64,000 bases of DNA, taken from positions 1,426,001 through 1,490,000 of the forward strand of contig NZ_CP133319.1 of assembly GCF_038811545.1 (NCBI RefSeq), in the 5' to 3' direction. Made by a program: the position numbers and the translations under genes. Below, in pieces: positions 1-64,000 of this stretch. The notes beneath the pieces are model-generated. The model had not been told where the DNA came from. It did no database searches and saw only the letters and a program-made list of their open reading frames with translations. This DNA comes from Rhodoligotrophos sp. CJ14. GTDB taxonomy: Bacteria; Pseudomonadota; Alphaproteobacteria; Rhizobiales; Im1. Numbering within the stretch: the stretch's first letter is position 1; each line of letters starts with the position of its first letter.

Positions 1-1
1 T

Positions 2-514
2 TCAGGCCTGCAGCAGGTCACGCAGATCGAGAGGCTCGGTCACCATGTTCAGGTGGCCATCCGCGGTGCGTGGCCAAGCCGCCTCGGGCCTGTCCCAATA
101 GAGCTCGACACCATTCTGGTCGGGATCACGCAGGTAAAGCGCTTCGCTGACCCCGTGATTGCTGGCCCCATCCAGCGGGATCCCCGCCGAGATCAGCCGC
201 CGCAGCGCATCCGCCAGCGCCGCGCGTGTCGGATAGAGAACAGCCAAATGGAATAGTCCCGTGCTGCCCCGTGCGGGCGGCGCCCCATTCAGGCTCTCCC
301 ACGTATTGAGGCCGATATGATGGTGATATCCGCCAGCCGCAACAAACGCCGCCCTGTCGCCATAGCGCTGGGTCAGGGCAAAGCCGAGCACCCCGCAATA
401 GAACCCAAGGGCGCGGTCGAGATTGGCGACCTTGAGATGCACATGCCCGATGCGTACGCCGCCATCGATCGGATTGGCGGGCCGCATCAGTGCTTCGTCT
501 CCAGGTTTCATCAT
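2..514 (-). CDS. VOC-family protein, CatE (catechol 2,3-dioxygenase)-like
   Basis: A single-unit vicinal-oxygen-chelate protein of about 170 residues. The stretches GHVHLKV, YHHHIGLNTW, GLFHLAV and GVELYW match the CatE-type catechol dioxygenase / glyoxalase fold and would supply the His-His-Glu metal site. I chose the ATG at 514 because AGGAA lies about 10 bases upstream; a longer form from 604 would overlap the doxX stop. The gene sits 28 bases downstream of doxX on the same strand, so the two are probably one operon. CatE proteins usually have two VOC units, and this one has half that length, so ring cleavage is uncertain. Binding or breakdown of a catechol or quinone is an inference. Confidence 0.85.
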   Translation of the reverse strand: MMKPGDEALMRPANPIDGGVRIGHVHLKVANLDRALGFYCGVLGFALTQRYGDRAAFVAAGGYHHHIGLNTWESLNGAPPARGSTGLFHLAVLYPTRAALADALRRLISAGIPLDGASNHGVSEALYLRDPDQNGVELYWDRPEAAWPRTADGHLNMVTEPLDLRDLLQA

Positions 515-542
515 CGGAATGCCCGTTCCTTCCGCCGCCCAA

Positions 543-971
543 TCAGCGCGCCACGGCTTGCCTGCTCTCTGCGCCAAGCTTTGGATAGAGCGCCAGCGCG
601 CCATCGCCGATCAGTGCCTGCACGATCAGCGCTGCAATCCAGAATGCCGGAAATTCCCAGCCGCCGCCAGGCGCCGAGAACTGCCAGCCCGGCGCTGCAT
701 GCACGGTGATGATCGCGCCGATCAAGATCGGAACCAGTGCGAGCGCAACGAAACGGGTCAGGATCCCCAGAATGAGCGCGAGCCCGCCGATCACCTCCGC
801 TGCGATCACCACATAGGCAAGCGGTCCAGGAAGGCCGAGGCTCTGGAAGAACTGCGAAGTTCCCGCCGGCGTGAACACCAATATTTTAAGCCCGGCATGG
901 GCCAGGAAGAGAATGCCGAGGCTGAGGCGCAAGACGAGGGCTCCTAACGGCGCGGTGCGAATATCGAGCAT
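543..971 (-). CDS. DoxX-family membrane protein
   Basis: A 142-residue protein with four hydrophobic segments and the DoxX-family layout (RLSLGILFLAHAGLK near the N-terminus, a conserved GW and FPAFWI near residues 95-110). DoxX proteins are inner-membrane proteins linked to quinone, thiol or oxidative stress; the reaction is not settled for most members. AAGGAC precedes the ATG. It is the first gene of a probable two-gene operon with the CatE-like VOC gene and is divergent from the LysR regulator, across a 107-base gap that holds a 14-base palindrome. This resembles the DoxX plus dioxygenase gene sets of quinone-response operons in other bacteria. Confidence 0.85.
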   Translation of the reverse strand: MLDIRTAPLGALVLRLSLGILFLAHAGLKILVFTPAGTSQFFQSLGLPGPLAYVVIAAEVIGGLALILGILTRFVALALVPILIGAIITVHAAPGWQFSAPGGGWEFPAFWIAALIVQALIGDGALALYPKLGAESRQAVAR

Positions 972-997
972 GGATCTTGTCCTTTTCGAACACGTTT

Positions 998-1011
998 CCT
1001 CTAATTAGAGG
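998..1011. promoter_or_regulatory. 14-base perfect palindrome, candidate LysR operator
   Basis: CCTCTAATTAGAGG is perfectly self-complementary. It lies in the 107-base gap between doxX and the divergent LysR gene, 27 bases upstream of the doxX start. Its AT-rich core and its place in a divergent LysR promoter fit an operator for the neighbouring regulator. Binding is inferred. Confidence 0.55.
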
Positions 1012-1078
1012 TTTAAGCTGAGCGACATAACCGGCTCGCTTGCACGATCTGCTCACACCAATGGTTTGAAATGAGCTC

Positions 1079-2005
1079 ATGCTAGACCGCCTCACCAGCA
1101 TGTCCGTCTTTGTGAAAACCGCGACCCTCGGCAGCTTTTCGGCGGCAGCACGGGCACTCGGCATTTCGGCCACAATGGTCACGAAACATGTCGATCAGTT
1201 GGAACATCGGCTCGGCACGAAGCTGCTGCACAGGTCCACCCGCAAGCTGGTCTTGACCGAGCGCGGTCAACGCTTTCTCGAGGCCTCGATCCGTTTGCTC
1301 GCCGAGATCGAGGAGGCGGAGGCGAGCGTCGCGGAGGATCGCCTCCGCCCACGCGGCGTTCTAAAGGTCAACGCGCCGCTCTCTTTCGGTCTCCGCGAAA
1401 TCGCGCCCCTGCTCCCGCATTTTGCCGAACGGGTGCCCGAGGTGAAGGTAGATCTCGGGCTCAATGACCGCATCGTGGATCTTGTCGAAGAAGGCTGGGA
1501 TGTCGCGATCCGCATCGGCTCCCTGCGGTCATCGAACCTGATCGCGCGCCGTATCGCGCCCTGCCGGATGGCTGTTTGCGCAAGTCCCTCCTATCTCGAA
1601 CGTCACGGCACACCCCGCAGGGTCGCCGAACTGAAGGCGCATAACTGCCTCAACTATACCCTCTCCGAGCTGATCGGTGTTCGGCGGTGGACATTCGGCC
1701 CAGATCGCAGCGTCGCCATCGCCGTGGATGGCAATCTCCAGGCGAACAATGGCGATGCTCTTGTTCAGGCGGCGATTGCCGGAATGGGCATCATCTATCA
1801 GCCCACCTTCCTCGTGGGTGATGCCTTGCGGTCCGGTGCCTTACAGCAGCTCACCCTCGATGTTGCACCGCTCGAAATTGACGGCATCTACGCCCTTTAT
1901 GCACCCAATGCCTGGGTACCGCCCAAGGTGCGTGCCTTTGTGGACTTTCTCAGCCGCCGTTTTCTGCCCGTTCCCCATTGGGACGAGCCGCACCCACCAT
2001 CATAG
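1079..2005 (+). CDS. LysR-family transcriptional regulator
   Basis: A 308-residue regulator of usual LysR length. The N-terminal winged helix-turn-helix spans about residues 1-60 (FSAAARALGISATMVTKHVD, then LGTKLLHRSTR and LTERGQRF), followed by a substrate-binding domain from about residue 90 to 295. It belongs to the large LysR group whose members usually control one divergent operon. Here the divergent genes are doxX and the CatE-like VOC gene, so it probably senses an aromatic or quinone compound and controls those two. The effector is unknown. The 14-base palindrome at 998-1011 is the best operator candidate. Confidence 0.93.
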   Translation: MLDRLTSMSVFVKTATLGSFSAAARALGISATMVTKHVDQLEHRLGTKLLHRSTRKLVLTERGQRFLEASIRLLAEIEEAEASVAEDRLRPRGVLKVNAPLSFGLREIAPLLPHFAERVPEVKVDLGLNDRIVDLVEEGWDVAIRIGSLRSSNLIARRIAPCRMAVCASPSYLERHGTPRRVAELKAHNCLNYTLSELIGVRRWTFGPDRSVAIAVDGNLQANNGDALVQAAIAGMGIIYQPTFLVGDALRSGALQQLTLDVAPLEIDGIYALYAPNAWVPPKVRAFVDFLSRRFLPVPHWDEPHPPS

Positions 2006-2007
2006 TT

Positions 2008-2036
2008 TTGACAGGCGCTCCCCGCAAATCTAGGTT
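2008..2036 (+). promoter_or_regulatory. Sigma-70-type promoter for the adenylate cyclase gene
   Basis: TTGACA at 2008-2013, a 17-base spacer and TAGGTT at 2031-2036. Transcription would start near 2043, leaving a leader of about 30 bases before the TTG start at 2074. Called by eye from consensus and spacing. Confidence 0.5.
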
Positions 2037-2073
2037 CCCCCTATGATCGCGACTGTCAGGTTCGGTTGCCGCA

Positions 2074-3963
2074 TTGACCGCTGATCCGCCCGCCACGGCT
2101 CACCCGCCATCCTCGACTGGCCGAGGCAAGGGCTGGCTGGCAGGGCGCCTGTCGCTGGGCGCCGTATTCGGGCTTGGCCTCGGGCTACTGATGCTCATCT
2201 CCGTGGGCTCCGTGCTTGCCTTGAGCTTCCAGGCCGCGGTCGAAAACACCACCCAGCTCATGCGCGATAAGGTGGACCTCGTCATTCAGGCCGGCGAGGA
2301 GCGGGTTCGCAGCTATCTCGACCCGGTGGAGGATACCGGCAGGTTTCTGCAGGGGATGATGGAATCGGGCAGCCTCCCGCTCAATGACCGGCGCCGCCTC
2401 GCAACGATGCTGCGCGCCGGCATGGCCGGGGCACCGCAGATCTACGGCATCGTGATGCTGTACAATGATCTCAGTGTGGTTCGCGTCGGTCGTCAATCCG
2501 ATCAGGTGAAGTTCGAGACCTGGGCGAACCAGCGCGAGATCGCCGCGAGCATTGAAGCACTCAAGGACATGACCTCTCCCGGTTGGCTGCCACCAATCTG
2601 GGCCGAGCAGTTCCGTAAGACCCTGCTGGTCTATCATCTCCCCGTGACCGTGAACGCCCGGCGCGAAGGCACGCTGATCCTGGTGATTGCCGCCAGCGAT
2701 CTCTCCAAGGACATTTCCGAGGTCGCCTATCGCGGCACCACGCCGTTTATCCTCTATGGCCGCGACCGGGTGCTGGCCCACCCCGCGCTCGAGAGCGGCG
2801 ATTATAATGGCTCGACCAGCCGCCCGCTTCCGACCATCAGCGAGGTGGGCGATCCCGTGCTCGCGCAGATTTGGAGCCGCGAGCGTCGTCCTTTGGATTT
2901 CCTTCTCGGGGCCGACGATGCCGGCCATACCGTGCTGGTCGATGATACGGACCAGGTCTTCGTCTACCGCATGATCGACCGCTACGGCACGACCCCCTGG
3001 ATCGTCGGGCTCCACATCTCAGGCATCGATGGCGGCACCGAGCTGGCCCGGCTGATCCATCTCGCGATCATCTCAATCGCCTTGCTCCTCTTTGCGGTCT
3101 GCACGGCCTTTTTCATCGGACGCGGCATGGGCCGGCCATTGATGACCCTCGCGGGCGCCGCGGAAAAGGTTCGCGGCCTTGACCTGGGTCAGGTCCCGCC
3201 TCTGCCCCGCAGCCGCTTCCGCGAGCTCGATACCGCCGCCACCGCCTTCAATGCGATGGTCTCCACCTTGCGCTGGTTCGAGCTTTATATCCCGAAAACC
3301 CTCGTTCACCGGCTGCTGCGGGAGGGGGACGCGGTCACCGCCCCCGAGACTCGCGAGATGACTGTGATGTTCACGGACATCGCGGGCTTCACCAGCCGCT
3401 GCGCCCGCCTTGGCGCGGCGGACACCACGCGGTTTCTCGACGAACATTTCAAGATGCTTGGCGCTTGCATCGATGCCACTGAAGGCACGATCGACAAATA
3501 TATCGGTGACAGCGTGATGGCCTTCTGGGGAGCGCCCGGCCGCCAGCCGGACCATGCCCGGCGCGCCGCGCGCTCTGCCTTGCTGGTCAAGAAAATGATC
3601 ACCGAGCAGAACGCCCGAGGAGAAGCCGAGCCGATGCAGGTGAGAATTGGCATCAGCTCAGGACCAGTGCTTGTCGGCAATATCGGCGCCCCCGGACGGG
3701 TCAATTACACCGTGGTCGGCGAGGTGGTGAACCTGGCCCAGCGATTCGAGCAGCTGGGCAAGCTCTGCGCGCCCGACGAGGCGGTCGGCATTCTCATGAC
3801 CCGTGAAACCGCCATGCTGCTTGGACCGGAATTCGTCATGGAACCGCTGGGCGCCCACGAAATCCGCGGAATCTCTGCCCCTATGGAAGTCTATAAACTG
3901 ATCGGCAAGGCGGAAGCCTCAGGCCTATCCATGGCGCCGGCATCTCTTCCCATCCCTTCTTAA
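2074..3963 (+). CDS. Membrane-bound class III adenylate/guanylate cyclase with periplasmic sensor
   Basis: A 629-residue protein making cAMP or cGMP. A first membrane helix lies near residues 32-53, then a periplasmic sensor region of about 270 residues (Cache-like by layout), a second helix near 330-350, a HAMP linker (GRGMGRPLMTLAGAAEKV) and a C-terminal cyclase domain from about 424 to 610. In the cyclase, FTDIAGF and DKYIGDSVMAFWG carry the two metal-binding Asp residues, and VRIGISSGPVLVGNIG is intact, so activity is expected. The start is TTG at 2074; no in-frame ATG gives a complete first helix. The substrate (ATP or GTP) and the sensed ligand cannot be read from the sequence. The kup gene follows on the same strand. 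Confidence 0.92.
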   Translation: MTADPPATAHPPSSTGRGKGWLAGRLSLGAVFGLGLGLLMLISVGSVLALSFQAAVENTTQLMRDKVDLVIQAGEERVRSYLDPVEDTGRFLQGMMESGSLPLNDRRRLATMLRAGMAGAPQIYGIVMLYNDLSVVRVGRQSDQVKFETWANQREIAASIEALKDMTSPGWLPPIWAEQFRKTLLVYHLPVTVNARREGTLILVIAASDLSKDISEVAYRGTTPFILYGRDRVLAHPALESGDYNGSTSRPLPTISEVGDPVLAQIWSRERRPLDFLLGADDAGHTVLVDDTDQVFVYRMIDRYGTTPWIVGLHISGIDGGTELARLIHLAIISIALLLFAVCTAFFIGRGMGRPLMTLAGAAEKVRGLDLGQVPPLPRSRFRELDTAATAFNAMVSTLRWFELYIPKTLVHRLLREGDAVTAPETREMTVMFTDIAGFTSRCARLGAADTTRFLDEHFKMLGACIDATEGTIDKYIGDSVMAFWGAPGRQPDHARRAARSALLVKKMITEQNARGEAEPMQVRIGISSGPVLVGNIGAPGRVNYTVVGEVVNLAQRFEQLGKLCAPDEAVGILMTRETAMLLGPEFVMEPLGAHEIRGISAPMEVYKLIGKAEASGLSMAPASLPIPS

Positions 3964-4093
3964 CGAAGAGGCTGGCCTCGCCCTATGCTCGGTCCTATAT
4001 TGCGCCGCGTGTTCGTGTCACAGCCCGGGTTGGCCGCGATGGATACCGCAGCATGCCAGACGCATGCCTGCCGAGCAGAGAAAAATATCCTCA

Positions 4094-5971
4094 ATGAGTG
4101 ACCCCTCGACCGGCGCGAGCCGCGTCCCAGCTCTCACGCTCGCCGCCATCGGCATCATCTTCGGCGATATCGGCACGAGCCCGATCTACGCGCTGCGCAT
4201 TGTCTTCTCCAAAATGAGCGGCCTGCCCTATACCGAGGACGCCGTGCTCGGCGTCCTATCCGTCATGATCTGGTCGCTCATCATCCTGGTGACCATCACT
4301 TACGTGACCCTGATGTTGCGCGCCGACAATGATGGCGAAGGCGGTGTGCTGGCCTTGAGCTCGCTGCTCATGCGCCGCGCCCGCACCCCAGAGATCAGTC
4401 GTTTCATTCTCCCTTTGGCTCTGGTCGGCGCAGGTCTCTTCTATGGCGACGGCATCATCACGCCCGCCATTTCCGTCCTGAGCGCCGTCGAGGGCATTGA
4501 GATCATCGCACCCGATCTCAGCCACTTCGTCGTGCCCATAGCGATCGTGATCCTGCTCGCACTCTTTGCTTTTCAGCACAAGGGAACGGGCCGTGTCGGC
4601 CGGCTCTTCGGCCCGGTCATGTGCCTGTGGTTTGCAACGCTCGCGATTCTCGGTCTCGCCCAGATCATCCAGCTTCCCTCGATCATCCGCGCGATCAGCC
4701 CCCATTACGCGATCGAGCTTTTCCTCAACTATCCCTTGCCGGCATTCTTGGCGCTTGGCGGCATCGTGCTTGCCGTCACCGGTGTCGAGGCGCTCTATGC
4801 AGACATGGGCCATTTCGGCCGCACGCCGATCAGGCTCGCCTGGTATGGCGTAGTGGGCCCGGCTTTGCTGCTCAATTATCTCGGGCAAGGCGCCCTGGTA
4901 CTGCGTGACCCGTCAGCCCTGAGCCACCCCTTCTTCAGCCTGGTCCCCGAATGGACCTTGCCCGCCCTCGTGCTTCTGGCAACCCTCGCCACCATCATCG
5001 CCTCGCAAGCCCTGATCTCGGGCCTGTTCTCCATCACCCGGCAGGCGGTGCAGCTTGACCTTTTTCCCCGGCTCGAGATCCGGCACACTTCGGCTCATGA
5101 GCAAGGCCAGGTCTATCTCCCCGCGGTGAACTGGGTCTTGATGGTGGCCGTCATTGCCGTGGTCGTAGGGTTTGAATCCTCCGACAATCTCGCGACCGCC
5201 TATGGCATTGCCGTTGTCTCCGCCATGTCCGTGAGTGCCCTGCTACTGCTGCTCGTTGCCAACTATATCTGGTACTGGCACCCAGTGCTGATCGTCGGCT
5301 TCTTCTCGGTTCTATTCCTCATTGATCTGACCTTCCTCGCCGCCAACAGCACCAAGATGCTAGACGGAGGCTGGTTTCCCATCGCCATCGCGTTGCTCGC
5401 GATCACTCTGATGACCACCTGGCGGGCGGGCCGCCAGGCCCTCACCCGGCGCATCACGCGGGAAAGCCTGCCGCTTGCCGATTTCGTGCGTGGCCTAAAG
5501 ACCAGCCGCGTCATCCGTGTTCCCGGCACGGCGGTTTTCCTCTCCCGCCGCTCCGATGTCACGCCCTCGGCACTCCTGCACAATATGAAGCACAACAAGG
5601 TCCTGCATGAGCGCGCCATCGTGCTCACTGTGGCGACCGAAGCGGTCCCCGTCGTGCCCGAGCATCAGCTCATCGAGCACGAGGCGCTTGGTCAAGGCAT
5701 GCATCGGGTGGTGCTGCACAACGGCTTCATGCAGACGCCCAACATTCCGAGAGCGCTGGGCTCCTGCACCAATCTCGGCACCTCCGTGTCCATGATGGAC
5801 ACGTCCTTCTTCGTCTCCCGCGAGAACATCATGCCCTCCAGCCACCCCGAGCTGTCGCGCTGGCGGCAAAAGCTGTTCATCGCCCTTTCGAACGTGGCAA
5901 GTGACGCCACACAGTTCTACCATGTGCCCCGCAACCGCGTCGTCGAGTTGGGACGCCAGATCGAATTCTGA
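4094..5971 (+). CDS. kup: Kup-family potassium:proton symporter
   Basis: About 625 residues with the Kup signature GDIGTSPIYALR at residues 24-35, about twelve membrane segments over the first 440 residues and a hydrophilic C-terminal domain, which is the usual Kup layout and length. It imports potassium with protons across the inner membrane. I use the ATG at 4094 because the protein then begins just before the first helix; an in-frame ATG at 4064 would add ten residues. Neither has a strong Shine-Dalgarno. It lies 130 bases after the cyclase gene with no clear terminator between, so co-transcription is possible. Confidence 0.95.
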   Translation: MSDPSTGASRVPALTLAAIGIIFGDIGTSPIYALRIVFSKMSGLPYTEDAVLGVLSVMIWSLIILVTITYVTLMLRADNDGEGGVLALSSLLMRRARTPEISRFILPLALVGAGLFYGDGIITPAISVLSAVEGIEIIAPDLSHFVVPIAIVILLALFAFQHKGTGRVGRLFGPVMCLWFATLAILGLAQIIQLPSIIRAISPHYAIELFLNYPLPAFLALGGIVLAVTGVEALYADMGHFGRTPIRLAWYGVVGPALLLNYLGQGALVLRDPSALSHPFFSLVPEWTLPALVLLATLATIIASQALISGLFSITRQAVQLDLFPRLEIRHTSAHEQGQVYLPAVNWVLMVAVIAVVVGFESSDNLATAYGIAVVSAMSVSALLLLLVANYIWYWHPVLIVGFFSVLFLIDLTFLAANSTKMLDGGWFPIAIALLAITLMTTWRAGRQALTRRITRESLPLADFVRGLKTSRVIRVPGTAVFLSRRSDVTPSALLHNMKHNKVLHERAIVLTVATEAVPVVPEHQLIEHEALGQGMHRVVLHNGFMQTPNIPRALGSCTNLGTSVSMMDTSFFVSRENIMPSSHPELSRWRQKLFIALSNVASDATQFYHVPRNRVVELGRQIEF

Positions 5972-6024
5972 TCCCGTCCGGCGCGTGCCGTCTGCCACCT
6001 CTTTGATCCAATTGGGAGAAGATC

Positions 6025-6375
6025 ATGTCATTGAAGCGTCTCGGCGTTGAAGCCCGGCTGTCCAACGCGGTCATTCATGGGAACACCGTTTACCTTGCCG
6101 GCCAGATTGCTGAGGCCGCCGCCGGCAAGTCGGTTGCCGAGCAGACTGAGGACATTCTCAATCAGATTGACGAGGTTTTAGCCGAGGCCGGCACCGACAA
6201 GACCAAGATCTTGCAGGTGACGATCTGGCTGTCGAAGATGGCCTATTTCAACGAGATGAATGCGGTCTGGGATGCTTGGGTGCCGCAGGGGCACACGCCT
6301 GCACGTGCCTGCGTCGAGGCCCGTCTGGCCAATCCCAAGATCGATGTGGAGATGATGCTGACGGCAGCTCTCTAG
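6025..6375 (+). CDS. RidA-family (YjgF/YER057c/UK114) protein
   Basis: A 116-residue protein of RidA size. RidA enzymes hydrolyse reactive enamine/imine intermediates made by PLP enzymes. The conserved C-terminal part PARACVEARLANP carries the Arg that binds the substrate carboxylate, and GNTVYLAGQIA is the N-terminal signature. GGGAGAAG is placed well before the ATG. This is one of the RidA subfamilies, not clearly the archetype. The TAG stop codon is also the first three bases of an intergenic repeat. Confidence 0.92.
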   Translation: MSLKRLGVEARLSNAVIHGNTVYLAGQIAEAAAGKSVAEQTEDILNQIDEVLAEAGTDKTKILQVTIWLSKMAYFNEMNAVWDAWVPQGHTPARACVEARLANPKIDVEMMLTAAL

Positions 6376-6428
6376 AGCATCGTCGTGCGAGGAGGACGGT
6401 TCGCGCGAAGAAAATGCGACCGAGCAAG
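6373..6428. repeat. Intergenic repeat, copy A, starting on the ridA stop codon
   Basis: The segment begins with the TAG stop of the RidA gene (TAGAGCAT...) and ends with ATGCGACCGAGCAAG at 6414-6428. It aligns along most of its length with 25756-25814, sharing the ends and the GGAC/GGTT/GCGCG centre with one two-base indel. The pattern looks like the short repetitive elements common in Rhizobiales intergenic DNA. Confidence 0.65.
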
Positions 6429-6432
6429 CACT

Positions 6433-6478
6433 TGAGACGCGGTTTCGCGATTTGAAGAAGCGCGGCAACGCGTCTCAG
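6433..6478 (+). terminator. Hairpin downstream of ridA
   Basis: TGAGACGCG at 6433-6441 pairs with CGCGTCTCA at 6470-6478, and the enclosed segment can form a second CGCG stem. There is no T-run after it, so it may be a weak terminator or an mRNA 3'-end hairpin. Confidence 0.4.
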
Positions 6479-6484
6479 CAGCGA

Positions 6485-6519
6485 ATGCCCGTGGCGCTCG
6501 GCCCCAGCGTCACGGGCAT
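6485..6519. repeat. Inverted repeat upstream of the small membrane protein promoter
   Basis: ATGCCCGTG at 6485-6493 and CACGGGCAT at 6511-6519 are exact reverse complements separated by 17 bases. It lies just upstream of the promoter at 6532-6560. It could be a second terminator for ridA or an operator. Confidence 0.4.
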
Positions 6520-6531
6520 GACAACTCCGGG

Positions 6532-6560
6532 TTGACAGGAATCGTCTGCAACCCTAAGTA
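6532..6560 (+). promoter_or_regulatory. Sigma-70-type promoter for the 60-residue membrane protein
   Basis: TTGACA at 6532-6537, a 17-base spacer, then TAAGTA at 6555-6560. The match to the -35 consensus is perfect. It reads toward the small gene at 6608. Confidence 0.5.
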
Positions 6561-6607
6561 GATTAACGTGAGTTGGGTGATGCGTCCCCTGCGCGACGGA
6601 GGACCCG

Positions 6608-6790
6608 ATGCACCTGAACCCGCCTTCCATGGTCATGTTCTTGATTTCTGCAGTTCTGGCCGGTGCTGGCGTGATCAGCAAGACCATACCGCTCCCCTTT
6701 ATAGGCTCCTCGATCGAGCCGCATGCAATGTGGGTCATGCTTGCGGCCTATCTGGTCCTTGCCTTCGGCTGTCTGCTTCGCGGCCTTTGA
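6608..6790 (+). CDS. Small two-helix membrane protein, unknown function
   Basis: A 60-residue protein made almost wholly of two hydrophobic stretches (about residues 8-24 and 41-57) joined by a short linker with a Pro and charged or polar residues. GACGGAGG precedes the ATG, and a good promoter lies at 6532-6560, which supports a real gene. I do not recognise the family. It ends three bases before the convergent thiolase gene. Its size and shape fit small membrane proteins that bind or tune larger membrane complexes, but no partner is evident here. Confidence 0.65.
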   Translation: MHLNPPSMVMFLISAVLAGAGVISKTIPLPFIGSSIEPHAMWVMLAAYLVLAFGCLLRGL

Positions 6791-6793
6791 CGC

Positions 6794-7981
6794 TTACTGC
6801 ATACGCTCGATGGCCAGCGCGATGCCCTGGCCGCCGCCGATGCACATGGTGACCAGGCCGTAATGGCCATTGGTGCGCTGCAATTCGTAAAGCGCCTTCA
6901 CCGTGATGATGGCACCGCTCGCGCCAACCGGATGGCCAAGGGCAATAGCCCCGCCATTCGGATTGGTCTTCGCAGCGGGGAAGTTCAGCTCCTTAGATAC
7001 CGCGCAAGCCTGGGCGGCGAACGCTTCGTTGGATTCGATAACGTCGAAATCCTCGATCGTCATGCCCGTGGATTTGAGCATGTTGCGCACTGCCGGCACC
7101 GGCCCGATCCCCATTTCCGAGGGCTCGACCCCCGCATGCCCGTAACCGATGAGCCGCGCCAGCGACTTCACCCCGGCCGCATGCGCTGCCTCCGCCGACA
7201 TGAGCACCAGCGCAGCCGCGCCATCATTGATGCCCGAGGAGTTGCCGGCCGTCACCGTTCCCTCCTTCTGGAACACGGGCCTGAGCCCGGCCATGTCCTC
7301 AACCGAAGCATTCATCCGGACATGCTCGTCCGTATCGAACTTGATGGTTTCGCGCCCCGCCTTCACTTCGACCGGCACGATCTGCTCCTTGAAGCGCCCC
7401 TCAGTGATGGCCCGTGCCGCCCGGCGATGGCTCTCGGCCGCGAAGACATCCTGCTGCTCGCGGGAAATCTCGAACCGCCGCGCCACATTCTCCGCCGTCA
7501 CCCCCATATGGCCATGGCCGAAGGGATCATTCAGCGCCCCCAGCATCATGTCGATGACGGCGGTATCCCCCATGCGCACGCCCCATCGCGCGCCGGTCTG
7601 CACGTAAGGCGACCGGCTCATCGACTCGGCACCCCCGGCAACCGCCACATCGCAATCGCCTAGCATGATCGACTGCGCCGCCGACACAATGGCTTGCGCC
7701 CCGGATCCGCACAGACGATTGAGGGTCATGGCCGGCACTTCGACCGGGATGCCCGCATTGATGGCGGCGACCCGCGCGAGATACATGTCCTTGGGCTCGG
7801 TCTGGATCACGCTGCCGAACACCACATGGCCCACCTGGCTGGCCTCGACGCCGGCCCGGGTGAGGGCTTCGCGCACGCAGGTTGCAGCAAGCTCCGTAGG
7901 CGGCACCGATTTCAAGCTTCCCCCGAAAGTGCCGATTGCCGTGCGCACACCGCTCACGATGACCACGTCGCGTCCCTGCAT
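6794..7981 (-). CDS. Thiolase (acetyl-CoA C-acyltransferase / acetyltransferase)
   Basis: A 395-residue thiolase that joins or cleaves acyl-CoA chains. All catalytic motifs are present: NRLCGSGAQAI with the nucleophilic Cys near residue 90, SNEAFAAQ, GGAIALGHPVGASGA with the active His, and CIGGGQG with the second Cys near the C-terminus. The start at 7981 has GGGAG upstream; a longer frame from 8026 adds an unlikely Arg-rich leader. It may act in beta-oxidation, acetoacetyl-CoA formation or PHB metabolism, and the sequence alone does not decide. It follows the RND pump genes on the same strand with a gap of 57 bases. Confidence 0.94.
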   Translation of the reverse strand: MQGRDVVIVSGVRTAIGTFGGSLKSVPPTELAATCVREALTRAGVEASQVGHVVFGSVIQTEPKDMYLARVAAINAGIPVEVPAMTLNRLCGSGAQAIVSAAQSIMLGDCDVAVAGGAESMSRSPYVQTGARWGVRMGDTAVIDMMLGALNDPFGHGHMGVTAENVARRFEISREQQDVFAAESHRRAARAITEGRFKEQIVPVEVKAGRETIKFDTDEHVRMNASVEDMAGLRPVFQKEGTVTAGNSSGINDGAAALVLMSAEAAHAAGVKSLARLIGYGHAGVEPSEMGIGPVPAVRNMLKSTGMTIEDFDVIESNEAFAAQACAVSKELNFPAAKTNPNGGAIALGHPVGASGAIITVKALYELQRTNGHYGLVTMCIGGGQGIALAIERMQ

Positions 7982-8038
7982 CTCTGATCTCCCGCTGTTC
8001 CCGCGCCCAACTCGGGCGGGCGGCACATGTTATTCAGC

Positions 8039-11000
8039 TTATTCAGCGGGCTGATGGCCTCCTTTTGGAACCTCCAGCCCACGTGGTTCGTGCCGGGTCT
8101 GTACCGTATGGCGCACCCGCTTGTCACGCCGGATGAGCGAATATACCGCCGGGATGACGAAAAGTGTAAAGAAGGTGCCTACCGAAATACCGCCGACGAT
8201 GACCCAGCCGATACTGTGGCGGCTTTCAGCGCCGGCTCCTGTGGCAATCGCGAGCGGCACCGCCCCCAGCACCATGGCGCCCGTGGTCATCAGGATCGGC
8301 CGCAGCCGCAAGCTCGCCGCCTCACTGATCGCCTCACGGACCGATTTGCCCTCCTCACGCATCTGGTTCGCGAACTCGACAATGAGGATGCCATGCTTTG
8401 AGATGAGCCCGATCAGCGTCACCAACCCCACCTGACTGTAAATATTCAGCGTGCCACCGGCGTAATAGAGCGTGATCAATCCGCCTGCGATCGACAGAGG
8501 CACGGTGAGCAGAATGATGAACGGATCGATGAAGCTCTCGAACTGTGCCGAGAGCACCAGATAGATGAACAAGAGCGCCAGCGCGAAGGTGAGATAGATC
8601 TCCGCGCCCGCCTGTTTGAAATCCCGGGACTGGCCGGAATAGTCGATCCGCGTGGTGGCCGGCAGATTATCGCGAATGGCCGTCTCGAGCCGGCTTAGCG
8701 CGTCTCCCAAGCTCGCGCCCTCGCCGAGATTGGCCGTGAGCGTGGCAGAGCGCAGCTGGTTGAAGTGGTTGAGCTCGCGCGGCGCCACCCGTTCCTCGAC
8801 CTCGACGATATTGGAGAGCGGCACCATGTCTCCGGCAGCACTGCGCACATACAGATTTTCGAGATCCTGAGGCGTCGACCGGTCCGACCGGGCAAGCTGG
8901 ACGATCACATCATACTGCTTGCCTTCGCGCTCGAACCGCGTGACCTGCCGCCCACCCAGCATCGTCTCCAAAGTGCGGCCCACCGTATCCACATTGATGC
9001 CGAGATCGGCGGCCTTGTCGCGATCGAGACCGACCTCGACTTGCGGCTTGTTGAGTTCGAGATCAGACTCGAGATTCACCAAGCCCGGATAATCGGCAAC
9101 CGCATCCCGGACCTGCTGCACCATCTTGTTCAGATCTTCGTAGGCGGCCGAGGTCTGGATGACGATCTCGACCGCCTTCGAGCCGCCGCGCTGCCCCAGC
9201 GGCGCCGGCAGGATCGGAAACACGTCAATGCCCGGAATACGGGCCATCTCGCCCCTGAGCTCTTGGGCAATGTCACGGGCGCTGCGTTCCCGCTCTTCCC
9301 ACGGCTTCAGCACGATAAATGAATTTCCCGAGGACACCGTTGGGAAGCCACCCATCACCGAATAGGACAAGCGTTCCGGCACCCTCGAATAGATGTCCTC
9401 GACCTGTTGGGCGTACTTGTCCATATAGTCGATGGTGGCGCCTTCCGGGCCGACGATCCGGCCCATGACCGCTCCCTGATCCTCATACGGCGCGAGCTCT
9501 GAACGCAGCAGCGTGTAATAGTAGACACCGACCCCTGCCACGCAAAGGCCAATGAGCACCACCAGCAGCCGCTGAGACAAGGCGATCTGAAGCAAACGCC
9601 GGTAGCCATTGGTCAGCCCGTCGAGAAAGCGCTCGACCGCGCGCGAGAACCGATTGGGCGAATGGTCTGCCCGCAACAGCTTCGCGCACATCATGGGCGA
9701 GAGCGTCAAAGCAACGAAGCCCGAAATCAGCACGGCGCCGGCCAGCGCCCAGGCAAATTCTGTGAAGAGCTGGCCGGTCTTGCCGGTCATGAAGCCGATG
9801 GGCACATAGACCGCGGCAAGCGTCAAGGTCATGGCAATCACCGCGAAGGCGATCTCGCGCGAGCCCTTGAGCGCCGCTTCCACCGGGGTCAAGCCTTGCT
9901 CCACATACCGGTAGATGTTCTCGAGCATCACGATGGCATCGTCCACCACGAGCCCGATGGCCAGCACCAGCGCGAGCAACGTCAGCGTGTTGATGGTGAA
10001 GCCGAAGAAGAACATCAGCGCGAACGTGCCGATCAGCGAGACGGGAATGGTGATGATCGGGATGATCGTCGCGCGCAGCGACCTCAGGAAGAAGAAGATG
10101 ATGAGAACCACCAGGATGATCGCTTCGCCGATCGTCCTGTAGACATTCTCGATCGATTTCTCGATGAACACTGAGCGGTCATAGCCGATATTGACCGTCA
10201 TGCCGTCCGGCAACGCGCGCTCGATCTCCGGCAGGATCGCGCGCACCTCCCGCGAGACATCGAGCGGATTGGCTGTCGCCTGCTTCACGATCCCGAGCGT
10301 AATGGCATTATTGCCATTATAGCGGGCGAACATACGCTCGCTATGGGCCGCGAGCTGGGCATGTCCCACATCCCGCAGGCGCACGGAATAGCCGTCGGCC
10401 TGCTTGATGATGAGATCGTCGAACTGCTCGACCGTCTGCAGATTGGTCCGCGACAGCACCGTGAACTCGCGGTCTCGGCCTTCCACGAGCCCGCCGGGAA
10501 TGTCCACATTCTGCCGGCGCAGCGCATCCTCGACGTCCTGGACGGTCAGATTATAGCCAGCCAGTCGCATGGGATCGAGCCACAGCCGCATGGCGAACCG
10601 GCGCTCGCCATAGATGCGCACCTCGGCAACCCCTGTGAGGGTCTGGAGCTGATCCTTCACATAGCGGTCCGCATAATCGCTGAGCTGCAGGCGATCATGG
10701 GCCGTGCTGGAGAACGAGAGATAGAGAACCGGCTGTGAATCGGCCTCGACCTTCTGAATGACCGGTGTTTCGATTTCCTCGGGCAGACGCCGGCTCGCCC
10801 GGCTCACCCGGTCGCGCACATCGGCCGCGGCGCTGTCCGCATCGCGATCGAGATCGAAGGTGACGGTGATCTGGCTGCGTTCCTGCCGGCTCACCGAGGT
10901 CATGTAGTCGATGCCCTCGATGCCGGCGAGGCTCTCTTCCAGGACCCGCGTGACCTGGCTTTCCATGATGCTGGCGCTGGCACCGGGATAATTGGTGCTG

Positions 11001-11140
11001 ACGCTGACCACTGGGCTGTCGATCTCAGGATATTCCCGCACCGCCAGCCGGTTGTAGCTGACGAGCCCGAGCAGCACCACCACCAGGCTGAGCACTGTGG
11101 CGAAGACTGGCCGGTGGATGCAGGTATCCGACAGCTTCAT
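8039..11140 (-). CDS. RND efflux transporter, HAE1 (AcrB/MexF-type) inner-membrane pump
   Basis: A 1033-residue pump with the two-fold RND layout: helix 1, a large periplasmic loop, helices 2-6, a hairpin, then the same again. GLVVDDAIVMLENI near residue 400 carries the paired Asp residues of the proton relay in helix 4, typical of hydrophobe/amphiphile exporters, not metal exporters. Length matches AcrB-family pumps. The start overlaps the adaptor stop by four bases, showing translational coupling. No TolC-type outer-membrane channel and no TetR/LysR regulator lies beside it, so the channel must be encoded elsewhere. Substrates cannot be predicted. Confidence 0.96.
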   Translation of the reverse strand: MKLSDTCIHRPVFATVLSLVVVLLGLVSYNRLAVREYPEIDSPVVSVSTNYPGASASIMESQVTRVLEESLAGIEGIDYMTSVSRQERSQITVTFDLDRDADSAAADVRDRVSRASRRLPEEIETPVIQKVEADSQPVLYLSFSSTAHDRLQLSDYADRYVKDQLQTLTGVAEVRIYGERRFAMRLWLDPMRLAGYNLTVQDVEDALRRQNVDIPGGLVEGRDREFTVLSRTNLQTVEQFDDLIIKQADGYSVRLRDVGHAQLAAHSERMFARYNGNNAITLGIVKQATANPLDVSREVRAILPEIERALPDGMTVNIGYDRSVFIEKSIENVYRTIGEAIILVVLIIFFFLRSLRATIIPIITIPVSLIGTFALMFFFGFTINTLTLLALVLAIGLVVDDAIVMLENIYRYVEQGLTPVEAALKGSREIAFAVIAMTLTLAAVYVPIGFMTGKTGQLFTEFAWALAGAVLISGFVALTLSPMMCAKLLRADHSPNRFSRAVERFLDGLTNGYRRLLQIALSQRLLVVLIGLCVAGVGVYYYTLLRSELAPYEDQGAVMGRIVGPEGATIDYMDKYAQQVEDIYSRVPERLSYSVMGGFPTVSSGNSFIVLKPWEERERSARDIAQELRGEMARIPGIDVFPILPAPLGQRGGSKAVEIVIQTSAAYEDLNKMVQQVRDAVADYPGLVNLESDLELNKPQVEVGLDRDKAADLGINVDTVGRTLETMLGGRQVTRFEREGKQYDVIVQLARSDRSTPQDLENLYVRSAAGDMVPLSNIVEVEERVAPRELNHFNQLRSATLTANLGEGASLGDALSRLETAIRDNLPATTRIDYSGQSRDFKQAGAEIYLTFALALLFIYLVLSAQFESFIDPFIILLTVPLSIAGGLITLYYAGGTLNIYSQVGLVTLIGLISKHGILIVEFANQMREEGKSVREAISEAASLRLRPILMTTGAMVLGAVPLAIATGAGAESRHSIGWVIVGGISVGTFFTLFVIPAVYSLIRRDKRVRHTVQTRHEPRGLEVPKGGHQPAE

Positions 11141-12264
11141 GACCGTCTCGCAGCCAGCGGAGCCGCGCTGGCTCCGGTCTTGCCTTCCGTCCCTCCCTCA
11201 TCCTTTTGCTGAGGGCTCTTCAGCGCCGGCCCGCCGACGATCTCCACAGCATCGCCGTCACGGAGCTTCATCTGGCCAGCGCTCACCACGATATCCGATG
11301 GGCTAAGCCCCTTCACAATCTCAACCAACCCGGATTTGCGGGCGCCGATCACCACGCCTGTTTCCCGCGCCTTTCCATCCAGGACCCGATAGACGAAATG
11401 CTCGTTGCCCCGTGGCACCAGCGCCGTCTCGGGCACGAACAGGGCATCCTCCCGTTGGGAGACCGTGACGCTCACCCGAGCAAACAGCCCGGGCCTCAGC
11501 CGTCCCTCCCGATTGTCGATTTCCGCCCTGAGCTGGAGCGACCGGCCCGAGACCGTCACCTCCGGCGCGATCACCGTGACCTTCCCGGAAAAGGTCTCGC
11601 CCGGGCGTGCATCCACCGTGACGTCCACCGGCTGGCCGACATCGAGAAACCGCAAGACGCGCTCCGGAAGCTGGAACGTGACCTTCAGGGGGTCAGTCTG
11701 AACGAGGTCCACCAGGTCATCGCCCTGGCTCACATAGGCACCGATGCTGACCTTCCGTAAGCCGAGTTCACCGGAGAATGGAGCATAGATCCGGGTATCG
11801 CTGAGATTCTTCTCGGCAACCGCCACCCGCGCTTCGGCCACCCGCCGCTGCGCCAGTGCCTCGTCCCGCGCCCGCTCCGTGCCGGCTCGAGAGCTCAATA
11901 GCTGGCTTGCCCGGTCGCTATTCTGCTTGGCCAGCGCGAAATTGGCCTTGGCCTCGTCAAGCTGCGCCTTATAGAGCTCATCATCCAGGGTGAAGAGCAG
12001 CTCGCCCGCCTCGATTCGATGGCCTTCCTGGAAGTGAATTTCCGCGATTCGCCCATCGATCTGCGGCCTGACCACCACCGATTCGTTGGGCGCCAGCGCC
12101 CCTGCGGCAGAAAGCGTCTCGCTGAGCGCCTGCCTTACGACGGGCGCGGCATCCACCGCCACGGCCTTGACTTCGGCAAATGCCGGCGCGCTCCCTGCGG
12201 CGATCATCATGCAGGCCAGCAGGGGCGCCGCCCACCGGAAACCGGTACTTCCATGGCAGTTCAT
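11137..12264 (-). CDS. RND efflux periplasmic adaptor (membrane fusion protein)
   Basis: A 375-residue exported adaptor. It starts with a signal peptide ending near AFAEV (about residue 30), followed by a lipoyl half (VVVRPQIDGRIAEIHFQEGH), a long alpha-helical hairpin (about 105-165), the second lipoyl half and beta-barrel parts ending near residue 345. There is no lipobox Cys, so it is probably anchored by its signal helix or is free in the periplasm. It bridges the pump at 8039-11140 and an outer-membrane channel. It is the first gene of the pump operon, 150 bases from the divergent cyclo-ligase gene. Confidence 0.94.
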   Translation of the reverse strand: MNCHGSTGFRWAAPLLACMMIAAGSAPAFAEVKAVAVDAAPVVRQALSETLSAAGALAPNESVVVRPQIDGRIAEIHFQEGHRIEAGELLFTLDDELYKAQLDEAKANFALAKQNSDRASQLLSSRAGTERARDEALAQRRVAEARVAVAEKNLSDTRIYAPFSGELGLRKVSIGAYVSQGDDLVDLVQTDPLKVTFQLPERVLRFLDVGQPVDVTVDARPGETFSGKVTVIAPEVTVSGRSLQLRAEIDNREGRLRPGLFARVSVTVSQREDALFVPETALVPRGNEHFVYRVLDGKARETGVVIGARKSGLVEIVKGLSPSDIVVSAGQMKLRDGDAVEIVGGPALKSPQQKDEGGTEGKTGASAAPLAARRS

Positions 12265-12414
12265 GATCAGCGATGCACCCTTGACCTGTAGCGGGAAACT
12301 CTGGGCTCAGCCGCGGTTTTGTGCAAGACCTGAGCCATGAAGATCTAGATCTGATCACAATTTCACCGTCAAAACACCGTGATGGCGAATTGGACCGATT
12401 GTTGGAGGTGCGCT

Positions 12415-13002
12415 TTGGAAAATCCTCAGACATGGGAAGAGGTTGACATCTGGCGAAAAGCTGAGCGTCAGCGGCTCGCAGCTGGGCGGCTTGCCCTGTC
12501 GGTGGAGCAGCGGGCGAGCCTCACACGCGAGATCATCGCTCGCCTCAACCAAGCTGTTGAGATAACGCCGGGCCGAATCATCAGCGCCTATTTCCCCTAC
12601 CGCGGCGAGCCTGACCTGCGTCCCTGGATGGCGCAGATTTCATCACGCGGCGCGCGCGTGGCCCTTCCGATTGTCGCGACGAAGAACGCACCGCTCACAT
12701 TCCGCCTCTGGACGCCGGAGGCTCGCCTAGAACGCGGTGTTCTTGGAATTCCCGTCCCCGCCGGTACCGAAGAGGTGACACCGGATGTCGTGCTGGCCCC
12801 ATGCTTAGGCTTTGATCGCTCCTGTTACCGGCTGGGCTATGGCGGTGGCTATTTCGATCGGACCTTGGCTGCTTTCGAGAAACGCCCACTGGCGATCGGC
12901 GTCGCCTTCGCACCGTTTCAAATTGAAACAATCTTTCCGCAACCGCACGACATCCCGATGGACCGGATCGTCACTGATCAGGCCATATGGACACCCGTCT
13001 GA
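12415..13002 (+). CDS. 5-formyltetrahydrofolate cyclo-ligase
   Basis: The enzyme converts 5-formyl-THF to 5,10-methenyl-THF using ATP. The family motifs are present: AYFPYRGEPDL, the ATP-binding basic region and the signature LGYGGGYFDRTLA near the C-terminus, with length close to the usual 190-200 residues. I place the start at TTG 12415 because a perfect GGAGG lies at 12404-12408, six bases upstream; GTG 12379 and ATG 12382 give a longer, poorly conserved leader. In many proteobacteria this gene follows the 6S RNA gene, but I could not recognise one in the 150 bases upstream. Confidence 0.93.
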   Translation: MENPQTWEEVDIWRKAERQRLAAGRLALSVEQRASLTREIIARLNQAVEITPGRIISAYFPYRGEPDLRPWMAQISSRGARVALPIVATKNAPLTFRLWTPEARLERGVLGIPVPAGTEEVTPDVVLAPCLGFDRSCYRLGYGGGYFDRTLAAFEKRPLAIGVAFAPFQIETIFPQPHDIPMDRIVTDQAIWTPV

Positions 13003-13232
13003 ACAGACCCCTGCGCAGAGCACATGAGCCTCGCCACATTCGACAGGCCACACGCTGACCAGCGCTCGATAAGAGCGCCGGCCGCAAAACAGAACGAAAG
13101 CCGCCCCCTTCCTGACCCCATACTCCCTCAATAGTTGCACATCCTCCTCATACGATAATGACGAGCAACGCCCTGCAGGGCGAATGAGCCTGCCCAGGGC
13201 CGTGTTTGTGTGAGTGGAAGGCAGCTGAAATC

Positions 13233-13691
13233 ATGAGGGATGCCCGCGCGAGACGAATTCTCCTCGGCGCTGCCGCGGTGCTATCGCTATGTGCAACAGC
13301 GCAAGCGATGTCAGCCGAAGCGCAGCCGTCCAAATATGGCCTGCAACCCCGAAAGGTGCTGGAACAAACGAGGCCGATCCGGCCATCACCATTCACCACC
13401 ACCCACGAGGCCTGGTCCTTTCCGAACGCGCCAAACCTGGAGCAGAAGAGCCCGAGCTGGCCGTTATCTCTTCCCGAGGTCAACGACGCCCCACCGTCCC
13501 CGCCTGTGGCCGGCCTCAAACGGATCAGCCCCATCCGGCCGTCGGATCTGACCGCTGCGGACGACGCTCTGTCCTTTCCGCATGCCCCCGGCGCGCACGA
13601 GCCTTATCGGCCTTGGCCTCTGGGTTTTGGCTTTGCGCCGAGGAACAACGACCTGCCGCCCTGGGCGCCCAATGTGCGAATTCGCAGATAG
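13233..13691 (+). CDS. Exported protein with a 52-residue internal duplication, unknown function
   Basis: A 152-residue Pro-rich protein with an N-terminal signal peptide (RRILLGAAAVLSLCATAQA, cleavage near residue 25). The mature part is two copies of a unit: RPIRPSPF...WSFPNAP at 47-67 and SPIRPSDL...LSFPHAP at 99-119, with SWPLSLP at 75-81 matched by PWPLGFG at 127-133. Both pairs are exactly 52 residues apart. I do not recognise the family. The start at 13233 was chosen because the signal peptide follows at once; an earlier frame start at 13206 adds nine residues. It is probably periplasmic or surface-attached. Confidence 0.7.
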   Translation: MRDARARRILLGAAAVLSLCATAQAMSAEAQPSKYGLQPRKVLEQTRPIRPSPFTTTHEAWSFPNAPNLEQKSPSWPLSLPEVNDAPPSPPVAGLKRISPIRPSDLTAADDALSFPHAPGAHEPYRPWPLGFGFAPRNNDLPPWAPNVRIRR

Positions 13692-13840
13692 GCCCGCGCC
13701 GCCCGGGTTTGCAGCACGAGACGTCCAATTCTCCTGGACGGCAATTCAGGCAGCGTTCACCTTGCGGGCGGTTAATTCTAACCGTGAGAGAGGATCTGTT
13801 TCGGATGCTCTAGCTGTCACACTGACTGAGGTTAAGACCC

Positions 13841-14332
13841 ATGAGCCTAAGGACAGGCATGAGAACGGCTGTGATCGCGGCCGCGATGGTCGGCGCGATG
13901 GTCACCGTTGGGGCGAGCGAGGCTTCGGCCCAGAGCGCCTATTGTGATCGTTATGCTCGCGACTATGCGAATCGCGCAGCAAATCCCGCTGGCAACGTTG
14001 TCGGCGGCGCGGCCGCTGGCGCGATCGGCGGAGCGCTGCTCGGCGGCATCATCGGCGGCGGCAAGGGGGCCGGCCGCGGTGCGGCCATTGGCGCAGGCGT
14101 AGGTGCTCTAGGCGGCGCCGCCGGATCGGGTGGTCAATGGAACAGCTATTATCATGCCGCCTATAACGACTGCATGGCGCAGAACGTGCGTCAACCCCGG
14201 GCCGTTCGCGGTGGCCAGCTCGAACCCTGGAGCCGGGAATGGTACCGGTATTGCCAGCAGCGCTACCGTTCCTTCAATCCGCAGACCGGCTATTTCCGCA
14301 CCGGCTCCGGTCAGTACCGCTTCTGCCAATAG
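13841..14332 (+). CDS. Glycine-zipper exported protein with BA14K-like C-terminus
   Basis: A 163-residue exported protein. A signal peptide runs to about residue 30 (GASEASAQS), followed by a glycine-zipper stretch of about 60 residues (GGAAAGAIGGALLGGIIGGG) able to pack in membranes. The C-terminus is a BA14K-like module (WYRYCQQRYRSFNPQTGYF, ending QYRFC) with Cys residues that may pair in the periplasm. BA14K proteins are common in Hyphomicrobiales; some are immunoreactive or lectin-like, but the role is not established. ATG 13841 has GAGG upstream; ATG 13859 has AAGGA and is also possible. Confidence 0.82.
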   Translation: MSLRTGMRTAVIAAAMVGAMVTVGASEASAQSAYCDRYARDYANRAANPAGNVVGGAAAGAIGGALLGGIIGGGKGAGRGAAIGAGVGALGGAAGSGGQWNSYYHAAYNDCMAQNVRQPRAVRGGQLEPWSREWYRYCQQRYRSFNPQTGYFRTGSGQYRFCQ

Positions 14333-14348
14333 CCAGAATTCGGGCAGG

Positions 14349-14381
14349 CCGGCTGCAGCATGGCATCCATGCTTCAGCCGG
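14349..14381. terminator. Hairpin between the BA14K-like gene and the SDR gene
   Basis: CCGGCTG at 14349-14355 pairs with CAGCCGG at 14375-14381, and the interior AGCATGG/CCATGCT continues the stem after one mismatch, closing on a three-base loop. It lies between convergent genes and overlaps the SDR stop codon, so it may terminate both. There is no long T-run. Confidence 0.5.
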
Positions 14382-15108
14382 TTGCCGTTCCCCCGGCGCT
14401 GAGCGCCACCGTCTGACCGCTCAGTGTCACGGCCTCATCCGCGCACAAAGCGAGGATGAGGGTCGCAAGTTTCGCCGGATCCGCTGACATTCCGGGACCG
14501 ATCAAAAAGCATCCGACCCCGCGCGGCGTCAGATCGAGCGCCATCCCGCGCGTGAGGCTTTGTAGGCTCGCCTGCGCCGTCATCGCTTGCTCAAGTGCAT
14601 CTCGGGTGCCATCGCGCACCTCGACAATGGTGATGATCCGCCCCCAGGCCCGCTCGATCATTGCCGGTGTAAGAAGGTCGATCACGCGCAACATGCCCTC
14701 GAGCTGGGCATCGAGCGTTTGGCCCGCCGGCCGGGCTTCACGTGTTGGATCGCGTCCCTCCATGCTCAGCACATTCACCAGGATCGAGATCTGGCCGAGC
14801 TCCATGCGGACATGATCGGCAAAGCGCTCCCGTGCCTCTGCTGAATAAAGGTCGAGCTGCCCGCCAATCCCGCGGCGCCCCGTAATCGCCACGGCGTCCA
14901 GCATCGCATCCAGCGCATCAGCCGAACGCAGCCTAAAATCATGATGGCTGGCACCGCCGACCGGCACTGCGATGAAGCCCACCGCCACATTGGCGCCGGC
15001 GCGCGCGAGGGTTGATGCGGCAACCCGGCCCGCCGCGCCAGATCCGGTCGTGACCCAGGCAGTGCGCCCCTCGAGACGATGTGTTGCGGGGGCTGTGGTT
15101 CCAGTCAT
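14374..15108 (-). CDS. SDR-fold protein lacking the catalytic residues
   Basis: A 244-residue short-chain dehydrogenase/reductase fold. The N-terminus EGRTAWVTTGSGAAGRVAA looks like a Rossmann start, but the TGxxxGxG loop is broken. In the active site the Ser of the usual NISS position is replaced (TIVEV). Aligning AMTAQASLQSLTRGMALDL to the usual YxxSK helix puts Ala and Gln where Tyr and Lys should be. The C-terminal part (GVGCFLIGPG...) still matches SDRs. So it is probably a non-enzymatic or altered SDR. The start at 15108 is where the fold begins; an open frame extends far upstream without conservation. The adjacent HutC-type gene is divergent. Confidence 0.75.
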   Translation of the reverse strand: MTGTTAPATHRLEGRTAWVTTGSGAAGRVAASTLARAGANVAVGFIAVPVGGASHHDFRLRSADALDAMLDAVAITGRRGIGGQLDLYSAEARERFADHVRMELGQISILVNVLSMEGRDPTREARPAGQTLDAQLEGMLRVIDLLTPAMIERAWGRIITIVEVRDGTRDALEQAMTAQASLQSLTRGMALDLTPRGVGCFLIGPGMSADPAKLATLILALCADEAVTLSGQTVALSAGGTATG

Positions 15109-15496
15109 GTCACGCCAACTCTCTTCGGCGACACCCGTTCCGCCCGGCAGGAGCGAAGCCTTGCGAAATCCTTTATGATGCCTGCCCACAGCTCTCGTAG
15201 ACACCCCAGCCTCCCATCGCCATAGCCAGCACAGAACCCGCATCATGACATAAAATCGGGAGACGGCGCCAACCCGCTTGCGGCCGCCCACAGAATCAAT
15301 ACGGATGGAGAGCGTCATGCGGGTGCCCAACTGTAGACCGGACGGAGACAGGAATGCTTGCGGGGTTCGCCGAACGGCCGGCCCCGAGGACATCGAGGAT
15401 CAATCACTTGAATGATGTGAGGCCACTCCGGGTGCGTGATTGGAAAGAGATGTGGCTGGCCGGCTTGCGACAGAGGCGAAGGAGGCTCTCTGAGCA
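15109..15496. other. 388-base divergent intergenic region
   Basis: It separates the SDR-like gene from the HutC-type regulator. I see no convincing gene or RNA. AAGGAGG at 15479-15485 is the ribosome site of the regulator. The region should hold both promoters, but none is clear by eye. Confidence 0.5.
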
Positions 15497-16267
15497 ATGA
15501 CCATGTCGCAGTCCCGACAGAACGGCGGGCCCGTGCCGCTATATCTCCGGATCAAGAGCCACATCGCCGAGCACATACGCCGGGGCGATTGGCCGGCGGG
15601 CCTGAAGATCCCATCGGAGAATCAGCTCGTCGCCGAGTTGAAGGTCAGCCGGATGACCATCAACCGCGCCCTGCGCGAGCTCACGGACGAGGGGTTCCTG
15701 TCGCGTGTTCAGGGCGTGGGCACCTTCGTGCGCGGCAATCCCCTTCAGGCCGGCATCATCGAATTACCGGATATTGCCGAGGACATCCGCTCGCGTGGTC
15801 ATAAATACAGCGCGATAATCGAGGAGAAGGAGGCTTTGAGGGCAAATGCTGAGGTGAGCCGCTTGTTCGGCTTGGCCCAGCCCTCCCGCCTGTTTCGGGC
15901 GGTGATCATCCATTGCGAGGATGAGCTGCCGGTTCAAATCGAAGAGAGATGGTGCAATCCAGCCGTCGTGCCGGGCTTTCTCGACCAGGATTTCGCCCGG
16001 ATAACCCCGGAATCCTATCTTGCCGGCATCATCCCGGCGGATGAGGTTGAGCATGTGATCCGTGCCGTGCTGCCCCAAGCAAGCCATCAGCGCCTGCTGA
16101 TCATTGGCCCGGGAGAGCCCTGCATGAGTATAGAGCGCCGCATTTGGACCGGCGGACATGTGGCGAGCTATGCCCGCTTCGTCCATTCCGGCAACCGCCA
16201 TGTCTGGCGATCGCGGTACAATCCGCTCTCCCCGGGCAAGAGCCGCATCCTGGCCGAAGCCTCCTGA
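15497..16267 (+). CDS. GntR-family regulator, HutC subfamily
   Basis: A 256-residue regulator. An N-terminal GntR winged helix (residues 12-80: VPLYLRIKSHIAEHIRRGDW, IPSENQLVAEL, VSRMTINRALREL, VQGVGTFV) precedes a UTRA effector-binding domain (about 95-245), close to the usual histidine-utilisation repressor HutC. In Gram-negatives HutC represses hut genes and binds urocanate. No hut gene lies in this window, so it may act at a distance or have another ligand. AAGGAGG 11 bases upstream supports the first ATG. Its nearest partner is the divergent SDR-like gene. Confidence 0.9.
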   Translation: MTMSQSRQNGGPVPLYLRIKSHIAEHIRRGDWPAGLKIPSENQLVAELKVSRMTINRALRELTDEGFLSRVQGVGTFVRGNPLQAGIIELPDIAEDIRSRGHKYSAIIEEKEALRANAEVSRLFGLAQPSRLFRAVIIHCEDELPVQIEERWCNPAVVPGFLDQDFARITPESYLAGIIPADEVEHVIRAVLPQASHQRLLIIGPGEPCMSIERRIWTGGHVASYARFVHSGNRHVWRSRYNPLSPGKSRILAEAS

Positions 16268-16287
16268 CCGTGCTCCCGCGCAAGCGA

Positions 16288-16317
16288 AACGGGCGGCCCC
16301 GGGGAAGACCGCCCGTT
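16288..16317 (+). terminator. Terminator hairpin after the HutC-type regulator
   Basis: AACGGGCGG at 16288-16296 pairs perfectly with CCGCCCGTT at 16309-16317 around a 12-base loop. It lies 20 bases after the regulator stop. No T-run follows, so termination strength is uncertain. Confidence 0.55.
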
Positions 16318-16515
16318 CTGGGTATGGCTCGCTTGCGAGGGGAAGCAAGATGCGGGAACCGAGCCATTGATTTGAGGATATCGCCCAGCGCCGCGAAGTC
16401 ATCTTAAGATTTTGTAAGGTTCAGAAGATGGATGACGCAAAAGCGCCGATATCGCCGAGCATACAAATCGAGAATAATTGAAGATACAGCGAGCCGAACG
16501 CAAAGGATCCTCTCA

Positions 16516-16899
16516 ATGAAATATGTGATCCTCGCTCTTGGGTTAAGCCTGGCCTGCGCGACGACCGTATGGGCGCAAGAAACAAACCAGCATCAGCATG
16601 GCACCCATCAGGAAGGCCAGGCACCCGGCGGCACGACCGCCGGCTCACCGGCCGACACTGCCTATCGCGCCGCCCTGGCGAAAATGCACAAGGATATGGA
16701 TATCCCTCTGACGGGCAATCCTGATCTCGATTTCGTGCGCGGAATGATCGCCCATCATCAGGGCGCAATAGACATGGCCCGCGTGGTGCTCGACCATGGC
16801 GAGGACCCGGAGGTCAAGGCGCTGGCACAGGCAATCATCGCGGCCCAGGAAGCCGAGATCGACTGGATGAAGAAATGGCTCGCCGAGAACGGTGGATAA
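16516..16899 (+). CDS. Exported DUF305 protein
   Basis: A 127-residue secreted protein: signal peptide to about residue 20 (LACATTVWAQ), a His-rich linker (NQHQHGTHQEG), then the DUF305 helical domain with DLDFVRGMIAHHQGAIDMA. The HH pair and the Met residues are the conserved metal-binding candidates. Some DUF305 proteins (CopM type) bind copper in the periplasm. No other copper gene lies close by. The start at 16516 places the signal peptide first; the frame is open further upstream without conservation. Confidence 0.88.
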   Translation: MKYVILALGLSLACATTVWAQETNQHQHGTHQEGQAPGGTTAGSPADTAYRAALAKMHKDMDIPLTGNPDLDFVRGMIAHHQGAIDMARVVLDHGEDPEVKALAQAIIAAQEAEIDWMKKWLAENGG

Positions 16900-16903
16900 G
16901 GCC

Positions 16904-17656
16904 TCAGCTGGCCTTTGGCGCTGCCTCCCGCAACACCGCCAGATAGGCTGAGACGGCATTCGCCATTCCCATCACCAGGGCATCCGCAGTGAGCGCGTGC
17001 CCGATCGACACTTCCGCAACCTGCGGCACTGCGGCGATGAACTTCGCGAGATTGTCGAGATTGAGGTCATGGCCAGCATTCACGCCGAGCCCTGCGCGTT
17101 GGGCCGCATCCGCTGCCGCCCGATAGCTCGGCAGAATTCTATCGTCCTCTCCGCGCATCAGAGCGAAATGATAGGGTCCGGTATAGAGCTCGATCCGATC
17201 GGCGCCGACGCTTGCGGCCTCCACGGCCATTTGGGGATCCGCATCGATGAACAGCGACACGCGCGCGCTCTGGCTATGGAGCCTTTTGATGACGGCTTCC
17301 AGCAGGGCGCGATTGGCCGGAATATCCCAGCCGTGATCCGAGGTCTTCTGGCCGGGCGCATCGGGCACCAAAGTCACCTGTTCTGGCCGCACCTCAGCCA
17401 CCAGCTCTAGGAAATCCTCACTGGGATAGCCCTCGATGTTGAACTCGATCTCGGTATGTCCCTTGAGAAGCGCTCTCAACTCCCGCACGTCCTGCCGGGT
17501 GATGTGTCGCTCATCCGGACGCGGATGCACCGTGATCCCTTGGCAGCCAGCGTCGATGCAGATCCGCGCCATCTCGGTGACGCTGGGATAAGGCAGATCG
17601 CGCTGGTTTCTGAGAAGGGCGATCTTGTTGAGATTGACGCTGAGATTGGTGGCCAT
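16904..17656 (-). CDS. pdxJ: Pyridoxine 5'-phosphate synthase PdxJ
   Basis: A 250-residue TIM-barrel enzyme joining 1-deoxyxylulose 5-phosphate and 3-amino-2-oxopropyl phosphate to make pyridoxine 5'-phosphate, the last ring-forming step of the DXP-dependent vitamin B6 pathway. Visible motifs: VNLNKIALLRNQR at the N-terminus, GITVHPRPDERHI with the catalytic His and Arg, FNIEGYPS, and GLGVNAGHDLN near residue 190. Length is normal. It is convergent with the DUF305 gene, four bases away, and divergent from the Usp gene. Confidence 0.96.
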   Translation of the reverse strand: MATNLSVNLNKIALLRNQRDLPYPSVTEMARICIDAGCQGITVHPRPDERHITRQDVRELRALLKGHTEIEFNIEGYPSEDFLELVAEVRPEQVTLVPDAPGQKTSDHGWDIPANRALLEAVIKRLHSQSARVSLFIDADPQMAVEAASVGADRIELYTGPYHFALMRGEDDRILPSYRAAADAAQRAGLGVNAGHDLNLDNLAKFIAAVPQVAEVSIGHALTADALVMGMANAVSAYLAVLREAAPKAS

Positions 17657-17837
17657 TCACAAAACCTTAACACTCTGGGAGAGCGTGCTTTTTCTCGACA
17701 ATAGGTTTACCCCGCCTTAAGGTCAACGCTATCGGGCACGGCGTTTGGTGACTTCTCACTTGACCGTCTATTGCCCACGTGACCACTTAGGTGCCTCGGC
17801 GGGGCTGCCGGCCGTATCTTATTCGAGGGATCGTGTC

Positions 17838-18671
17838 ATGGGCTATAAGACCATCGTCGTTTCGCTCAACGACGTTGAACGGGCGGGTGTCGTCCTCGGC
17901 CTTGCTGCAAAGCTTGCTGGGCGTTACGGGGCGCATCTGTTGGGGGTCTATGTGATCCCCGCGGTGCAGGTCTACCCGGCCATAGCCATGCAGATCACCC
18001 CCGAGATCATGGACACCCAGCGTCAATATTACGAAGAGCGGGCCGAGCAGGTGAAGCAGCTCTTCGACCAGACCGTTGCGGCGCAGGGCTTGAGCGCCGA
18101 ATGGCGGCAGGTCGATGCGGAAGGCTCCATCATTGCCGATGCGGTCGTGGCATTTGGACGCAATGCCGATCTCATCATTGCCGGTCAGGTAGACCCGGAT
18201 AGCGAAACGATGGTCGAGATCGATCTTTGCGAGCGTCTTCTACTTGAAACGGGCCGCCCGCTGCTGGTGATACCCTCCTCCGGCAGTTTCGATGACATCG
18301 GCACCGAGGTCACCGTGGCCTGGAATGCCAAGCGCGAAGCATCCCGCGCCGTTTTCGACGCGCTGCCGCTTCTCAAGCAAGCAAAGCACACGGTCATTCT
18401 CTGCGTGAACCGTGATGGCGAAGACGAGCCCCTCGCTGGTACGGCGATTGCCGCGGCCCTCGCACGCCACGGGGTGAAGGCCGATATTCACCGCTCGGTG
18501 GTCAAGGACATCAGCGTCGGTGACGAGATCCTGTCGCGCATCTCCGATTTTGGCTCGGACCTGGTCGTGATGGGCGGCTATGGCAAGTCCCGCATGCGCG
18601 AGTTCATGTTCGGTGGCGCGACCCGCGACATTCTTCATCACATGACGGTTCCGGTGCTCATATCCCATTGA
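17838..18671 (+). CDS. Tandem-domain universal stress protein
   Basis: A 277-residue cytoplasmic protein with two Usp folds (about residues 1-145 and 155-277). The second has the nucleotide-binding pattern GGYGKSRMREFMFGGATR, typical of ATP-binding Usp proteins; the first lacks it. Start at ATG 17838 (MGYKTIVVSL) gives the normal N-terminus; an open frame from 17745 has no conserved residues. Tandem Usp proteins respond to starvation, stress or low oxygen, but the exact role is not visible here. Confidence 0.92.
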   Translation: MGYKTIVVSLNDVERAGVVLGLAAKLAGRYGAHLLGVYVIPAVQVYPAIAMQITPEIMDTQRQYYEERAEQVKQLFDQTVAAQGLSAEWRQVDAEGSIIADAVVAFGRNADLIIAGQVDPDSETMVEIDLCERLLLETGRPLLVIPSSGSFDDIGTEVTVAWNAKREASRAVFDALPLLKQAKHTVILCVNRDGEDEPLAGTAIAAALARHGVKADIHRSVVKDISVGDEILSRISDFGSDLVVMGGYGKSRMREFMFGGATRDILHHMTVPVLISH

Positions 18672-18717
18672 GGGATTAAGACGCGGGGACCTATGGCCGG
18701 GCCGGCGAGCCAAAAAC

Positions 18718-20064
18718 CTATAGCCATTCGTCCCGAATGCCATACCAGGCATAGGCCGCCTTCAGATAGGCAGGCCTGAGATTGGGAGCGGGATAGCGCG
18801 CCAGCCGCCTCGTGATGACCTTGGGCAAGGCCTCGAGCCGTTCGGCTCCGGTGATCAACTTGCCGACCATCCGACCAGACCAATTTGCCATGGCGACCCC
18901 GTTGCCGTGATAGGCCAGCGCCGTCCAGACCGTACGCGCCTTGTCCAACGGCCCGAGATAGGGCACGAGATCATAGGCAAGACAGGCGAGCCCCTGCCAG
19001 AAATGGGTATGCTGCACCTCGGCCCAGGCGGGAAACATGCGTTCGAAGCTTCGGCGCAACGACTGCTCCATGGGCGCTACACCGAGACGCGAAGCATCGG
19101 TTCCGCCCCGACCGCCGAAAAGGAACCGGCCATCGGGCAGCAGCCGGAAATAGTGCAGCAAAATGCGGCTGTCGAAGCACATGGTGGTGGAAGTCCACCC
19201 TTGGGCCGCCCTTTCCTCCGGTGAAAGCGGCCGCGTGACCAGAATATTTGACAGAACCGGCATGATCCGGCCCTTGAGCAGCGGCACGACCTGCTCTTGG
19301 GTGAAGCCGTTGCAGGCGAACACCACCTGCTTTGCCTCGAGTAAACCGCGATCCGTCGTGAGAAGATGACCTCCGGGCGAGGCGCGCCAGGAGCGTAGCG
19401 GCGAATGCGGATGAATGATGGCACCCGCCGCATGCGCGGCGCGGGCAAGCCCGCGCGCCAGCTTGAGCGGATGCGTCGAATATCCCACCGGGTTGAAGAT
19501 GCCGCCATGGAACGCCGGCGAGTGAAGTCCTCGCGTCCTCAAGTCCTCGCCCGAGAGGATCTCGCAACGCGCCCCGAATGTCTCGGCCAGGAACTGCGCC
19601 TCCTTCCGGAACTCGGCCAGTCTGCTGGGCTTGTGCGCCAAGGCAATTTCGCCATCGGCGGACATGTCCGCATCGAACCCATACCGTTGCGCCATCTCCC
19701 GCAACGCGGCCACTGCATCGCATTGCAGCCTGTAAAAGGCACGCGTATCCGCAAGCCCATAGCGCGCGGTCATCACTGGCCAAGGCAGTTTCGCAGCGCC
19801 GATGCAAACAAAGCCGCCGTTGCGCCCCGAGGCACCCCATCCCGGTTCGGCAGCCTCCAGCACGACGACCCGCCCGGCCGAACGCTCCGCCAGCTCTAGC
19901 GCGCAGGAAATCCCCGTATAGCCGCCGCCGATAATGGCCACATCACATGTCTGATGGCCTGTCAGCGGCACAAGCGGCAGGCCGAGCGGCGGCGCCGTCT
20001 CTTCCCAATAGCTCTTAACGGGGCTTGCGAAATGGAACGCGTCTGGATGGGCTGTCGATGGCAT
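18718..20064 (-). CDS. FAD-dependent amine oxidoreductase, PuuB/DadA-like
   Basis: About 448 residues of the DAO family. The FAD Rossmann motif is VAIIGGGYTGISCALELAE near residue 40, followed by WGASGRNGGF, and the C-terminal FAD contact is LAYHGNGVAMANWSG. The SYWEETAP region upstream of the Rossmann motif is typical of gamma-glutamylputrescine oxidase (PuuB)-like enzymes, so the substrate is probably a secondary amine or amino acid derivative. GAGG lies ten bases upstream of the ATG at 20064; a start at 20091 would overlap the gene before. No other puu gene is nearby. Confidence 0.9.
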   Translation of the reverse strand: MPSTAHPDAFHFASPVKSYWEETAPPLGLPLVPLTGHQTCDVAIIGGGYTGISCALELAERSAGRVVVLEAAEPGWGASGRNGGFVCIGAAKLPWPVMTARYGLADTRAFYRLQCDAVAALREMAQRYGFDADMSADGEIALAHKPSRLAEFRKEAQFLAETFGARCEILSGEDLRTRGLHSPAFHGGIFNPVGYSTHPLKLARGLARAAHAAGAIIHPHSPLRSWRASPGGHLLTTDRGLLEAKQVVFACNGFTQEQVVPLLKGRIMPVLSNILVTRPLSPEERAAQGWTSTTMCFDSRILLHYFRLLPDGRFLFGGRGGTDASRLGVAPMEQSLRRSFERMFPAWAEVQHTHFWQGLACLAYDLVPYLGPLDKARTVWTALAYHGNGVAMANWSGRMVGKLITGAERLEALPKVITRRLARYPAPNLRPAYLKAAYAWYGIRDEWL

Positions 20065-20077
20065 GGAGCGAGCTGCC

Positions 20078-21646
20078 TCAGGCCAATGCACCGAGCCTGC
20101 GGGTCAAGATCCGGCGCGCCTCTCTGAGCGTATCCTCCTTCCGCCCGCCCGCATCGATGGGGCTCCACGAGACCGGCCCCGTTCCATAGGCAAGCTGCTG
20201 GTCCACCACCTCCGCCGTTGCATCAGACGCATCGGCTATACGCCGCTCGACTCGCTCTTTCATCTTTTCCTTCGGCGCTGTGAGCCATAACCCCACGAAC
20301 GGCACATTGAGCCGCTCCGCCACCCGGGCGATGGCTGCGCGCTCATCCGGCTTTGAGAACACCGCGTCCACCACGACGGAATGTCCGCTGCGCAGGATGA
20401 TCTTCGCCTTCTGACTGATGCTGGCATAAACCTCGGCCGTCACTTGCGGCGTATAGCCATGCTCGCCGAGCCGTTGATGCTCGCTGAGGCCGAACATGGC
20501 CTTCCGCTCGACATCGCTGCGCAAGTGGAGGGCGCCGGGCGCCGCCCCGATCTGGTGACTGATGGCCGAAGCGAGCGTCGTCTTGCCCGTGCCCGAGAAG
20601 CCGCCGACCGCAACCAGCTTGGCCGGTGGCGGCAAGAGATATCCTATCGCCGCATTCACATAGGTGAGGATCTCACGCCGGGCACTCTCCGGTTCCTTTT
20701 CCGGCATTTGCCGCAAGCGGTCGATCGTGACCACCGCACGGATTCCAGCCCGCAATGCGAGGAACAGGGGCAGGGCCGCGAGTCCGTACAATGTGAGCGG
20801 ACCATCCATCAGCTGTACATAGCGGTTGAGCAGAAGCTGCGCGGCCGGCCGGAACCCCTTCTGCATCATATCCATGATGAGAAACGCAAGATCATAAAGG
20901 ACATCGATTTGTGCCAGCCCCTCGTCAAATTCCAGCGCATCGAACAACACCGGCTCTCCATCGATGAGCGCGATATTGCCGAGATGCAGGTCCGCATGGC
21001 AGCGTCGGACCAGTCCGCGTTCGGCCCGCATGTTCAGGCTGCGCGAGGCCGTCTCGAGCGCCAGCTCTGATCGTTCGACGAAGCGCCGGCGCATATCGGC
21101 GCTGACAAGATCCGGCGCCCGCTCAAAGGCCTGGCGCACCTGGGTCAGAATGGCGGCCATGCGCTCACGCCCGTCAGTTGTGTTGCAGATTGGAGCCGTC
21201 TGATGAGCCCGGGCGACGACCTGGGCGAGCCGTTGAGTCAGCTCAGCGGAAAGCCCGTGCTTTGCCGCGTAATTGGCAAGCAGATCCTCATTGGGAAAGC
21301 GGCGCATGTGGAGCGCCCACTCGACAGCCTCGCCCTCCCCGTCGATGGCGAGCGTGCCCTCTGCGCTGCGTGTGATCGGTACCACCCCGAGATAGAGCTG
21401 CGGAGCATGGGCCCGGTTCAGATCGAATTCCCGCTCAAGGACCCTTTGCCGGAGCGCCACCGTGGAGAAATCGAGGTAAGGCAATTTTACCGGACGCTTC
21501 AGCTTGTAGACATCCTGTCCGGCCAGGAACAGAATCGCTGCATGGGTGTCGATGCGCTCGACGGCAATGGGCTCCTGCCCATAGGCGTGATAATCCGCAA
21601 GAAAGCCGAGCACATCGTCAAAATTCTTGTGCTCGGCAATCGCCAT
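20078..21646 (-). CDS. Fusion of an aminoglycoside-phosphotransferase-like kinase and a P-loop kinase
   Basis: A 522-residue two-domain protein. The N-terminal half has the APH/choline-kinase fold: CHADLHLGNI (residues near 215) gives the catalytic Asp and the Asn, and FDALEFDE the metal-binding acidic residues. The C-terminal half is a P-loop NTPase with GGFSGTGKTTLASA near residue 350, similar to gluconate/zeta-toxin-like small kinases. The fusion occurs in many proteobacteria without a proven substrate. Despite the domain name, aminoglycoside resistance is not implied. It lies upstream of the oxidase gene on the same strand, 13 bases apart. Confidence 0.9.
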   Translation of the reverse strand: MAIAEHKNFDDVLGFLADYHAYGQEPIAVERIDTHAAILFLAGQDVYKLKRPVKLPYLDFSTVALRQRVLEREFDLNRAHAPQLYLGVVPITRSAEGTLAIDGEGEAVEWALHMRRFPNEDLLANYAAKHGLSAELTQRLAQVVARAHQTAPICNTTDGRERMAAILTQVRQAFERAPDLVSADMRRRFVERSELALETASRSLNMRAERGLVRRCHADLHLGNIALIDGEPVLFDALEFDEGLAQIDVLYDLAFLIMDMMQKGFRPAAQLLLNRYVQLMDGPLTLYGLAALPLFLALRAGIRAVVTIDRLRQMPEKEPESARREILTYVNAAIGYLLPPPAKLVAVGGFSGTGKTTLASAISHQIGAAPGALHLRSDVERKAMFGLSEHQRLGEHGYTPQVTAEVYASISQKAKIILRSGHSVVVDAVFSKPDERAAIARVAERLNVPFVGLWLTAPKEKMKERVERRIADASDATAEVVDQQLAYGTGPVSWSPIDAGGRKEDTLREARRILTRRLGALA

Positions 21647-21994
21647 CGGCCCCGTCCCTCGTCACCTCGACCCTTAGCAGGACGATACTCGCCAATCCGG
21701 TATTTCGCCATGATCATGTCGCAAGCGCTCCCATTTCCCACGTTGCTCAAGAATGCAAGTGATCGGAACTGATTCCTGTTTCCGGGCGTTTAGCTTCTGG
21801 GAGTGGTACGCGGACGGGAGTGCGCCTCGTCCAGCATTGCGGTCCCTCTTGCGTTTGCGCAGAGCGATGGTAGATCAATAGGGGTGCTCAATCTCCAAAC
21901 GGCATCACAGTTTTAGCGTAAATTCATATTAGACGGCGCGAACTCCGGTCTTGGAGCCGGGTGCGCTGTTGTGCGTATAGTGGGGCGTTTACAC
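21647..21994. other. 348-base divergent intergenic region upstream of the OPG operon
   Basis: It lies between the kinase-fusion gene and opgG, which are divergent. It should contain both promoters. An AT-rich stretch at about 21906-21932 is the likeliest promoter area for opgG, but I see no clear -35/-10 pair, no gene and no strong hairpin. Confidence 0.45.
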
Positions 21995-23527
21995 ATGGAT
22001 CGTCGAGAGATCCTGAAATTCATTGGTGGTATTATTCTGGCCGGGGGACCGTTTTCGCCAGTTTCCGCGCAAGCACAGGCGCCGGAGGATATGCTCCGCG
22101 TTGGTGAACCAACGGGCTTTTCTCCGGGAAATGTTCGCGATCTTGCGCAGACACTCGCTCGCGAGCCCTTTAATCCCAGGGAGATTCAATTTCCTGAAAG
22201 CCTCTCTAATCTGACTTACGATCAGTATAGAGATATTAGATTCCGCCCCGAAGCGTCGATCTGGCGCGGCGACGGGCGCGGTTTCGCAGTTGACCTGCAG
22301 CATTCCGGGTCGATCTACAAGACCCCTGTCGACATTTACCTCGTCGAGAACGGCGAGGCGCGCCCCGTCCTTTATAATCCAAACCTTTTCACGTTCGGGC
22401 CGCGTGTGGCGCCGCCCCCGGAGGGAACTGAGCTTGCCTATTCCGGGTTTCGGCTGCGCCATCCTATGAATCGGCCGGACTATATGGATGAGTTTGCGGT
22501 CTTTCAGGGAGCGAGCTACTTTCGCGCGGTCGGACGCGGTCAGCTCTACGGCCTCTCTGCCCGTGGCCTTGCCTTGCGCACCGCCTCTCCTGAAGGAGAG
22601 GAGTTTCCGTTCTTCCGCGCGTTCTGGATAGAGCGGCCCGCGCCGGACGCGCGCGTGATTGTCGTCTATGCCTTGCTTGATTCTCAGAGCACCACCGGCG
22701 CTTACCGGTTTACGCTTCGCCCCGGCGACACCACTTTGATCGATGTCGAGTTCACCTTGTTCCCGCGCGTGGATCTCAACCATGTCGGTTTTGGTGCACT
22801 GACCAGCATGTTCCTATTCGATCCGACAAATCGCCACCGCTTCGACGACTTCCGCTCGGCGGTCCATGACAGCAATGGCCTCGCCATCTGGACTGGCAAT
22901 GGCGAATGGCTCTGGCGGCCCCTCGCCAATCCGACCCTGCTGCAGATCAGCGCCTTCGTCGACAGCAATCCCAGAGGCTTTGGTCTGGTCCAGCGCCGGC
23001 GGGATTTCGACTATTACGAGGATACCGAGGCGCATTATGAGAAGCGCCCCACATGCTGGGTGGAGCCGGTCGGCGATTGGGGACGCGGACATGTGGAGCT
23101 GGTTGAGATTCCAACCGACCGGGAGACCAACGACAACATCGTGGCCTATTGGCGGCCTGCTCAGCCCATTCGTGCCAACGAGCCCTTCACGCTCACCTAT
23201 AGACTTCACTGGGGCCCGGCCATTCCACGCGGTGAGCCGATTGCATCAGTCGAGTCCACGCGTATGGGCCTTAATTTTGCCCATGATAAGCGGCTATTCG
23301 TTCTGGATATCCTCAAGACGCCTGAGCTTGAAGGAGCCAAACCCGACATCAGCGCCAGTGGCGGGATCATTTCGAATATCGTCCCCCGCGATAATCCCGA
23401 TGACAGGACTCACCGGGTAAGCTTTGAGCTTGATCCGGTCGATCGCGACCTCATAGAGTTGCGACTCCGGATGATGCGGGATGGACGATCGGTTGCGGAG
23501 ACGTGGCTATACCGATGGACCAAATGA
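21995..23527 (+). CDS. opgG: Periplasmic glucan biosynthesis protein OpgG/OpgD with a Tat-type leader
   Basis: About 510 residues of the MdoG family, which acts in the periplasm to make or branch osmoregulated periplasmic glucans. The mature domain spans about residue 45 to the end (YRDIRFRPEASIWRG, GQLYGLSARGLALRT). The leader MDRREILKFIGGIILAGG carries twin Arg, as in OpgD, which is exported folded by Tat, whereas OpgG uses Sec. Yet the gene is in an operon with opgH, as opgG is. ATG 21995 places this leader first; GTG 21971 is in frame upstream. The stop overlaps opgH. Confidence 0.92.
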   Translation: MDRREILKFIGGIILAGGPFSPVSAQAQAPEDMLRVGEPTGFSPGNVRDLAQTLAREPFNPREIQFPESLSNLTYDQYRDIRFRPEASIWRGDGRGFAVDLQHSGSIYKTPVDIYLVENGEARPVLYNPNLFTFGPRVAPPPEGTELAYSGFRLRHPMNRPDYMDEFAVFQGASYFRAVGRGQLYGLSARGLALRTASPEGEEFPFFRAFWIERPAPDARVIVVYALLDSQSTTGAYRFTLRPGDTTLIDVEFTLFPRVDLNHVGFGALTSMFLFDPTNRHRFDDFRSAVHDSNGLAIWTGNGEWLWRPLANPTLLQISAFVDSNPRGFGLVQRRRDFDYYEDTEAHYEKRPTCWVEPVGDWGRGHVELVEIPTDRETNDNIVAYWRPAQPIRANEPFTLTYRLHWGPAIPRGEPIASVESTRMGLNFAHDKRLFVLDILKTPELEGAKPDISASGGIISNIVPRDNPDDRTHRVSFELDPVDRDLIELRLRMMRDGRSVAETWLYRWTK

Positions 23528-25386
23528 CGAGGAATGCCGCGGCATTCGCCCAGCATCCGGATAATATGGACGATGTGCTCGTCCCGCCGGAGCGGCCTCT
23601 GCTCATGCCGGTGCAATCGCTCACCCGCTGGAATGCGCGGCAGGCACGCAAGCGCCCCGCTCCCGATGGCAAGACTGTGGCCTCTCGTATTTTTGTCGGT
23701 ATGGCCACATTGCTCCTTACCGCCTTCGCAACCTATGAAATGATCAATGTGGTGGCCGTGTCGGAGGTGAGCTGGCTTCAGCTCGTCTTCGCGGGCCTGT
23801 TCGCCATCACCTTCCTATGGATCGCCCTGCCCTGCGCCAGCGCGGTGCTGGGCTTCATCCGCTTGGTCCGCAACACCGAGGCTGTACCGCCGCACCTCCC
23901 GCCGGGGCCGCTGGGCCGCAACGCCCTGGTGATGCCCGTCTATAACGAGGATCCCAGCCGCACTTGCCGGGCACTCGAGATCATGGGCCGCGATCTCGAC
24001 GCGAATGGCGCATCCGACAGCTTCGAGATCTTCATCCTCAGCGATACGCGCGATGAAGAGATCGCGCATAAGGAGGAAGCGGCAGTCCGCGCGTTGAGAG
24101 CAGCGCTCGGGCCGGATCTCCACGTCTTCTATCGCCGCCGCGCCCAGAACACCGGGCGCAAGGCCGGCAATATCGCTGACTTCATCCGCCGCTGGGGCGC
24201 GCGCTACGATCACATGGTCGTCCTCGACGCCGATAGCATGATGACGGCGGAAACCCTGCTCTATCTTGCCCGCGCCATGTCGCTCGACCCCAATGCGGGC
24301 ATTATTCAGACCGTGCCGATGCTGGCGGGCCGCAGCACGCTCTTTGCCCGGATGCAGCAATTCGCAACCCGCATCTATGGGCCGATCATCGCCGAGGGCC
24401 TTGCCGCATGGCATGGCCGCCAAAGCAATTTCTGGGGCCACAACGCGATCATCCGCACCCGGGCCTTCGCTGAAGCGGCGGGCATGCCGGAACTGCCCGG
24501 ACGCAAGCCGTTCGGCGGACACATCATGAGCCATGATTTCGTCGAGGCGGCCTTGATGGTCCGCGCCGGCTGGTCGGTCTACATGGTTCCCGAGCTCAAG
24601 GGCTCCTACGAAGAATGCCCGCCCTCACTCATCGACCTCGCCGGACGCGACCGTCGTTGGGCACAAGGCAATCTCCAGCACATGAAGGTGATCGGCGCCA
24701 AAGGCCTCTGCAACATGAGCCGCATCCACCTGCTGGTGGGCATCATGTCTTACCTGGCCTCGCCCCTCTGGCTCGCGATGCTGACCATCGGCCTCGTGCT
24801 CGCAACCCAGGCGCATTTCACCCATCCGGATTATTTCCCGGAAGGCTTCAACCTGTTTCCGCGCTGGCCGGTCTTCGACAGCGAGCGGGCCCTGCAGCTC
24901 TTCGGCTTCACCATGGCCGTGTTGCTGTTTCCCAAGGTGCTTGGTGTCAGCGCCGTGCTCCTGAACCCCTCCGCGCGGCAGTCCTGCGGCGGTGGCCTTG
25001 CGGTTGTGCTGGGCATGATCGCCGAGACGCTGCTCTCGGCCCTCATTGCGCCAGTCATGATGCTGCTGCAGACGCGCTGGGTCGCCGAGATCGTCATGGG
25101 GCGCGACAGTGGCTGGAATGCTCAGCGGCGGGATGATGGCTCGCTGCCCTTCTCCACCATCTTCAGCAATCACTACGGCCAAATGCTGTTCGGTGCCGCC
25201 ATGGCCGCGGCCGCCTACGCTGTTTCCCTCGACACATTCCTGTGGCTCGCCCCGGTCACGATAGGACTGGTCCTCGCGCCCTTCCTGTCGTGGCTCACTG
25301 CGCAAGTCTCGGCCGGTGTTGCGTTTCGGCGTGTCCGCCTCTTTCTGATTCCCGAAGAAGTCAGCAAGCCTGCACCGCAAATTTAA
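23515..25386 (+). CDS. opgH: Glucan glucosyltransferase OpgH
   Basis: An inner-membrane GT2 glucosyltransferase polymerising UDP-glucose into the OPG backbone. About 624 residues, shorter than the 847 of E. coli OpgH, mainly in the ends. Membrane segments flank a cytoplasmic catalytic domain (about 110-400) with NALVMPVYNED, VVLDADSMM (DxD) and RDRRWAQGNLQH (QxxRW-type). At least five further helices follow to the C-terminus. The start is uncertain: GTG 23503, ATG 23515 or ATG 23524 (the last overlapping the opgG stop as ATGA); all overlap opgG, so translation is probably coupled. Confidence 0.94.
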   Translation: MDQMTRNAAAFAQHPDNMDDVLVPPERPLLMPVQSLTRWNARQARKRPAPDGKTVASRIFVGMATLLLTAFATYEMINVVAVSEVSWLQLVFAGLFAITFLWIALPCASAVLGFIRLVRNTEAVPPHLPPGPLGRNALVMPVYNEDPSRTCRALEIMGRDLDANGASDSFEIFILSDTRDEEIAHKEEAAVRALRAALGPDLHVFYRRRAQNTGRKAGNIADFIRRWGARYDHMVVLDADSMMTAETLLYLARAMSLDPNAGIIQTVPMLAGRSTLFARMQQFATRIYGPIIAEGLAAWHGRQSNFWGHNAIIRTRAFAEAAGMPELPGRKPFGGHIMSHDFVEAALMVRAGWSVYMVPELKGSYEECPPSLIDLAGRDRRWAQGNLQHMKVIGAKGLCNMSRIHLLVGIMSYLASPLWLAMLTIGLVLATQAHFTHPDYFPEGFNLFPRWPVFDSERALQLFGFTMAVLLFPKVLGVSAVLLNPSARQSCGGGLAVVLGMIAETLLSALIAPVMMLLQTRWVAEIVMGRDSGWNAQRRDDGSLPFSTIFSNHYGQMLFGAAMAAAAYAVSLDTFLWLAPVTIGLVLAPFLSWLTAQVSAGVAFRRVRLFLIPEEVSKPAPQI

Positions 25387-25390
25387 ATCT

Positions 25391-25451
25391 GATGTCAAGT
25401 CCTTAAAGATGTCAGGTTGTTAATAATTTTAAAAAGCGTCTTTTCGACATC
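25391..25451 (+). promoter_or_regulatory. AT-rich leader with repeated GATGTC sites
   Basis: GATGTCA occurs at 25391-25397 and again at 25408-25414, 17 bases apart, and the inverted form GACATC lies at 25446-25451. Between them is a strongly AT-rich run (about 25418-25435), unlike the surrounding DNA. This looks like a promoter/operator for the small gene at 25498; the binding factor is unknown. Confidence 0.4.
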
Positions 25452-25466
25452 AAATTGGCATGATTA

Positions 25467-25490
25467 GCTTCCATCTTCGTCCATGGAGGC
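25467..25490 (+). promoter_or_regulatory. Hairpin covering the Shine-Dalgarno of the small gene at 25498
   Basis: GCTTCCAT at 25467-25474 pairs (one G-U) with ATGGAGGC at 25483-25490 over an eight-base loop. The right arm contains GGAGG, the ribosome site for ATG 25498. The paired form would block initiation. Confidence 0.45.
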
Positions 25491-25497
25491 GAAGTCC

Positions 25498-25758
25498 ATG
25501 ACCAAGAAAAGAACGCTACAGATCGGCGTGACCAATGATCGGAGAAGCAAGGTTTTCATCTATCGGGTGAACTTTGCTGGCTATTATGGTCTCCAAGATA
25601 GAAAATTTGCCACTGTCCTAGAGGCCTGCGATGCCGCACTGGCCGCCATTGAAGGTGACGAGCAGGTTGCCGCCAAGATATGGGTCGACGGCATCCGGAT
25701 GTTCGAGCAGGAAGAGATTTCAGATCTCAGGCGGCTCGTGCAGCGCTCAGCTGCCTAG
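25498..25758 (+). CDS. Small conserved-looking cytoplasmic protein, unknown function
   Basis: An 86-residue protein, mixed alpha/beta by appearance: a basic N-terminus (TKKRTLQIGVTNDRRSKVFIYRV), an aromatic centre (NFAGYYGLQDRKF) and a helical, acidic C-terminal half. I do not recognise it. GGAGG nine bases before ATG 25498 supports this start over the ATG at 25483. The leader is AT-rich with repeated sites and a hairpin over the ribosome site, which suggests tight control. The TAG stop begins a rhizobial-type repeat. Confidence 0.65.
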   Translation: MTKKRTLQIGVTNDRRSKVFIYRVNFAGYYGLQDRKFATVLEACDAALAAIEGDEQVAAKIWVDGIRMFEQEEISDLRRLVQRSAA

Positions 25759-25828
25759 CGCATTTTCGAGCGAATTGGACACCGGTTGGCGCGCCAAGAA
25801 TGCGACCAAGCAAGATTTTTGCTTGGTC
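25756..25828. repeat. Intergenic repeat, copy B, with terminator hairpin
   Basis: It begins with the TAG stop of the small gene and aligns with the copy at 6373-6428, sharing TAG, GCAT, GGAC, GGTT, GCGCG and the block ATGCGACC(A/G)AGCAAG (25800-25814). Here it ends in a perfect stem, GACCAAGCAA at 25804-25813 with TTGCTTGGTC at 25819-25828, which includes a T-run in the loop and right arm and can serve as terminator. Confidence 0.7.
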
Positions 25829-25901
25829 CGCGATAAGCGGAGCGCCCAGATCTGAGCTGCTAGGCCGATCTGTTCGCCGATCCCGCCCCGTCCCAATTGT
25901 T

Positions 25902-28900
25902 CTAATAGTCCCATTCCACGCCAACGCCGAGCTTGCTGGAGCCGTCGGATCCGACCTCGCCACGCAGCTGGATGCTTCTGGTGACGTTGAAATCCACAAC
26001 CGCGCTCGACGTGCCGTCGGTGCTCTGCTTCACGCCCACATACACATTGTCGTTGACGTATTTGCCCGCGCTCACCGCGGCCGTGTTCTTTTCGCTATCC
26101 CCTGTCACCTCGAGCACGTCGACGCCGAGGCCCTTGCGCAGCTCATCCAGTAGGCCCGGTCCCCCACCGATGCCGCCGAGCTTCGCCACCTCCATCGACA
26201 ATTGCCCGATCTGCAATGGCGAGAGCTGATCGAGCGGCTTGTCGAACAGCAAGCGTGCCAGCACCTGATCCTGCGGCAAAGGCGGAGTGGACTCGAACGA
26301 GAACCGCGGCGCGCTCGCCTTGCCGAGCACACGAACCACGGCCGTGATGTCGCTGGCCTTCGATTGAGCCGCGAAGTTGAGCTCAGGATCGAACGAGCCC
26401 AGGAAGTCGACGCGCCCTTCGGTGAAAGTCAGCCGCTTGCCAAGCACGCTGAGCGTACCCTGCCTCAGTTCGAAAGCGCCGATACCGACCGGCGCCGCCG
26501 CCGTTCCGGTGATCCGCACGGTGCCGCCCAGCACCACATCGAGCCCGCGGCCGCGAATGAAGACCTGATTGCCCGCATCAACCGTGACATCGAGCGTCAG
26601 CGGCAGACCGCCTGAGCTCTCATCCTGCGCCTTCTGCTTCTCGACCCGCGCCTGAATGTCGGCCGGCGCATTGACATGGGTCACCTTGAGATCCGCGATC
26701 GACTTCGGCAGCTGCTCTGGGATCGAGATATTCATCCGGCCGATATTGACGCGCCCCCCCAGCACCACCTTGCTCGCGAGCGCGCCCGTCAGCTTGAGAT
26801 CAGCCCCGATCTCCCCATCCACCATCCGGCGATCATTGATTTTGAAGCCATCGGCGCGAATGCTGATATTGGCTGGCATGCCGGTCGCAGGATCGATGCT
26901 GATCGTTCCGCCCGCGCTGATCGTGCCGCCTGCCGATGATTTCGCCTGCGCCGTCTCCAGCACCACCTGCTTCCCATTGAGACGCGCCTGCAGCACGATA
27001 TCAGTCAGCGTGATGCCAGTTCCCGGATCATTGAAGACGGCCCCCTTCGTGCCGATGGTCCCATTGATGATCGGACTTGCCGCCGGCCCCGCGAAGCGCA
27101 CATCGACCAAGATATTGCCTTTGACCGTGGCTCCGCTCTGCACCAGCATCTGATTGAGCAGGCTTGCCGGGATGCCACCCGAAAGCTTCACCGCAAGGTC
27201 GCCCTGTCCCATCGGTGCGGAACCGCTTGCCCGCAGGTTGAGGTCACCTCCGGTAATGCTGCCATCCACCGAAACGCGATTGTTCTGCGTTGCGCCCTTG
27301 GCCTCGATTCTCAGCGGCGGCAGGCCTGCATCCCGCGTTTGCGCAAGCGCGGCATTGCGCCAGTCGAGCTGATAGGTGACGGATGGTGCCGAGGGTGCTC
27401 CTTTGATTGTGGCGCTGCCGCTGAGATTTCCAGCAAGGCCAAGATTGGGTGCTGCGATCGCCGCAAGTGACATCGGAACATTCTCGAGCACGGCCCGGAG
27501 GTCGAGCGCCTCCCCCGTCTTGCCCGCGAGCACGATGCGGCCTCCGCGTGAGGAGAGCACGGTCTCCGGCAGGCTGACACTGCCGCCGCGCACCGCGATA
27601 TTCACTGGGCGCGCAAGAGTGAGCGCTTCGCCGCGCGCAGCAATGTTGAGTTTTTCGAGCCCGACATTGATCGCATCACCTGCCATGGCGATGGTCGCCA
27701 CACTGGCAAGATCAGCCCCGGCGACGCTGGTGCGCAGATCAAGGCGCGTGCTCTCGCCGCTGGCTGTCGCATTCACAGTGACCGCGCCGATCTCGAGCGT
27801 GCCGGACTTGGTTCCGATAAGCCTTACGCTTCCCTGCGCAACTGGCGCCGACATCAGCCGGTCGACCCTCGCATCGACGGCAAGCGAGCCGATTTGCGTC
27901 GTATCGAACTTGAGGCCGCTGCCCGAGGCATTGATGCTGGCGACCACGTCACCCGCTTGCGGCGTGAATGCCACATTTCCCTTGAGTGAGCCCGCGAGCG
28001 GGATCCCGGCGAGCGCCTGGAAGGCCGAGAAATCATCCACATTGATCATGAGCGCGCCGTTCGGCGTGCCATCGGCGGCGACCTGAATACGGCCCGATGC
28101 CCGGGCAGCACCATAGACGAAACCGAGATTGTCTAGGCTGGTGACGCCATCCGCACCGCGCGCGATATCGGCTTGCGCATTGAGATCGCGTCCTTGAAAC
28201 CGCGCCGCCACCGTAAGCCGCCCACCCGGCGCGGCAAGCGCGCCCTCGCCCGCAAACGTGATGCTCGGATTTTCGACAGGCTGCCCCTCCACGGTGAGGC
28301 CGCTCCCGGTCAGCTTCAGCGAATACCGCGCCTGTTCGGGGCTCCCCTGCGCATTGACCGCCAGATCGGCGCTACCGCCGAGCCGTGGATTGAGCAGGCC
28401 AAGATTCCCGATATGGCCTGTCGCCTTGAGATTGGTCCGGCTGTCATCCAGCACACCGTCTATTGCCGCCGACAATCCCTCGCCCTCGAGCCTCACCCCT
28501 TGAATGGTGATGCCGCCATTGGCTTGCTTGGCAGCCGATCCCGACAGCTTCACGATGCCCGGAACGCGCTGCTCGGTTCCATCTTCCGCCGTGACCGCAA
28601 GATCACGCATCGTGCCATCGAGGGTCATGGCAAACAGCAGGTCTTTGAAACTGACCCTGCCATTCGCTGAAAGGTTCGCTCCCCCTGAGAGCTGCATGCC
28701 GGCAAGGCCCGACAGCGCCGAGAGGTTCTGAACGGCCAGCGACGTCGTGCCATTCAACCCCTCGCCATTGATCGTGCCCACATAGCGAGCCACCCCGGTG
28801 CCCAGATTGAGCGCGGCCTCGTCTATCGCCACAACATCCGGGCTCACCCCGAAGCGGCCATCGAGTGTCACGGTCTCGCCGAGCACGCTTTGGAGAGCAG

Positions 28901-30206
28901 GATCGGCAAGCTTCGGATTTTTGGCGACGATCCTCAGCTTGCCGCGCAGCGCCGTCCAAAGCGAGGCAAGTGAAGCATCCTGGCGCGCGCCTGAGAATGT
29001 CGCGGTGATGCTCTCAACCTGACCCTCCGGGGCCGCGATTGCCTGCGCAACAAGATTGGCGGTGACGGGCTGCGGCCCCTCTGCGGCGCCAAGCTCGGCG
29101 GTGAGCTTCGCATTCTGCAGCACGAGCGGTGCGCCCGCCCCCAGGGGAAGACTGATCATGCCGCCTTCGGGATCGGCAACTTCGGCGGTGAGCTGTGCGC
29201 GGGAAACATTGAGATCGAGATCGCTCGTTCCGGTGAGTTGAAGCCGCGCCCGCCGCGAGGCGAGTTCCGCCCGCTGCAGCGAAAGCGTTCCGCTGGGCAC
29301 CCAATCAACCTGCGCGATGAACTGGCTCTCGCCTGCGAAAAGCTCCTGCAGTGCTTGCGGCATCAGATATTCGAGACTGCCGCCGATCCCGGCGGTGAGG
29401 CGGCGGCCCGCCTCCGACCCTTGGATCTGGACGGACCCGGCGAGCAGCCGCTCGGCCCCTGCATCGAGCGAGAGATCTGCCCGCCAAGAATTGAGCGTTC
29501 CTGCCCCGACGATCCGGCCCGCGGTGGCTGGCGCATTCGGCACCCCCATGAGCTTGGCGATAATGCCGCCCTGAGGTTCGCTCAGCTGCGCATCCACGGT
29601 CATCGACTGGTCGAGATCGCGATAGCCGAATTTGGCTTCAAGATTGCCCCCGGCTCCATCCCGGCGATCGATGCGGAGCGTGCCCGACAAGCCCTCGCTG
29701 GGATTGGTGAGCGCGAGGCTGCCCGCCACCGCCAGCACAGCCGGGGCGCCGAGCACCGGTGCTTCGAGATCGACGCGACGCACCGCGAGCTCATCGAGCT
29801 TGATGCCGATGGGAGGCAGCCCGGATGATGAGATCTCCTCTTGTGGCTTGTCCCCCGAGACGGGCAAGCGCGAGACGACGATCTTCTCCGCTGACAGCCG
29901 CGAGACATCGACAGTGCCGAACAGGAGCGATAGCGGGTTCCAGCCCAGCGCGAGGTCATGAATGGCAAGCCAGGGACCTTGGCGATCCCGGACCACGATC
30001 TCAGTCACCTGCAGCTCGCCGAGGCCCGATCCCCCGACCTCCCCTACGGTCAGGCCGAAATTGTCGCTGGCGGCCAAGTCCTCGGCGAGGCCTGCGATAA
30101 AATTACGGCCGGAGTTGGTACCGACGAGCACGCTCACGCTCACCAGCGCAAGCAACAGCACGCCGCCAAGGCCAACCGCTCCCCACTTTACAAACTTGCG
30201 AATCAT
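25902..30206 (-). CDS. tamB: Translocation and assembly module TamB
   Basis: A 1434-residue AsmA-like/TamB protein anchored in the inner membrane by one N-terminal helix (GGVLLLALVSVSVLVGT) and spanning the periplasm as a long beta-rich structure. The C-terminal DUF490 (TamB) domain is evident near residues 1080-1434 (LPLTLDVTVDAGNQVFIRGRG region and the final GVEWDY). It works with TamA in outer-membrane protein insertion and is also tied to phospholipid transport. The ATG shares one base with the tamA stop (TGATG), so the two are translationally coupled. Confidence 0.95.
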   Translation of the reverse strand: MIRKFVKWGAVGLGGVLLLALVSVSVLVGTNSGRNFIAGLAEDLAASDNFGLTVGEVGGSGLGELQVTEIVVRDRQGPWLAIHDLALGWNPLSLLFGTVDVSRLSAEKIVVSRLPVSGDKPQEEISSSGLPPIGIKLDELAVRRVDLEAPVLGAPAVLAVAGSLALTNPSEGLSGTLRIDRRDGAGGNLEAKFGYRDLDQSMTVDAQLSEPQGGIIAKLMGVPNAPATAGRIVGAGTLNSWRADLSLDAGAERLLAGSVQIQGSEAGRRLTAGIGGSLEYLMPQALQELFAGESQFIAQVDWVPSGTLSLQRAELASRRARLQLTGTSDLDLNVSRAQLTAEVADPEGGMISLPLGAGAPLVLQNAKLTAELGAAEGPQPVTANLVAQAIAAPEGQVESITATFSGARQDASLASLWTALRGKLRIVAKNPKLADPALQSVLGETVTLDGRFGVSPDVVAIDEAALNLGTGVARYVGTINGEGLNGTTSLAVQNLSALSGLAGMQLSGGANLSANGRVSFKDLLFAMTLDGTMRDLAVTAEDGTEQRVPGIVKLSGSAAKQANGGITIQGVRLEGEGLSAAIDGVLDDSRTNLKATGHIGNLGLLNPRLGGSADLAVNAQGSPEQARYSLKLTGSGLTVEGQPVENPSITFAGEGALAAPGGRLTVAARFQGRDLNAQADIARGADGVTSLDNLGFVYGAARASGRIQVAADGTPNGALMINVDDFSAFQALAGIPLAGSLKGNVAFTPQAGDVVASINASGSGLKFDTTQIGSLAVDARVDRLMSAPVAQGSVRLIGTKSGTLEIGAVTVNATASGESTRLDLRTSVAGADLASVATIAMAGDAINVGLEKLNIAARGEALTLARPVNIAVRGGSVSLPETVLSSRGGRIVLAGKTGEALDLRAVLENVPMSLAAIAAPNLGLAGNLSGSATIKGAPSAPSVTYQLDWRNAALAQTRDAGLPPLRIEAKGATQNNRVSVDGSITGGDLNLRASGSAPMGQGDLAVKLSGGIPASLLNQMLVQSGATVKGNILVDVRFAGPAASPIINGTIGTKGAVFNDPGTGITLTDIVLQARLNGKQVVLETAQAKSSAGGTISAGGTISIDPATGMPANISIRADGFKINDRRMVDGEIGADLKLTGALASKVVLGGRVNIGRMNISIPEQLPKSIADLKVTHVNAPADIQARVEKQKAQDESSGGLPLTLDVTVDAGNQVFIRGRGLDVVLGGTVRITGTAAAPVGIGAFELRQGTLSVLGKRLTFTEGRVDFLGSFDPELNFAAQSKASDITAVVRVLGKASAPRFSFESTPPLPQDQVLARLLFDKPLDQLSPLQIGQLSMEVAKLGGIGGGPGLLDELRKGLGVDVLEVTGDSEKNTAAVSAGKYVNDNVYVGVKQSTDGTSSAVVDFNVTRSIQLRGEVGSDGSSKLGVGVEWDY

Positions 30207-32095
30207 CAGAACGACTGACCTAAGCCAATATAGATGGCGAAATCTGGATCATCTTTGTCCGGATCGAGCGGCACTGCGACATCCAGCCGAATGGGACCGA
30301 TCGCGGTGAAATAGCGCAGGCCTATGCCCGCGCCGATCTTGCTCACCGTATCGCCCCAGCCCGGCAGCGCACCGCTCGAGACCATTGCCATATCCACGAA
30401 GGGCACGATACCGATCGATTTTGTCACTTGTGCGCGCAGCTCGAAGGACGCTTCCGCAAGGCCGCGCCCACCAGTGATTTTGCCGTCACGGCGTGGAGAG
30501 ACGTTTTGATAGGCATAGCCGCGCAGCGATCCGCCCCCGCCCGCATAGAAGCGCCGCTCCGGCGGCACCCCGGGCAGATCCGTGCCGAAGGTTGATCCCA
30601 ACGCCACCCGCCCCGCGAGCACATACCGATTTTGAGCATCGATCGGGTAATAGGCGGTCGCATCCACGCGATTGATCGAGAAGGCATTGCCGCGATTGAC
30701 ATCGGCGAGCGGATTGACGGAGGCCACGACCCTGTAGCCCGAGGTCGGGTTCATCACGTCGTTGCGCTGGTCGTAGGAGATCGTGCCATTGAGGCCCGCC
30801 AGGCTGTAATCCCGCGAGCCGAATGCATCCTTCGCATGCGAGACCTGCCCTTCGGCACTCAGCGTGCCAACCAGCGTCTCATCGAACCGATGGGAAACGC
30901 CGACCCGCCCGCGGAATCCATAAGCGCGATAGCTGTCATTGTCCGGCTTCTCGTGGAACAGGCTGGCCGAGCTGATGAAATCCGTATTGATGCCAAAGGC
31001 GGCCGGCTTCACGAATTCCGCCTTGAGCTCATACTGATAGTCATCGAAATCGAGCGATGTGAGCTCGCTCACGGTGGCATCGATACGCAAGCGCTCGGCC
31101 TGCCCGAACAGGTTGCGATGCCCCCAATAGGCATTGATCTCCGCTCCATCCACGGTCGAGTAATTGGCCGATGCCCCGATGTAGCGAGGCTTGCGGTCCT
31201 CGAGTTGCACGATCAGCGGCAGTGAGCCGTCCGGGTTGAGCCTTTCCGCCTCGACCATCCGCACCTGGTTGAAGACTTCCAGCGCCCGCAGCCGGTCGCG
31301 CGCCTTGATCACGGCCTCGGGTGAATAGACATCGCCCGGGTTGATCTCGATGAGGCTGCGCACGAATTCTGGATCGACCCCTTCTGACCCCTCGACCGTG
31401 ATCTCACCGAAATGGGCCTGTGGTCCCGGATCGATCGTGAGCGCCACATCCAGTGTGCGATTGGCATGGTCCGCGGTGACCTCGCTGCTGGTGATCTTGG
31501 CCAGCGGATGTCCCCGGCTGCGCCAGGCGTCCACCAGTTGCAGCTCGGCGGAAAGCACCAGCGACGAGCGAGCGACACGCCCGGGCCGCATTCCATAATC
31601 GCCCGGATCGCTGCTGACTTCGCCACCAGGCTGCTGGATCGTCACCCGGCCAAACCGGAATTGCGGTCCGGGACGCACCACCACCTCGATCTTCACCGGC
31701 GGGTGCGGCAGCCTGGGCAGGCTGCCGGGCGCCAGATCGGACAGACGCTGGCCGGCAATGGAGGCGTTCACACTGCCGCCGTAGAAGCCCAACGAATAAA
31801 GCGCCCCGATCAGCCGCTGCTCGTCAGCCCTCGCCCGTGACACCAGCGCGGCCACATCCTCAGGAGGTGTGTCGCTCTGATTTTCCAGCAAAGACGCCGC
31901 CTTGAGCTGGTCGAGCACCTCCTCATCCTCGGGCTCGACCTTGAACTCCACCTCATAGGGAATCGAGCCCTCGGGCGGCTCAGGCTCGAAGATCTTGAAA
32001 CCGAAAATGTCGAGAGCCTGGGCGGACGGGGGATGTGACAGCACTGCGACGCTGGCAAGCAGGGCCAGCGCCCACTTCTTGACGAGCCTGCGCAT
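30206..32095 (-). CDS. tamA: Outer-membrane assembly protein TamA (Omp85 family)
   Basis: A 629-residue Omp85 protein. A signal peptide ends near SAQA (residue 28). POTRA domains occupy about 45-300, and the 16-strand barrel follows to the C-terminus, with the Omp85 pattern GAGIGLRYFTAIGPIRLDVA and the terminal strand ending IGLGQSF. The VGGxxxLRGY-type lid motif is present as AGGGGSLRGYAYQNV. GGGGGCAGG precedes the ATG. It pairs with TamB, encoded just downstream. Confidence 0.95.
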   Translation of the reverse strand: MRRLVKKWALALLASVAVLSHPPSAQALDIFGFKIFEPEPPEGSIPYEVEFKVEPEDEEVLDQLKAASLLENQSDTPPEDVAALVSRARADEQRLIGALYSLGFYGGSVNASIAGQRLSDLAPGSLPRLPHPPVKIEVVVRPGPQFRFGRVTIQQPGGEVSSDPGDYGMRPGRVARSSLVLSAELQLVDAWRSRGHPLAKITSSEVTADHANRTLDVALTIDPGPQAHFGEITVEGSEGVDPEFVRSLIEINPGDVYSPEAVIKARDRLRALEVFNQVRMVEAERLNPDGSLPLIVQLEDRKPRYIGASANYSTVDGAEINAYWGHRNLFGQAERLRIDATVSELTSLDFDDYQYELKAEFVKPAAFGINTDFISSASLFHEKPDNDSYRAYGFRGRVGVSHRFDETLVGTLSAEGQVSHAKDAFGSRDYSLAGLNGTISYDQRNDVMNPTSGYRVVASVNPLADVNRGNAFSINRVDATAYYPIDAQNRYVLAGRVALGSTFGTDLPGVPPERRFYAGGGGSLRGYAYQNVSPRRDGKITGGRGLAEASFELRAQVTKSIGIVPFVDMAMVSSGALPGWGDTVSKIGAGIGLRYFTAIGPIRLDVAVPLDPDKDDPDFAIYIGLGQSF

Positions 32096-32467
32096 TATCG
32101 GCCTGCCCCCGCAACGCGCTGGTCACCTCTGCCGGTCCTATCCCTTTCCGGGGCTTCAGACTGCCTCCGCAAAACAATATCCCCTCAAATCGAGATCATA
32201 CGAACGTCTGGATTAAACGTTCGAGATGTAAGAATAACCTTAAGCTTCTATTTAACTTGTCCCATATTAACGCAGGTCGGGGCATAAATTAGACAGGCAG
32301 GCCTCTCCTGAGAGGGTGGCCGGCGCATTCGCAAAAATGTCCAGGAGTCGAGGACAATTCTGCCAATCCGGCGGCAACGCTCCTCCGCGGGCACTGCGTG
32401 GATGCCGTCACCCTAGCGGCCAATCACCCGCCACTCAATATTCTATTAACCATGATTAAAGGATGCA
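32096..32467. other. 372-base intergenic region upstream of tamA
   Basis: It lies between tamA and the MFS gene, which are both on the minus strand. An inverted repeat CGAACGT (32201-32207) / ACGTTCG (32217-32223) with a nine-base spacer sits about 110 bases upstream of tamA and may be an operator. The part around 32225-32275 is AT-rich and could hold the tamA promoter. No gene is evident. Confidence 0.45.
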
Positions 32468-33778
32468 TCACCGGCCCGCTGTGGCCCGCCCGCGCCATCC
32501 GGCAATAGACAGCACACTCACGGTGAACATCAGGTTGATCAAGCCGAAAACTAGGAACACCCCGTGAATGCTGATCCCTGCGCCGATCAGCGCCGCGGCG
32601 AGCCCTGTGGCAGCGGCCATGAACAGGGCATTCATGATATTCGCGGCCGCAATGATGCGGGATCGCAGCTCAGGCGGGCTTTCCGACTGCATCAGCGCAT
32701 ACAGCGGTACCACGAAGAGACCCCCGGCGATTGCCATGCCGGTGAGATCCGCCATGACCCGCCAGTGCTGAATGGTGCTGAGGAAATCCATGAAGCCCAT
32801 AAGCCGCGTTTGAGGGCCGGCAGGCGGCAGGCCGGAGGATGCCCATACGAGGTCCAGCGCACATAAGGTGAGCGCAAGTCCCGCAAGCGGAGCAAGCCTA
32901 GCCGATATGGCCCCCCGCAGGAGCCTGTTGCACAGAAGCGATCCAATGGCGATACCGACGGTGAACGCCGCGATCAGCAGGTTGCTCACCGCTTCATCAG
33001 CCCCGAGCACCAGCCTGGTGAACGAGGGAAACTGCGCCAGGAACACCGCGCCGATCGCCCAGAACCACGATATGCACAACATCGCCTGCAGGATGACCCG
33101 GTCCCGGAAGGCATAGGCCAGCACGGCCTGCGTGGCGCTCAGCAGGTTCCAGTCTATTTTGAGATCGGGAGCAGGCGGCGGTGCCTTTGGAATCGCAAGC
33201 GCAACGAGATAGCCGGCGATCGCAGTGACGACCATGGTCGCCGCGACAATGGCAATGCCATGATTTGTCATGACCACCAATCCGCCGAACAGGAGACCAA
33301 GCAGGATCGCGAGAAAAGTCCCGGTTTCCACCATGGCATTCCCGCCGACCAGTTCCCGTTCATTGAGATGCTGCGGCAGAATTCCATATTTGATCGGGCC
33401 GAAGAAGGTGGCGAGCGTGCCGGACAGAAAGAGCACGGAAAGCATGAAGGCAGCATTCTCAGTGAAAAGGCTCGCGCCTGCCACAATCGCGAAACCGAGC
33501 TCCCCTAGCTTTATGGCGCGGACCAGACTGCCCTTGTCGTATTTGTCCGCAAGCTGCCCGGCAAGGGCCGAGAACAAAAAGAAAGGAGCAATGAATAGGG
33601 CCGCGGCAACCGTGACCAGAAGCGGCGCGTTGAGATCCTGCTTCACCGCCAGATGAAAGGTGATCAGGATTGCTATCGCGTTGCGGAGAACATTATCGTC
33701 GAACGCGCCCAACGCCTGAGTGATGAAGAGCGGCAGAAAGCGCCGTTTGGTCAAAAGTCCGAACTGGCTGTTTTCCAT
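32468..33778 (-). CDS. MFS transporter, lysophospholipid transporter (LplT)-like
   Basis: A 436-residue protein with twelve predicted membrane helices. The N-terminus LLTKRRFLPLFITQALGAFDDNVLRN is typical of the LplT-type MFS branch, which flips lysophospholipids inward for re-acylation; in many bacteria it is beside or fused to an acyl-ACP synthetase/acyltransferase (Aas). No such gene lies here. ATG 33778 starts just before this conserved region; the longer frame from 33916 adds 46 non-conserved residues. It is divergent from the Lon-like gene, 118 bases away. Confidence 0.85.
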   Translation of the reverse strand: MENSQFGLLTKRRFLPLFITQALGAFDDNVLRNAIAILITFHLAVKQDLNAPLLVTVAAALFIAPFFLFSALAGQLADKYDKGSLVRAIKLGELGFAIVAGASLFTENAAFMLSVLFLSGTLATFFGPIKYGILPQHLNERELVGGNAMVETGTFLAILLGLLFGGLVVMTNHGIAIVAATMVVTAIAGYLVALAIPKAPPPAPDLKIDWNLLSATQAVLAYAFRDRVILQAMLCISWFWAIGAVFLAQFPSFTRLVLGADEAVSNLLIAAFTVGIAIGSLLCNRLLRGAISARLAPLAGLALTLCALDLVWASSGLPPAGPQTRLMGFMDFLSTIQHWRVMADLTGMAIAGGLFVVPLYALMQSESPPELRSRIIAAANIMNALFMAAATGLAAALIGAGISIHGVFLVFGLINLMFTVSVLSIAGWRGRATAGR

Positions 33779-33896
33779 AACCCGCCCCCAAGCTCGATGA
33801 TTCCTGCAGTCTGCGGCAAGGCGGCGGCCGGGGCAACTCGCCGTGCCTGTTAAGCAGCTCCAAGTACTATATGATTGCACCATAAGGATCAGCGAC

Positions 33897-36374
33897 ATGA
33901 ACAGTGAGCCGCCCAAGGCGCCGAAGCATTTTACACTTTCGCCAGAAGCCCTTCGCTATCGTTGCGACCCGGCGCAGTTCACCTTCAAGACCACCGAAGA
34001 ACTAGAGGCCGTCGAGGAGCTGATCGGTCAGGACCGAGCGCTTGAGGCGATCCGGTTCGGCACCAGCATCAATCGGCCGGGCTATAATCTCTACCTGCTC
34101 GGCGCCCATGGCTCGGGCCGCCACACCGCCATTCGCCGCCTGTTGCAGAAGAAGGCGGCCAATGAGCCCGTCCCCGATGACTGGGTCTATGTCGCCAATT
34201 TCCAGATCCCGACCAAGCCGCGGGCGATCCGGCTGCCGCCCGGCACCGCTCTGCGCTTTCGCGATGCGATGGCGAGCCTGATCGATGATCTGCGCACCGA
34301 CATACCAGCGCTGTTCGAGCAGGAGGACTATCGCAACCGCCGCCGCGCCCTGGACGAGCGCTTCGAAGAGCGCCAGAGCGGCGCTTTCGATGAGCTGAAA
34401 CAGAAGGCGGCCGCTGAAAACATCTCGATCGTGCGCACCCCCATGGGCTTCGCGCTCGCACCGGTTCGCGACGGGCAGGTGCTGAAGCCTGAGGAGTTCA
34501 ATGCGCTTCCCGAGGAGCAGCGCGGCCGCATCGAGGAGGTGATCCAGAGCCTGCAGAAGGAGCTCGAAAAGGTCTTGCAGGAGGTCCCGCTGATCGAGAA
34601 GGAGCGCCGCGACGCCGTGCGTGCGCTCAATGCGGAATTCGCCGAGCGTGCCGTGGGGGCGTCCATTGACCAGATCGCTCAGCAATTCCCCAAGCACGAA
34701 GCGATCCTCGACCACCTCCGCGCCGTGCGGGAGGATCTGGTCAAGAACGCCAACCTGTTCATCGAATCCGTCCAGGAAGACGCCAAGCAGGAGATCGTGT
34801 TCCGCGGCCCGAACCGCAACGAGGATCCACGCTTCAGACGCTATATGGTCAATGTCATCGTTGGCCATCAGGGCGAGACCGGCCACGGCCGCCCTCCTCA
34901 GGGCGCGCCGGTTATTCAGGAGGATCACCCGACCCTCTACAATCTCGTCGGCAGGATCGAGCACACCGCGCAGTTCGGCGCGCTGACCACCGACTTCACC
35001 CTGATCCGGTCCGGCGCGCTGCATCGGGCCAATGGCGGCTATCTCATTCTCGATGTCGCCAAGGTGCTCATGCATCCAATGTCCTGGGATGCATTGAAAC
35101 GCTCGCTGCGCAGCCGATCGGTCACGATCATCTCGCCTGGCGAGCAGCTTGGCATCATCAGCACCGTCTCGCTCGAGCCGGATCCAATCCCTCTGGACCT
35201 CAAGGTGGTGCTGATCGGCGATCGCGTCCTATATTATATGCTGGCGAGCCTGGATCCCGAATTCGGCGACCTCTTCAAGGTCGAGGCCGATTTCAACGAG
35301 GAGATCCCGCGCACGCCGGAGAACATGCAGCTCTATGTGCGGCTGATCGCGACAATTGCCCGCTATAGAGGGCTGCGCCCGCTGACGGCGGATGGCGTGT
35401 CCCGGGTGATCGAGCAGGCCGTGCGCATGGCCGATGATTCGCGAAAGGTGACGGTACAAACGGCCCGATTGGCGGATCTGATGATGGAGGCGGACTTCTG
35501 GGCAGGCGAGGCCGGCCGGCGTGAGATCACCGCCCGCGATGTGTCAAAGGCGGTGGAAGCCAAGATCCGGCGCTCCGATAGGATACGTGAGCTCTCGCAG
35601 GAATCGATCACGCGCGACATCGTGCTGATCGACACTGATGGCGCAGCCGTCGGCCAGATCAATGGTCTTGCCGTGACCGCCTATGGCCAGTTCCGCTTCG
35701 GCCGGCCCAGCCGCATAACCGCGCGTGTGCGCCTGGGCGCGGGTAAGGTGGTCGACATCGAGCGCGAGTCCGAGCTGGGCGGCAAGCTCCATTCCAAAGG
35801 TGTGTTGATCCTCTCCGGCTATCTCTCATCCAATTATGCGCTCGAGGCACCACCCTCCTTGTCGGCCACCCTCGTCTTCGAGCAATCCTACGGCGGCGTC
35901 GATGGCGACAGCGCCTCGTCCGCTGAGCTCTATGCCCTGCTTTCGGCCCTGTCCGAGGTGCCCATCGGCCAAAACTTCGCCGTCACCGGCTCCGTCAACC
36001 AGTTCGGTGAAGTCCAGGCGATCGGCGGCGTGAACGAGAAGATCGAAGGCTTCTTCGATATCTGCAATGCGCGCGGGTTGACCGGCACCCAGGGCGTGTT
36101 GATCCCCAAATCCAACGTCCAGCACCTGATGCTGCGTGAAGACGTGGTGGCCGCCGTTGCCGAGGGCAAATTCCACATTTATCCCATCGAGACGATCGAT
36201 CAGGGCATCGAGGTGCTGACCGGGCGCCAGGCCGGCAAGCGCGGATCTGATGGCCAGTTCCCTCCGGACACGATCAATGCACTGGTTGAAAAGAAGCTCG
36301 AGAGCTATGCCTCGCTCCGCCATCGTTTCGCCGCCGAAAATGGCAAGATGTCAGGCAAGGAGACGCCATCATGA
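33897..36374 (+). CDS. Lon-like S16 protease with degraded ATPase motifs (AAA_32 type)
   Basis: An 825-residue protease. The N-terminal AAA-like region has LLGAHGSGRHTA where a Walker A would be, with Arg at 75 in place of the essential Lys; the Walker B-like strand is YLILDV (about 381-387), lacking the Glu. A helical insertion (about 130-290) is coiled-coil-like. The C-terminal Lon protease domain keeps the Ser-Lys dyad, Ser672 in GDSASSAE and Lys715 in GGVNEKIEG, 43 apart as in E. coli Lon. This suggests a Lon family member that may not need ATP, like LonC. The gene overlaps the next by four bases. Confidence 0.9.
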   Translation: MNSEPPKAPKHFTLSPEALRYRCDPAQFTFKTTEELEAVEELIGQDRALEAIRFGTSINRPGYNLYLLGAHGSGRHTAIRRLLQKKAANEPVPDDWVYVANFQIPTKPRAIRLPPGTALRFRDAMASLIDDLRTDIPALFEQEDYRNRRRALDERFEERQSGAFDELKQKAAAENISIVRTPMGFALAPVRDGQVLKPEEFNALPEEQRGRIEEVIQSLQKELEKVLQEVPLIEKERRDAVRALNAEFAERAVGASIDQIAQQFPKHEAILDHLRAVREDLVKNANLFIESVQEDAKQEIVFRGPNRNEDPRFRRYMVNVIVGHQGETGHGRPPQGAPVIQEDHPTLYNLVGRIEHTAQFGALTTDFTLIRSGALHRANGGYLILDVAKVLMHPMSWDALKRSLRSRSVTIISPGEQLGIISTVSLEPDPIPLDLKVVLIGDRVLYYMLASLDPEFGDLFKVEADFNEEIPRTPENMQLYVRLIATIARYRGLRPLTADGVSRVIEQAVRMADDSRKVTVQTARLADLMMEADFWAGEAGRREITARDVSKAVEAKIRRSDRIRELSQESITRDIVLIDTDGAAVGQINGLAVTAYGQFRFGRPSRITARVRLGAGKVVDIERESELGGKLHSKGVLILSGYLSSNYALEAPPSLSATLVFEQSYGGVDGDSASSAELYALLSALSEVPIGQNFAVTGSVNQFGEVQAIGGVNEKIEGFFDICNARGLTGTQGVLIPKSNVQHLMLREDVVAAVAEGKFHIYPIETIDQGIEVLTGRQAGKRGSDGQFPPDTINALVEKKLESYASLRHRFAAENGKMSGKETPS

Positions 36375-37246
36375 CCACTCGATCCGCGCGGTTCCGGCGG
36401 ATCGTCGTCGGCTTTGACAGCGCCGGAGAACCGCATCTTCTGGTGGAGACCGCAACGAGCATCGCGCGAGCGACCCGCTCGGCCGTTCACGGCGTTTTTG
36501 TGGAAGACGCGACCCTGACCACCCTGGCCGACTTGCCTTTCGTAAGGCTGGTGCAGGCGCCTGGCGCAGGCCCTGGCCAGGTGACCCGCGAGCGCATGCA
36601 GGCGGCCATTCAGCGCGAGGCAACCGCCTGCGAGAGGGCGCTCTCCCAATCCGCGCGGCGCGCCCGGCTGCATTGGAGCTTCGACCGCGCCCACGGCTTG
36701 CTGCGCGATGAGATCGAAACCAGCGCGGAAGCCGAGGATCTCGTTCTTGTGCGCGCAGATCCTCACACTGGAACGACCGTGCTGCAGGCACTTGCCGCCG
36801 CCCGCAGCCCGCGTTTCAAAGGCGCGGGGCTGGTGGTCGTGCCACGTTTGGCGCGGCCCGTTCGCGGACCGCTTGCCCTGCTATCGGCTGCGGATAGATT
36901 TTCTCCCAATGTGGTCCAATTCGCAGCCTCTTTGGCGGATGCGCGCCGGGAAAATCTTGGCGTGCTGCTCGTGGCCCCGGATGAGGCTGCAATGACACGG
37001 CTGGGATCCGAGCTCCACGAGGCAGCTTTGCACCGCCCGATCACGATCTACCGCTTGATCGGCGGTCAACTCAGCCATTTGGCCGGCCTTTTGCGTGAGA
37101 TTGGCGCATCCTTGGTGACGGCCGACCTCTCCGGCAGCCCGTTCCGTGACGATCCCACCGCTCTGGCACTGCTTTCCGCCGCTGCGGCACCGGTTATTCT
37201 CCTTCGCCGGCCGGATAAGCGGGAAGGCATGGGTGATCCGGCGTGA
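36371..37246 (+). CDS. Usp-like protein coupled to the Lon-like protease
   Basis: A 291-residue cytoplasmic protein with an N-terminal Usp-like alpha/beta fold (RRIVVGFDSAGEPHLLVETA, then VHGVFVEDATL) and a second, weaker repeat in the C-terminal half (LALLSAADRFSPNVVQFAA, ending APVILLRRPDK). The usual nucleotide-binding glycine motif is absent from both. Start ATG overlaps the Lon-like stop as ATGA, so the two proteins are made together. Its role is unknown; a substrate adaptor or sensor for the protease is inferred from coupling only. Confidence 0.8.
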   Translation: MTTRSARFRRIVVGFDSAGEPHLLVETATSIARATRSAVHGVFVEDATLTTLADLPFVRLVQAPGAGPGQVTRERMQAAIQREATACERALSQSARRARLHWSFDRAHGLLRDEIETSAEAEDLVLVRADPHTGTTVLQALAAARSPRFKGAGLVVVPRLARPVRGPLALLSAADRFSPNVVQFAASLADARRENLGVLLVAPDEAAMTRLGSELHEAALHRPITIYRLIGGQLSHLAGLLREIGASLVTADLSGSPFRDDPTALALLSAAAAPVILLRRPDKREGMGDPA

Positions 37247-37251
37247 TCCGT

Positions 37252-38130
37252 TCAGTTCACACAGACAGCATATGGCCCGATGCCGGCCATGCGTCGTTGA
37301 ATGAGGTTGGTGATCCGGTTGGTAAGCCGTCCAGGCTTGCCGGCTGAACGGACCAGCGGATTGGGCAGCACGGCCGCCAGCAATGCGGCTTCCCGCCGGG
37401 TAAGATCTTTGGCGCGCTTGCCGAAATGGCGGCGGGCGGCCTCCTCTGCTCCGTAGATGCCCCTGCCGAATTCCGCGATATTGAGATAGACCTCCATCAC
37501 CCGCCGTTTGGACCAGATGAGGTCGATCCACAAGGCAAGCGGCACCTCGAGCGCCTTGCGCAGATAGGATCGCCCTGGCCACAGGAACAGGTTCTTCGCC
37601 GTCTGCATGGTGATGGTGCTCGCGCCACGGGATTCGTCATCCTCGATCACCCGGCTGACCGCCACCCAGTCAATTCCCGAATGCATGCAGAAGCGTTGAT
37701 CCTCCGACGAGATCACGGCTCGCGCGAGATGGGGCGAGATATCATCCATCGGCACCCAGTCGTAATGGGGAATCACGCCTTGGATGAGACGGATCAGCAT
37801 GAGCGCCGAGGCTGGTGGCGGCACCACCGCGTAAACAAGCGTGATGAGGTAGGGCAGAAGGAGCAGTCCGCCGATGATCAGCGCCAGCCGCTTCACCAAC
37901 GCCCGCCTGCCCTGCGCGAGCTTCTGCAAAAGGTGAGGCCGGCGAAACACGCGGCGCAGCCAGCCTGGGCCCGCTCCCGTGCGGTCGATCTCCTCATCCT
38001 GTGTCGCGATGATCTCGCTATCGCTCGCCACCTGATCGTCCTGTTCCTCTTTCGAGACCGGCGGTCCCCCTGCTCTATCAAACGACCGGACCTCAAGAGG
38101 AAACGAGACTCCTCTCGGAAAATTCCTCAT
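37252..38130 (-). CDS. mtgA: Monofunctional peptidoglycan glycosyltransferase MtgA
   Basis: A GT51 enzyme that polymerises glycan strands from lipid II. The conserved motifs are SSEDQRFCMHSGID (catalytic Glu), GASTITMQTAKNLFL, KRRVMEVYLNIAEFGRGIYG and REAALLAAVLPNP. One membrane helix lies about 75-100 residues from the start. From ATG 38130 the protein has about 292 residues, roughly 60 more than usual, because an acidic N-terminal cytoplasmic tail precedes the helix. GGATCGGGA supports this start. It is divergent from ispA, a common Hyphomicrobiales arrangement, and convergent with the Usp-like gene. Confidence 0.94.
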   Translation of the reverse strand: MRNFPRGVSFPLEVRSFDRAGGPPVSKEEQDDQVASDSEIIATQDEEIDRTGAGPGWLRRVFRRPHLLQKLAQGRRALVKRLALIIGGLLLLPYLITLVYAVVPPPASALMLIRLIQGVIPHYDWVPMDDISPHLARAVISSEDQRFCMHSGIDWVAVSRVIEDDESRGASTITMQTAKNLFLWPGRSYLRKALEVPLALWIDLIWSKRRVMEVYLNIAEFGRGIYGAEEAARRHFGKRAKDLTRREAALLAAVLPNPLVRSAGKPGRLTNRITNLIQRRMAGIGPYAVCVN

Positions 38131-38318
38131 TCCCGATCCGTCGCGATTGCGTGTTGGCCTGCGCCCCCGTATGACAGCACCAGACGAATTCGTGAAGCAT
38201 GCCTCCAACCAGTTACGGCAAACTACTTTTCGCCGCTGGTCAATCGGAAGATGACTTGACGAAGCCGCTTGAGGGCATGCCCCTCGCTCGGAACAGGAAC
38301 TTTTCCGGACCGCCCTCC

Positions 38319-39209
38319 ATGTCATTTGAAACACGTTTGAAGGAAACTGCCCGCCAAGTCGATCAGATGCTCGAGCATCTGCTCCCTGTCAGAGGCGCTG
38401 CGGCGCCCCGGGTCATCGAAGCCATGCGCTATTCGAGCATCGGCCAGGGCAAGCGCCTCCGGCCGTTCTTCGTGCGGGAAAGCAGCGCCTTGTTCGATGT
38501 GGACCCGACGCGCGCCCTACGTGTGGGCACTGCGCTGGAATGCGTGCACTGCTATTCGCTAGTGCATGATGATCTGCCCGCCATGGACGACGACGACCTG
38601 CGCCGCGGCAAGCCGACGGCCCACATTGCCTATGATGAGGCGACCGCCATTCTGGCCGGTGACGGCCTGCTCACCTTCGCCTTCGAGATCCTTGCTGATC
38701 CCGAAACCCATCCCGACGCGGATATCCGCGCCGAGCTCGTGCTCCATCTCGCACGCGCCGCCGGCGCAGACGGCATGGTCGGCGGACAGATGCTGGACCT
38801 GCAGGCCGAGACCAGTGCAACGCCGCTCAAGCTTGACGATATCGTCAAGCTGCAGGCCATGAAGACCGGTGCCCTGTTCCGCTATTCCCTTGAGGCCGGC
38901 GCCATCCTCGGTCGCGCGGCTCCCGATGAGCGCCGCGCATTGGTCGGCTATTCCGAGAAGGTGGGCCTTGCATTCCAGATCGCTGACGACCTGTTGGATG
39001 CGGAGGGTGACGAAGTGGTCACCGGCAAGCGCACCGGCAAGGATGATGCGGCGGGCAAGGCAACCTTCGTGCAGCTCTTAGGGGTTGAAGGCGCACGCAA
39101 CAGAGCGCGCGAGCTCGTCGCTGAAGCCTCCGCGCTGCTGGAGCGATTTGGCGCCCGCGGCGACATGCTGCGCGAGGCAGCGAATTTCATCGTCGAGAGG
39201 AAGAGCTGA
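38319..39209 (+). CDS. ispA: Polyprenyl (probably farnesyl/geranylgeranyl) diphosphate synthase
   Basis: A 296-residue trans-prenyltransferase. The first Asp-rich motif is DDLPAMDDDD (residues 84-93) with RRGKPT following; the second is FQIADDLLD near residue 240; GQGKRLRP binds the diphosphate. Length and motifs fit the IspA group making farnesyl diphosphate for undecaprenyl and quinone side chains. ATG 38319 matches family N-termini; the open frame from 38199 is not conserved. It stands next to mtgA (uses an undecaprenyl-linked substrate) and near ispG (makes its precursors). Confidence 0.93.
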   Translation: MSFETRLKETARQVDQMLEHLLPVRGAAAPRVIEAMRYSSIGQGKRLRPFFVRESSALFDVDPTRALRVGTALECVHCYSLVHDDLPAMDDDDLRRGKPTAHIAYDEATAILAGDGLLTFAFEILADPETHPDADIRAELVLHLARAAGADGMVGGQMLDLQAETSATPLKLDDIVKLQAMKTGALFRYSLEAGAILGRAAPDERRALVGYSEKVGLAFQIADDLLDAEGDEVVTGKRTGKDDAAGKATFVQLLGVEGARNRARELVAEASALLERFGARGDMLREAANFIVERKS

Positions 39210-39269
39210 GAGAGGGGCAGAGCACCCTCACTTCAGACGTTGGGATCTCGGAGCAAGCGAGAGCCCTGC

Positions 39270-40541
39270 CTATTCGGCGGCTCCCGCCATCACCACGCGC
39301 TCACCCGCGGGCGCGCCCAGCCCATACCGGCGTTCCACATAAGTCTCGACCAGCTGCCTGAACTGCTCGCCGAGATTTTCACCGCGCAGGGTCATGACCT
39401 TCTTGCCATCCACGAAGACGGGCGCAGCCGGAAGCTCGCCGGTACCCGGCAGCGAGATGCCGATATCGGCATATTTGGACTCGCCCGGTCCATTGACGAT
39501 GCAGCCCATGACCGCGAGCTGCAGGGTCTCGAAGCCCCGATAGGTCTCGCGCCACTCCGGCACGCGCTGCTGGATATAGTCCTGGATCTCCTTCGCGAGC
39601 TCCTGGAACACCGTGGAGGTTGTGCGCCCGCACCCGGGGCACGCGATCACTTGCGGTGAGAACGCGCGCAAGCCCATCGCCTGCAGGATCTCCTGGCCGA
39701 CGCGCACTTCGAGTGAGCGGTCGGCCCCAGGCTCCGGTGTCAGCGAGATGCGGATCGTATCCCCGATGCCTTGCTGAAGCAGCACAGCGAGGCCGGCTGT
39801 GGAGGAGACGATGCCCTTCGAGCCCATGCCCGCTTCGGTGAGGCCAAGATGCAGCGCATAGTCGCAGCGCTCGGCCAGCATCTGATAGCAGCGGATCAGA
39901 TCCTGCACGGTCGACACCTTGTTCGACAGCACGATCTTATTGCGCGGCATGCCGAGCTCTTCGGCGCGGGCTGCTGAGATGAGCGCCGACTGAACCATGG
40001 TCTCGTGCATGACCGCGCGCGCGGTCAGCGGCTTGGGCGAGCGCGCATTCTCGTCCATCAGCTTGGTAAGAAGCTCCTGGTCGAGCGAGCCCATATTGAC
40101 CCCGATCCGCACTGGCTTGTCGAAGCGCAGCGCCGTCTCGATCATCATGGCGAATTGCTTGTCGCGCTTGTCGCGAAAGCCGACATTGCCGGGATTGATC
40201 CGATATTTGGCCAGCGCTTCGGCGCAGGCGGGATAATCGGCGAGCAGTTTGTGGCCGATATAATGGAAGTCGCCGATCAGCGGCACGTTGAGGCCGCGCT
40301 TCTCGAGCTTCTCCCTGATGTGGGGAACCGCCGCCGCGGCTTCCGGCCGGTCGACTGTGATACGGACGAGCTCTGAACCGGCACGCCACAGCGCGGCCAC
40401 CTGCCGAGCGGTTGCTTCCGCATCCGCCGTGTCCGTATTGGTCATCGATTGCACGACGATCGGTGTGCCTCCGCCGACCATGACATCGCCGACCATGACG
40501 CCGACAGTCTTGTGACGGGGGAGATCCGGAAAATCAGCCAT
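39270..40541 (-). CDS. ispG: 4-hydroxy-3-methylbut-2-enyl-diphosphate synthase IspG (GcpE)
   Basis: A 423-residue Fe-S enzyme of the MEP isoprenoid pathway converting MEcPP to HMBPP. The N-terminal TIM barrel shows [20 protein letters not shown]. The [4Fe-4S] site is seen as CPGCGRT near residue 300 and the third Cys in [10 protein letters not shown]. Length is normal. It ends 60 bases after the ispA stop (convergent). Together the two genes cover precursor supply and chain elongation. Confidence 0.97.
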
Positions 40542-40670
40542 CTTGCATTCCTGGGACTTGAGACCTTGTCTTTGACACGGCCCTGCGACGCTTTCAAGAC
40601 ATACGCTCCGCCCTTTTCTGGACGATTAACGAACGACTGCCCGGTTGGATAGCTACACGGACTGGCTTGA

Positions 40671-41159
40671 TTACTCCCGGCTTGCCGCGCATTGCGTGCA
40701 GGTGCCGTTCACCTCGACCACCGGCCGGGCGACCGCGAAGCCCACGCTTTCGGCGGATCGCTTGATGGCGGCGAAGACATCGGCGCCCTGAACCTCCAGC
40801 ACCATACCGCAACGATCACAGATCAGCAGCACCGCGCGTTCCGCATCCCCATGGTCATGGGTGCAGGCCACATAGGCATTTCGGCTTTCGACCTTGTGAA
40901 CGAGACCCTGGGCCCGCAGGAAGTCGAGGGCGCGATAGACGGTGATCGGCGCCGGCCGATCGCCCGCCAGCGCCATACGGTCGATGATGTCGTATGCGCC
41001 CACCGCTTCGTGTCCGGAGGCGATGATCTCGAGAACCTCGCGGCGCAGTGGCGTGAGGCGCGCACCTGCGCGTGCGCAGGAGCGCTCCGCCCGGGCGATG
41101 GTCTCGCCCACACAGGCCGCGTGATCATGATCGGATGAAGGAAAATCGGTATGCGCCAT
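40671..41159 (-). CDS. zur: Fur-family regulator, Zur type
   Basis: A 162-residue Fur-family metalloregulator. The DNA-binding part is about residues 20-100 (LTPLRREVLEIIASGHEAVG, PITVYRALDFLRAQGLVHKV). The structural zinc site is formed by CDRCG and CTQC near residues 118 and 155. The short His-rich N-terminus (SSDHDHAAC) and the ACTHDHGDAER stretch favour a zinc sensor. No zinc transporter gene is in the window. A near-palindrome 18 bases upstream suggests self-control or a promoter element. Confidence 0.88.
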   Translation of the reverse strand: MAHTDFPSSDHDHAACVGETIARAERSCARAGARLTPLRREVLEIIASGHEAVGAYDIIDRMALAGDRPAPITVYRALDFLRAQGLVHKVESRNAYVACTHDHGDAERAVLLICDRCGMVLEVQGADVFAAIKRSAESVGFAVARPVVEVNGTCTQCAASRE

Positions 41160-41176
41160 GGATGCTCCGTTCTTCC

Positions 41177-41189
41177 GTTATAATATTAC
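41177..41189 (-). promoter_or_regulatory. Near-palindromic candidate Zur operator
   Basis: GTTATAATATTAC matches its own reverse complement at ten of thirteen positions. It lies 18-30 bases upstream of the zur start and overlaps the upstream gene's stop codon. The GTTATAnTATAAC style resembles alphaproteobacterial Zur sites. An alternative is a plain -10 element (TATAAT-like). Confidence 0.45.
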
Positions 41190-42610
41190 GCAGCCCCGGG
41201 TGGTTCAACGTGGCGGGCGTAATTTGACGCAAGTCCGTTCAGCACCCCATTGAATCGCTCAATGGGCGCCTGTTCGCGAATGAGCCCGAGCGGGACGGAG
41301 AAATGGCCGCGCCGCCAGGTGAACCGGTTCTCAGGCGGCACCTGCCATCGGTCGAGCAGGTGGGCCGCGCTGAGATAAGGCGTGATCTCGTCATCGCGCC
41401 CATTGAGGGCAACGATCAGGTCCGGCGGCACCGTTGGTTCCTCCCAAGGGTCGGTCACAGCGAGAAAAGGCGACATCGCCTCGAAATCCCAACCTGCCTC
41501 CCGAACCAGCTCCCGCCCGCCCCAGATATCAATGAGCTCCCCCAGAAAAACATGCCACAAACTGGCACAATGAGTGATCAGGAAAAGTGCATCGGGCCAG
41601 AAGGCGCGGGGCCAATACTGGGATTTGGTCGCGACCATCTGCGCCGTCAGCGCCCCCAGGCTGATCCCGCCGACGGCGACTGGCCCTGTGGAGGTGGCCT
41701 TCGCCCAGCGCAACAGAATGGCCCATTCGAGCACCGCCGAAATCAGCCCGGTGAACGCGGTGAGCGGCATCCGCGCGGCGAACGCCTCGCCCGAATAGAG
41801 CCCCGGCGGGATGCGCCGCCCATGCCATGGTGCCTCCGGCCAGATCACCCGGATGCCCGCTTGCACATGCGGGATGGCTCCTGATTTCAACCCCTTCCAA
41901 TGGTCGAAATCCATGCCCATTCCATGCCCGAAGATGAGGGTCGGGGGATTGATGATCCCACGCGGCTCATAGACCCAGGCCGTGACGTAATCTCCCGTTG
42001 CAGAACATGGCGAGCGGAAGCTGATCCAGTACTGCCGGCCGATTGCCCCTTCGAGCGGCGCCGAGGTCAGGACCGGCGTCTCCGCGGGCATGCGATAGAG
42101 GGCTTCCTCATCAAAGCCGCCGAGAGCATCGAAAGCCGTGCGCGCTTCGGCTGGGGTCGGGATCTCCCGTTTGGCGGCCGGCACCCTATGGCGGTAGCGC
42201 AGCCGGCCGAAGCGGCGGAACAGAAGATTATGCGCATGTGCCGCATCGAGCCGCTCCGTCTCGATGGTTGCCATGAGGCCTGGCGCGGCCGCACCCCGAC
42301 CGAACGAGCAGTCTTCCCAGCGTGCTTCCGCCAGCGCGCGCCGTCGGCGGGCATCGGCCATCTCGGCGAGGAGGCGCCTGATCTCGGATTTCCCCAAGAG
42401 CAGCGGCCCGGCGCCCACCTCCTCGAGGAACTTGTTCACATCCGTGCCCGCCGCATTGGCGGCCGCCCATTGCCGGAACCGCGGCAGATAGCTCCGTTTG
42501 AGGCCCGCCATGGCGAGCCGATCGAACCACGGCCGCGCAATAAACTTGCCTGTGGGCCCCCTTACCAGATTCAGTATTATACGATTGTTCATCAGCCAGA
42601 GCCGCCCCAT
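41186..42610 (-). CDS. Alpha/beta-hydrolase-fold protein
   Basis: About 470 residues. The C-terminal two thirds has the hydrolase fold: PTLIFGHGMGMDFDHWKG (oxyanion region), VAVGGISLGALTAQM (GxSxG nucleophile elbow with Ser in GGISLG), ALNGRDDEITPY (acidic residue) and WRRGHFSVPLG (catalytic His). The N-terminal 170 residues are helical and basic, and I do not recognise them. The substrate is unknown. The ATG at 42610 or at 42592 could be the start. It precedes zur on the same strand, with the zur promoter element over its stop. Confidence 0.8.
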   Translation of the reverse strand: MGRLWLMNNRIILNLVRGPTGKFIARPWFDRLAMAGLKRSYLPRFRQWAAANAAGTDVNKFLEEVGAGPLLLGKSEIRRLLAEMADARRRRALAEARWEDCSFGRGAAAPGLMATIETERLDAAHAHNLLFRRFGRLRYRHRVPAAKREIPTPAEARTAFDALGGFDEEALYRMPAETPVLTSAPLEGAIGRQYWISFRSPCSATGDYVTAWVYEPRGIINPPTLIFGHGMGMDFDHWKGLKSGAIPHVQAGIRVIWPEAPWHGRRIPPGLYSGEAFAARMPLTAFTGLISAVLEWAILLRWAKATSTGPVAVGGISLGALTAQMVATKSQYWPRAFWPDALFLITHCASLWHVFLGELIDIWGGRELVREAGWDFEAMSPFLAVTDPWEEPTVPPDLIVALNGRDDEITPYLSAAHLLDRWQVPPENRFTWRRGHFSVPLGLIREQAPIERFNGVLNGLASNYARHVEPPGAA

Positions 42611-42779
42611 CTCGACTGGCTAAGGACTATTACATCCGGTGTTTCCAGCAAGCCGTGCTAATTGGGTTTGCGTCAACCCCAGCGCGCGGCTCCAGGCGAT
42701 TTTCGGCGCTGGCGTTTGGACAAAAGCCAGAGTACGAAGCTAGCGACGTTGGGGTGGGAGTGTCAGAGAAGGAGCAACA

Positions 42780-44381
42780 ATGGCGCAGTCGACGGGCGAG
42801 GCTTTGGTCAGTCTGCTGGAGGGATATGGATTTGAGCAGGCTTTCGGAATTCCCGGCGTTCACAATGTCGAGTTCTACCGGGCGCTTCCCCGGTCCTCGA
42901 TCCGCCATGTGCTGCCGCGCCATGAGCAGGGCGCCGGTTTCATGGCTGATGGCTATGGCAGGGTAACGGGCAAGCCGGCTGTTTGCTTCACGATCACTGG
43001 ACCGGGTCTCACGAATATTCTGACCGCAATCGGCGAGGCCTACGCGGACTCGGCGCCGATGCTGGTCATTTCGAGCACGCTTGATCTGCCGGATTTGGGT
43101 CAGGCCCGCGGCCGGCTTCACGAAATGATCGACCAGCTCGGGGCTGCACGCAATGTGGCGGGCTTTGCGGCTATAGCGACCTCGTCCGCGGATGTGCCGG
43201 ACGTGATTGCCCGCGCGATCACCGCCATCCGTTCAGGCAGGCCACAGCCCGCCTATGTGGAAATTCCAATCGATGTCCTGAAAAGCCCGGTTGAAGGCGA
43301 TTGGGAGCCTCGCGCCCTCGCGGGACTCCCCCAGCCCGACCCGGCACTGATCGACCGGGCGGCCGAATTCCTGCTGAAAGCGGAGCGCCCGATCATGGTC
43401 CTCGGCGGCGGTTCGGTTCGTGCATCCGAGGAGGCCCGGCGCATTGCCGAGATGGTGGGTGCAGCCGTGGTGACCACCATCGCCGGCAAGGGCGTGGTTG
43501 CAACCGACCACCCGCTCTGCCTCGGCGCCAACATGGTTGATGCGCGGATCCAGAAGCTCCTGTCCGAAGCCGATGTCGTACTGGCTGTCGGCACCGAGCT
43601 TGCCGAGACCGATTTCTGGCTGGACGGCGAGAACATCCAGTTCCGCGGTGCTCTCATTAGGGTCGACGTTGATCCGCAGAAGATCGCCTTCCCCCATTCC
43701 GCCGCCATTGCCATTTTGTCCGACGCCAAGGCGGCACTCGAGGGCCTCCTTGCTGCGATCGGCCGCCATGGCGAGGCGCCGAAGTCGCGGATCACCCCGT
43801 CCTGGGTTTCGGGTCTGCGCTCGGAGGTCGAGGCCAATGAATCGGACTCACGCAAGATGCACCGCAAGGTGCTGGAAGTGATCCGCAGGGCCCTGCCCGA
43901 TGACACGATCGTGGTGAGCGACGAGACACAGCTTGCCTATTCGGCCAATCAGGTCTTCCCCATGAACGTGCCGGCCAGTTGGTGTCACCCCATCGGCTTC
44001 GGCACCTTGGGTTATGGCCTTCCCGCAGCGATCGGCGCAAAGCTCGGCGCGCCAGACCGGCCGGTGGCCCTGATCACCGGCGATTACAGCTTTCAATATT
44101 GCTGCCCCGAACTTGGCACCGCCGCCGAAGCCGGTCTGTGTCTGCCCATCATTCTGTGGAATTCGGAATCCTTGGCCGAGATCCACGACGATATGGTGAA
44201 GAAGGGCATCAAGCCGAATGCGGTGACGCTTCAGAACCCGGATTTCCCCGCTCTCGCCAAAGCCTTCAACTGCCGCGGCTTGCGGGCAAATTCCCTGTCG
44301 GAGCTGGAATCGGCGATCAAAGAGGCGCTCACCGTTTCAGTGCCGACCTTGATCGAATTCCGCCGCGATACCGCTCTTTGA
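42780..44381 (+). CDS. TPP-dependent decarboxylase, 5-guanidino-2-oxopentanoate decarboxylase (AruI)-like
   Basis: A 533-residue thiamine-diphosphate enzyme of the acetolactate-synthase-like group. The PYR domain has PRHEQGAGFMADGYGR with the cofactor-activating Glu at residue 49, a central domain near 190-320 (VLGGGSVRAS) and the PP domain motif TGDYSFQYCC...LWNSES. The GDY replaces the usual GDG. Best fit is AruI, which decarboxylates 2-ketoarginine in the arginine transaminase pathway. No other aru gene is nearby, so the substrate is tentative. GGAGCAAC precedes the ATG. Confidence 0.85.
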   Translation: MAQSTGEALVSLLEGYGFEQAFGIPGVHNVEFYRALPRSSIRHVLPRHEQGAGFMADGYGRVTGKPAVCFTITGPGLTNILTAIGEAYADSAPMLVISSTLDLPDLGQARGRLHEMIDQLGAARNVAGFAAIATSSADVPDVIARAITAIRSGRPQPAYVEIPIDVLKSPVEGDWEPRALAGLPQPDPALIDRAAEFLLKAERPIMVLGGGSVRASEEARRIAEMVGAAVVTTIAGKGVVATDHPLCLGANMVDARIQKLLSEADVVLAVGTELAETDFWLDGENIQFRGALIRVDVDPQKIAFPHSAAIAILSDAKAALEGLLAAIGRHGEAPKSRITPSWVSGLRSEVEANESDSRKMHRKVLEVIRRALPDDTIVVSDETQLAYSANQVFPMNVPASWCHPIGFGTLGYGLPAAIGAKLGAPDRPVALITGDYSFQYCCPELGTAAEAGLCLPIILWNSESLAEIHDDMVKKGIKPNAVTLQNPDFPALAKAFNCRGLRANSLSELESAIKEALTVSVPTLIEFRRDTAL

Positions 44382-44559
44382 TCACGTGAGGTCGGCGGCA
44401 TGGGCGAATTGCCGCCGGCAAGCTTTACAGAGCATGCAAACGGCTCTGGCCATCTGCGGGGCGACGCTGTATAAGGCCGCCCACGTCAAGTTTTAGCGAT
44501 CGGATGACGTGACAACCGGTGCGTCCTTCGCGCTGATGCTGTCGCGAGGAGAGAAGATT

Positions 44560-44745
44560 ATGGCTGTTCCGAAAAGAAAAAGCTCCCCGATGCGTCGCGG
44601 CAACCGCCGCTCGGGTCACGCTAAGGAAAATCCCACCTATGTGGAGAACAAGCAGTCGGGCGAATTGCACCGGCCGCACCACATCGATCTGAAGACCGGG
44701 ATGTATCGCGGCCGGCAGATCCTGGAGCCCCGCGAGGAGTTCTGA
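44560..44745 (+). CDS. rpmF: 50S ribosomal protein L32
   Basis: A 61-residue L32 beginning [18 protein letters not shown] and including [15 protein letters not shown], the alphaproteobacterial L32 form without the zinc Cys residues. AGGAGAGAAG lies just before ATG 44560; the in-frame ATG at 44509 is unlikely. A strong terminator follows six bases later. It forms a short single-gene unit here, whereas in many relatives it lies next to mtgA. Confidence 0.97.
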
Positions 44746-44750
44746 TGAAG

Positions 44751-44781
44751 ATCCCCGAAATCGCTGGTTTCGGGGATTTTT
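44751..44781 (+). terminator. Strong rho-independent terminator of rpmF
   Basis: ATCCCCGAAA at 44751-44760 pairs perfectly with TTTCGGGGAT at 44768-44777 around a seven-base loop, followed by a T-run to 44781. Confidence 0.92.
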
Positions 44782-44810
44782 GTTGGCGCCTTCAGCGGTA
44801 AGGCTCGCCA

Positions 44811-45398
44811 ATGCCGGACTTTCCCATGACAAAGCAGGACACGCAGCAAGGGGCGCATATCCTCGCACCCCAAGCGATCCTCGATTTCTGGCTCAACCAG
44901 CCGCCTGAGCGCTGGTTCACCCCTGATCCGGCTTTTGATCGCGAGATTGCGGAACGTTTCGGCACAGCGCTCGAGCATGCCAAGCGCGGCGCTTACGATG
45001 CCTGGGCTGAGACAGCCGAGGGCGCGCTCGCCCTCATCATTCTCCTCGACCAATTCTCGCGCAACATCCATCGCGGGACAGCAGCGATGTTCGCGGCCGA
45101 TGCGAAGGCACTCGCAGTGGCCAAGCATATGGTCGCCGCCGGCCAGGACCTCGCCCTACCGGTCGATTTGCGCTCCTGGGTCTATCTTCCCTTCATGCAT
45201 TCCGAGGCTCTGGCCGATCAGGACGCCTGCATCGCCTTATCCGCCAGATCTGGCCTAGAGGACAGCCTCCACTGGGCGCAGGTACATGCGGACATCATCC
45301 GTCGCTTCGGCCGCTTTCCCCATCGCAATCCCTTGCTCGGCCGTGAAATGACCGAGGACGAGCAGCGCTTTCTGGACGAGGGCGGGTTCAGCGGCTGA
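44811..45398 (+). CDS. DUF924-family protein
   Basis: A 195-residue soluble, mainly helical protein. The family marks are AILDFWLNQPPERWF near the start, LIILLDQFSRNIHRGTAAMF, YLPFMHSEALADQ and FGRFPHRNPLLGR. DUF924 proteins have a TPR-like helical fold; their role is not established. AAGG seven bases before ATG 44811 supports this start. It follows rpmF but is separated by a terminator. Confidence 0.9.
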   Translation: MPDFPMTKQDTQQGAHILAPQAILDFWLNQPPERWFTPDPAFDREIAERFGTALEHAKRGAYDAWAETAEGALALIILLDQFSRNIHRGTAAMFAADAKALAVAKHMVAAGQDLALPVDLRSWVYLPFMHSEALADQDACIALSARSGLEDSLHWAQVHADIIRRFGRFPHRNPLLGREMTEDEQRFLDEGGFSG

Positions 45399-45547
45399 GC
45401 GGGATCGCGGCGCTCCTGTCCCGGCGGCATCGCCTTAAGCTGCCCCTGTCTTAAATTGGTAAACTCTCCACCCCCGGTTGGCCCGTTCTTTGCTCCAATG
45501 TGCCCGATGGCTGGATCAGCGATCTGATCCGCCCCGAGTTGGCACGC

Positions 45548-46699
45548 ATGACCTACGTATCGAAACTCGACATTGTCACAAGAGCCCGTCGGAGCACGGG
45601 GCTCGACGATGCCGCGCAGGCTGCCCTTTCGGCAGCGGAATGGGCAGCGCTGACCAATTCGGCCGTCGAGGCCAGCATCACCGCCGACCCTGCCTGGGTG
45701 CTCCCGGCCTTTCAGCAGCTCGCGCCGCGCCATCCGGCCGAGCTGGTCACCATGAAAGCCGGCCACGATCTCGCTGGCGTCGCCATTCTCGAACATACCC
45801 GTTGGCGTTGGGGCATTCCGATCAACACCTGGGTGAGCTGGTCCCACGCCCATCACTTTCTCGGCACGCCCCTGATGAATGCCCGCAGCGCCGTGCAGGG
45901 CTTCACCGATCTCATCGCCCGCGGTGATGTGATACTGCTCACGCAGATGACGCTGCAAGGCGCTGCCATGGCCGCCCTGCGCGAGGCGGCTGATGAGACC
46001 GGTGCCCGTCTCAGCGTGACCGCCGCCCATGAACGGGCCTGCTACCGGCCGGATGGCAGCTTCGCCGAGTATTTTGCAACGGCCTTTCCCCGCAAGCGCC
46101 GCAAGGAATTCCGCAGGCTTCGGGCCCGTTTGGAGGAACTTGGCACGGTGAGGTTTCGCAGCCTCTCCGCGCGCGACGACATCGCCGCCTGGTTCGACCG
46201 CTTCGAGGCCCTTGAGGCATCCGGTTGGAAGGGACGAAACCGCACCGCCATCGCCCAGGATCCGCAATCATCCCGCTTTTTTCGGGAGGTGGCGCAGCGT
46301 CTCAAGTCGGACGGTCGGCTCTTGTTCTGGGAGCTCTCCCTGGACGGCGCCCCCATCGCCATGCTCTTCGCCATGATATCCGGGACGCAAGCCTGGCTCG
46401 GCAAGATCGCCTATGACGAATCCCTGGCCCGTTTCTCGCCCGGGGTGCTGCTCATGCTCGATGTGACGGCTGAGCTCGACCGTCGTGCTGATCTGACCTT
46501 GGTCGATTCCTGTGCCGTGCCCGGCCATCCCATGATCGATCACCTCTGGCACGACCGCTTGCCGATCGGAGACGTGCTCGTAACCCCGCAAACCGTCCCC
46601 GAATGGCGCGCACGCAGCCTTCACTTGCTCGAGATCGGGCGCAACCGGACCCTCGCCGCGTGGCGATCCGCCAGGACATCCCTATTCGGGAGGAGTTGA
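45548..46699 (+). CDS. GNAT acetyltransferase-like protein (BioF2/FemAB type)
   Basis: About 383 residues of the Acetyltransf_6 (FemAB/BioF2) group, with two GNAT-like halves. The C-terminal half is best conserved: SFAEYFATAFPRKRRKEFRR, then LLFWELSLDGAPIAMLFAMI and SPGVLLMLDVTAEL. Such proteins transfer acyl or aminoacyl groups, often in exopolysaccharide or cell-wall loci. GTG 45500 is an alternative start adding 16 residues. The next gene begins two bases after its stop, so they form one unit. The substrate is unknown. Confidence 0.82.
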   Translation: MTYVSKLDIVTRARRSTGLDDAAQAALSAAEWAALTNSAVEASITADPAWVLPAFQQLAPRHPAELVTMKAGHDLAGVAILEHTRWRWGIPINTWVSWSHAHHFLGTPLMNARSAVQGFTDLIARGDVILLTQMTLQGAAMAALREAADETGARLSVTAAHERACYRPDGSFAEYFATAFPRKRRKEFRRLRARLEELGTVRFRSLSARDDIAAWFDRFEALEASGWKGRNRTAIAQDPQSSRFFREVAQRLKSDGRLLFWELSLDGAPIAMLFAMISGTQAWLGKIAYDESLARFSPGVLLMLDVTAELDRRADLTLVDSCAVPGHPMIDHLWHDRLPIGDVLVTPQTVPEWRARSLHLLEIGRNRTLAAWRSARTSLFGRS

Positions 46700-46700
46700 T

Positions 46701-47615
46701 ATGGGACATTACCTGACCCTTACGGCTGAGGAGGCGCGCGACCGGCTCCTGAAGCGCCCATTCAAGGTCAAGCATCACCTCGCGACCCATCCATTGTTCC
46801 GCCTTGAGCGGCTCATCCGTCTGGCCCAGAACCTCGATCGGGACCGAATCGAATACAATTCCGGCAAGGTGGAGATCGGTCAGCGCCCGGAGGACACGCC
46901 GCGCATCGATATGCCGCCCGCGGAGGTGATCCGCTCGATAGAGCAATGCCATGCCTGGCTCGTCATCAAGAATGTCGAGAAGGATCCCGAATATAAGAGC
47001 CTGCTTGAAGGCGTGATCGCCGACATTCGCGAAGCCGCCGGCCTCGATGCTGAAGACATGACCGACATTCGCGGCTTCGTCTTCGTGTCCTCCGCCAATT
47101 CGATCACGCCCTTCCATATCGATGGCGAGGACAACATTCTCGTCCACATCCATGGTGAGAAATTCGTCCGCGTTTTCGATAACGAGGACCGCAGCCTCGT
47201 GGGCGAAGAAGCCATGGAGATGTCGCCGGACAAGCATCGCAACCAGCCCTACCGTCCCGAATTCGAACAAAGGGCCGAGCTGTTTGAGCTCATGCCCGGC
47301 GAAGGCGTGCATATCCCCTATCTCTGGCCCCACTGGGTGGCGACCGGCTCTGCCTATTCCATTTCCATGGCCGTGACCTGGAAGAGCGCCCGTGTCATTC
47401 GCCTTAACAAGATCCGGTTCATGAACGGCGCTTTGCGGCGGCTGGGAATGCCGCAGAACCCGCCGGGACACAGCCCCGTGCTCGATAAAGCAAAGGTGGT
47501 CGCTTTCGACCTGGCCCATGGCGTCATCGAGCCTCTCCGCCGCTCGGAGCGGACGCGCCGGGTGCTCCGCCGCGTGCTGTTCGGACGAAAGGCCAACTAC
47601 TTCTACGGGAGCTGA
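46701..47615 (+). CDS. JmjC/cupin-type Fe(II)/2-oxoglutarate-like oxygenase
   Basis: A 304-residue protein with a JmjC-like cupin core. TPFHIDGEDNILVHIHG gives His139 and Asp141, and IPYLWPHWV gives the distal His211, together a full HxD...H iron site. A Lys in HGEKFVRVF could bind 2-oxoglutarate. Bacterial proteins of this type hydroxylate peptides, proteins or small metabolites. GGGAGG lies just upstream of the ATG, which follows the acetyltransferase stop by one base. The C-terminal tail is basic (RRSERTRRVLRRV). The substrate is unknown. Confidence 0.82.
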   Translation: MGHYLTLTAEEARDRLLKRPFKVKHHLATHPLFRLERLIRLAQNLDRDRIEYNSGKVEIGQRPEDTPRIDMPPAEVIRSIEQCHAWLVIKNVEKDPEYKSLLEGVIADIREAAGLDAEDMTDIRGFVFVSSANSITPFHIDGEDNILVHIHGEKFVRVFDNEDRSLVGEEAMEMSPDKHRNQPYRPEFEQRAELFELMPGEGVHIPYLWPHWVATGSAYSISMAVTWKSARVIRLNKIRFMNGALRRLGMPQNPPGHSPVLDKAKVVAFDLAHGVIEPLRRSERTRRVLRRVLFGRKANYFYGS

Positions 47616-47721
47616 GCTGCCGGATTCATGCCGTAATCGCAACCGATAGTCTGCGCGGCCGGTGAGATCCGGCCGTGGCCAGACATGCATGCCTATTCGC
47701 ATGCCCCTCAACGGATTGCCG

Positions 47722-48525
47722 ATGACGATAGCCTCCGCGAAGGATCCCGTTCAGCTCACCCTTCAAGACGAGATCGCCATACTCACGATCAACCGGCCAC
47801 AGGCCAACAACGCGCTGTCGCCGCGGATCGTGGATAACCTCCTTTTCATGCTCCAGGCGCTCGAGGCGGACAACGAGATCAAGGTTCTGATCATCCAAGG
47901 CGCCGGCGAAAGCTTCTGTGCCGGCGAGGACCTGGGCGATCTGGCCACCTCCGGCGATCCGGAGCAGGCGCGCCAGTTCCGCGAGAGCACCGTGAAGCTC
48001 GTCCGCCTGATCGGGGCCTCGCCCAAGATCGTGATCAGCAAGATTCGCGGCGTCGCTTATGGTGCGGGCCTCGACATCGTACTCGCCGCGGATTTCGCCA
48101 TTGCTTCACCGGAAGCAACCTTCGGTGCGAGTCTTCTCGACAAGGGCGCGCCCGAGTGGACATCCATGGTTTCGCTCAGCCGAAACATAGCGGCCAAGCA
48201 TGCCCTGCGCATCCTGCTCGGCGCTGAGCCTGTATCGGCTGCAGACGCAGTCATCATGGGCCTGATTGGTCAGGTCGTGCCGGAAGACGAGCTCGATGAG
48301 ACCGTGGACCGGCTGGCCGAACGGCTCATCGCTTCCGCGCCGCAAAGCTTGAAGCTCGCCAAGCGTGCCTTCCGCAAGCAGCTCGCCTTGCCGATTGACG
48401 AGGCCTATGCCTTCGCCATTGAGGCGAGTCTGGCCATGGATGAGGCCCGTCCGAGGTCGGCCGAATCAGCCAGGAGACACGCCGCGGCGGGCCGTCTTCC
48501 GGCTCCCGTTTCACTGGACGACTAG
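47722..48525 (+). CDS. Enoyl-CoA hydratase/isomerase family protein
   Basis: About 267 residues of the crotonase fold. IAILTINRPQANNALSP is the N-terminal signature, GAGESFCAGEDLGDL forms the first oxyanion loop and KIRGVAYGAGLDIVLAADF the second. In place of the usual catalytic Glu pair I see SLLDKGAPEWTSM, so hydratase, isomerase or another CoA reaction are all open. The ATG at 47722 matches the family N-terminus; earlier in-frame starts have no ribosome site. Confidence 0.88.
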   Translation: MTIASAKDPVQLTLQDEIAILTINRPQANNALSPRIVDNLLFMLQALEADNEIKVLIIQGAGESFCAGEDLGDLATSGDPEQARQFRESTVKLVRLIGASPKIVISKIRGVAYGAGLDIVLAADFAIASPEATFGASLLDKGAPEWTSMVSLSRNIAAKHALRILLGAEPVSAADAVIMGLIGQVVPEDELDETVDRLAERLIASAPQSLKLAKRAFRKQLALPIDEAYAFAIEASLAMDEARPRSAESARRHAAAGRLPAPVSLDD

Positions 48526-48543
48526 CCGCCTTGGCACTATATT
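48515..48543 (+). promoter_or_regulatory. Candidate promoter of the cold-shock gene with long leader
   Basis: TGGACG at 48515-48520, a 17-base spacer and TATATT at 48538-48543. Transcription from about 48550 gives a leader of about 125 bases before the cold-shock start, as is usual for cspA-type genes. Called by eye. Confidence 0.4.
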
Positions 48544-48676
48544 ACGCCGGTCGACCTAATGGCGTGTCATGCTTCTCGTTAATCCGCTCGCGAACCGCGC
48601 CGGTTTCTGAAGCCACTACCTGAGGTCTCGTCGCCTCTGAGCGTCTGCCCGAGGCGTCAACGTGAAGGAGATCATG

Positions 48677-48883
48677 ATGGCAACGGGAACCGTGAAGTGG
48701 TTCAACGCCACCAAAGGGTTCGGCTTCATCGAGCCGGATGAGGGCGGGAAGGATGTCTTTGTTCATATCAGCGCAGTTGAGGCGGCTGGTATGGGCATGT
48801 TGCGCGACAAGCAGAAGATTGCTTACGAATTGGCGCGGGATCGCCAGGGTCGTCAATCGGCTACGAATTTGCGCCCCGTTTGA
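48677..48883 (+). CDS. Cold-shock protein (CspA family)
   Basis: A 68-residue single cold-shock domain: MATGTVKWFNATKGFGFI with RNP1 (KGFGFI) and RNP2 (DVFVHIS), binding single-stranded RNA or DNA. GAAGGAG lies eight bases before ATG 48677 (ATG 48674 is also possible). It is followed 42 bases later by IF-1, an arrangement known in Hyphomicrobiales. The long leader hints at temperature or RNA-level control. Confidence 0.96.
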   Translation: MATGTVKWFNATKGFGFIEPDEGGKDVFVHISAVEAAGMGMLRDKQKIAYELARDRQGRQSATNLRPV

Positions 48884-48925
48884 GCGGAGCGGCCATGCGG
48901 CATATGCGTCTGAAAGGACTGATCT

Positions 48926-49204
48926 TTGGCTAAAGAGGAGTTTCTCGAGTTCGAGGGTACTGTTGTGGACGTCCTTCCCGAAGGGCGTTTTCGCGTTAAG
49001 CTTGACAATGATCATGAGGTGCTCGCCTACACCGCTGGGCGCATGAAGCGCAACAAGATCAGGACATTGCTAGGCGATCGCGTTACCGTCGAGATGACTG
49101 CCTATGACCTCGACAAGGGTCGCATCACCTTCCGTCACAAGGTTGAGGGTGGTGGTGGCGCTGGCGCCGGCCAGCAGCGGCGGCAGCCGTTCCGGCGCCG
49201 TTGA
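48926..49204 (+). CDS. infA: Translation initiation factor IF-1
   Basis: A 92-residue S1/OB-fold factor: [52 protein letters not shown], then a Gly-rich and Arg-rich tail ([18 protein letters not shown]) about 20 residues longer than the usual 72. It binds the ribosomal A site during initiation. The start codon is TTG at 48926, with AAAGGAC well placed; no in-frame ATG gives the whole fold. A terminator follows. It may be a second, stress-linked IF-1 paralogue, not the main one. Confidence 0.95.
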
Positions 49205-49243
49205 GTCCTGCAGCGGATAAGTCGGCTAAGGCAGCTGAAGGAA

Positions 49244-49270
49244 ACACCGGGTCATGCCCGGTGTCTTTTT
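49244..49270 (+). terminator. Rho-independent terminator of infA
   Basis: ACACCGGG at 49244-49251 pairs with CCCGGTGT at 49257-49264 around a five-base loop, followed by CTTTTT. Confidence 0.88.
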
Positions 49271-49323
49271 ATGGGGCAACTCCGGTCCCGCAGCACTGGC
49301 GAGGCTCGACCCACGCATGATGC

Positions 49324-50634
49324 TCAACCCGCCATTGCCGTCAGATCATCATCCCGCGTCTCGCGCATCTGGCTCACCGCCCAGAGGCTGATCACGCCGG
49401 CCACGCTGAGATAGCCGCCAACCCAGGCGAGGCCACCCCAATCTGCGAGCACCTGCGCAAGATAGGGCGCGAACGATGCCCCGAGGATGCCCCCGGCGCT
49501 GTAGGTGATCGATGCTCCGGTATAGCGGACGGCTGTGGGAAACAGCTCGGGCAGCAAGGCCCCCATCGGGCCAAAAATGATCCCCATCAGCAAGAGCGCG
49601 AGGCAGAGGAACAGCGTGACGGCAAGCGCTGACTCGGTGGCGAAGGCGGGCGCGAGAAGAAAACCGGAAACCGCGGTGAGCACCAGCCCGGTGAGAAGCA
49701 CTGGCTTGCGTCCGAAACGGTCGCTCCACCAAGCCGAAAGCAGGATGCCCACCGCTAGAAACAGGATCGCGAAACATTCGACCCCGAGAAATGCCTCGCG
49801 CGAGAACCCGAGGCGGTTGACCCCGTATCCCAGCGCAAAGACCGTAGAAAGATAGAACAGCGCATAGCAGGCGACCATGGACAGCGTGCCAAGCAGTGTA
49901 GGCCAGGCATAGCTGGCAAAAAGCGCGCCGACAGGCACCCCGACCTGCTCTTGCCGGCGGCTTGCCTCCTGAAAGACGGGGGATTCGACGAGCGCCAGCC
50001 GTACATAGAGACCGACCGCCACCAGCAACGCGCTCATGAGGAAGGGTATCCGCCATCCCCAGCTGCGGAAATCACCATCCTCGAGTCCCACCGCCAAGAT
50101 CAGAAACAGTCCGTTCGCGGCGATGAAACCGATCGGTGCCCCGAGCTGCGGGAACATGCCGAACCAGGCGCGCTTGGAGGCGGGCGCATTCTCGACGGCA
50201 AACAAGGCTGCTCCACCCCACTCGCCGCCAATGCCGAGCCCCTGGCAAAAGCGCAGCATGCAGAGCATGATCGGTGCCCAATAGCCGATCTGGGCATAGG
50301 TCGGCAGAAGTCCGATCAGCGTGGTCGAGATGCCCATGATCATCAGCGTTGCCACAAGCGCCGACTTCCGGCCGATCTTGTCGCCGAAATGCCCAAACAA
50401 GGCCGCGCCGACCGGCCGGGCGACGAACGCGATGGCAAAAGTGGCAAAGGCGCTGAGCAGCTGTGCCGTTTCCGATTCGCTGGGAAAGAACAACGGCCCG
50501 AGCACCAGGGCGGCAGCCGTCGCATAGACATAGAAATCAAAGAATTCGATGGCCGTGCCCACCAGGCTGGCAATCATCACGCGCCCGGCCGCGTTATGGC
50601 CGGGAAGTTCGGCTGAAGTGGTAAGTTCACTCAT
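49324..50634 (-). CDS. MFS transporter, metabolite:H+ symporter (MHS) type
   Basis: A 436-residue transporter with twelve predicted helices. The MHS/ShiA signature is clear: ASLVGTAIEFFDFYVYATAA at the N-terminus, HFGDKIGRKSALVATLMIMG between helices 2 and 3, and RFCQGLGIGGEWGGAAL in helix 4. MHS members import organic acids such as shikimate, citrate, alpha-ketoglutarate or betaine with protons; the substrate here cannot be read. The divergent gene is the LIV-type binding protein, across 375 bases. Confidence 0.93.
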   Translation of the reverse strand: MSELTTSAELPGHNAAGRVMIASLVGTAIEFFDFYVYATAAALVLGPLFFPSESETAQLLSAFATFAIAFVARPVGAALFGHFGDKIGRKSALVATLMIMGISTTLIGLLPTYAQIGYWAPIMLCMLRFCQGLGIGGEWGGAALFAVENAPASKRAWFGMFPQLGAPIGFIAANGLFLILAVGLEDGDFRSWGWRIPFLMSALLVAVGLYVRLALVESPVFQEASRRQEQVGVPVGALFASYAWPTLLGTLSMVACYALFYLSTVFALGYGVNRLGFSREAFLGVECFAILFLAVGILLSAWWSDRFGRKPVLLTGLVLTAVSGFLLAPAFATESALAVTLFLCLALLLMGIIFGPMGALLPELFPTAVRYTGASITYSAGGILGASFAPYLAQVLADWGGLAWVGGYLSVAGVISLWAVSQMRETRDDDLTAMAG

Positions 50635-51009
50635 GTCTGTCTGCTAAATTCTGGGAAAGGGCGACATCGGACGGCTCGGACTTGCCTTTGCAAGCCCTGA
50701 GGGTGATTGTCTTCAGCAAGAGACAGAAACACGGCGAGACTTGCGCCCTGATTGCGACCAAGATGCGACACGCGCCCAAATTACCAGCGGCGCCGCTGCA
50801 AAGCTGGGAGCGAGAACAACTGTCGACAGTCATATATGAAGTTGACAGGTAAATCTCGCGCGTGCAGCATAGGCCTTATGGGGAATAAGGCAGATGCCAT
50901 GTAAACAAACCCCAGGGGTGGCCTTCACTGGCCGACGGAACTTAACGACGCGCGTTCAGCACATGAACGGGCGAATAATAATGAGTCGTCTAAAGGGGAG
51001 TGTTCATTC
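50635..51009. other. 375-base divergent region with adjacent palindromes
   Basis: No gene is evident. Two perfect palindromes abut at 50819-50839: ACTGTCGACAGT (50819-50830) and TCATATATGA (50830-50839). TTGACA at 50842-50847 is a good -35 for the ABC operon, but the -10 is weak (CAGCAT/CATAGG). AGGGGAG just before 51010 is the ribosome site of the binding-protein gene. The palindromes are well placed to control that operon. Confidence 0.5.
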
Positions 51010-52266
51010 ATGATCAAGCGGTGTTCTTACGGGATCTCCGCAGTTGCTGCCGCACTACTCGCGGCAGGGCTAGGCACGGCATATGGTGAAACCAAGGGCC
51101 CGGTGACCGACGAGCTCGGCGTCGTCGAAATCCCGAAGGGCGCCCCCATGGTGATCGGCGGCTACTGGGTGACCTCGGGCCCGGATACGGCGCTCGGTCT
51201 TGACTCTCAGCGCGGTGCCGAAATCGCCTTCGATGACATCGAGAATACCATCGCCGGCCATCCCATCCAGTTCGTGGTCGAGGACGACGCCTGCAGTGCC
51301 GAGGGCGGACAAACCGCCGCGACCAAGCTTGCCTCTCTTCCCAACGTGGTCGCCGTCTTGGGCCCGGCTTGCTCCAGTGCGGCCACCACCGCCGCGCCGA
51401 TCCTGTGGAAGGCCGGTATCAGCAGCATCGGCACGGCAAGCACAGCGCCATCCCTGACCGCTCCGGATCGCAAGCCCGACTATCAGGGGTTCCTGCGCAC
51501 CATCTATAGTGATGCCGACCAGGGCAAGAACGACGCCAACTACTTCTTTAATACGCTCCAGTGCAAGACCTTGGCCACTATTCACGACGGTAGTCCCTAC
51601 GCATCCCAGCTTGCCGGGGCTGCGGCCAAGCATTTCCGCGAATTGGGCGGCGAGGTGGTCGCAGAAGAGGCGGTGACGCCCACCGATGTGGATATGCGCC
51701 CGGTGCTCACCGGCATCGGCACCAAGAAGCCTTGTGTCTTGTACTTCCCGATCTTCGTCGCGGCGAGCGCGCAGATCCTGCGGCAGGCGCCGGAAGTTGC
51801 TGACCTCAAGGACACGCACATCATTGGCGGCAGCGCCGTCATGGCTCCTGGCATGATCGAGGCGGCGGGCGATGCGGCGGTTGGCTTCCGGGTCACCAAT
51901 GTTGATATTTCTCCGGATGCGATGGGTCAGCGCTATCCCGAGTTCGTGGAGAAATACACCGAGAAATATGGCGAAGCGCCGATCAACTCCTTCCATGCAC
52001 AGGCCTATGACGCGGCCGTGATGCTGGCCAAGGCGATCGAATCAGTTGCAAAGACCGATGCCGACGGCAACACTTTCATTGGCCGCAAGGCTCTGAACGA
52101 TGCGCTTTATGCCACCAAGGGCATGGACGGCATCAGTGGGCCAATCAATTGCGACGAGCACGGCCAGTGCGGCGGCTTTAACTTCGCCGTCTATGAATTC
52201 ACCGAGAGTGATCCCTCGACATTCAAGGTCGGCGAAAACCCCAAGAAGATCTATCCGACCGAGTAG
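51010..52266 (+). CDS. Branched-chain amino acid-type ABC transporter substrate-binding protein
   Basis: A 418-residue periplasmic protein of the LivK/type 1 fold. The signal peptide is GISAVAAALLAAGLGTAYG (cleavage near 25). The mature part has GLDSQRGAEIAFDDI, VAVLGPACSSAATTAAPI and FHAQAYDAAVMLAKA, the usual LIV-binding marks. Cys pairs (ACSA, ACSS, QCKT, KPCV, NCDEHGQC) suggest disulfides. It feeds the permease operon behind it. LIV-type systems import amino acids, amides, urea or aromatic acids; the ligand is unknown. A hairpin separates it from the permeases. Confidence 0.95.
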   Translation: MIKRCSYGISAVAAALLAAGLGTAYGETKGPVTDELGVVEIPKGAPMVIGGYWVTSGPDTALGLDSQRGAEIAFDDIENTIAGHPIQFVVEDDACSAEGGQTAATKLASLPNVVAVLGPACSSAATTAAPILWKAGISSIGTASTAPSLTAPDRKPDYQGFLRTIYSDADQGKNDANYFFNTLQCKTLATIHDGSPYASQLAGAAAKHFRELGGEVVAEEAVTPTDVDMRPVLTGIGTKKPCVLYFPIFVAASAQILRQAPEVADLKDTHIIGGSAVMAPGMIEAAGDAAVGFRVTNVDISPDAMGQRYPEFVEKYTEKYGEAPINSFHAQAYDAAVMLAKAIESVAKTDADGNTFIGRKALNDALYATKGMDGISGPINCDEHGQCGGFNFAVYEFTESDPSTFKVGENPKKIYPTE

Positions 52267-52287
52267 GACTGATCTTCGGCAATGACG

Positions 52288-52319
52288 CTCATCCCGGTAC
52301 GCTACGGCGCCGGGATGAG
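52288..52319 (+). terminator. Intercistronic hairpin after the binding-protein gene
   Basis: CTCATCCCGG at 52288-52297 pairs perfectly with CCGGGATGAG at 52310-52319 around a 12-base loop. It has no T-run. It probably stabilises the binding-protein mRNA or partly terminates, giving more binding protein than permease. Confidence 0.65.
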
Positions 52320-52443
52320 GGATACCGGATCATCGGACCCGGAGCTCAGCCTCGGCGGTTGCTGCTGCGATTGGTGCTCCGTTCATAGCCCGGATCGAAG
52401 CGTCTGGGCAGCGTCAGGCGCACATATGCGAGATGGTGCTTGA

Positions 52444-53565
52444 ATGGCTCTTCAAACCGAAACGGTCGATAAGCCGCACGTCGCTTCGAAGCGCTCCTGG
52501 TCTCTGCGCAAAGCCAACCTCCACCGGATCACCATCGTCGACGTGGTGCTGTGGCTCTTGCGAATCGGGCTTCTGCTCCTGGTCGTGGTCGGCACCATCG
52601 CTACCCTGATCAAGGGCACCTATAGTGCCGCGCATTGGTTCGATTTCGTCATGTTCGGGCTGACGATCGGCGGGGTCTATGCGCTCATCGCGCTGGGCTA
52701 TACCATGGTCTATGGGGTGCTGCGGCTCATCAATTTCGCTCATGGTGACATCACCATGACCGGCGCCTTCTCCGCCTATTTCCTGGCCCGCAGCTTCGAT
52801 CGCACCGGTTTTCTCGATGCCTATCCCATCGTCGCGATGCTGGGCATCATGGGCCTGTCCATGGCGGTCTGCGTGACCACCGCCCTGCTTGTCGAGCGGA
52901 TCTGCTACCGGCCGTTCCGCCATGTGGCGAGCCTCGCGCCGCTGATCTGCGCGATCGGTGCGTCCTTCGTCATTCAGCACGCTTTCCGCGGTATGTTCGG
53001 CTCGAATGTCCGTTCCTATCCCGATCCCGACTGGATGAAGGGCACCGTTGATATTCTCGGCGTGAGCCTGCCCGCGATCCAGCCCATCCTGATCGGCACC
53101 GCGGTTGCGGCAATGCTGGTGCTGTATCTCATCGTTCAGAAGACGAAGATGGGCAGCGCCATGCGGGCAGTCTCCGAAGACCGCGATGCCGCAGCCCTCA
53201 TGGGCATCGACGCGAATAAGGTGATCATCTTCACCTTTGTCCTCGGGGCCTGCATGGCGGGCATCGGCGGCGTGCTATACTGCTTCGTCTATAAGCAGAT
53301 TTACTTCTATATGGGCTTCCTGCCCGGCATTAAAGCGTTCAGCGCGGCCGTGCTCGGCGGCATCGGCAATATCCCCGGCGCAATGTTCGGCGGTTTCTTC
53401 CTCGGGGTGATCGAATCGGTCGGCCCCCCGCTCTTCCTCGATGGGCTCGGCATCCCCGCCCCTTACCAGATGCGTGACCTCATCGCGTTCACCCTTCTGG
53501 TCATGGTGCTCGTGTTCCGCCCACAGGGCCTGTTCGGCGAAGCCCTCTCGAAGAAACGCGCATGA
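52444..53565 (+). CDS. livH: LIV-type ABC transporter permease LivH
   Basis: A 373-residue permease with about eight or nine helices; the first near residues 35-60 lies in an N-terminal extension absent from short LivH proteins. The conserved parts are MFGLTIGGVYALIALGYTMVYGVLRLINFAHGD and MRAVSEDRDAAALMGIDANK (coupling to the ATPase), then FKAFSAAVLGGIGNIPGA-like sequence. It forms the membrane channel with LivM. The ribosome site is weak, so translation may depend on the upstream message. Confidence 0.95.
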   Translation: MALQTETVDKPHVASKRSWSLRKANLHRITIVDVVLWLLRIGLLLLVVVGTIATLIKGTYSAAHWFDFVMFGLTIGGVYALIALGYTMVYGVLRLINFAHGDITMTGAFSAYFLARSFDRTGFLDAYPIVAMLGIMGLSMAVCVTTALLVERICYRPFRHVASLAPLICAIGASFVIQHAFRGMFGSNVRSYPDPDWMKGTVDILGVSLPAIQPILIGTAVAAMLVLYLIVQKTKMGSAMRAVSEDRDAAALMGIDANKVIIFTFVLGACMAGIGGVLYCFVYKQIYFYMGFLPGIKAFSAAVLGGIGNIPGAMFGGFFLGVIESVGPPLFLDGLGIPAPYQMRDLIAFTLLVMVLVFRPQGLFGEALSKKRA

Positions 53566-53645
53566 GGCACCGCCGGCCTGCTCAGGCCAGATGCTTGAGG
53601 CCGATGCAGTGCCGGCCTTGAGCGGCAAACGGATGGAGAAAAGCA

Positions 53646-55388
53646 GTGTCCTTTGACGTCGTCGCCTCCAGCCGCATCGAAAAGGTCACCTACGATCCCT
53701 GGCGGCATGTCCGCACCGTGGGATTGCAGGCAGGCCTGCTCTGCGTCTTCCTCGCGGCGGTGGGCATTCTTGGCCTGTTCAACAAGCGCCCCATCATCGT
53801 CGGCGAGCTTACTCTCGGCTATGCCGTGCTCGGGCTCGCCTATCTGACGGCCGGCATTCTCGTCGCGCGACAGCGGCTGATGCGGACCAATGGCGGGCTG
53901 CTTCTGGGCGGGCTCGTTGCGGGTCTGATCGCCGCAGCTGTCGTCTCTCTGCTGGCCCTCCTTCTCAGCCTCTACAATATCCGCTGGATCTTCGTATCCC
54001 TCGATCCCCTCCTCCTGAAGATGCTGACCTTCACCTTTTCAGCCCAGGTCGGCATTCCGCTCATGCTGCTGACCGGGGCGGTCCTCGGCGCCGCTGGAGC
54101 AGGCCTCATGCTGCTGCCGGACAGGCTGAGGCTCCCGGTCATCGGCGGGCTCTGCGGTGCCGGCATTGCCGGTCTCTTCCAGGAGATGCTCAGGCCCGTT
54201 CTCGCCAACAGCAGCATCACCAAGCCCCTGCACGACATCATTTACACCTGGACCGGCCTCACCCAGAACGGCGCCATCACCATCTTCGTGATCGTCGCCC
54301 TGGCGATTGCTGCTTGGCAGGCAGTGGGCGGTCGGGTGAAGGCACAATATGCCGAGCTGCCCTCGCCCACGCGCCGCAACCTGCGCTGGGGTTATTTCGC
54401 GCTCGCGGCCGCCCTGTTCGTGCTGTTCCCAGCCTTCGCCGGCAATTTCATCGGCCAGGTTTTCCTCATGGTCGCCCTGTTCACCCTGATGGGCATGGGC
54501 CTCAACCTGGAAGTGGGCCTTGCCGGCCTGCTGGATCTGGGCTTTGTCGCCTTTTACGCGGTCGGCGCCTATGTGACCGGGCTATTGACCGCCGACAGTC
54601 CCTTCGCCCTGGCCCACCTCTCCTATTGGGAAGCGATGCCCATCGCCGTCCTCTGCTCGGTGCTCGTGGGCATTCTGTTCGGCATCCCCGTGCTCAAGGT
54701 TCGCGGCGACTACTTGGCCGTGGCAACCCTCGGACTTGGCGAAATCGTCCGCGTGATCGTGCTCTCCGATGCGGCAGCTCCCCTGCTTGCCGGCGCGAAG
54801 GGCATCTTGCAGATCCCGCGCCCCCAGATCGGCGACTTTCATTTCTCGACACCCGTATCCCTGTTCTATCTCGCCCTGGTGGCCTCTCTCATTGCGGCCT
54901 ATTGCGCCTGGCGGCTCGAGGATTCTCGCCTCGGCCGCGCCTGGAAAGCGATCCGCGATGATGAGGACGTGGCTCAGGCCCTCGGCATCAACCTGATCCA
55001 GGTGAAACTGCTCGCCTATGGCCTGGGCGCCGCCTTCGCCGGACTTGCAGGCTCACTCTTCGCGGTGATGCTCGGCTCGATTTATCCGCACAGCTTCCAG
55101 CTGATCATCTCGATCAACATCCTGGCTCTGATCATCGTCGGCGGCATGGGCAGCCTTCCCGGCGTCGTGGTGGGTGCAGCCGTGCTGATCGGCCTGCCAG
55201 AAATCTTGCGCGAGTTCGGCGAGTTCCGGTTCCTGTTCTATGGGATTGCCATCATCCTGGTCATGCGCATCAAGCCGGAAGGGCTCTGGCCGTCCGCCGC
55301 CAAGCGCCGCGAATTGCAGCTCGACGCCGAGACCCGGGCCGAGCAGACCGCTCCGCACACATCAGCCACCGTTGCCCAGAAGGTCTGA
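53646..55388 (+). CDS. livM: LIV-type ABC transporter permease LivM, long form
   Basis: A 580-residue permease. Its C-terminal 330 residues are a normal LivM (GLNLEVGLAGLLDLGFVAFY, VRGDYLAVATLGLGEI, LGRAWKAIRDDEDVAQALGI). The N-terminal 240 residues add about six membrane helices, as in other large alphaproteobacterial LivM proteins. The GTG start at 53646 has GGAGAAAA upstream. It pairs with LivH. Only four bases separate it from livG. Confidence 0.95.
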   Translation: MSFDVVASSRIEKVTYDPWRHVRTVGLQAGLLCVFLAAVGILGLFNKRPIIVGELTLGYAVLGLAYLTAGILVARQRLMRTNGGLLLGGLVAGLIAAAVVSLLALLLSLYNIRWIFVSLDPLLLKMLTFTFSAQVGIPLMLLTGAVLGAAGAGLMLLPDRLRLPVIGGLCGAGIAGLFQEMLRPVLANSSITKPLHDIIYTWTGLTQNGAITIFVIVALAIAAWQAVGGRVKAQYAELPSPTRRNLRWGYFALAAALFVLFPAFAGNFIGQVFLMVALFTLMGMGLNLEVGLAGLLDLGFVAFYAVGAYVTGLLTADSPFALAHLSYWEAMPIAVLCSVLVGILFGIPVLKVRGDYLAVATLGLGEIVRVIVLSDAAAPLLAGAKGILQIPRPQIGDFHFSTPVSLFYLALVASLIAAYCAWRLEDSRLGRAWKAIRDDEDVAQALGINLIQVKLLAYGLGAAFAGLAGSLFAVMLGSIYPHSFQLIISINILALIIVGGMGSLPGVVVGAAVLIGLPEILREFGEFRFLFYGIAIILVMRIKPEGLWPSAAKRRELQLDAETRAEQTAPHTSATVAQKV

Positions 55389-55391
55389 ACG

Positions 55392-56177
55392 ATGACGACT
55401 GGCCTCCTCACGATGGAGCAGATGACCAAGCGCTTCGGCGGCCTCATTGCCGTCGACGGCCTCGATCTCGACGTTCAGGAACGGTCTATCCACTCCATTA
55501 TCGGACCCAACGGGGCCGGTAAGACCACCGTCTTCAACTGCATCATGGAGTTCTATGAGCCGACTGAGGGCGCGATCTGGTTTGCCGGCGAGCGGATCGA
55601 CGGGGTGACGCCCGACCGGGTCGCAGCCGCTGGCATCAACCGCACCTATCAGAACATCCGGCTGTTCCGCAACCTGACCGCCATCGAGAACATCATGGTG
55701 GGCATGCACATCCACCTCAGATCCAACTGGCTGGGTGCCATCCTCAATACGAAAGCAACCCGGGAAGATGAGCAGGCAGCGCAAGAGGAGGCGCTGCGCA
55801 TTCTTGATTTCGTCGGCCTCCGCGGCCGCGGGGACACCGTGGCGCGCAATCTCGCTTATGGGGAACAGCGACGCCTTGAGATCGGTCGTGCTCTGGCCAC
55901 CAAGCCGCGGCTCCTGCTGCTGGATGAACCCATGGCGGGCATGAACCCCCGCGAAAGCTACGACATGATGAACTTCGTGCGTCGGCTGCGTGACGAGCTC
56001 GGGGTGACGATCCTGCTCATCGAACATTCCATGCGCGTGGTGATGGGAATTTCTGACCGCATCACCGTGCTCGATCATGGCGTGAAGATCGCGGAGGGCA
56101 CGGCCGCCGAAGTGCAAAACAACCCGAAGGTGATCGAAGCCTATCTTGGCACAACCGCGGAGAAAGCTCTGAAATGA
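55392..56177 (+). CDS. livG: LIV-type ABC transporter ATPase LivG
   Basis: A 261-residue ATPase. Walker A is GPNGAGKTT (near residue 36), the signature is LAYGEQRRLEIGRALA and Walker B is LLLLDEPMAGMNPRES, with a final switch His in LLIEHSMRVVM. The C-terminal EAYLG motif is the LivG/F mark. It energises the transporter with LivF. Its stop overlaps the livF start by four bases (ATGA). Confidence 0.97.
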   Translation: MTTGLLTMEQMTKRFGGLIAVDGLDLDVQERSIHSIIGPNGAGKTTVFNCIMEFYEPTEGAIWFAGERIDGVTPDRVAAAGINRTYQNIRLFRNLTAIENIMVGMHIHLRSNWLGAILNTKATREDEQAAQEEALRILDFVGLRGRGDTVARNLAYGEQRRLEIGRALATKPRLLLLDEPMAGMNPRESYDMMNFVRRLRDELGVTILLIEHSMRVVMGISDRITVLDHGVKIAEGTAAEVQNNPKVIEAYLGTTAEKALK

Positions 56178-56944
56178 TGGCCATGGCAGATCTGAGCGCT
56201 GCGCCTCAAGCCGCGCCCATGGGCAATGAAGCGACAACGGCTTTGCTGAGCGTGCGCAATCTGCATGTCTATTATGGCAAGATCCACGCGCTTCAGGGTG
56301 TTTCCCTCAATGTCGGCAAGGATCAGATCGTCACCCTGATCGGTGCCAACGGCGCCGGCAAGACCACCACCTTGCGCGCCATTTCCGGCATTCTCGGCGC
56401 AACCGACGGCGACGTCGTCTACGCCGGTCAGTCGATTACGTCCCTCTCCCCTTTCGCCATTGTCGGCAAAGGCCTCGTCCAAGTTCCAGAAGGCCGGCGC
56501 ATCTTCTCGCGCATGACCGTTGCCGAGAACCTGCGCATTGGCGCCTTCTTGCAGAATGACAAGAAGTGGATCGCCGATACCGAGGCCCGCACCCTCGACA
56601 TGTTCCCGGTGTTGAAGGAGCGGTTCCGCCAGGTGGCCGGCACGCTGTCCGGCGGCGAGCAGCAGATGCTGGCCATGGCCCGCGCGCTCATGTCCAATCC
56701 CAAGGTGCTGCTGCTCGATGAGCCGAGCATGGGGCTCGCGCCGCTGCTCGTACAGAAGATCTTCGAAACCGTCGTTGAGATCCGCAGGCAGGGTGTGGCC
56801 GTGCTGCTGGTCGAGCAGAACGCCTTTCTCGCCCTGCAGATCGCCGACTATGGCTATGTCATCGAAACCGGCCGCATCACGCTCGAAGGGCCGGCCACGC
56901 ATCTTCTCGAAAATCCGCAGGTCAAGGAAGCCTATCTGGGGTGA
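56174..56944 (+). CDS. livF: LIV-type ABC transporter ATPase LivF
   Basis: A 256-residue ATPase with an N-terminal extension of about 25 residues. Walker A is GANGAGKTTTLRAI, the signature LSGGEQQMLAMARALM, Walker B VLLLDEPSMGLAPLL and the switch His is replaced by Gln in LLVEQNAFLAL, as is usual for LivF. It ends KEAYLG. The ATGA overlap with livG couples translation. The SDR gene follows after 12 bases. Confidence 0.97.
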   Translation: MMAMADLSAAPQAAPMGNEATTALLSVRNLHVYYGKIHALQGVSLNVGKDQIVTLIGANGAGKTTTLRAISGILGATDGDVVYAGQSITSLSPFAIVGKGLVQVPEGRRIFSRMTVAENLRIGAFLQNDKKWIADTEARTLDMFPVLKERFRQVAGTLSGGEQQMLAMARALMSNPKVLLLDEPSMGLAPLLVQKIFETVVEIRRQGVAVLLVEQNAFLALQIADYGYVIETGRITLEGPATHLLENPQVKEAYLG

Positions 56945-56956
56945 CGGAGCTGCACC

Positions 56957-57712
56957 ATGACTGTTGAGGGGAAAGGCATTATCATCACCGGCGGCGCCAG
57001 CGGTCTGGGCCTCGCCACAGCGGAAATGCTGGTCGAGCGGAAAGCCCGGCTTGCCATTATCGATATCAATCCCGGCGTGCTCGAGCCTGTCATCGAGCGC
57101 CTCAGCACCAAATCGGGAGCCGAGGTCTTCGGTATCACCGGTGATATCGTGCCCAAGGCCGAAGCCTACCGTCTCTTTGCCAAGGCGGCCGACCGGCTCG
57201 GCAGGGTCGACGGGCTGGTCAACTGCGCCGGTGTCTATCCCCGCAAGGATATCTTGGCCATCGCCGACGAGGATTGGGATCTCGATTTTTCTGTGAATGT
57301 ACGCGGCACCTATAACATGATGGCTGCAGCGGTCGAGAAGATGCGCGGCCAGGACATCAGGGGTACGGTCCGTGGCCGCATCGTCAACATTACCTCGGTG
57401 GACGCCTTCAAGGCGCACCCGAAAAATGCCCACTATGCCGCGACCAAGGCGGCGGTTGCGAGCCTCACCAAATCTTTCGCGGACGCCTTTGCGCCCGATC
57501 AGATCCTCATCAACTCGGTCGCCCCGGCCGGCATCGCCACGGAAAAGGCAAAGGCGGCAGGTTTCTTGGCCGAGCTTGCCTCGCACACGCCACTCGGGCG
57601 CAACGCCCAGCCTGACGATATCGCCGAGTGGATTGTCTTTATGCTGAGCGATGCCAACCGCTACATGACGGGCGAGAATGTGATCGTCAGCGGCGGCTAT
57701 ATCTATGCTTGA
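56957..57712 (+). CDS. Short-chain dehydrogenase/reductase
   Basis: A 251-residue classical SDR. The cofactor motif is ITGGASGLGLA near residue 10, NCAG is present as VNCAGVYPRKD, and the active site is NITSVDAFK with Tyr and Lys in HYAATKAAVASL. It oxidises or reduces an alcohol/ketone using NAD(P); the motif after the first strand (IIDINPG, Asp) favours NAD(H). It lies 12 bases after livF, so it is co-transcribed with the transporter and probably acts on the imported compound or its product. Confidence 0.93.
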   Translation: MTVEGKGIIITGGASGLGLATAEMLVERKARLAIIDINPGVLEPVIERLSTKSGAEVFGITGDIVPKAEAYRLFAKAADRLGRVDGLVNCAGVYPRKDILAIADEDWDLDFSVNVRGTYNMMAAAVEKMRGQDIRGTVRGRIVNITSVDAFKAHPKNAHYAATKAAVASLTKSFADAFAPDQILINSVAPAGIATEKAKAAGFLAELASHTPLGRNAQPDDIAEWIVFMLSDANRYMTGENVIVSGGYIYA

Positions 57713-57745
57713 ACGCCATCATCTATCCCCTGCGAAGGACCTGAC

Positions 57746-58846
57746 ATGAAGCTTGGCCTCTTCAACCTGATGACCCAGCGGGACGCCTCGACCTCGCCCC
57801 GCACCATTGTCGAAGACACCCTGTCCATGGTCAGGCTCGCCGATGAGGTGGGTTTCGATGTCGCCTGGTTCGCCGAGCATCATTTCTCGAACTATTCCGT
57901 CTGTCCCTCACCGCTGATGATGGCCTCCTATGCGGCAGGCGTGACCCGGAAGATCAGGCTCGGCGCGGCGGTCCTTGTCTTGCCGCTCTATGATCCCGTC
58001 CGCCTCGTTCAGGAGCTGGGTCTGCTCGATGTCCAGTCCAACGGGCGCGCGATCATCGGGATCGGCTCGGGCTACCAGCAATATGAGTTCGATCGTTATA
58101 ACCGCCGTCTGGCGGATAAGACCGATCTGATGATGGAGATCTGGGACATCATCGAGATGGGCATGCGGCAAGGCTACATCGCTTATGAGGGCAAGCATTT
58201 CAAAGTGCCCCCCTCTCCCATTGCCTTGCGCTCCCTCCAGCCGGGCGGACCGGAGATCTACGTGACCGGGCTCGACCCGCGCGTGCTCCAGCGGGTGGCA
58301 CGCAGCGGCCACACGCCCTTCATCACCGCCGGCTGGAAGGGCTTTCCCGTTCTTGACGAGATGGCGGCCCAGATCCGCGCCCAATATGCGGCTATGGGCA
58401 TTCCGGCCAGCAAGGTCCCCCTGGGGGTTCAGCAATATGTCTTTGTCACCGACGATAAGGCGGAGGCGCTGGAAATGGCCGAGCGGGCACGCGTGGTGGC
58501 CCGCATCGTCACCGCCATGCGCGCCGGCATTCCCGAGCTCGACGGACATTTCATCAAGGCGCCCCCGATGCCCGATGAACCGCCGCTCGAGAGCATTCGC
58601 GACAATCTCGTGTTCGGTGATGCGCATTACGTCGCCGAGAAGCTCGCCCGCGAAATTCGTGCCCTCGGTACCACCCACCTCTCCTGCTTCATGCAGATTG
58701 GCACGGTGCCCGGTGCCAAGGCGCGTGCCTCGATGGAGCGCTTCGCCGGTGACGTCATTCCTTTACTGGAGAAAGACTTCGGCATGGCCCTGGGCGAGAT
58801 ACATGCCGACCGGGTGCCCGAGTTGACGCGAACGGCGGCGACCTGA
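57746..58846 (+). CDS. Luciferase-like (LLM) flavin-dependent oxidoreductase
   Basis: A 366-residue luciferase-like monooxygenase of TIM-barrel fold. The family marks are DVAWFAEHHFSNYSVCPSP near residue 40, TRKIRLGAAVLVLPLYDPVR, and GRAIIGIGSGYQQYEFDRY. These enzymes use reduced flavin and oxygen to oxidise alkanesulfonates, amines, terpenes or ketones. It follows the SDR gene by 33 bases in the ABC operon. No flavin reductase is adjacent, so reduced flavin must come from elsewhere. A strong hairpin follows. Confidence 0.93.
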   Translation: MKLGLFNLMTQRDASTSPRTIVEDTLSMVRLADEVGFDVAWFAEHHFSNYSVCPSPLMMASYAAGVTRKIRLGAAVLVLPLYDPVRLVQELGLLDVQSNGRAIIGIGSGYQQYEFDRYNRRLADKTDLMMEIWDIIEMGMRQGYIAYEGKHFKVPPSPIALRSLQPGGPEIYVTGLDPRVLQRVARSGHTPFITAGWKGFPVLDEMAAQIRAQYAAMGIPASKVPLGVQQYVFVTDDKAEALEMAERARVVARIVTAMRAGIPELDGHFIKAPPMPDEPPLESIRDNLVFGDAHYVAEKLAREIRALGTTHLSCFMQIGTVPGAKARASMERFAGDVIPLLEKDFGMALGEIHADRVPELTRTAAT

Positions 58847-58865
58847 CGGTCTCAACGTCCCTGCG

Positions 58866-58896
58866 ATGGCAGCAAGCCCTGGCCGCTTGCTGCCAT
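58866..58896. terminator. Bidirectional terminator between the LLM and Rieske genes
   Basis: ATGGCAGCAAG at 58866-58876 pairs perfectly with CTTGCTGCCAT at 58886-58896 around a nine-base loop. It lies between two convergent genes and ends the ABC operon. Confidence 0.75.
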
Positions 58897-58909
58897 GCTT
58901 CGGGCCTTT

Positions 58910-60028
58910 TCAGAGGCCGGTATTGTTCACGACCCAAAGCCCGAGCGCCTGCACCATGTCATCGCGCCACGACAGTGGGCCCGGCTTGTAGAGCACGGAT
59001 GCCAGCGCCTTCTGCTGCTTCTCGAGAATGCCCACATCCTCGCGCCCGACCAGCTCCCAGCGCTCGTAATAGGCCGCGGCTTTTTCGGCGAAATCGGACC
59101 GGCCGAGCATATCCTCGGGAAAGCAGCCGCCGATTTCGACCCTTGAGCGCTCATGCGACACCGGCGTCACATTGAGCCACCACATGGAGTCCTGGGCGAC
59201 GGCAAACTGGCATGTGGGGAAGATCACCGTGAAATAGGTGCCCATCTTGGCATCGTCATCGAGCCCCTCGATGGGCGGAAATGGCGGCGGCGCGCCGGGC
59301 AGCGTGGCGATGCTGCGCCCGCTGATCACCTGGATGCAGATCCAGTCGCCCCGGGTCTCGAGCGTTCTCGATTGCTGCGCGCCCACCGTATTCTTGTGCA
59401 CAATGCCCGTATGGTAGGTCTCCATGGCATTTTCGAGCACGAGTTTCCAGTTGCACGCACCATCCAGCGTGATCTTCCATGTACAACGCATGCGGTCGAG
59501 CCGATGTGAGGCAAAGCGCTGCGGCAAATCCCCCAGATGCTCCAGAAGCGGCTTGGGGCTCCTGGAGAAATTGGCAAAGACAAAGCCGTTCCACCGATCG
59601 AGCGACAAGGGCACCAGCCCATTCTCGACCCGATCGAAGCCCTCGGCATCCTGCATATCGGGGCAGCCATAGAGCCGGCCGTCACTGAAATAGCTCCAGG
59701 CATGGTAGGGACAGATGATCCGGCCGCCGCAATTGCCTTCACCCTCCAGCAGGATCGATCCCCGGTGCCGGCAGTAATTGGCAAAGCAGCGCAAGACCTC
59801 GTCCTTGCCGCGGATGAGCACGATGGGCCCACCGGGCGTGTCGAAGGCGCGGTAATCGCCGGGATTGGGCAGCTGCTCCTCGCGGCACAGGAAGAACCAA
59901 TGCTTCAGGAACAGGTGTTCCCGCTCCCGGGCAAAGATCTCTGGGTCAGTGTAGAACCCGGCCGGCATGGAACGTGCTCGGTTCAGCGGGGCGCTCGCAG
60001 CGGCGAGCTCATCGTGATCAAGCTTCAT
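58910..60028 (-). CDS. Rieske non-haem iron oxygenase, alpha subunit
   Basis: A 372-residue ring-hydroxylating-type oxygenase. The Rieske [2Fe-2S] ligands are Cys86-x-His88 (CRHRG) and Cys106-x2-His109 (CPYHA). The catalytic iron site is in ENAMETYHTGIVHKN (His206, His211) with an acidic ligand near the C-terminus. The type, without a partner beta subunit, resembles monooxygenases for betaines, carnitine or other small substrates more than dioxygenases for biphenyls. GGGAGGGTC supports ATG 60028. No reductase is adjacent. It is convergent with the ABC operon. Confidence 0.92.
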   Translation of the reverse strand: MKLDHDELAAASAPLNRARSMPAGFYTDPEIFAREREHLFLKHWFFLCREEQLPNPGDYRAFDTPGGPIVLIRGKDEVLRCFANYCRHRGSILLEGEGNCGGRIICPYHAWSYFSDGRLYGCPDMQDAEGFDRVENGLVPLSLDRWNGFVFANFSRSPKPLLEHLGDLPQRFASHRLDRMRCTWKITLDGACNWKLVLENAMETYHTGIVHKNTVGAQQSRTLETRGDWICIQVISGRSIATLPGAPPPFPPIEGLDDDAKMGTYFTVIFPTCQFAVAQDSMWWLNVTPVSHERSRVEIGGCFPEDMLGRSDFAEKAAAYYERWELVGREDVGILEKQQKALASVLYKPGPLSWRDDMVQALGLWVVNNTGL

Positions 60029-60150
60029 ATCGACCCTCCCCAACACAAAGATGAGAATGCCTCTAGACCAGGGACGGGTCAATTCATCGCACCAATGAAA
60101 ATGCCCCCCGGAACGGATCCGAAGGGCATCGAGGACAGCGCGTCTTCAGC

Positions 60151-60525
60151 TTACGGCAGAACCACCACCGGTCCTGGCCCCATGCGCCACCAGGGCCTTG
60201 GATAGTAATAGCCTCCATAGAAATAGCCGAATCCGGGGCGACGGACGCGATAACGCGGGCCGTGGGACCGCGGGTTGTAGTACCAGGCGCGATCACGCCG
60301 CACCTGCCGCTTCCAGGCTCGACGATCAGCGCGGCGCTCAGCGCGCCGTTCGGCACGACGCCAATCGATTTGCTGCACGGAGCTCTTTTCGAACCCACCG
60401 GCGATATTGGTCTGAGACAGAACGGTTGAGCTGCCGGTCGCAGCCGAAGCGCCGGTGGCGAGACCGCCAAGCGCGAGCGCTCCAGCAATCAAAGCCGCAA
60501 ATATCTTTGGTTTAGTGGTCGACAT
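60151..60525 (-). CDS. Arg-rich exported protein, unknown function
   Basis: A 124-residue exported protein. The signal peptide is KIFAALIAGALALGGLATGASA (cleavage near residue 28). The middle is very basic (RRAERRAERRADRRAWKRQV), and the C-terminus is Tyr/Gly/Pro/Trp-rich (FGYFYGGYYYPRPWWRMG). Such small exported proteins are common in Hyphomicrobiales with no assigned role. They may bind nucleic acid, polysaccharide or the outer membrane by charge. An inverted repeat and a palindrome lie upstream. Confidence 0.78.
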   Translation of the reverse strand: MSTTKPKIFAALIAGALALGGLATGASAATGSSTVLSQTNIAGGFEKSSVQQIDWRRAERRAERRADRRAWKRQVRRDRAWYYNPRSHGPRYRVRRPGFGYFYGGYYYPRPWWRMGPGPVVVLP

Positions 60526-60552
60526 GACCGATCTCCATCATCGCGAGAGTTA

Positions 60553-60605
60553 AATGATGATACACACATCTCGCGCTTCGAATCATCACTTCGTGTGTAA
60601 TCATT
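60553..60605. repeat. Imperfect inverted repeat upstream of the Arg-rich protein gene
   Basis: AATGATGATACACAC at 60553-60567 mirrors GTGTGTAATCATT at 60593-60605, with two extra bases in the left arm and a 25-base centre. It lies 28-80 bases upstream of the gene start at 60525, in the promoter region, and may be a regulator site. Confidence 0.45.
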
Positions 60606-60639
60606 TGTAATAAATTATGTCACCTGGCGATAAATATGA

Positions 60640-60669
60640 GATGAACGAAGCATTAATGCTTCGTTCATC
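60640..60669. repeat. Perfect 30-base palindrome
   Basis: Positions 60640-60669 are exactly self-complementary, with GATGAACGAAGCATT as the left half. It lies 19 bases beyond the stop of the exported-protein gene at 60689. As RNA it could form a 13-pair stem with a TTAA loop. It may be that gene's terminator, though the flank has only a short T-rich stretch, or a protein-binding site. Confidence 0.85.
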
Positions 60670-60688
60670 CAAATTACTTGGGTAAGGT

Positions 60689-61012
60689 TCATTCCGCACT
60701 TTGGTTGGGCGGCAGGTACTGCCTTTCTCCCTCCTGGTTATAGTGCGTCTCTTCGGCTGTGTTTGCTGGAACCCCCTGGCGATAGGCGAACGGATTCTGC
60801 GCCTCCATCTGGCCGATGCCACTGCCCACGTCATCGACAATGACATCATAGTCGCCCGGCAAGGTCGGCGACGCGCTCTCGAGCCCGAGCGGGATAGCAC
60901 CGATCTGCCCCGTGGGCTGATCCTGCCACTGTGAATCTGCGAAAGCCGCACCGCTTCCGGCGATAGCACCAATGACGAGAACGGGCATAACTCTCAATAC
61001 CAGCGAAGTCAT
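60689..61012 (-). CDS. Small exported acidic protein, unknown function
   Basis: A 107-residue protein with a signal peptide (VMPVLVIGAIAGSGAAFADS, cleavage near residue 25) and a Pro/Gln/Asn-rich, acidic mature part that looks largely disordered (GLESASPTLPGDYDVIVDD, NQEGERQYLPPNQSAE). I do not recognise it. It is followed by a perfect 30-base palindrome. The reading frame is consistent, but no homologue is obvious to me. Confidence 0.6.
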   Translation of the reverse strand: MTSLVLRVMPVLVIGAIAGSGAAFADSQWQDQPTGQIGAIPLGLESASPTLPGDYDVIVDDVGSGIGQMEAQNPFAYRQGVPANTAEETHYNQEGERQYLPPNQSAE

Positions 61013-61228
61013 GAATATCTCCGGGTAGGTTGCTGAAGCCGCCGAGACTATCGACAGTTTCTATCGGAGGAGTTCACACAACACCGGCAATAAACATCGA
61101 ATTTACAAGAGAAATGCTTTTCAATGCGACCGTGCGCTGATTGTCGGCCAGAGGTTGACAGATGCGACCGGGCCCGCGATGCAGAGACGGGGCCGCCACT
61201 GGCGGCGATCATGCGAAGGATATGCGTC

Positions 61229-61630
61229 ATGGAGATCAAGCGCTGCGGTTCGATTCCATCGAGGCCCGGCAAGGCTGGCTGGTTTACGGGCAAGACCTTG
61301 CAGAATCCGGTTTTCGAGACACCGGAACCGGCGCGGGTGCGCGCCACGATCGTGACCTTCGATCCGGGCGCTCGCACGGCTTGGCACACCCATCCCCTTG
61401 GACAGACCCTCTATGTGCTGAGCGGTTGCGGCCGGGCCCAGGTCTGGGGAGAGAAGATCGTCGAAATCCGTGCCGGTGATGTCGTGTGGTTTGCACCCGG
61501 CGAGAAGCATTGGCACGGGGCCGCGCCTGAAACCAGCATGACCCATTTTGCCATGCACGAGGCTCTGAACGGTTCGACCGTCGATTGGCTCGAGGAGGTC
61601 TCGGAGGCGGATTACAACGCGAAACCGTGA
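61229..61630 (+). CDS. Small cupin-domain protein
   Basis: A 133-residue single cupin. Motif 1 is WHTHPLGQTLYVLSGCG and motif 2 is DVVWFAPGEKHWHGA, giving the His/Gln/His metal ligands. Small cupins with HTHPxGQ often act as metal-dependent isomerases, lyases or sensors. ATG 61229 has AAGGA upstream; an open frame from 61124 has no conserved residues. A small hairpin follows. Confidence 0.88.
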   Translation: MEIKRCGSIPSRPGKAGWFTGKTLQNPVFETPEPARVRATIVTFDPGARTAWHTHPLGQTLYVLSGCGRAQVWGEKIVEIRAGDVVWFAPGEKHWHGAAPETSMTHFAMHEALNGSTVDWLEEVSEADYNAKP

Positions 61631-61643
61631 CCGCCGGAGCGGC

Positions 61644-61663
61644 CTGTTGCAAAGAAGCAACAG
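61644..61663 (+). terminator. Hairpin after the cupin gene
   Basis: CTGTTGC at 61644-61650 pairs with GCAACAG at 61657-61663 around AAAGAA. It is short and lacks a T-run. Confidence 0.45.
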
Positions 61664-61737
61664 CCACTCCTCGCGCACGCTGCGTTGCAGCATGTCACCG
61701 AACTGCGATCCAATCGTAAAATAAACCCTCTAGGCAG

Positions 61738-61765
61738 CCCCCATCGAGTATTTGTTTCGAGGGGG
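61738..61765 (+). promoter_or_regulatory. Hairpin occluding the porin ribosome-binding site
   Basis: CCCCC (61738-61742), a bulged A, and TCGA (61744-61747) pair with TCGA (61757-61760) and GGGGG (61761-61765) across a nine-base loop. The right arm is the Shine-Dalgarno GAGGGGG for the ATG at 61769. Closed, it would block initiation. Confidence 0.55.
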
Positions 61766-61768
61766 ATT

Positions 61769-63166
61769 ATGAAGACCGTTCAGAGGATTGTTTCCTTAAG
61801 CTTGCTCGCTGGCGTTGCCATGGCGGGTTTGACGAGCCATGCCAAGGCAGACGAGCTGGTGGCGCTTAAGGCCCAACTCGAGGCGCTGCAGGCGCAGGTC
61901 GACCAGCTGCAGAGCCGGCCCGCGTCAGCACCGCTCCCCGAGGGTGCAAGCTGGATCACCTTCCGTCGGGGGACGGAAGCAACGGCCGATTGGAACATGG
62001 GCCTTGTCGGCGATGCCATGCCGACCACCAGTGGCATGACCATCGCGATCACGCCATCGGCTGATCTGCCGGCCCCGATCCACGAGGTCACCATCTCCGG
62101 CTATGTGAAGGGCGACGTGATCTATGACTTCGATCAGGATCTCGGCGACTTCTTCAGCTACACGGCCATTGACGGGCAGGAGGATCAGGACCACGTGCGC
62201 CTGCATGCCCGCCAATCGCGCTTCAGCATCAAGTCCAAGTCGGACACAGCCATCGGCCAGATCCGCACCCTGATCGAGGGTGACTTCCTGTCCGGCGGCT
62301 CCTTCGGCGGCACCGATTTCCGCCTGCGCCATGCGTGGGGCGAATGGGACATGACCCCGAACTGGACGTTCGGCGCCGGCCAGACCACCCGCAACTTCGC
62401 CTCGCCCTTCACCGGCATCACCACGGTTGACAATAACGGCCCGCTGGGCCTGATTGGCTCGACCCGCGCTCCTCAGGTGCGCCTCACCTGGCATGAGGGG
62501 CCGCAGCTATTCGCGGTCGCGATCGAGAACCCGAGCGATGGCCAGTTGATCAACTCCTTCGGCCAGTCATCGAGCAATATTCCGAACTTCACCGCGCGCT
62601 GGCAGTATGAAACGGAAGCAGGCCATCAGTTCCTGATCTCGGGTCTTGCGGCCAACTACCACCTGGACGGCGACCTGGACGGTCCCTATGGCAGCGACAG
62701 CAAGTTTGGCTGGGGTGTCCAGGCGGCGGCCAATGTGGTCTTCACCGACTTCCTCACCCTCACCACCTCGGTCATGTATGGCGATGGCATCGGCCAGTAC
62801 CTGTTCGGCGCGACAGGTGCTTATGTCGACGCGTTCGGCGACATCAAGACGATCGAGGCGCTGGGCGTCTTTGCCGGCTTGATCTTTGATGTCACCGACA
62901 CCACCCAGTTCAATGTCGGCTGGGGCTGGAGCGATATGGATCGCAACGATGTCCTCGACACTGGCCTCAACGACGAGAACGTGGAGATGATGTCGCTGCA
63001 CGCCAACATCCTGTGGCGCCCCGTCGATCAGCTCCGTCTCGGCTGGGAAGTCATGTGGGGCCAGCGCGAGCGCACCGCCGGCATCGATCCGGCCATCCCC
63101 GGCAGCGGCGGCACCGTGACCGACGACGCCTGGCGCGCTCAGTTCGGCGCCTGGTTCTACTTCTAG
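61769..63166 (+). CDS. DcaP-like outer-membrane porin
   Basis: A 465-residue exported porin. After a signal peptide ending near ASHAKADEL (about residue 26), a heptad region ALKAQLEALQAQVDQLQSRP forms a coiled coil, then a long stretch of alternating beta strands ending in the aromatic Phe (RAQFGAWFYF), as for outer-membrane barrels. DcaP-type trimers import dicarboxylates or other anions. ATG 61769 places the signal peptide first. Translation may be limited by the hairpin over its ribosome site. The TAG stop starts a repeat. Confidence 0.88.
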   Translation: MKTVQRIVSLSLLAGVAMAGLTSHAKADELVALKAQLEALQAQVDQLQSRPASAPLPEGASWITFRRGTEATADWNMGLVGDAMPTTSGMTIAITPSADLPAPIHEVTISGYVKGDVIYDFDQDLGDFFSYTAIDGQEDQDHVRLHARQSRFSIKSKSDTAIGQIRTLIEGDFLSGGSFGGTDFRLRHAWGEWDMTPNWTFGAGQTTRNFASPFTGITTVDNNGPLGLIGSTRAPQVRLTWHEGPQLFAVAIENPSDGQLINSFGQSSSNIPNFTARWQYETEAGHQFLISGLAANYHLDGDLDGPYGSDSKFGWGVQAAANVVFTDFLTLTTSVMYGDGIGQYLFGATGAYVDAFGDIKTIEALGVFAGLIFDVTDTTQFNVGWGWSDMDRNDVLDTGLNDENVEMMSLHANILWRPVDQLRLGWEVMWGQRERTAGIDPAIPGSGGTVTDDAWRAQFGAWFYF

Positions 63167-63235
63167 AGCGGAAGCGCTCTAAGCCCAAGCAAAGACTTGG
63201 AGCGGGATGGCGATCCGACGCGAGCCATCCCGCTC
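63164..63235. repeat. Intergenic repeat C starting on the porin stop codon, with terminator
   Basis: TAGAGCG at 63164-63170 (including the stop TAG) pairs with CGCTCTA at 63175-63181, and a second stem is GAGCGGGATGGC at 63200-63211 with GCCATCCCGCTC at 63224-63235. It begins TAGAGC like copy A at 6373, but the rest differs. The stems can end transcription from the porin and perhaps from the convergent glgX. Confidence 0.65.
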
Positions 63236-63261
63236 TGTCTCACCGGCCCTCGACCATTCTC

Positions 63262-64000
63262 TCACCCCAGATCGCCCAGCGGACGTTCCGAAATATCGAG
63301 AATGGCACCGAGACCCGCGCGCGTGAGCTTTCCGGCCTGCTCCCCGCGATTGAGCACGAACACCAGGAACGAGCGTCCGGTGACCTCATAGACGGCGCCG
63401 ATATTATGGCGCGTGTAGTCCGCCCGCTCCGGAACATTGGTGTCGATCAGGCAGACCCAGTGATTGCCCTCGGCAACCTCCGGCAGCGTGAACTGAACCA
63501 CGTCGTGATGGGCATTGGTGACGATGAGCAGGGTCGCATCATCGCCCCGGCGCTTGATGCCGGTCGGCTGCGCCCGGCCATCCATCAGCATCCCGAAGCA
63601 CTTGGCCTTGGCATCCTCCCACTGCTCCCTTGTCATTTCCTCCCCCGTCGGCGAGATCCAGGTGAGGTCCTTGACGTCCAGGTCCTCGTTATATTCCGTA
63701 CCGAGAAACCTGCCGCGATGGAGAATGGGATAGGTGGTCCGCAAGGCGATCAGCTTGCGCACGAACTCGAGCAGCTGCCGGCCGCGCGGTGAGATGCCCT
63801 CCCAGTTGAGCCAGGTGATTTCATTGTCCTGCGCATAGGCATTGTTATTGCCTTGCTGCGTATGGCCGAACTCATCGCCCGCAAGCAGCATCGGTGTGCC
63901 CTGCGCGAGCAAAAGCGTTGCCAAGAGGTTCCGCTTCTGCCGCTCGCGCAATTCGATGATGGCCTCGTCATCCGTAGGCCCCTCGACCCCGTGATTCCAG
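63262..64000 (-). CDS. glgX: Glycogen debranching enzyme GlgX, 3' part (5' end outside window)
   Basis: The reading frame stays open to the window edge, so only about 246 C-terminal residues are seen. Upstream of the first ATG in frame the sequence reads NHGVEGPTDD followed by LRERQKRNLLATLLLAQG, then GDEFGHTQQGNNNAYAQDN and ITWLNWE, all GlgX/isoamylase marks. The C-terminal beta domain follows. GlgX removes alpha-1,6 branches from glycogen. Other glg genes probably lie beyond the edge. Confidence 0.94.
   Translation of the reverse strand, partial: WNHGVEGPTDDEAIIELRERQKRNLLATLLLAQGTPMLLAGDEFGHTQQGNNNAYAQDNEITWLNWEGISPRGRQLLEFVRKLIALRTTYPILHRGRFLGTEYNEDLDVKDLTWISPTGEEMTREQWEDAKAKCFGMLMDGRAQPTGIKRRGDDATLLIVTNAHHDVVQFTLPEVAEGNHWVCLIDTNVPERADYTRHNIGAVYEVTGRSFLVFVLNRGEQAGKLTRAGLGAILDISERPLGDLG

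Follow-up and report, generated by a model that had tools for sequence, protein, structure and literature searches.

The locus and its genes

The window, a stretch of 64,000 nucleotides, carries two forward-strand genes; gene calling was done with our own program. As first described, they lie one base apart, with the first ORF ending at 46699 and the second starting at 46701. The features of the locus are as follows.

45548..46699, + strand: FemX/MprF-type tandem-GNAT acyl(aminoacyl)transferase, 383 aa, PF13480, BspF-like (Pfam, AF2, fold comparison)
46701..47615, + strand: JmjC-type Fe(II)/2-oxoglutarate oxygenase (Cupin_8), 304 aa (Pfam, AF2, fold comparison)
46688..46695, + strand: Shine-Dalgarno-like GGGAGGAG, within the end of the GNAT gene and ahead of the oxygenase start (sequence reading)
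47106..47162, + strand: T136-x2-H139-x-D141-x3-N145-x8-K154, metal ligands and presumed 2OG-binding Thr and Lys (orthologue alignment, HMMER alignment)
47331..47333, + strand: His211, third metal ligand, in a PHW motif (orthologue alignment; kept in divergent homologues too)
44811..45398, + strand: DUF924 gene, a syntenic marker for which no mechanistic part is claimed (PF06041, E 3.3e-61)

The GNAT gene starts at the ATG at 45548, with an alternative upstream GTG at 45500, and its stop codon ends at 46699. The oxygenase ORF runs from the ATG at 46701 to 47615. The window was correctly described as having no biosynthetic genes next to the pair. The DUF924 gene and an enoyl-CoA hydratase gene were considered as functional partners and set aside, as they look like synteny, while the acyl-CoA synthetase gene that adjoins many related loci is kept as a possible partner. 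A role in anti-phage defence was dropped, since neither the GNAT nor the oxygenase matched any PADLOC model.

Identity of the transferase

The first protein matched the Pfam model Acetyltransf_6 (PF13480, E 9.6e-26). Its AF2 model had a pLDDT of 91.9, with residues 1-23 disordered; the alignments behind this model and that of the oxygenase were 30-41 sequences deep. When a profile built from the GNAT alignment was run against PDB sequences it detected no relative, and relatives came from fold comparison only. The closest solved folds were those of FemX (Z 18.7-19.7 over 290-300 residues), followed by aminoacyl-tRNA-dependent peptide synthases (Z about 18.5) and the synthase domains of MprF (Z 16.1-17.4), while ordinary GNATs dropped to 13.1. 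In its predicted structure the protein is thus a tandem double GNAT of the FemABX/MprF-synthase type.

The canonical CoA motif [QR]xxGx[GA] was absent from the expected loop in 41 out of 41 GNAT homologues, where an invariant SPG takes its place. This absence may hint at an aminoacyl-tRNA donor, of which it is only suggestive. The fold shared with FemX and MprF does not fix the donor, and BspF of Brucella, to which the GNAT is related, reportedly takes acyl-CoA as donor and crotonylates host proteins. The NCBIfam BspF model (NF047385) aligned with residues 30-346 (model positions 61-388) at 151 bits, far under its curated cut-off of 775 bits, which places the GNAT outside the BspF effector family.

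Identity of the oxygenase

The second protein matched Cupin_8 (PF13621, E 1.1e-7, 32.5 bits against a cut-off of 27.4), and the Pfam JmjC and JmjC_2 models scored under their own cut-offs. Its AF2 model (pLDDT 91.4) most resembled YcfD (Z 19.0), NO66 (Z 18.3), JMJD5 (Z 16.9), YxbC (Z 16.5) and TYW5 (Z 16.1). The AF2 fold and the alignments agree with a double-stranded beta-helix that holds an HxD...H metal triad, as in JmjC-type Fe(II)/2OG oxygenases. The full iron site that had been read from the sequence, His139, Asp141 and His211, proved exact in its positions. These three residues, together with T136, N145 and K154, were invariant in 14/14 and 30/30 aligned orthologues, so that the conservation of the iron ligands, which the original prediction had named as a test, held throughout. 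The HMMER alignment matched H139, D141 and K154 with their counterparts in TYW5 and JMJD5, and K154 and T136 are the presumed 2OG-binding Lys and Thr. Judged from sequence, the metal and 2OG site is complete (T136, H139, D141, K154, H211) and the protein is a putative 2OG hydroxylase. The Pfam matches and AF2 fold comparisons therefore bear out the FemAB/GNAT and JmjC-type identities first given to the two genes.

Conservation of the pair

We surveyed 199 genomes of the GTDB order Rhizobiales, together with 80 named loci. The genomes contained 33 close oxygenase orthologues from 13 families, and the pair, the search for which in other genomes had been the other named test, is accordingly not confined to the genome of the window. 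For 32 of these 33 a same-strand GNAT gene lay upstream at a distance of up to 600 bp, and for the remaining one (G157) the distance was 679 bp. The order GNAT-oxygenase was kept in 78 of the 80 named loci; the other two end at contig ends. In Bradyrhizobium lablabi (L144) the GNAT and the oxygenase were fused into one protein of 713 aa. Since orthologous pairs occur in 13 families, the adjacency is not due to chance, and this adjacency and the fusion support the earlier suggestion that the two genes act together. That the genes are hitch-hiking neighbours with no common function is hardly credible: GNAT homologues without an oxygenase are numerous, but the linkage of oxygenase to GNAT is essentially complete among close orthologues.

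A flippase as third partner

A further gene preceded the GNAT in 22-23 of the 33 close orthologue loci and in roughly half of the 80 named loci. Pfam placed its product in the Polysacc_synt/MurJ/MatE superfamily, that of Wzx/MurJ-type flippases, and it is not a flippase of the MprF type. An earlier reading of this gene as a second GNAT was dropped in favour of the Pfam assignment, as single-linkage clustering had been misled by a fused ORF. Flippase and GNAT were fused into proteins of 875-921 aa in nine named loci (L107, L112, L117, L118, L121, L122, L124, L137 and L160), from Methylopila, Hansschlegelia, Chenggangzhangella and one genome labelled Chelatococcus. With the GNAT-oxygenase fusion, every adjacent pair of the trio is thus fused somewhere. 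A flippase also adjoined 69 of 105 GNAT homologues with E values up to 4e-26 in the order.

In the GNAT tree the trio state occurred in both main halves. The family of the window formed a pair-only clade (99% SH-aLRT) inside a mixed, mostly trio group. Several relatives have the order DUF924-flippase-GNAT-oxygenase where the window and its family have DUF924-GNAT-oxygenase, and from this order we infer a loss of the flippase gene at this site in the lineage of the window. The window's pair has no flippase beside it, and the best flippase homologues of the window genome were only 23-26% identical.

Two other neighbourhoods were recorded. The DUF924 gene (window:44811-45398) recurs upstream of the trio across families, and a convergent AMP-dependent acyl-CoA synthetase gene (acetate-CoA ligase-like) lies next to the trio in many families (L088, L106, L107, L112, L118, L125, L130 and others).

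Link to exopolysaccharide clusters

In four genomes from two other alphaproteobacterial families (L217-L220) flippase, GNAT and oxygenase formed a single block within an exopolysaccharide (EPS) cluster. In L217 and L218 the Pfam matches surrounding the trio were Wzy_C, GT4, Poly_export, Wzz/GNVR and a polysaccharide deacetylase; the clusters of both held extra GNATs and that of L218 a second Cupin_8 gene. The GT4 of this cluster gave a single strong hit per genome in 13 trio or pair genomes, and it marks the cluster in 146 of the 199 genomes of the order. It was present in 33/33 genomes with a close oxygenase (Fisher p 1.8e-5, uncorrected for relatedness) and in 117/120 genomes with the flippase (Fisher p 1e-22, likewise uncorrected for relatedness). 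The location in L217-L220 and the presence of the GT4 in every genome with the oxygenase are what would be expected of an accessory of a Wzx/Wzy pathway.

The ten GT4 clusters inspected contained Wzz/Wzc, Wza, GT4, a bacterial sugar transferase and Wzy, often with a GNAT and a deacetylase, and none contained a flippase by similarity to those of the trio. In the Hyphomicrobiales loci that were inspected, the pair had neither a recognisable glycosyltransferase gene nor a recognisable wzy as neighbour. The window genome has an EPS cluster of its own in the 456-476 kb region (GNAT, Wzz, Poly_export, GT4, WcaJ, Wzy_C), about 1 Mb from the pair and unlinked to it; its WcaJ-type Und-P glucose phosphotransferase scored 480 bits against a curated cut-off of 411. 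The simplest reading is that flippase, GNAT and oxygenase are a detached Wzx-plus-tailoring part of the GT4-marked EPS system, and the trio would then supply a candidate flippase for those EPS clusters across Hyphomicrobiales that lack one. The proposal that the pair might be a stand-alone modification system is not supported, given the Wzx-type flippase partner in relatives and the placing of the trio within an EPS cluster by other Alphaproteobacteria.

Proposed function and alternatives

The two genes stay together in a broad group of bacteria from soil and water. Since a gene for a lipid-sugar flippase usually lies ahead of the pair, the two enzymes probably modify the units from which a secreted sugar polymer is made. 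On balance we favour a role for the pair as a detached tailoring module in the pathway of an alphaproteobacterial Wzx/Wzy-dependent exopolysaccharide; the module would modify the lipid-linked repeat unit before it is flipped. At the cytoplasmic face, the GNAT would transfer an acyl or aminoacyl group to a sugar amine or hydroxyl of the repeat unit, carried probably on undecaprenyl-PP. The oxygenase would then hydroxylate the added substituent or its sugar, using Fe(II), O2 and 2-oxoglutarate. The Wzx/MurJ-type flippase, adjacent to the GNAT or fused with it in most relatives, would carry the decorated unit across the membrane, and polymerisation would fall to a Wzy encoded elsewhere. The substrate, the donor and the order of reactions in this scheme are those that we infer, and the organism of the window would presumably still use its pair for the same polymer, although no flippase lies beside it. 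Among the three substrates first put forward, peptide, lipid and polysaccharide, the comparative evidence favoured the polysaccharide and neither of the other two.

A more specific form of this scheme, which we put forward tentatively and regard as rather unlikely, is an exopolysaccharide bearing hydroxy-amino acids. Here the FemX-type transferase would use aminoacyl-tRNA on an undecaprenyl-linked sugar, the JmjC enzyme would carry out beta-hydroxylation and the MOP flippase would serve in export. Such a scheme, with flippase and transferase occasionally fused, would amount to the logic of MprF applied to polysaccharides.

The GNAT might instead aminoacylate a phospholipid from aminoacyl-tRNA, as in MprF, with the oxygenase hydroxylating the aminoacyl group and the flippase moving the lipid outward, which would change surface charge. 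The MprF synthase domains come soon after FemX among the closest folds, all 41 homologues lack the canonical CoA motif at the expected loop, and the flippase-GNAT fusions mirror the flippase-plus-GNAT layout of MprF (PMC8131360). However, the partner flippase belongs to the Wzx/MurJ (MOP) family, whose typical cargo is lipid-linked sugars, and the trio lies within an EPS cluster in other families and co-occurs with that cluster. We therefore regard phospholipid modification as unlikely.

Quite unlikely, in our assessment, is the stand-alone modification of a protein or peptide that the original prediction had in view, with the GNAT acylating and the oxygenase hydroxylating a protein. It would agree with the nearest oxygenase folds, which are hydroxylases of ribosomal and other proteins and TYW5, and with the crotonylation of host proteins reported for BspF. 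The flippase linkage, the fusions and the location in EPS clusters point instead to a lipid-linked substrate.

We judge it very unlikely that the system makes an N-acyl lipid from acyl-CoA provided by the AMP-dependent synthetase next to it. The convergent acyl-CoA synthetase (AMP-binding) gene adjoins many trio loci in several families, as well as flippase-GNAT loci that have no oxygenase. Yet it is not co-transcribed with the trio and none lies beside the pair of the window; the CoA-binding motif was not seen in the GNAT, and the position of the synthetase may reflect shared synteny only.

Comparison with known systems

No description of a set of JmjC oxygenase, GNAT and flippase was found in the literature searched. 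A close counterpart of the GNAT is HfsK of Caulobacter, a FemX-like GNAT proposed to act on the holdfast polysaccharide (PMC5362036). In both cases a FemX-like tandem GNAT is proposed for an alphaproteobacterial polysaccharide of the Wzx/Wzy type, with a deacetylase in the same pathway. Unlike the genes described here, HfsK has been described with neither a JmjC partner nor a flippase fusion (PMC5362036). MprF joins a flippase to a tandem-GNAT synthase (PMC8131360), and flippase and cytoplasmic tandem GNAT are likewise fused in some of our relatives, with the same synthase fold (Z 16-17). The present flippase is, however, MOP/Wzx-like, a JmjC oxygenase is added and the context is exopolysaccharide, so that the system is MprF-like in layout only.

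The Wzx and Wzy of the Agrobacterium UPP cluster had not been identified as of a 2014 review (PMC4018554). UPP and holdfast clusters resemble the system described here in being incomplete Wzy-type clusters with Wzx missing or distant, and our GT4/WcaJ/Wzy cluster is likened to them by layout and not equated with UPP.

BspF, a Brucella T4SS effector (NF047385), is related to the GNAT along most of the protein (151 bits), whereas the relatives found here are flippase partners in free-living bacteria, with no sign of an effector role. The findings also suggest an origin of the BspF lineage from enzymes of envelope polysaccharides, or a sister relationship with them. The analysis gives a concrete setting to a widely conserved alphaproteobacterial GNAT-oxygenase pair whose database names are blank or mislabelled after a host-directed effector.

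JmjC-type oxygenases are better known for the modification of proteins and RNA. YcfD, NO66, JMJD5, YxbC and TYW5 have the same fold as the present oxygenase and an active site of HxD...H and Lys like its own, but the characterised ones act on proteins or tRNA, while the oxygenase described here is tied by its context to lipid-linked sugars. A substituent on a lipid-linked sugar, as predicted here, would be an unusual substrate class for the fold.

Additional GNAT and Cupin_8 loci

A search of a plasmid collection with the oxygenase returned three distant matches only, and the one inspected had no annotated GNAT beside it. The window genome has a second GNAT-flippase locus at about 1.772-1.776 Mb (L196:7933-11871), where two PF13480 genes, one of them also a FemAB match, lie directly upstream of a Wzx-like flippase gene and no oxygenase is adjacent. 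This flippase is among the 23-26% identical homologues. In Chelatococcus a second, recently duplicated GNAT copy was found about 2 kb upstream of the pair (L123:5365-6609, L128:5323-6729).

A second Cupin_8 clade, about 25% identical and with the same HxD...H site, adjoins GNAT genes in several Hyphomicrobiales. Its members include L218:13148-14110, which lies in the EPS cluster, L079:9009-9998, L076:9100-10086 and L074:9756-10703. The pairing of GNAT and oxygenase has therefore arisen or split more than once. In another alphaproteobacterium (L223:7033-18001) two tandem Cupin_8 homologues have as neighbours an acyl-CoA ligase and a 2347-aa ORF that resembles polyketide/peptide synthases, which hints at a use of the oxygenase family in secondary metabolism.
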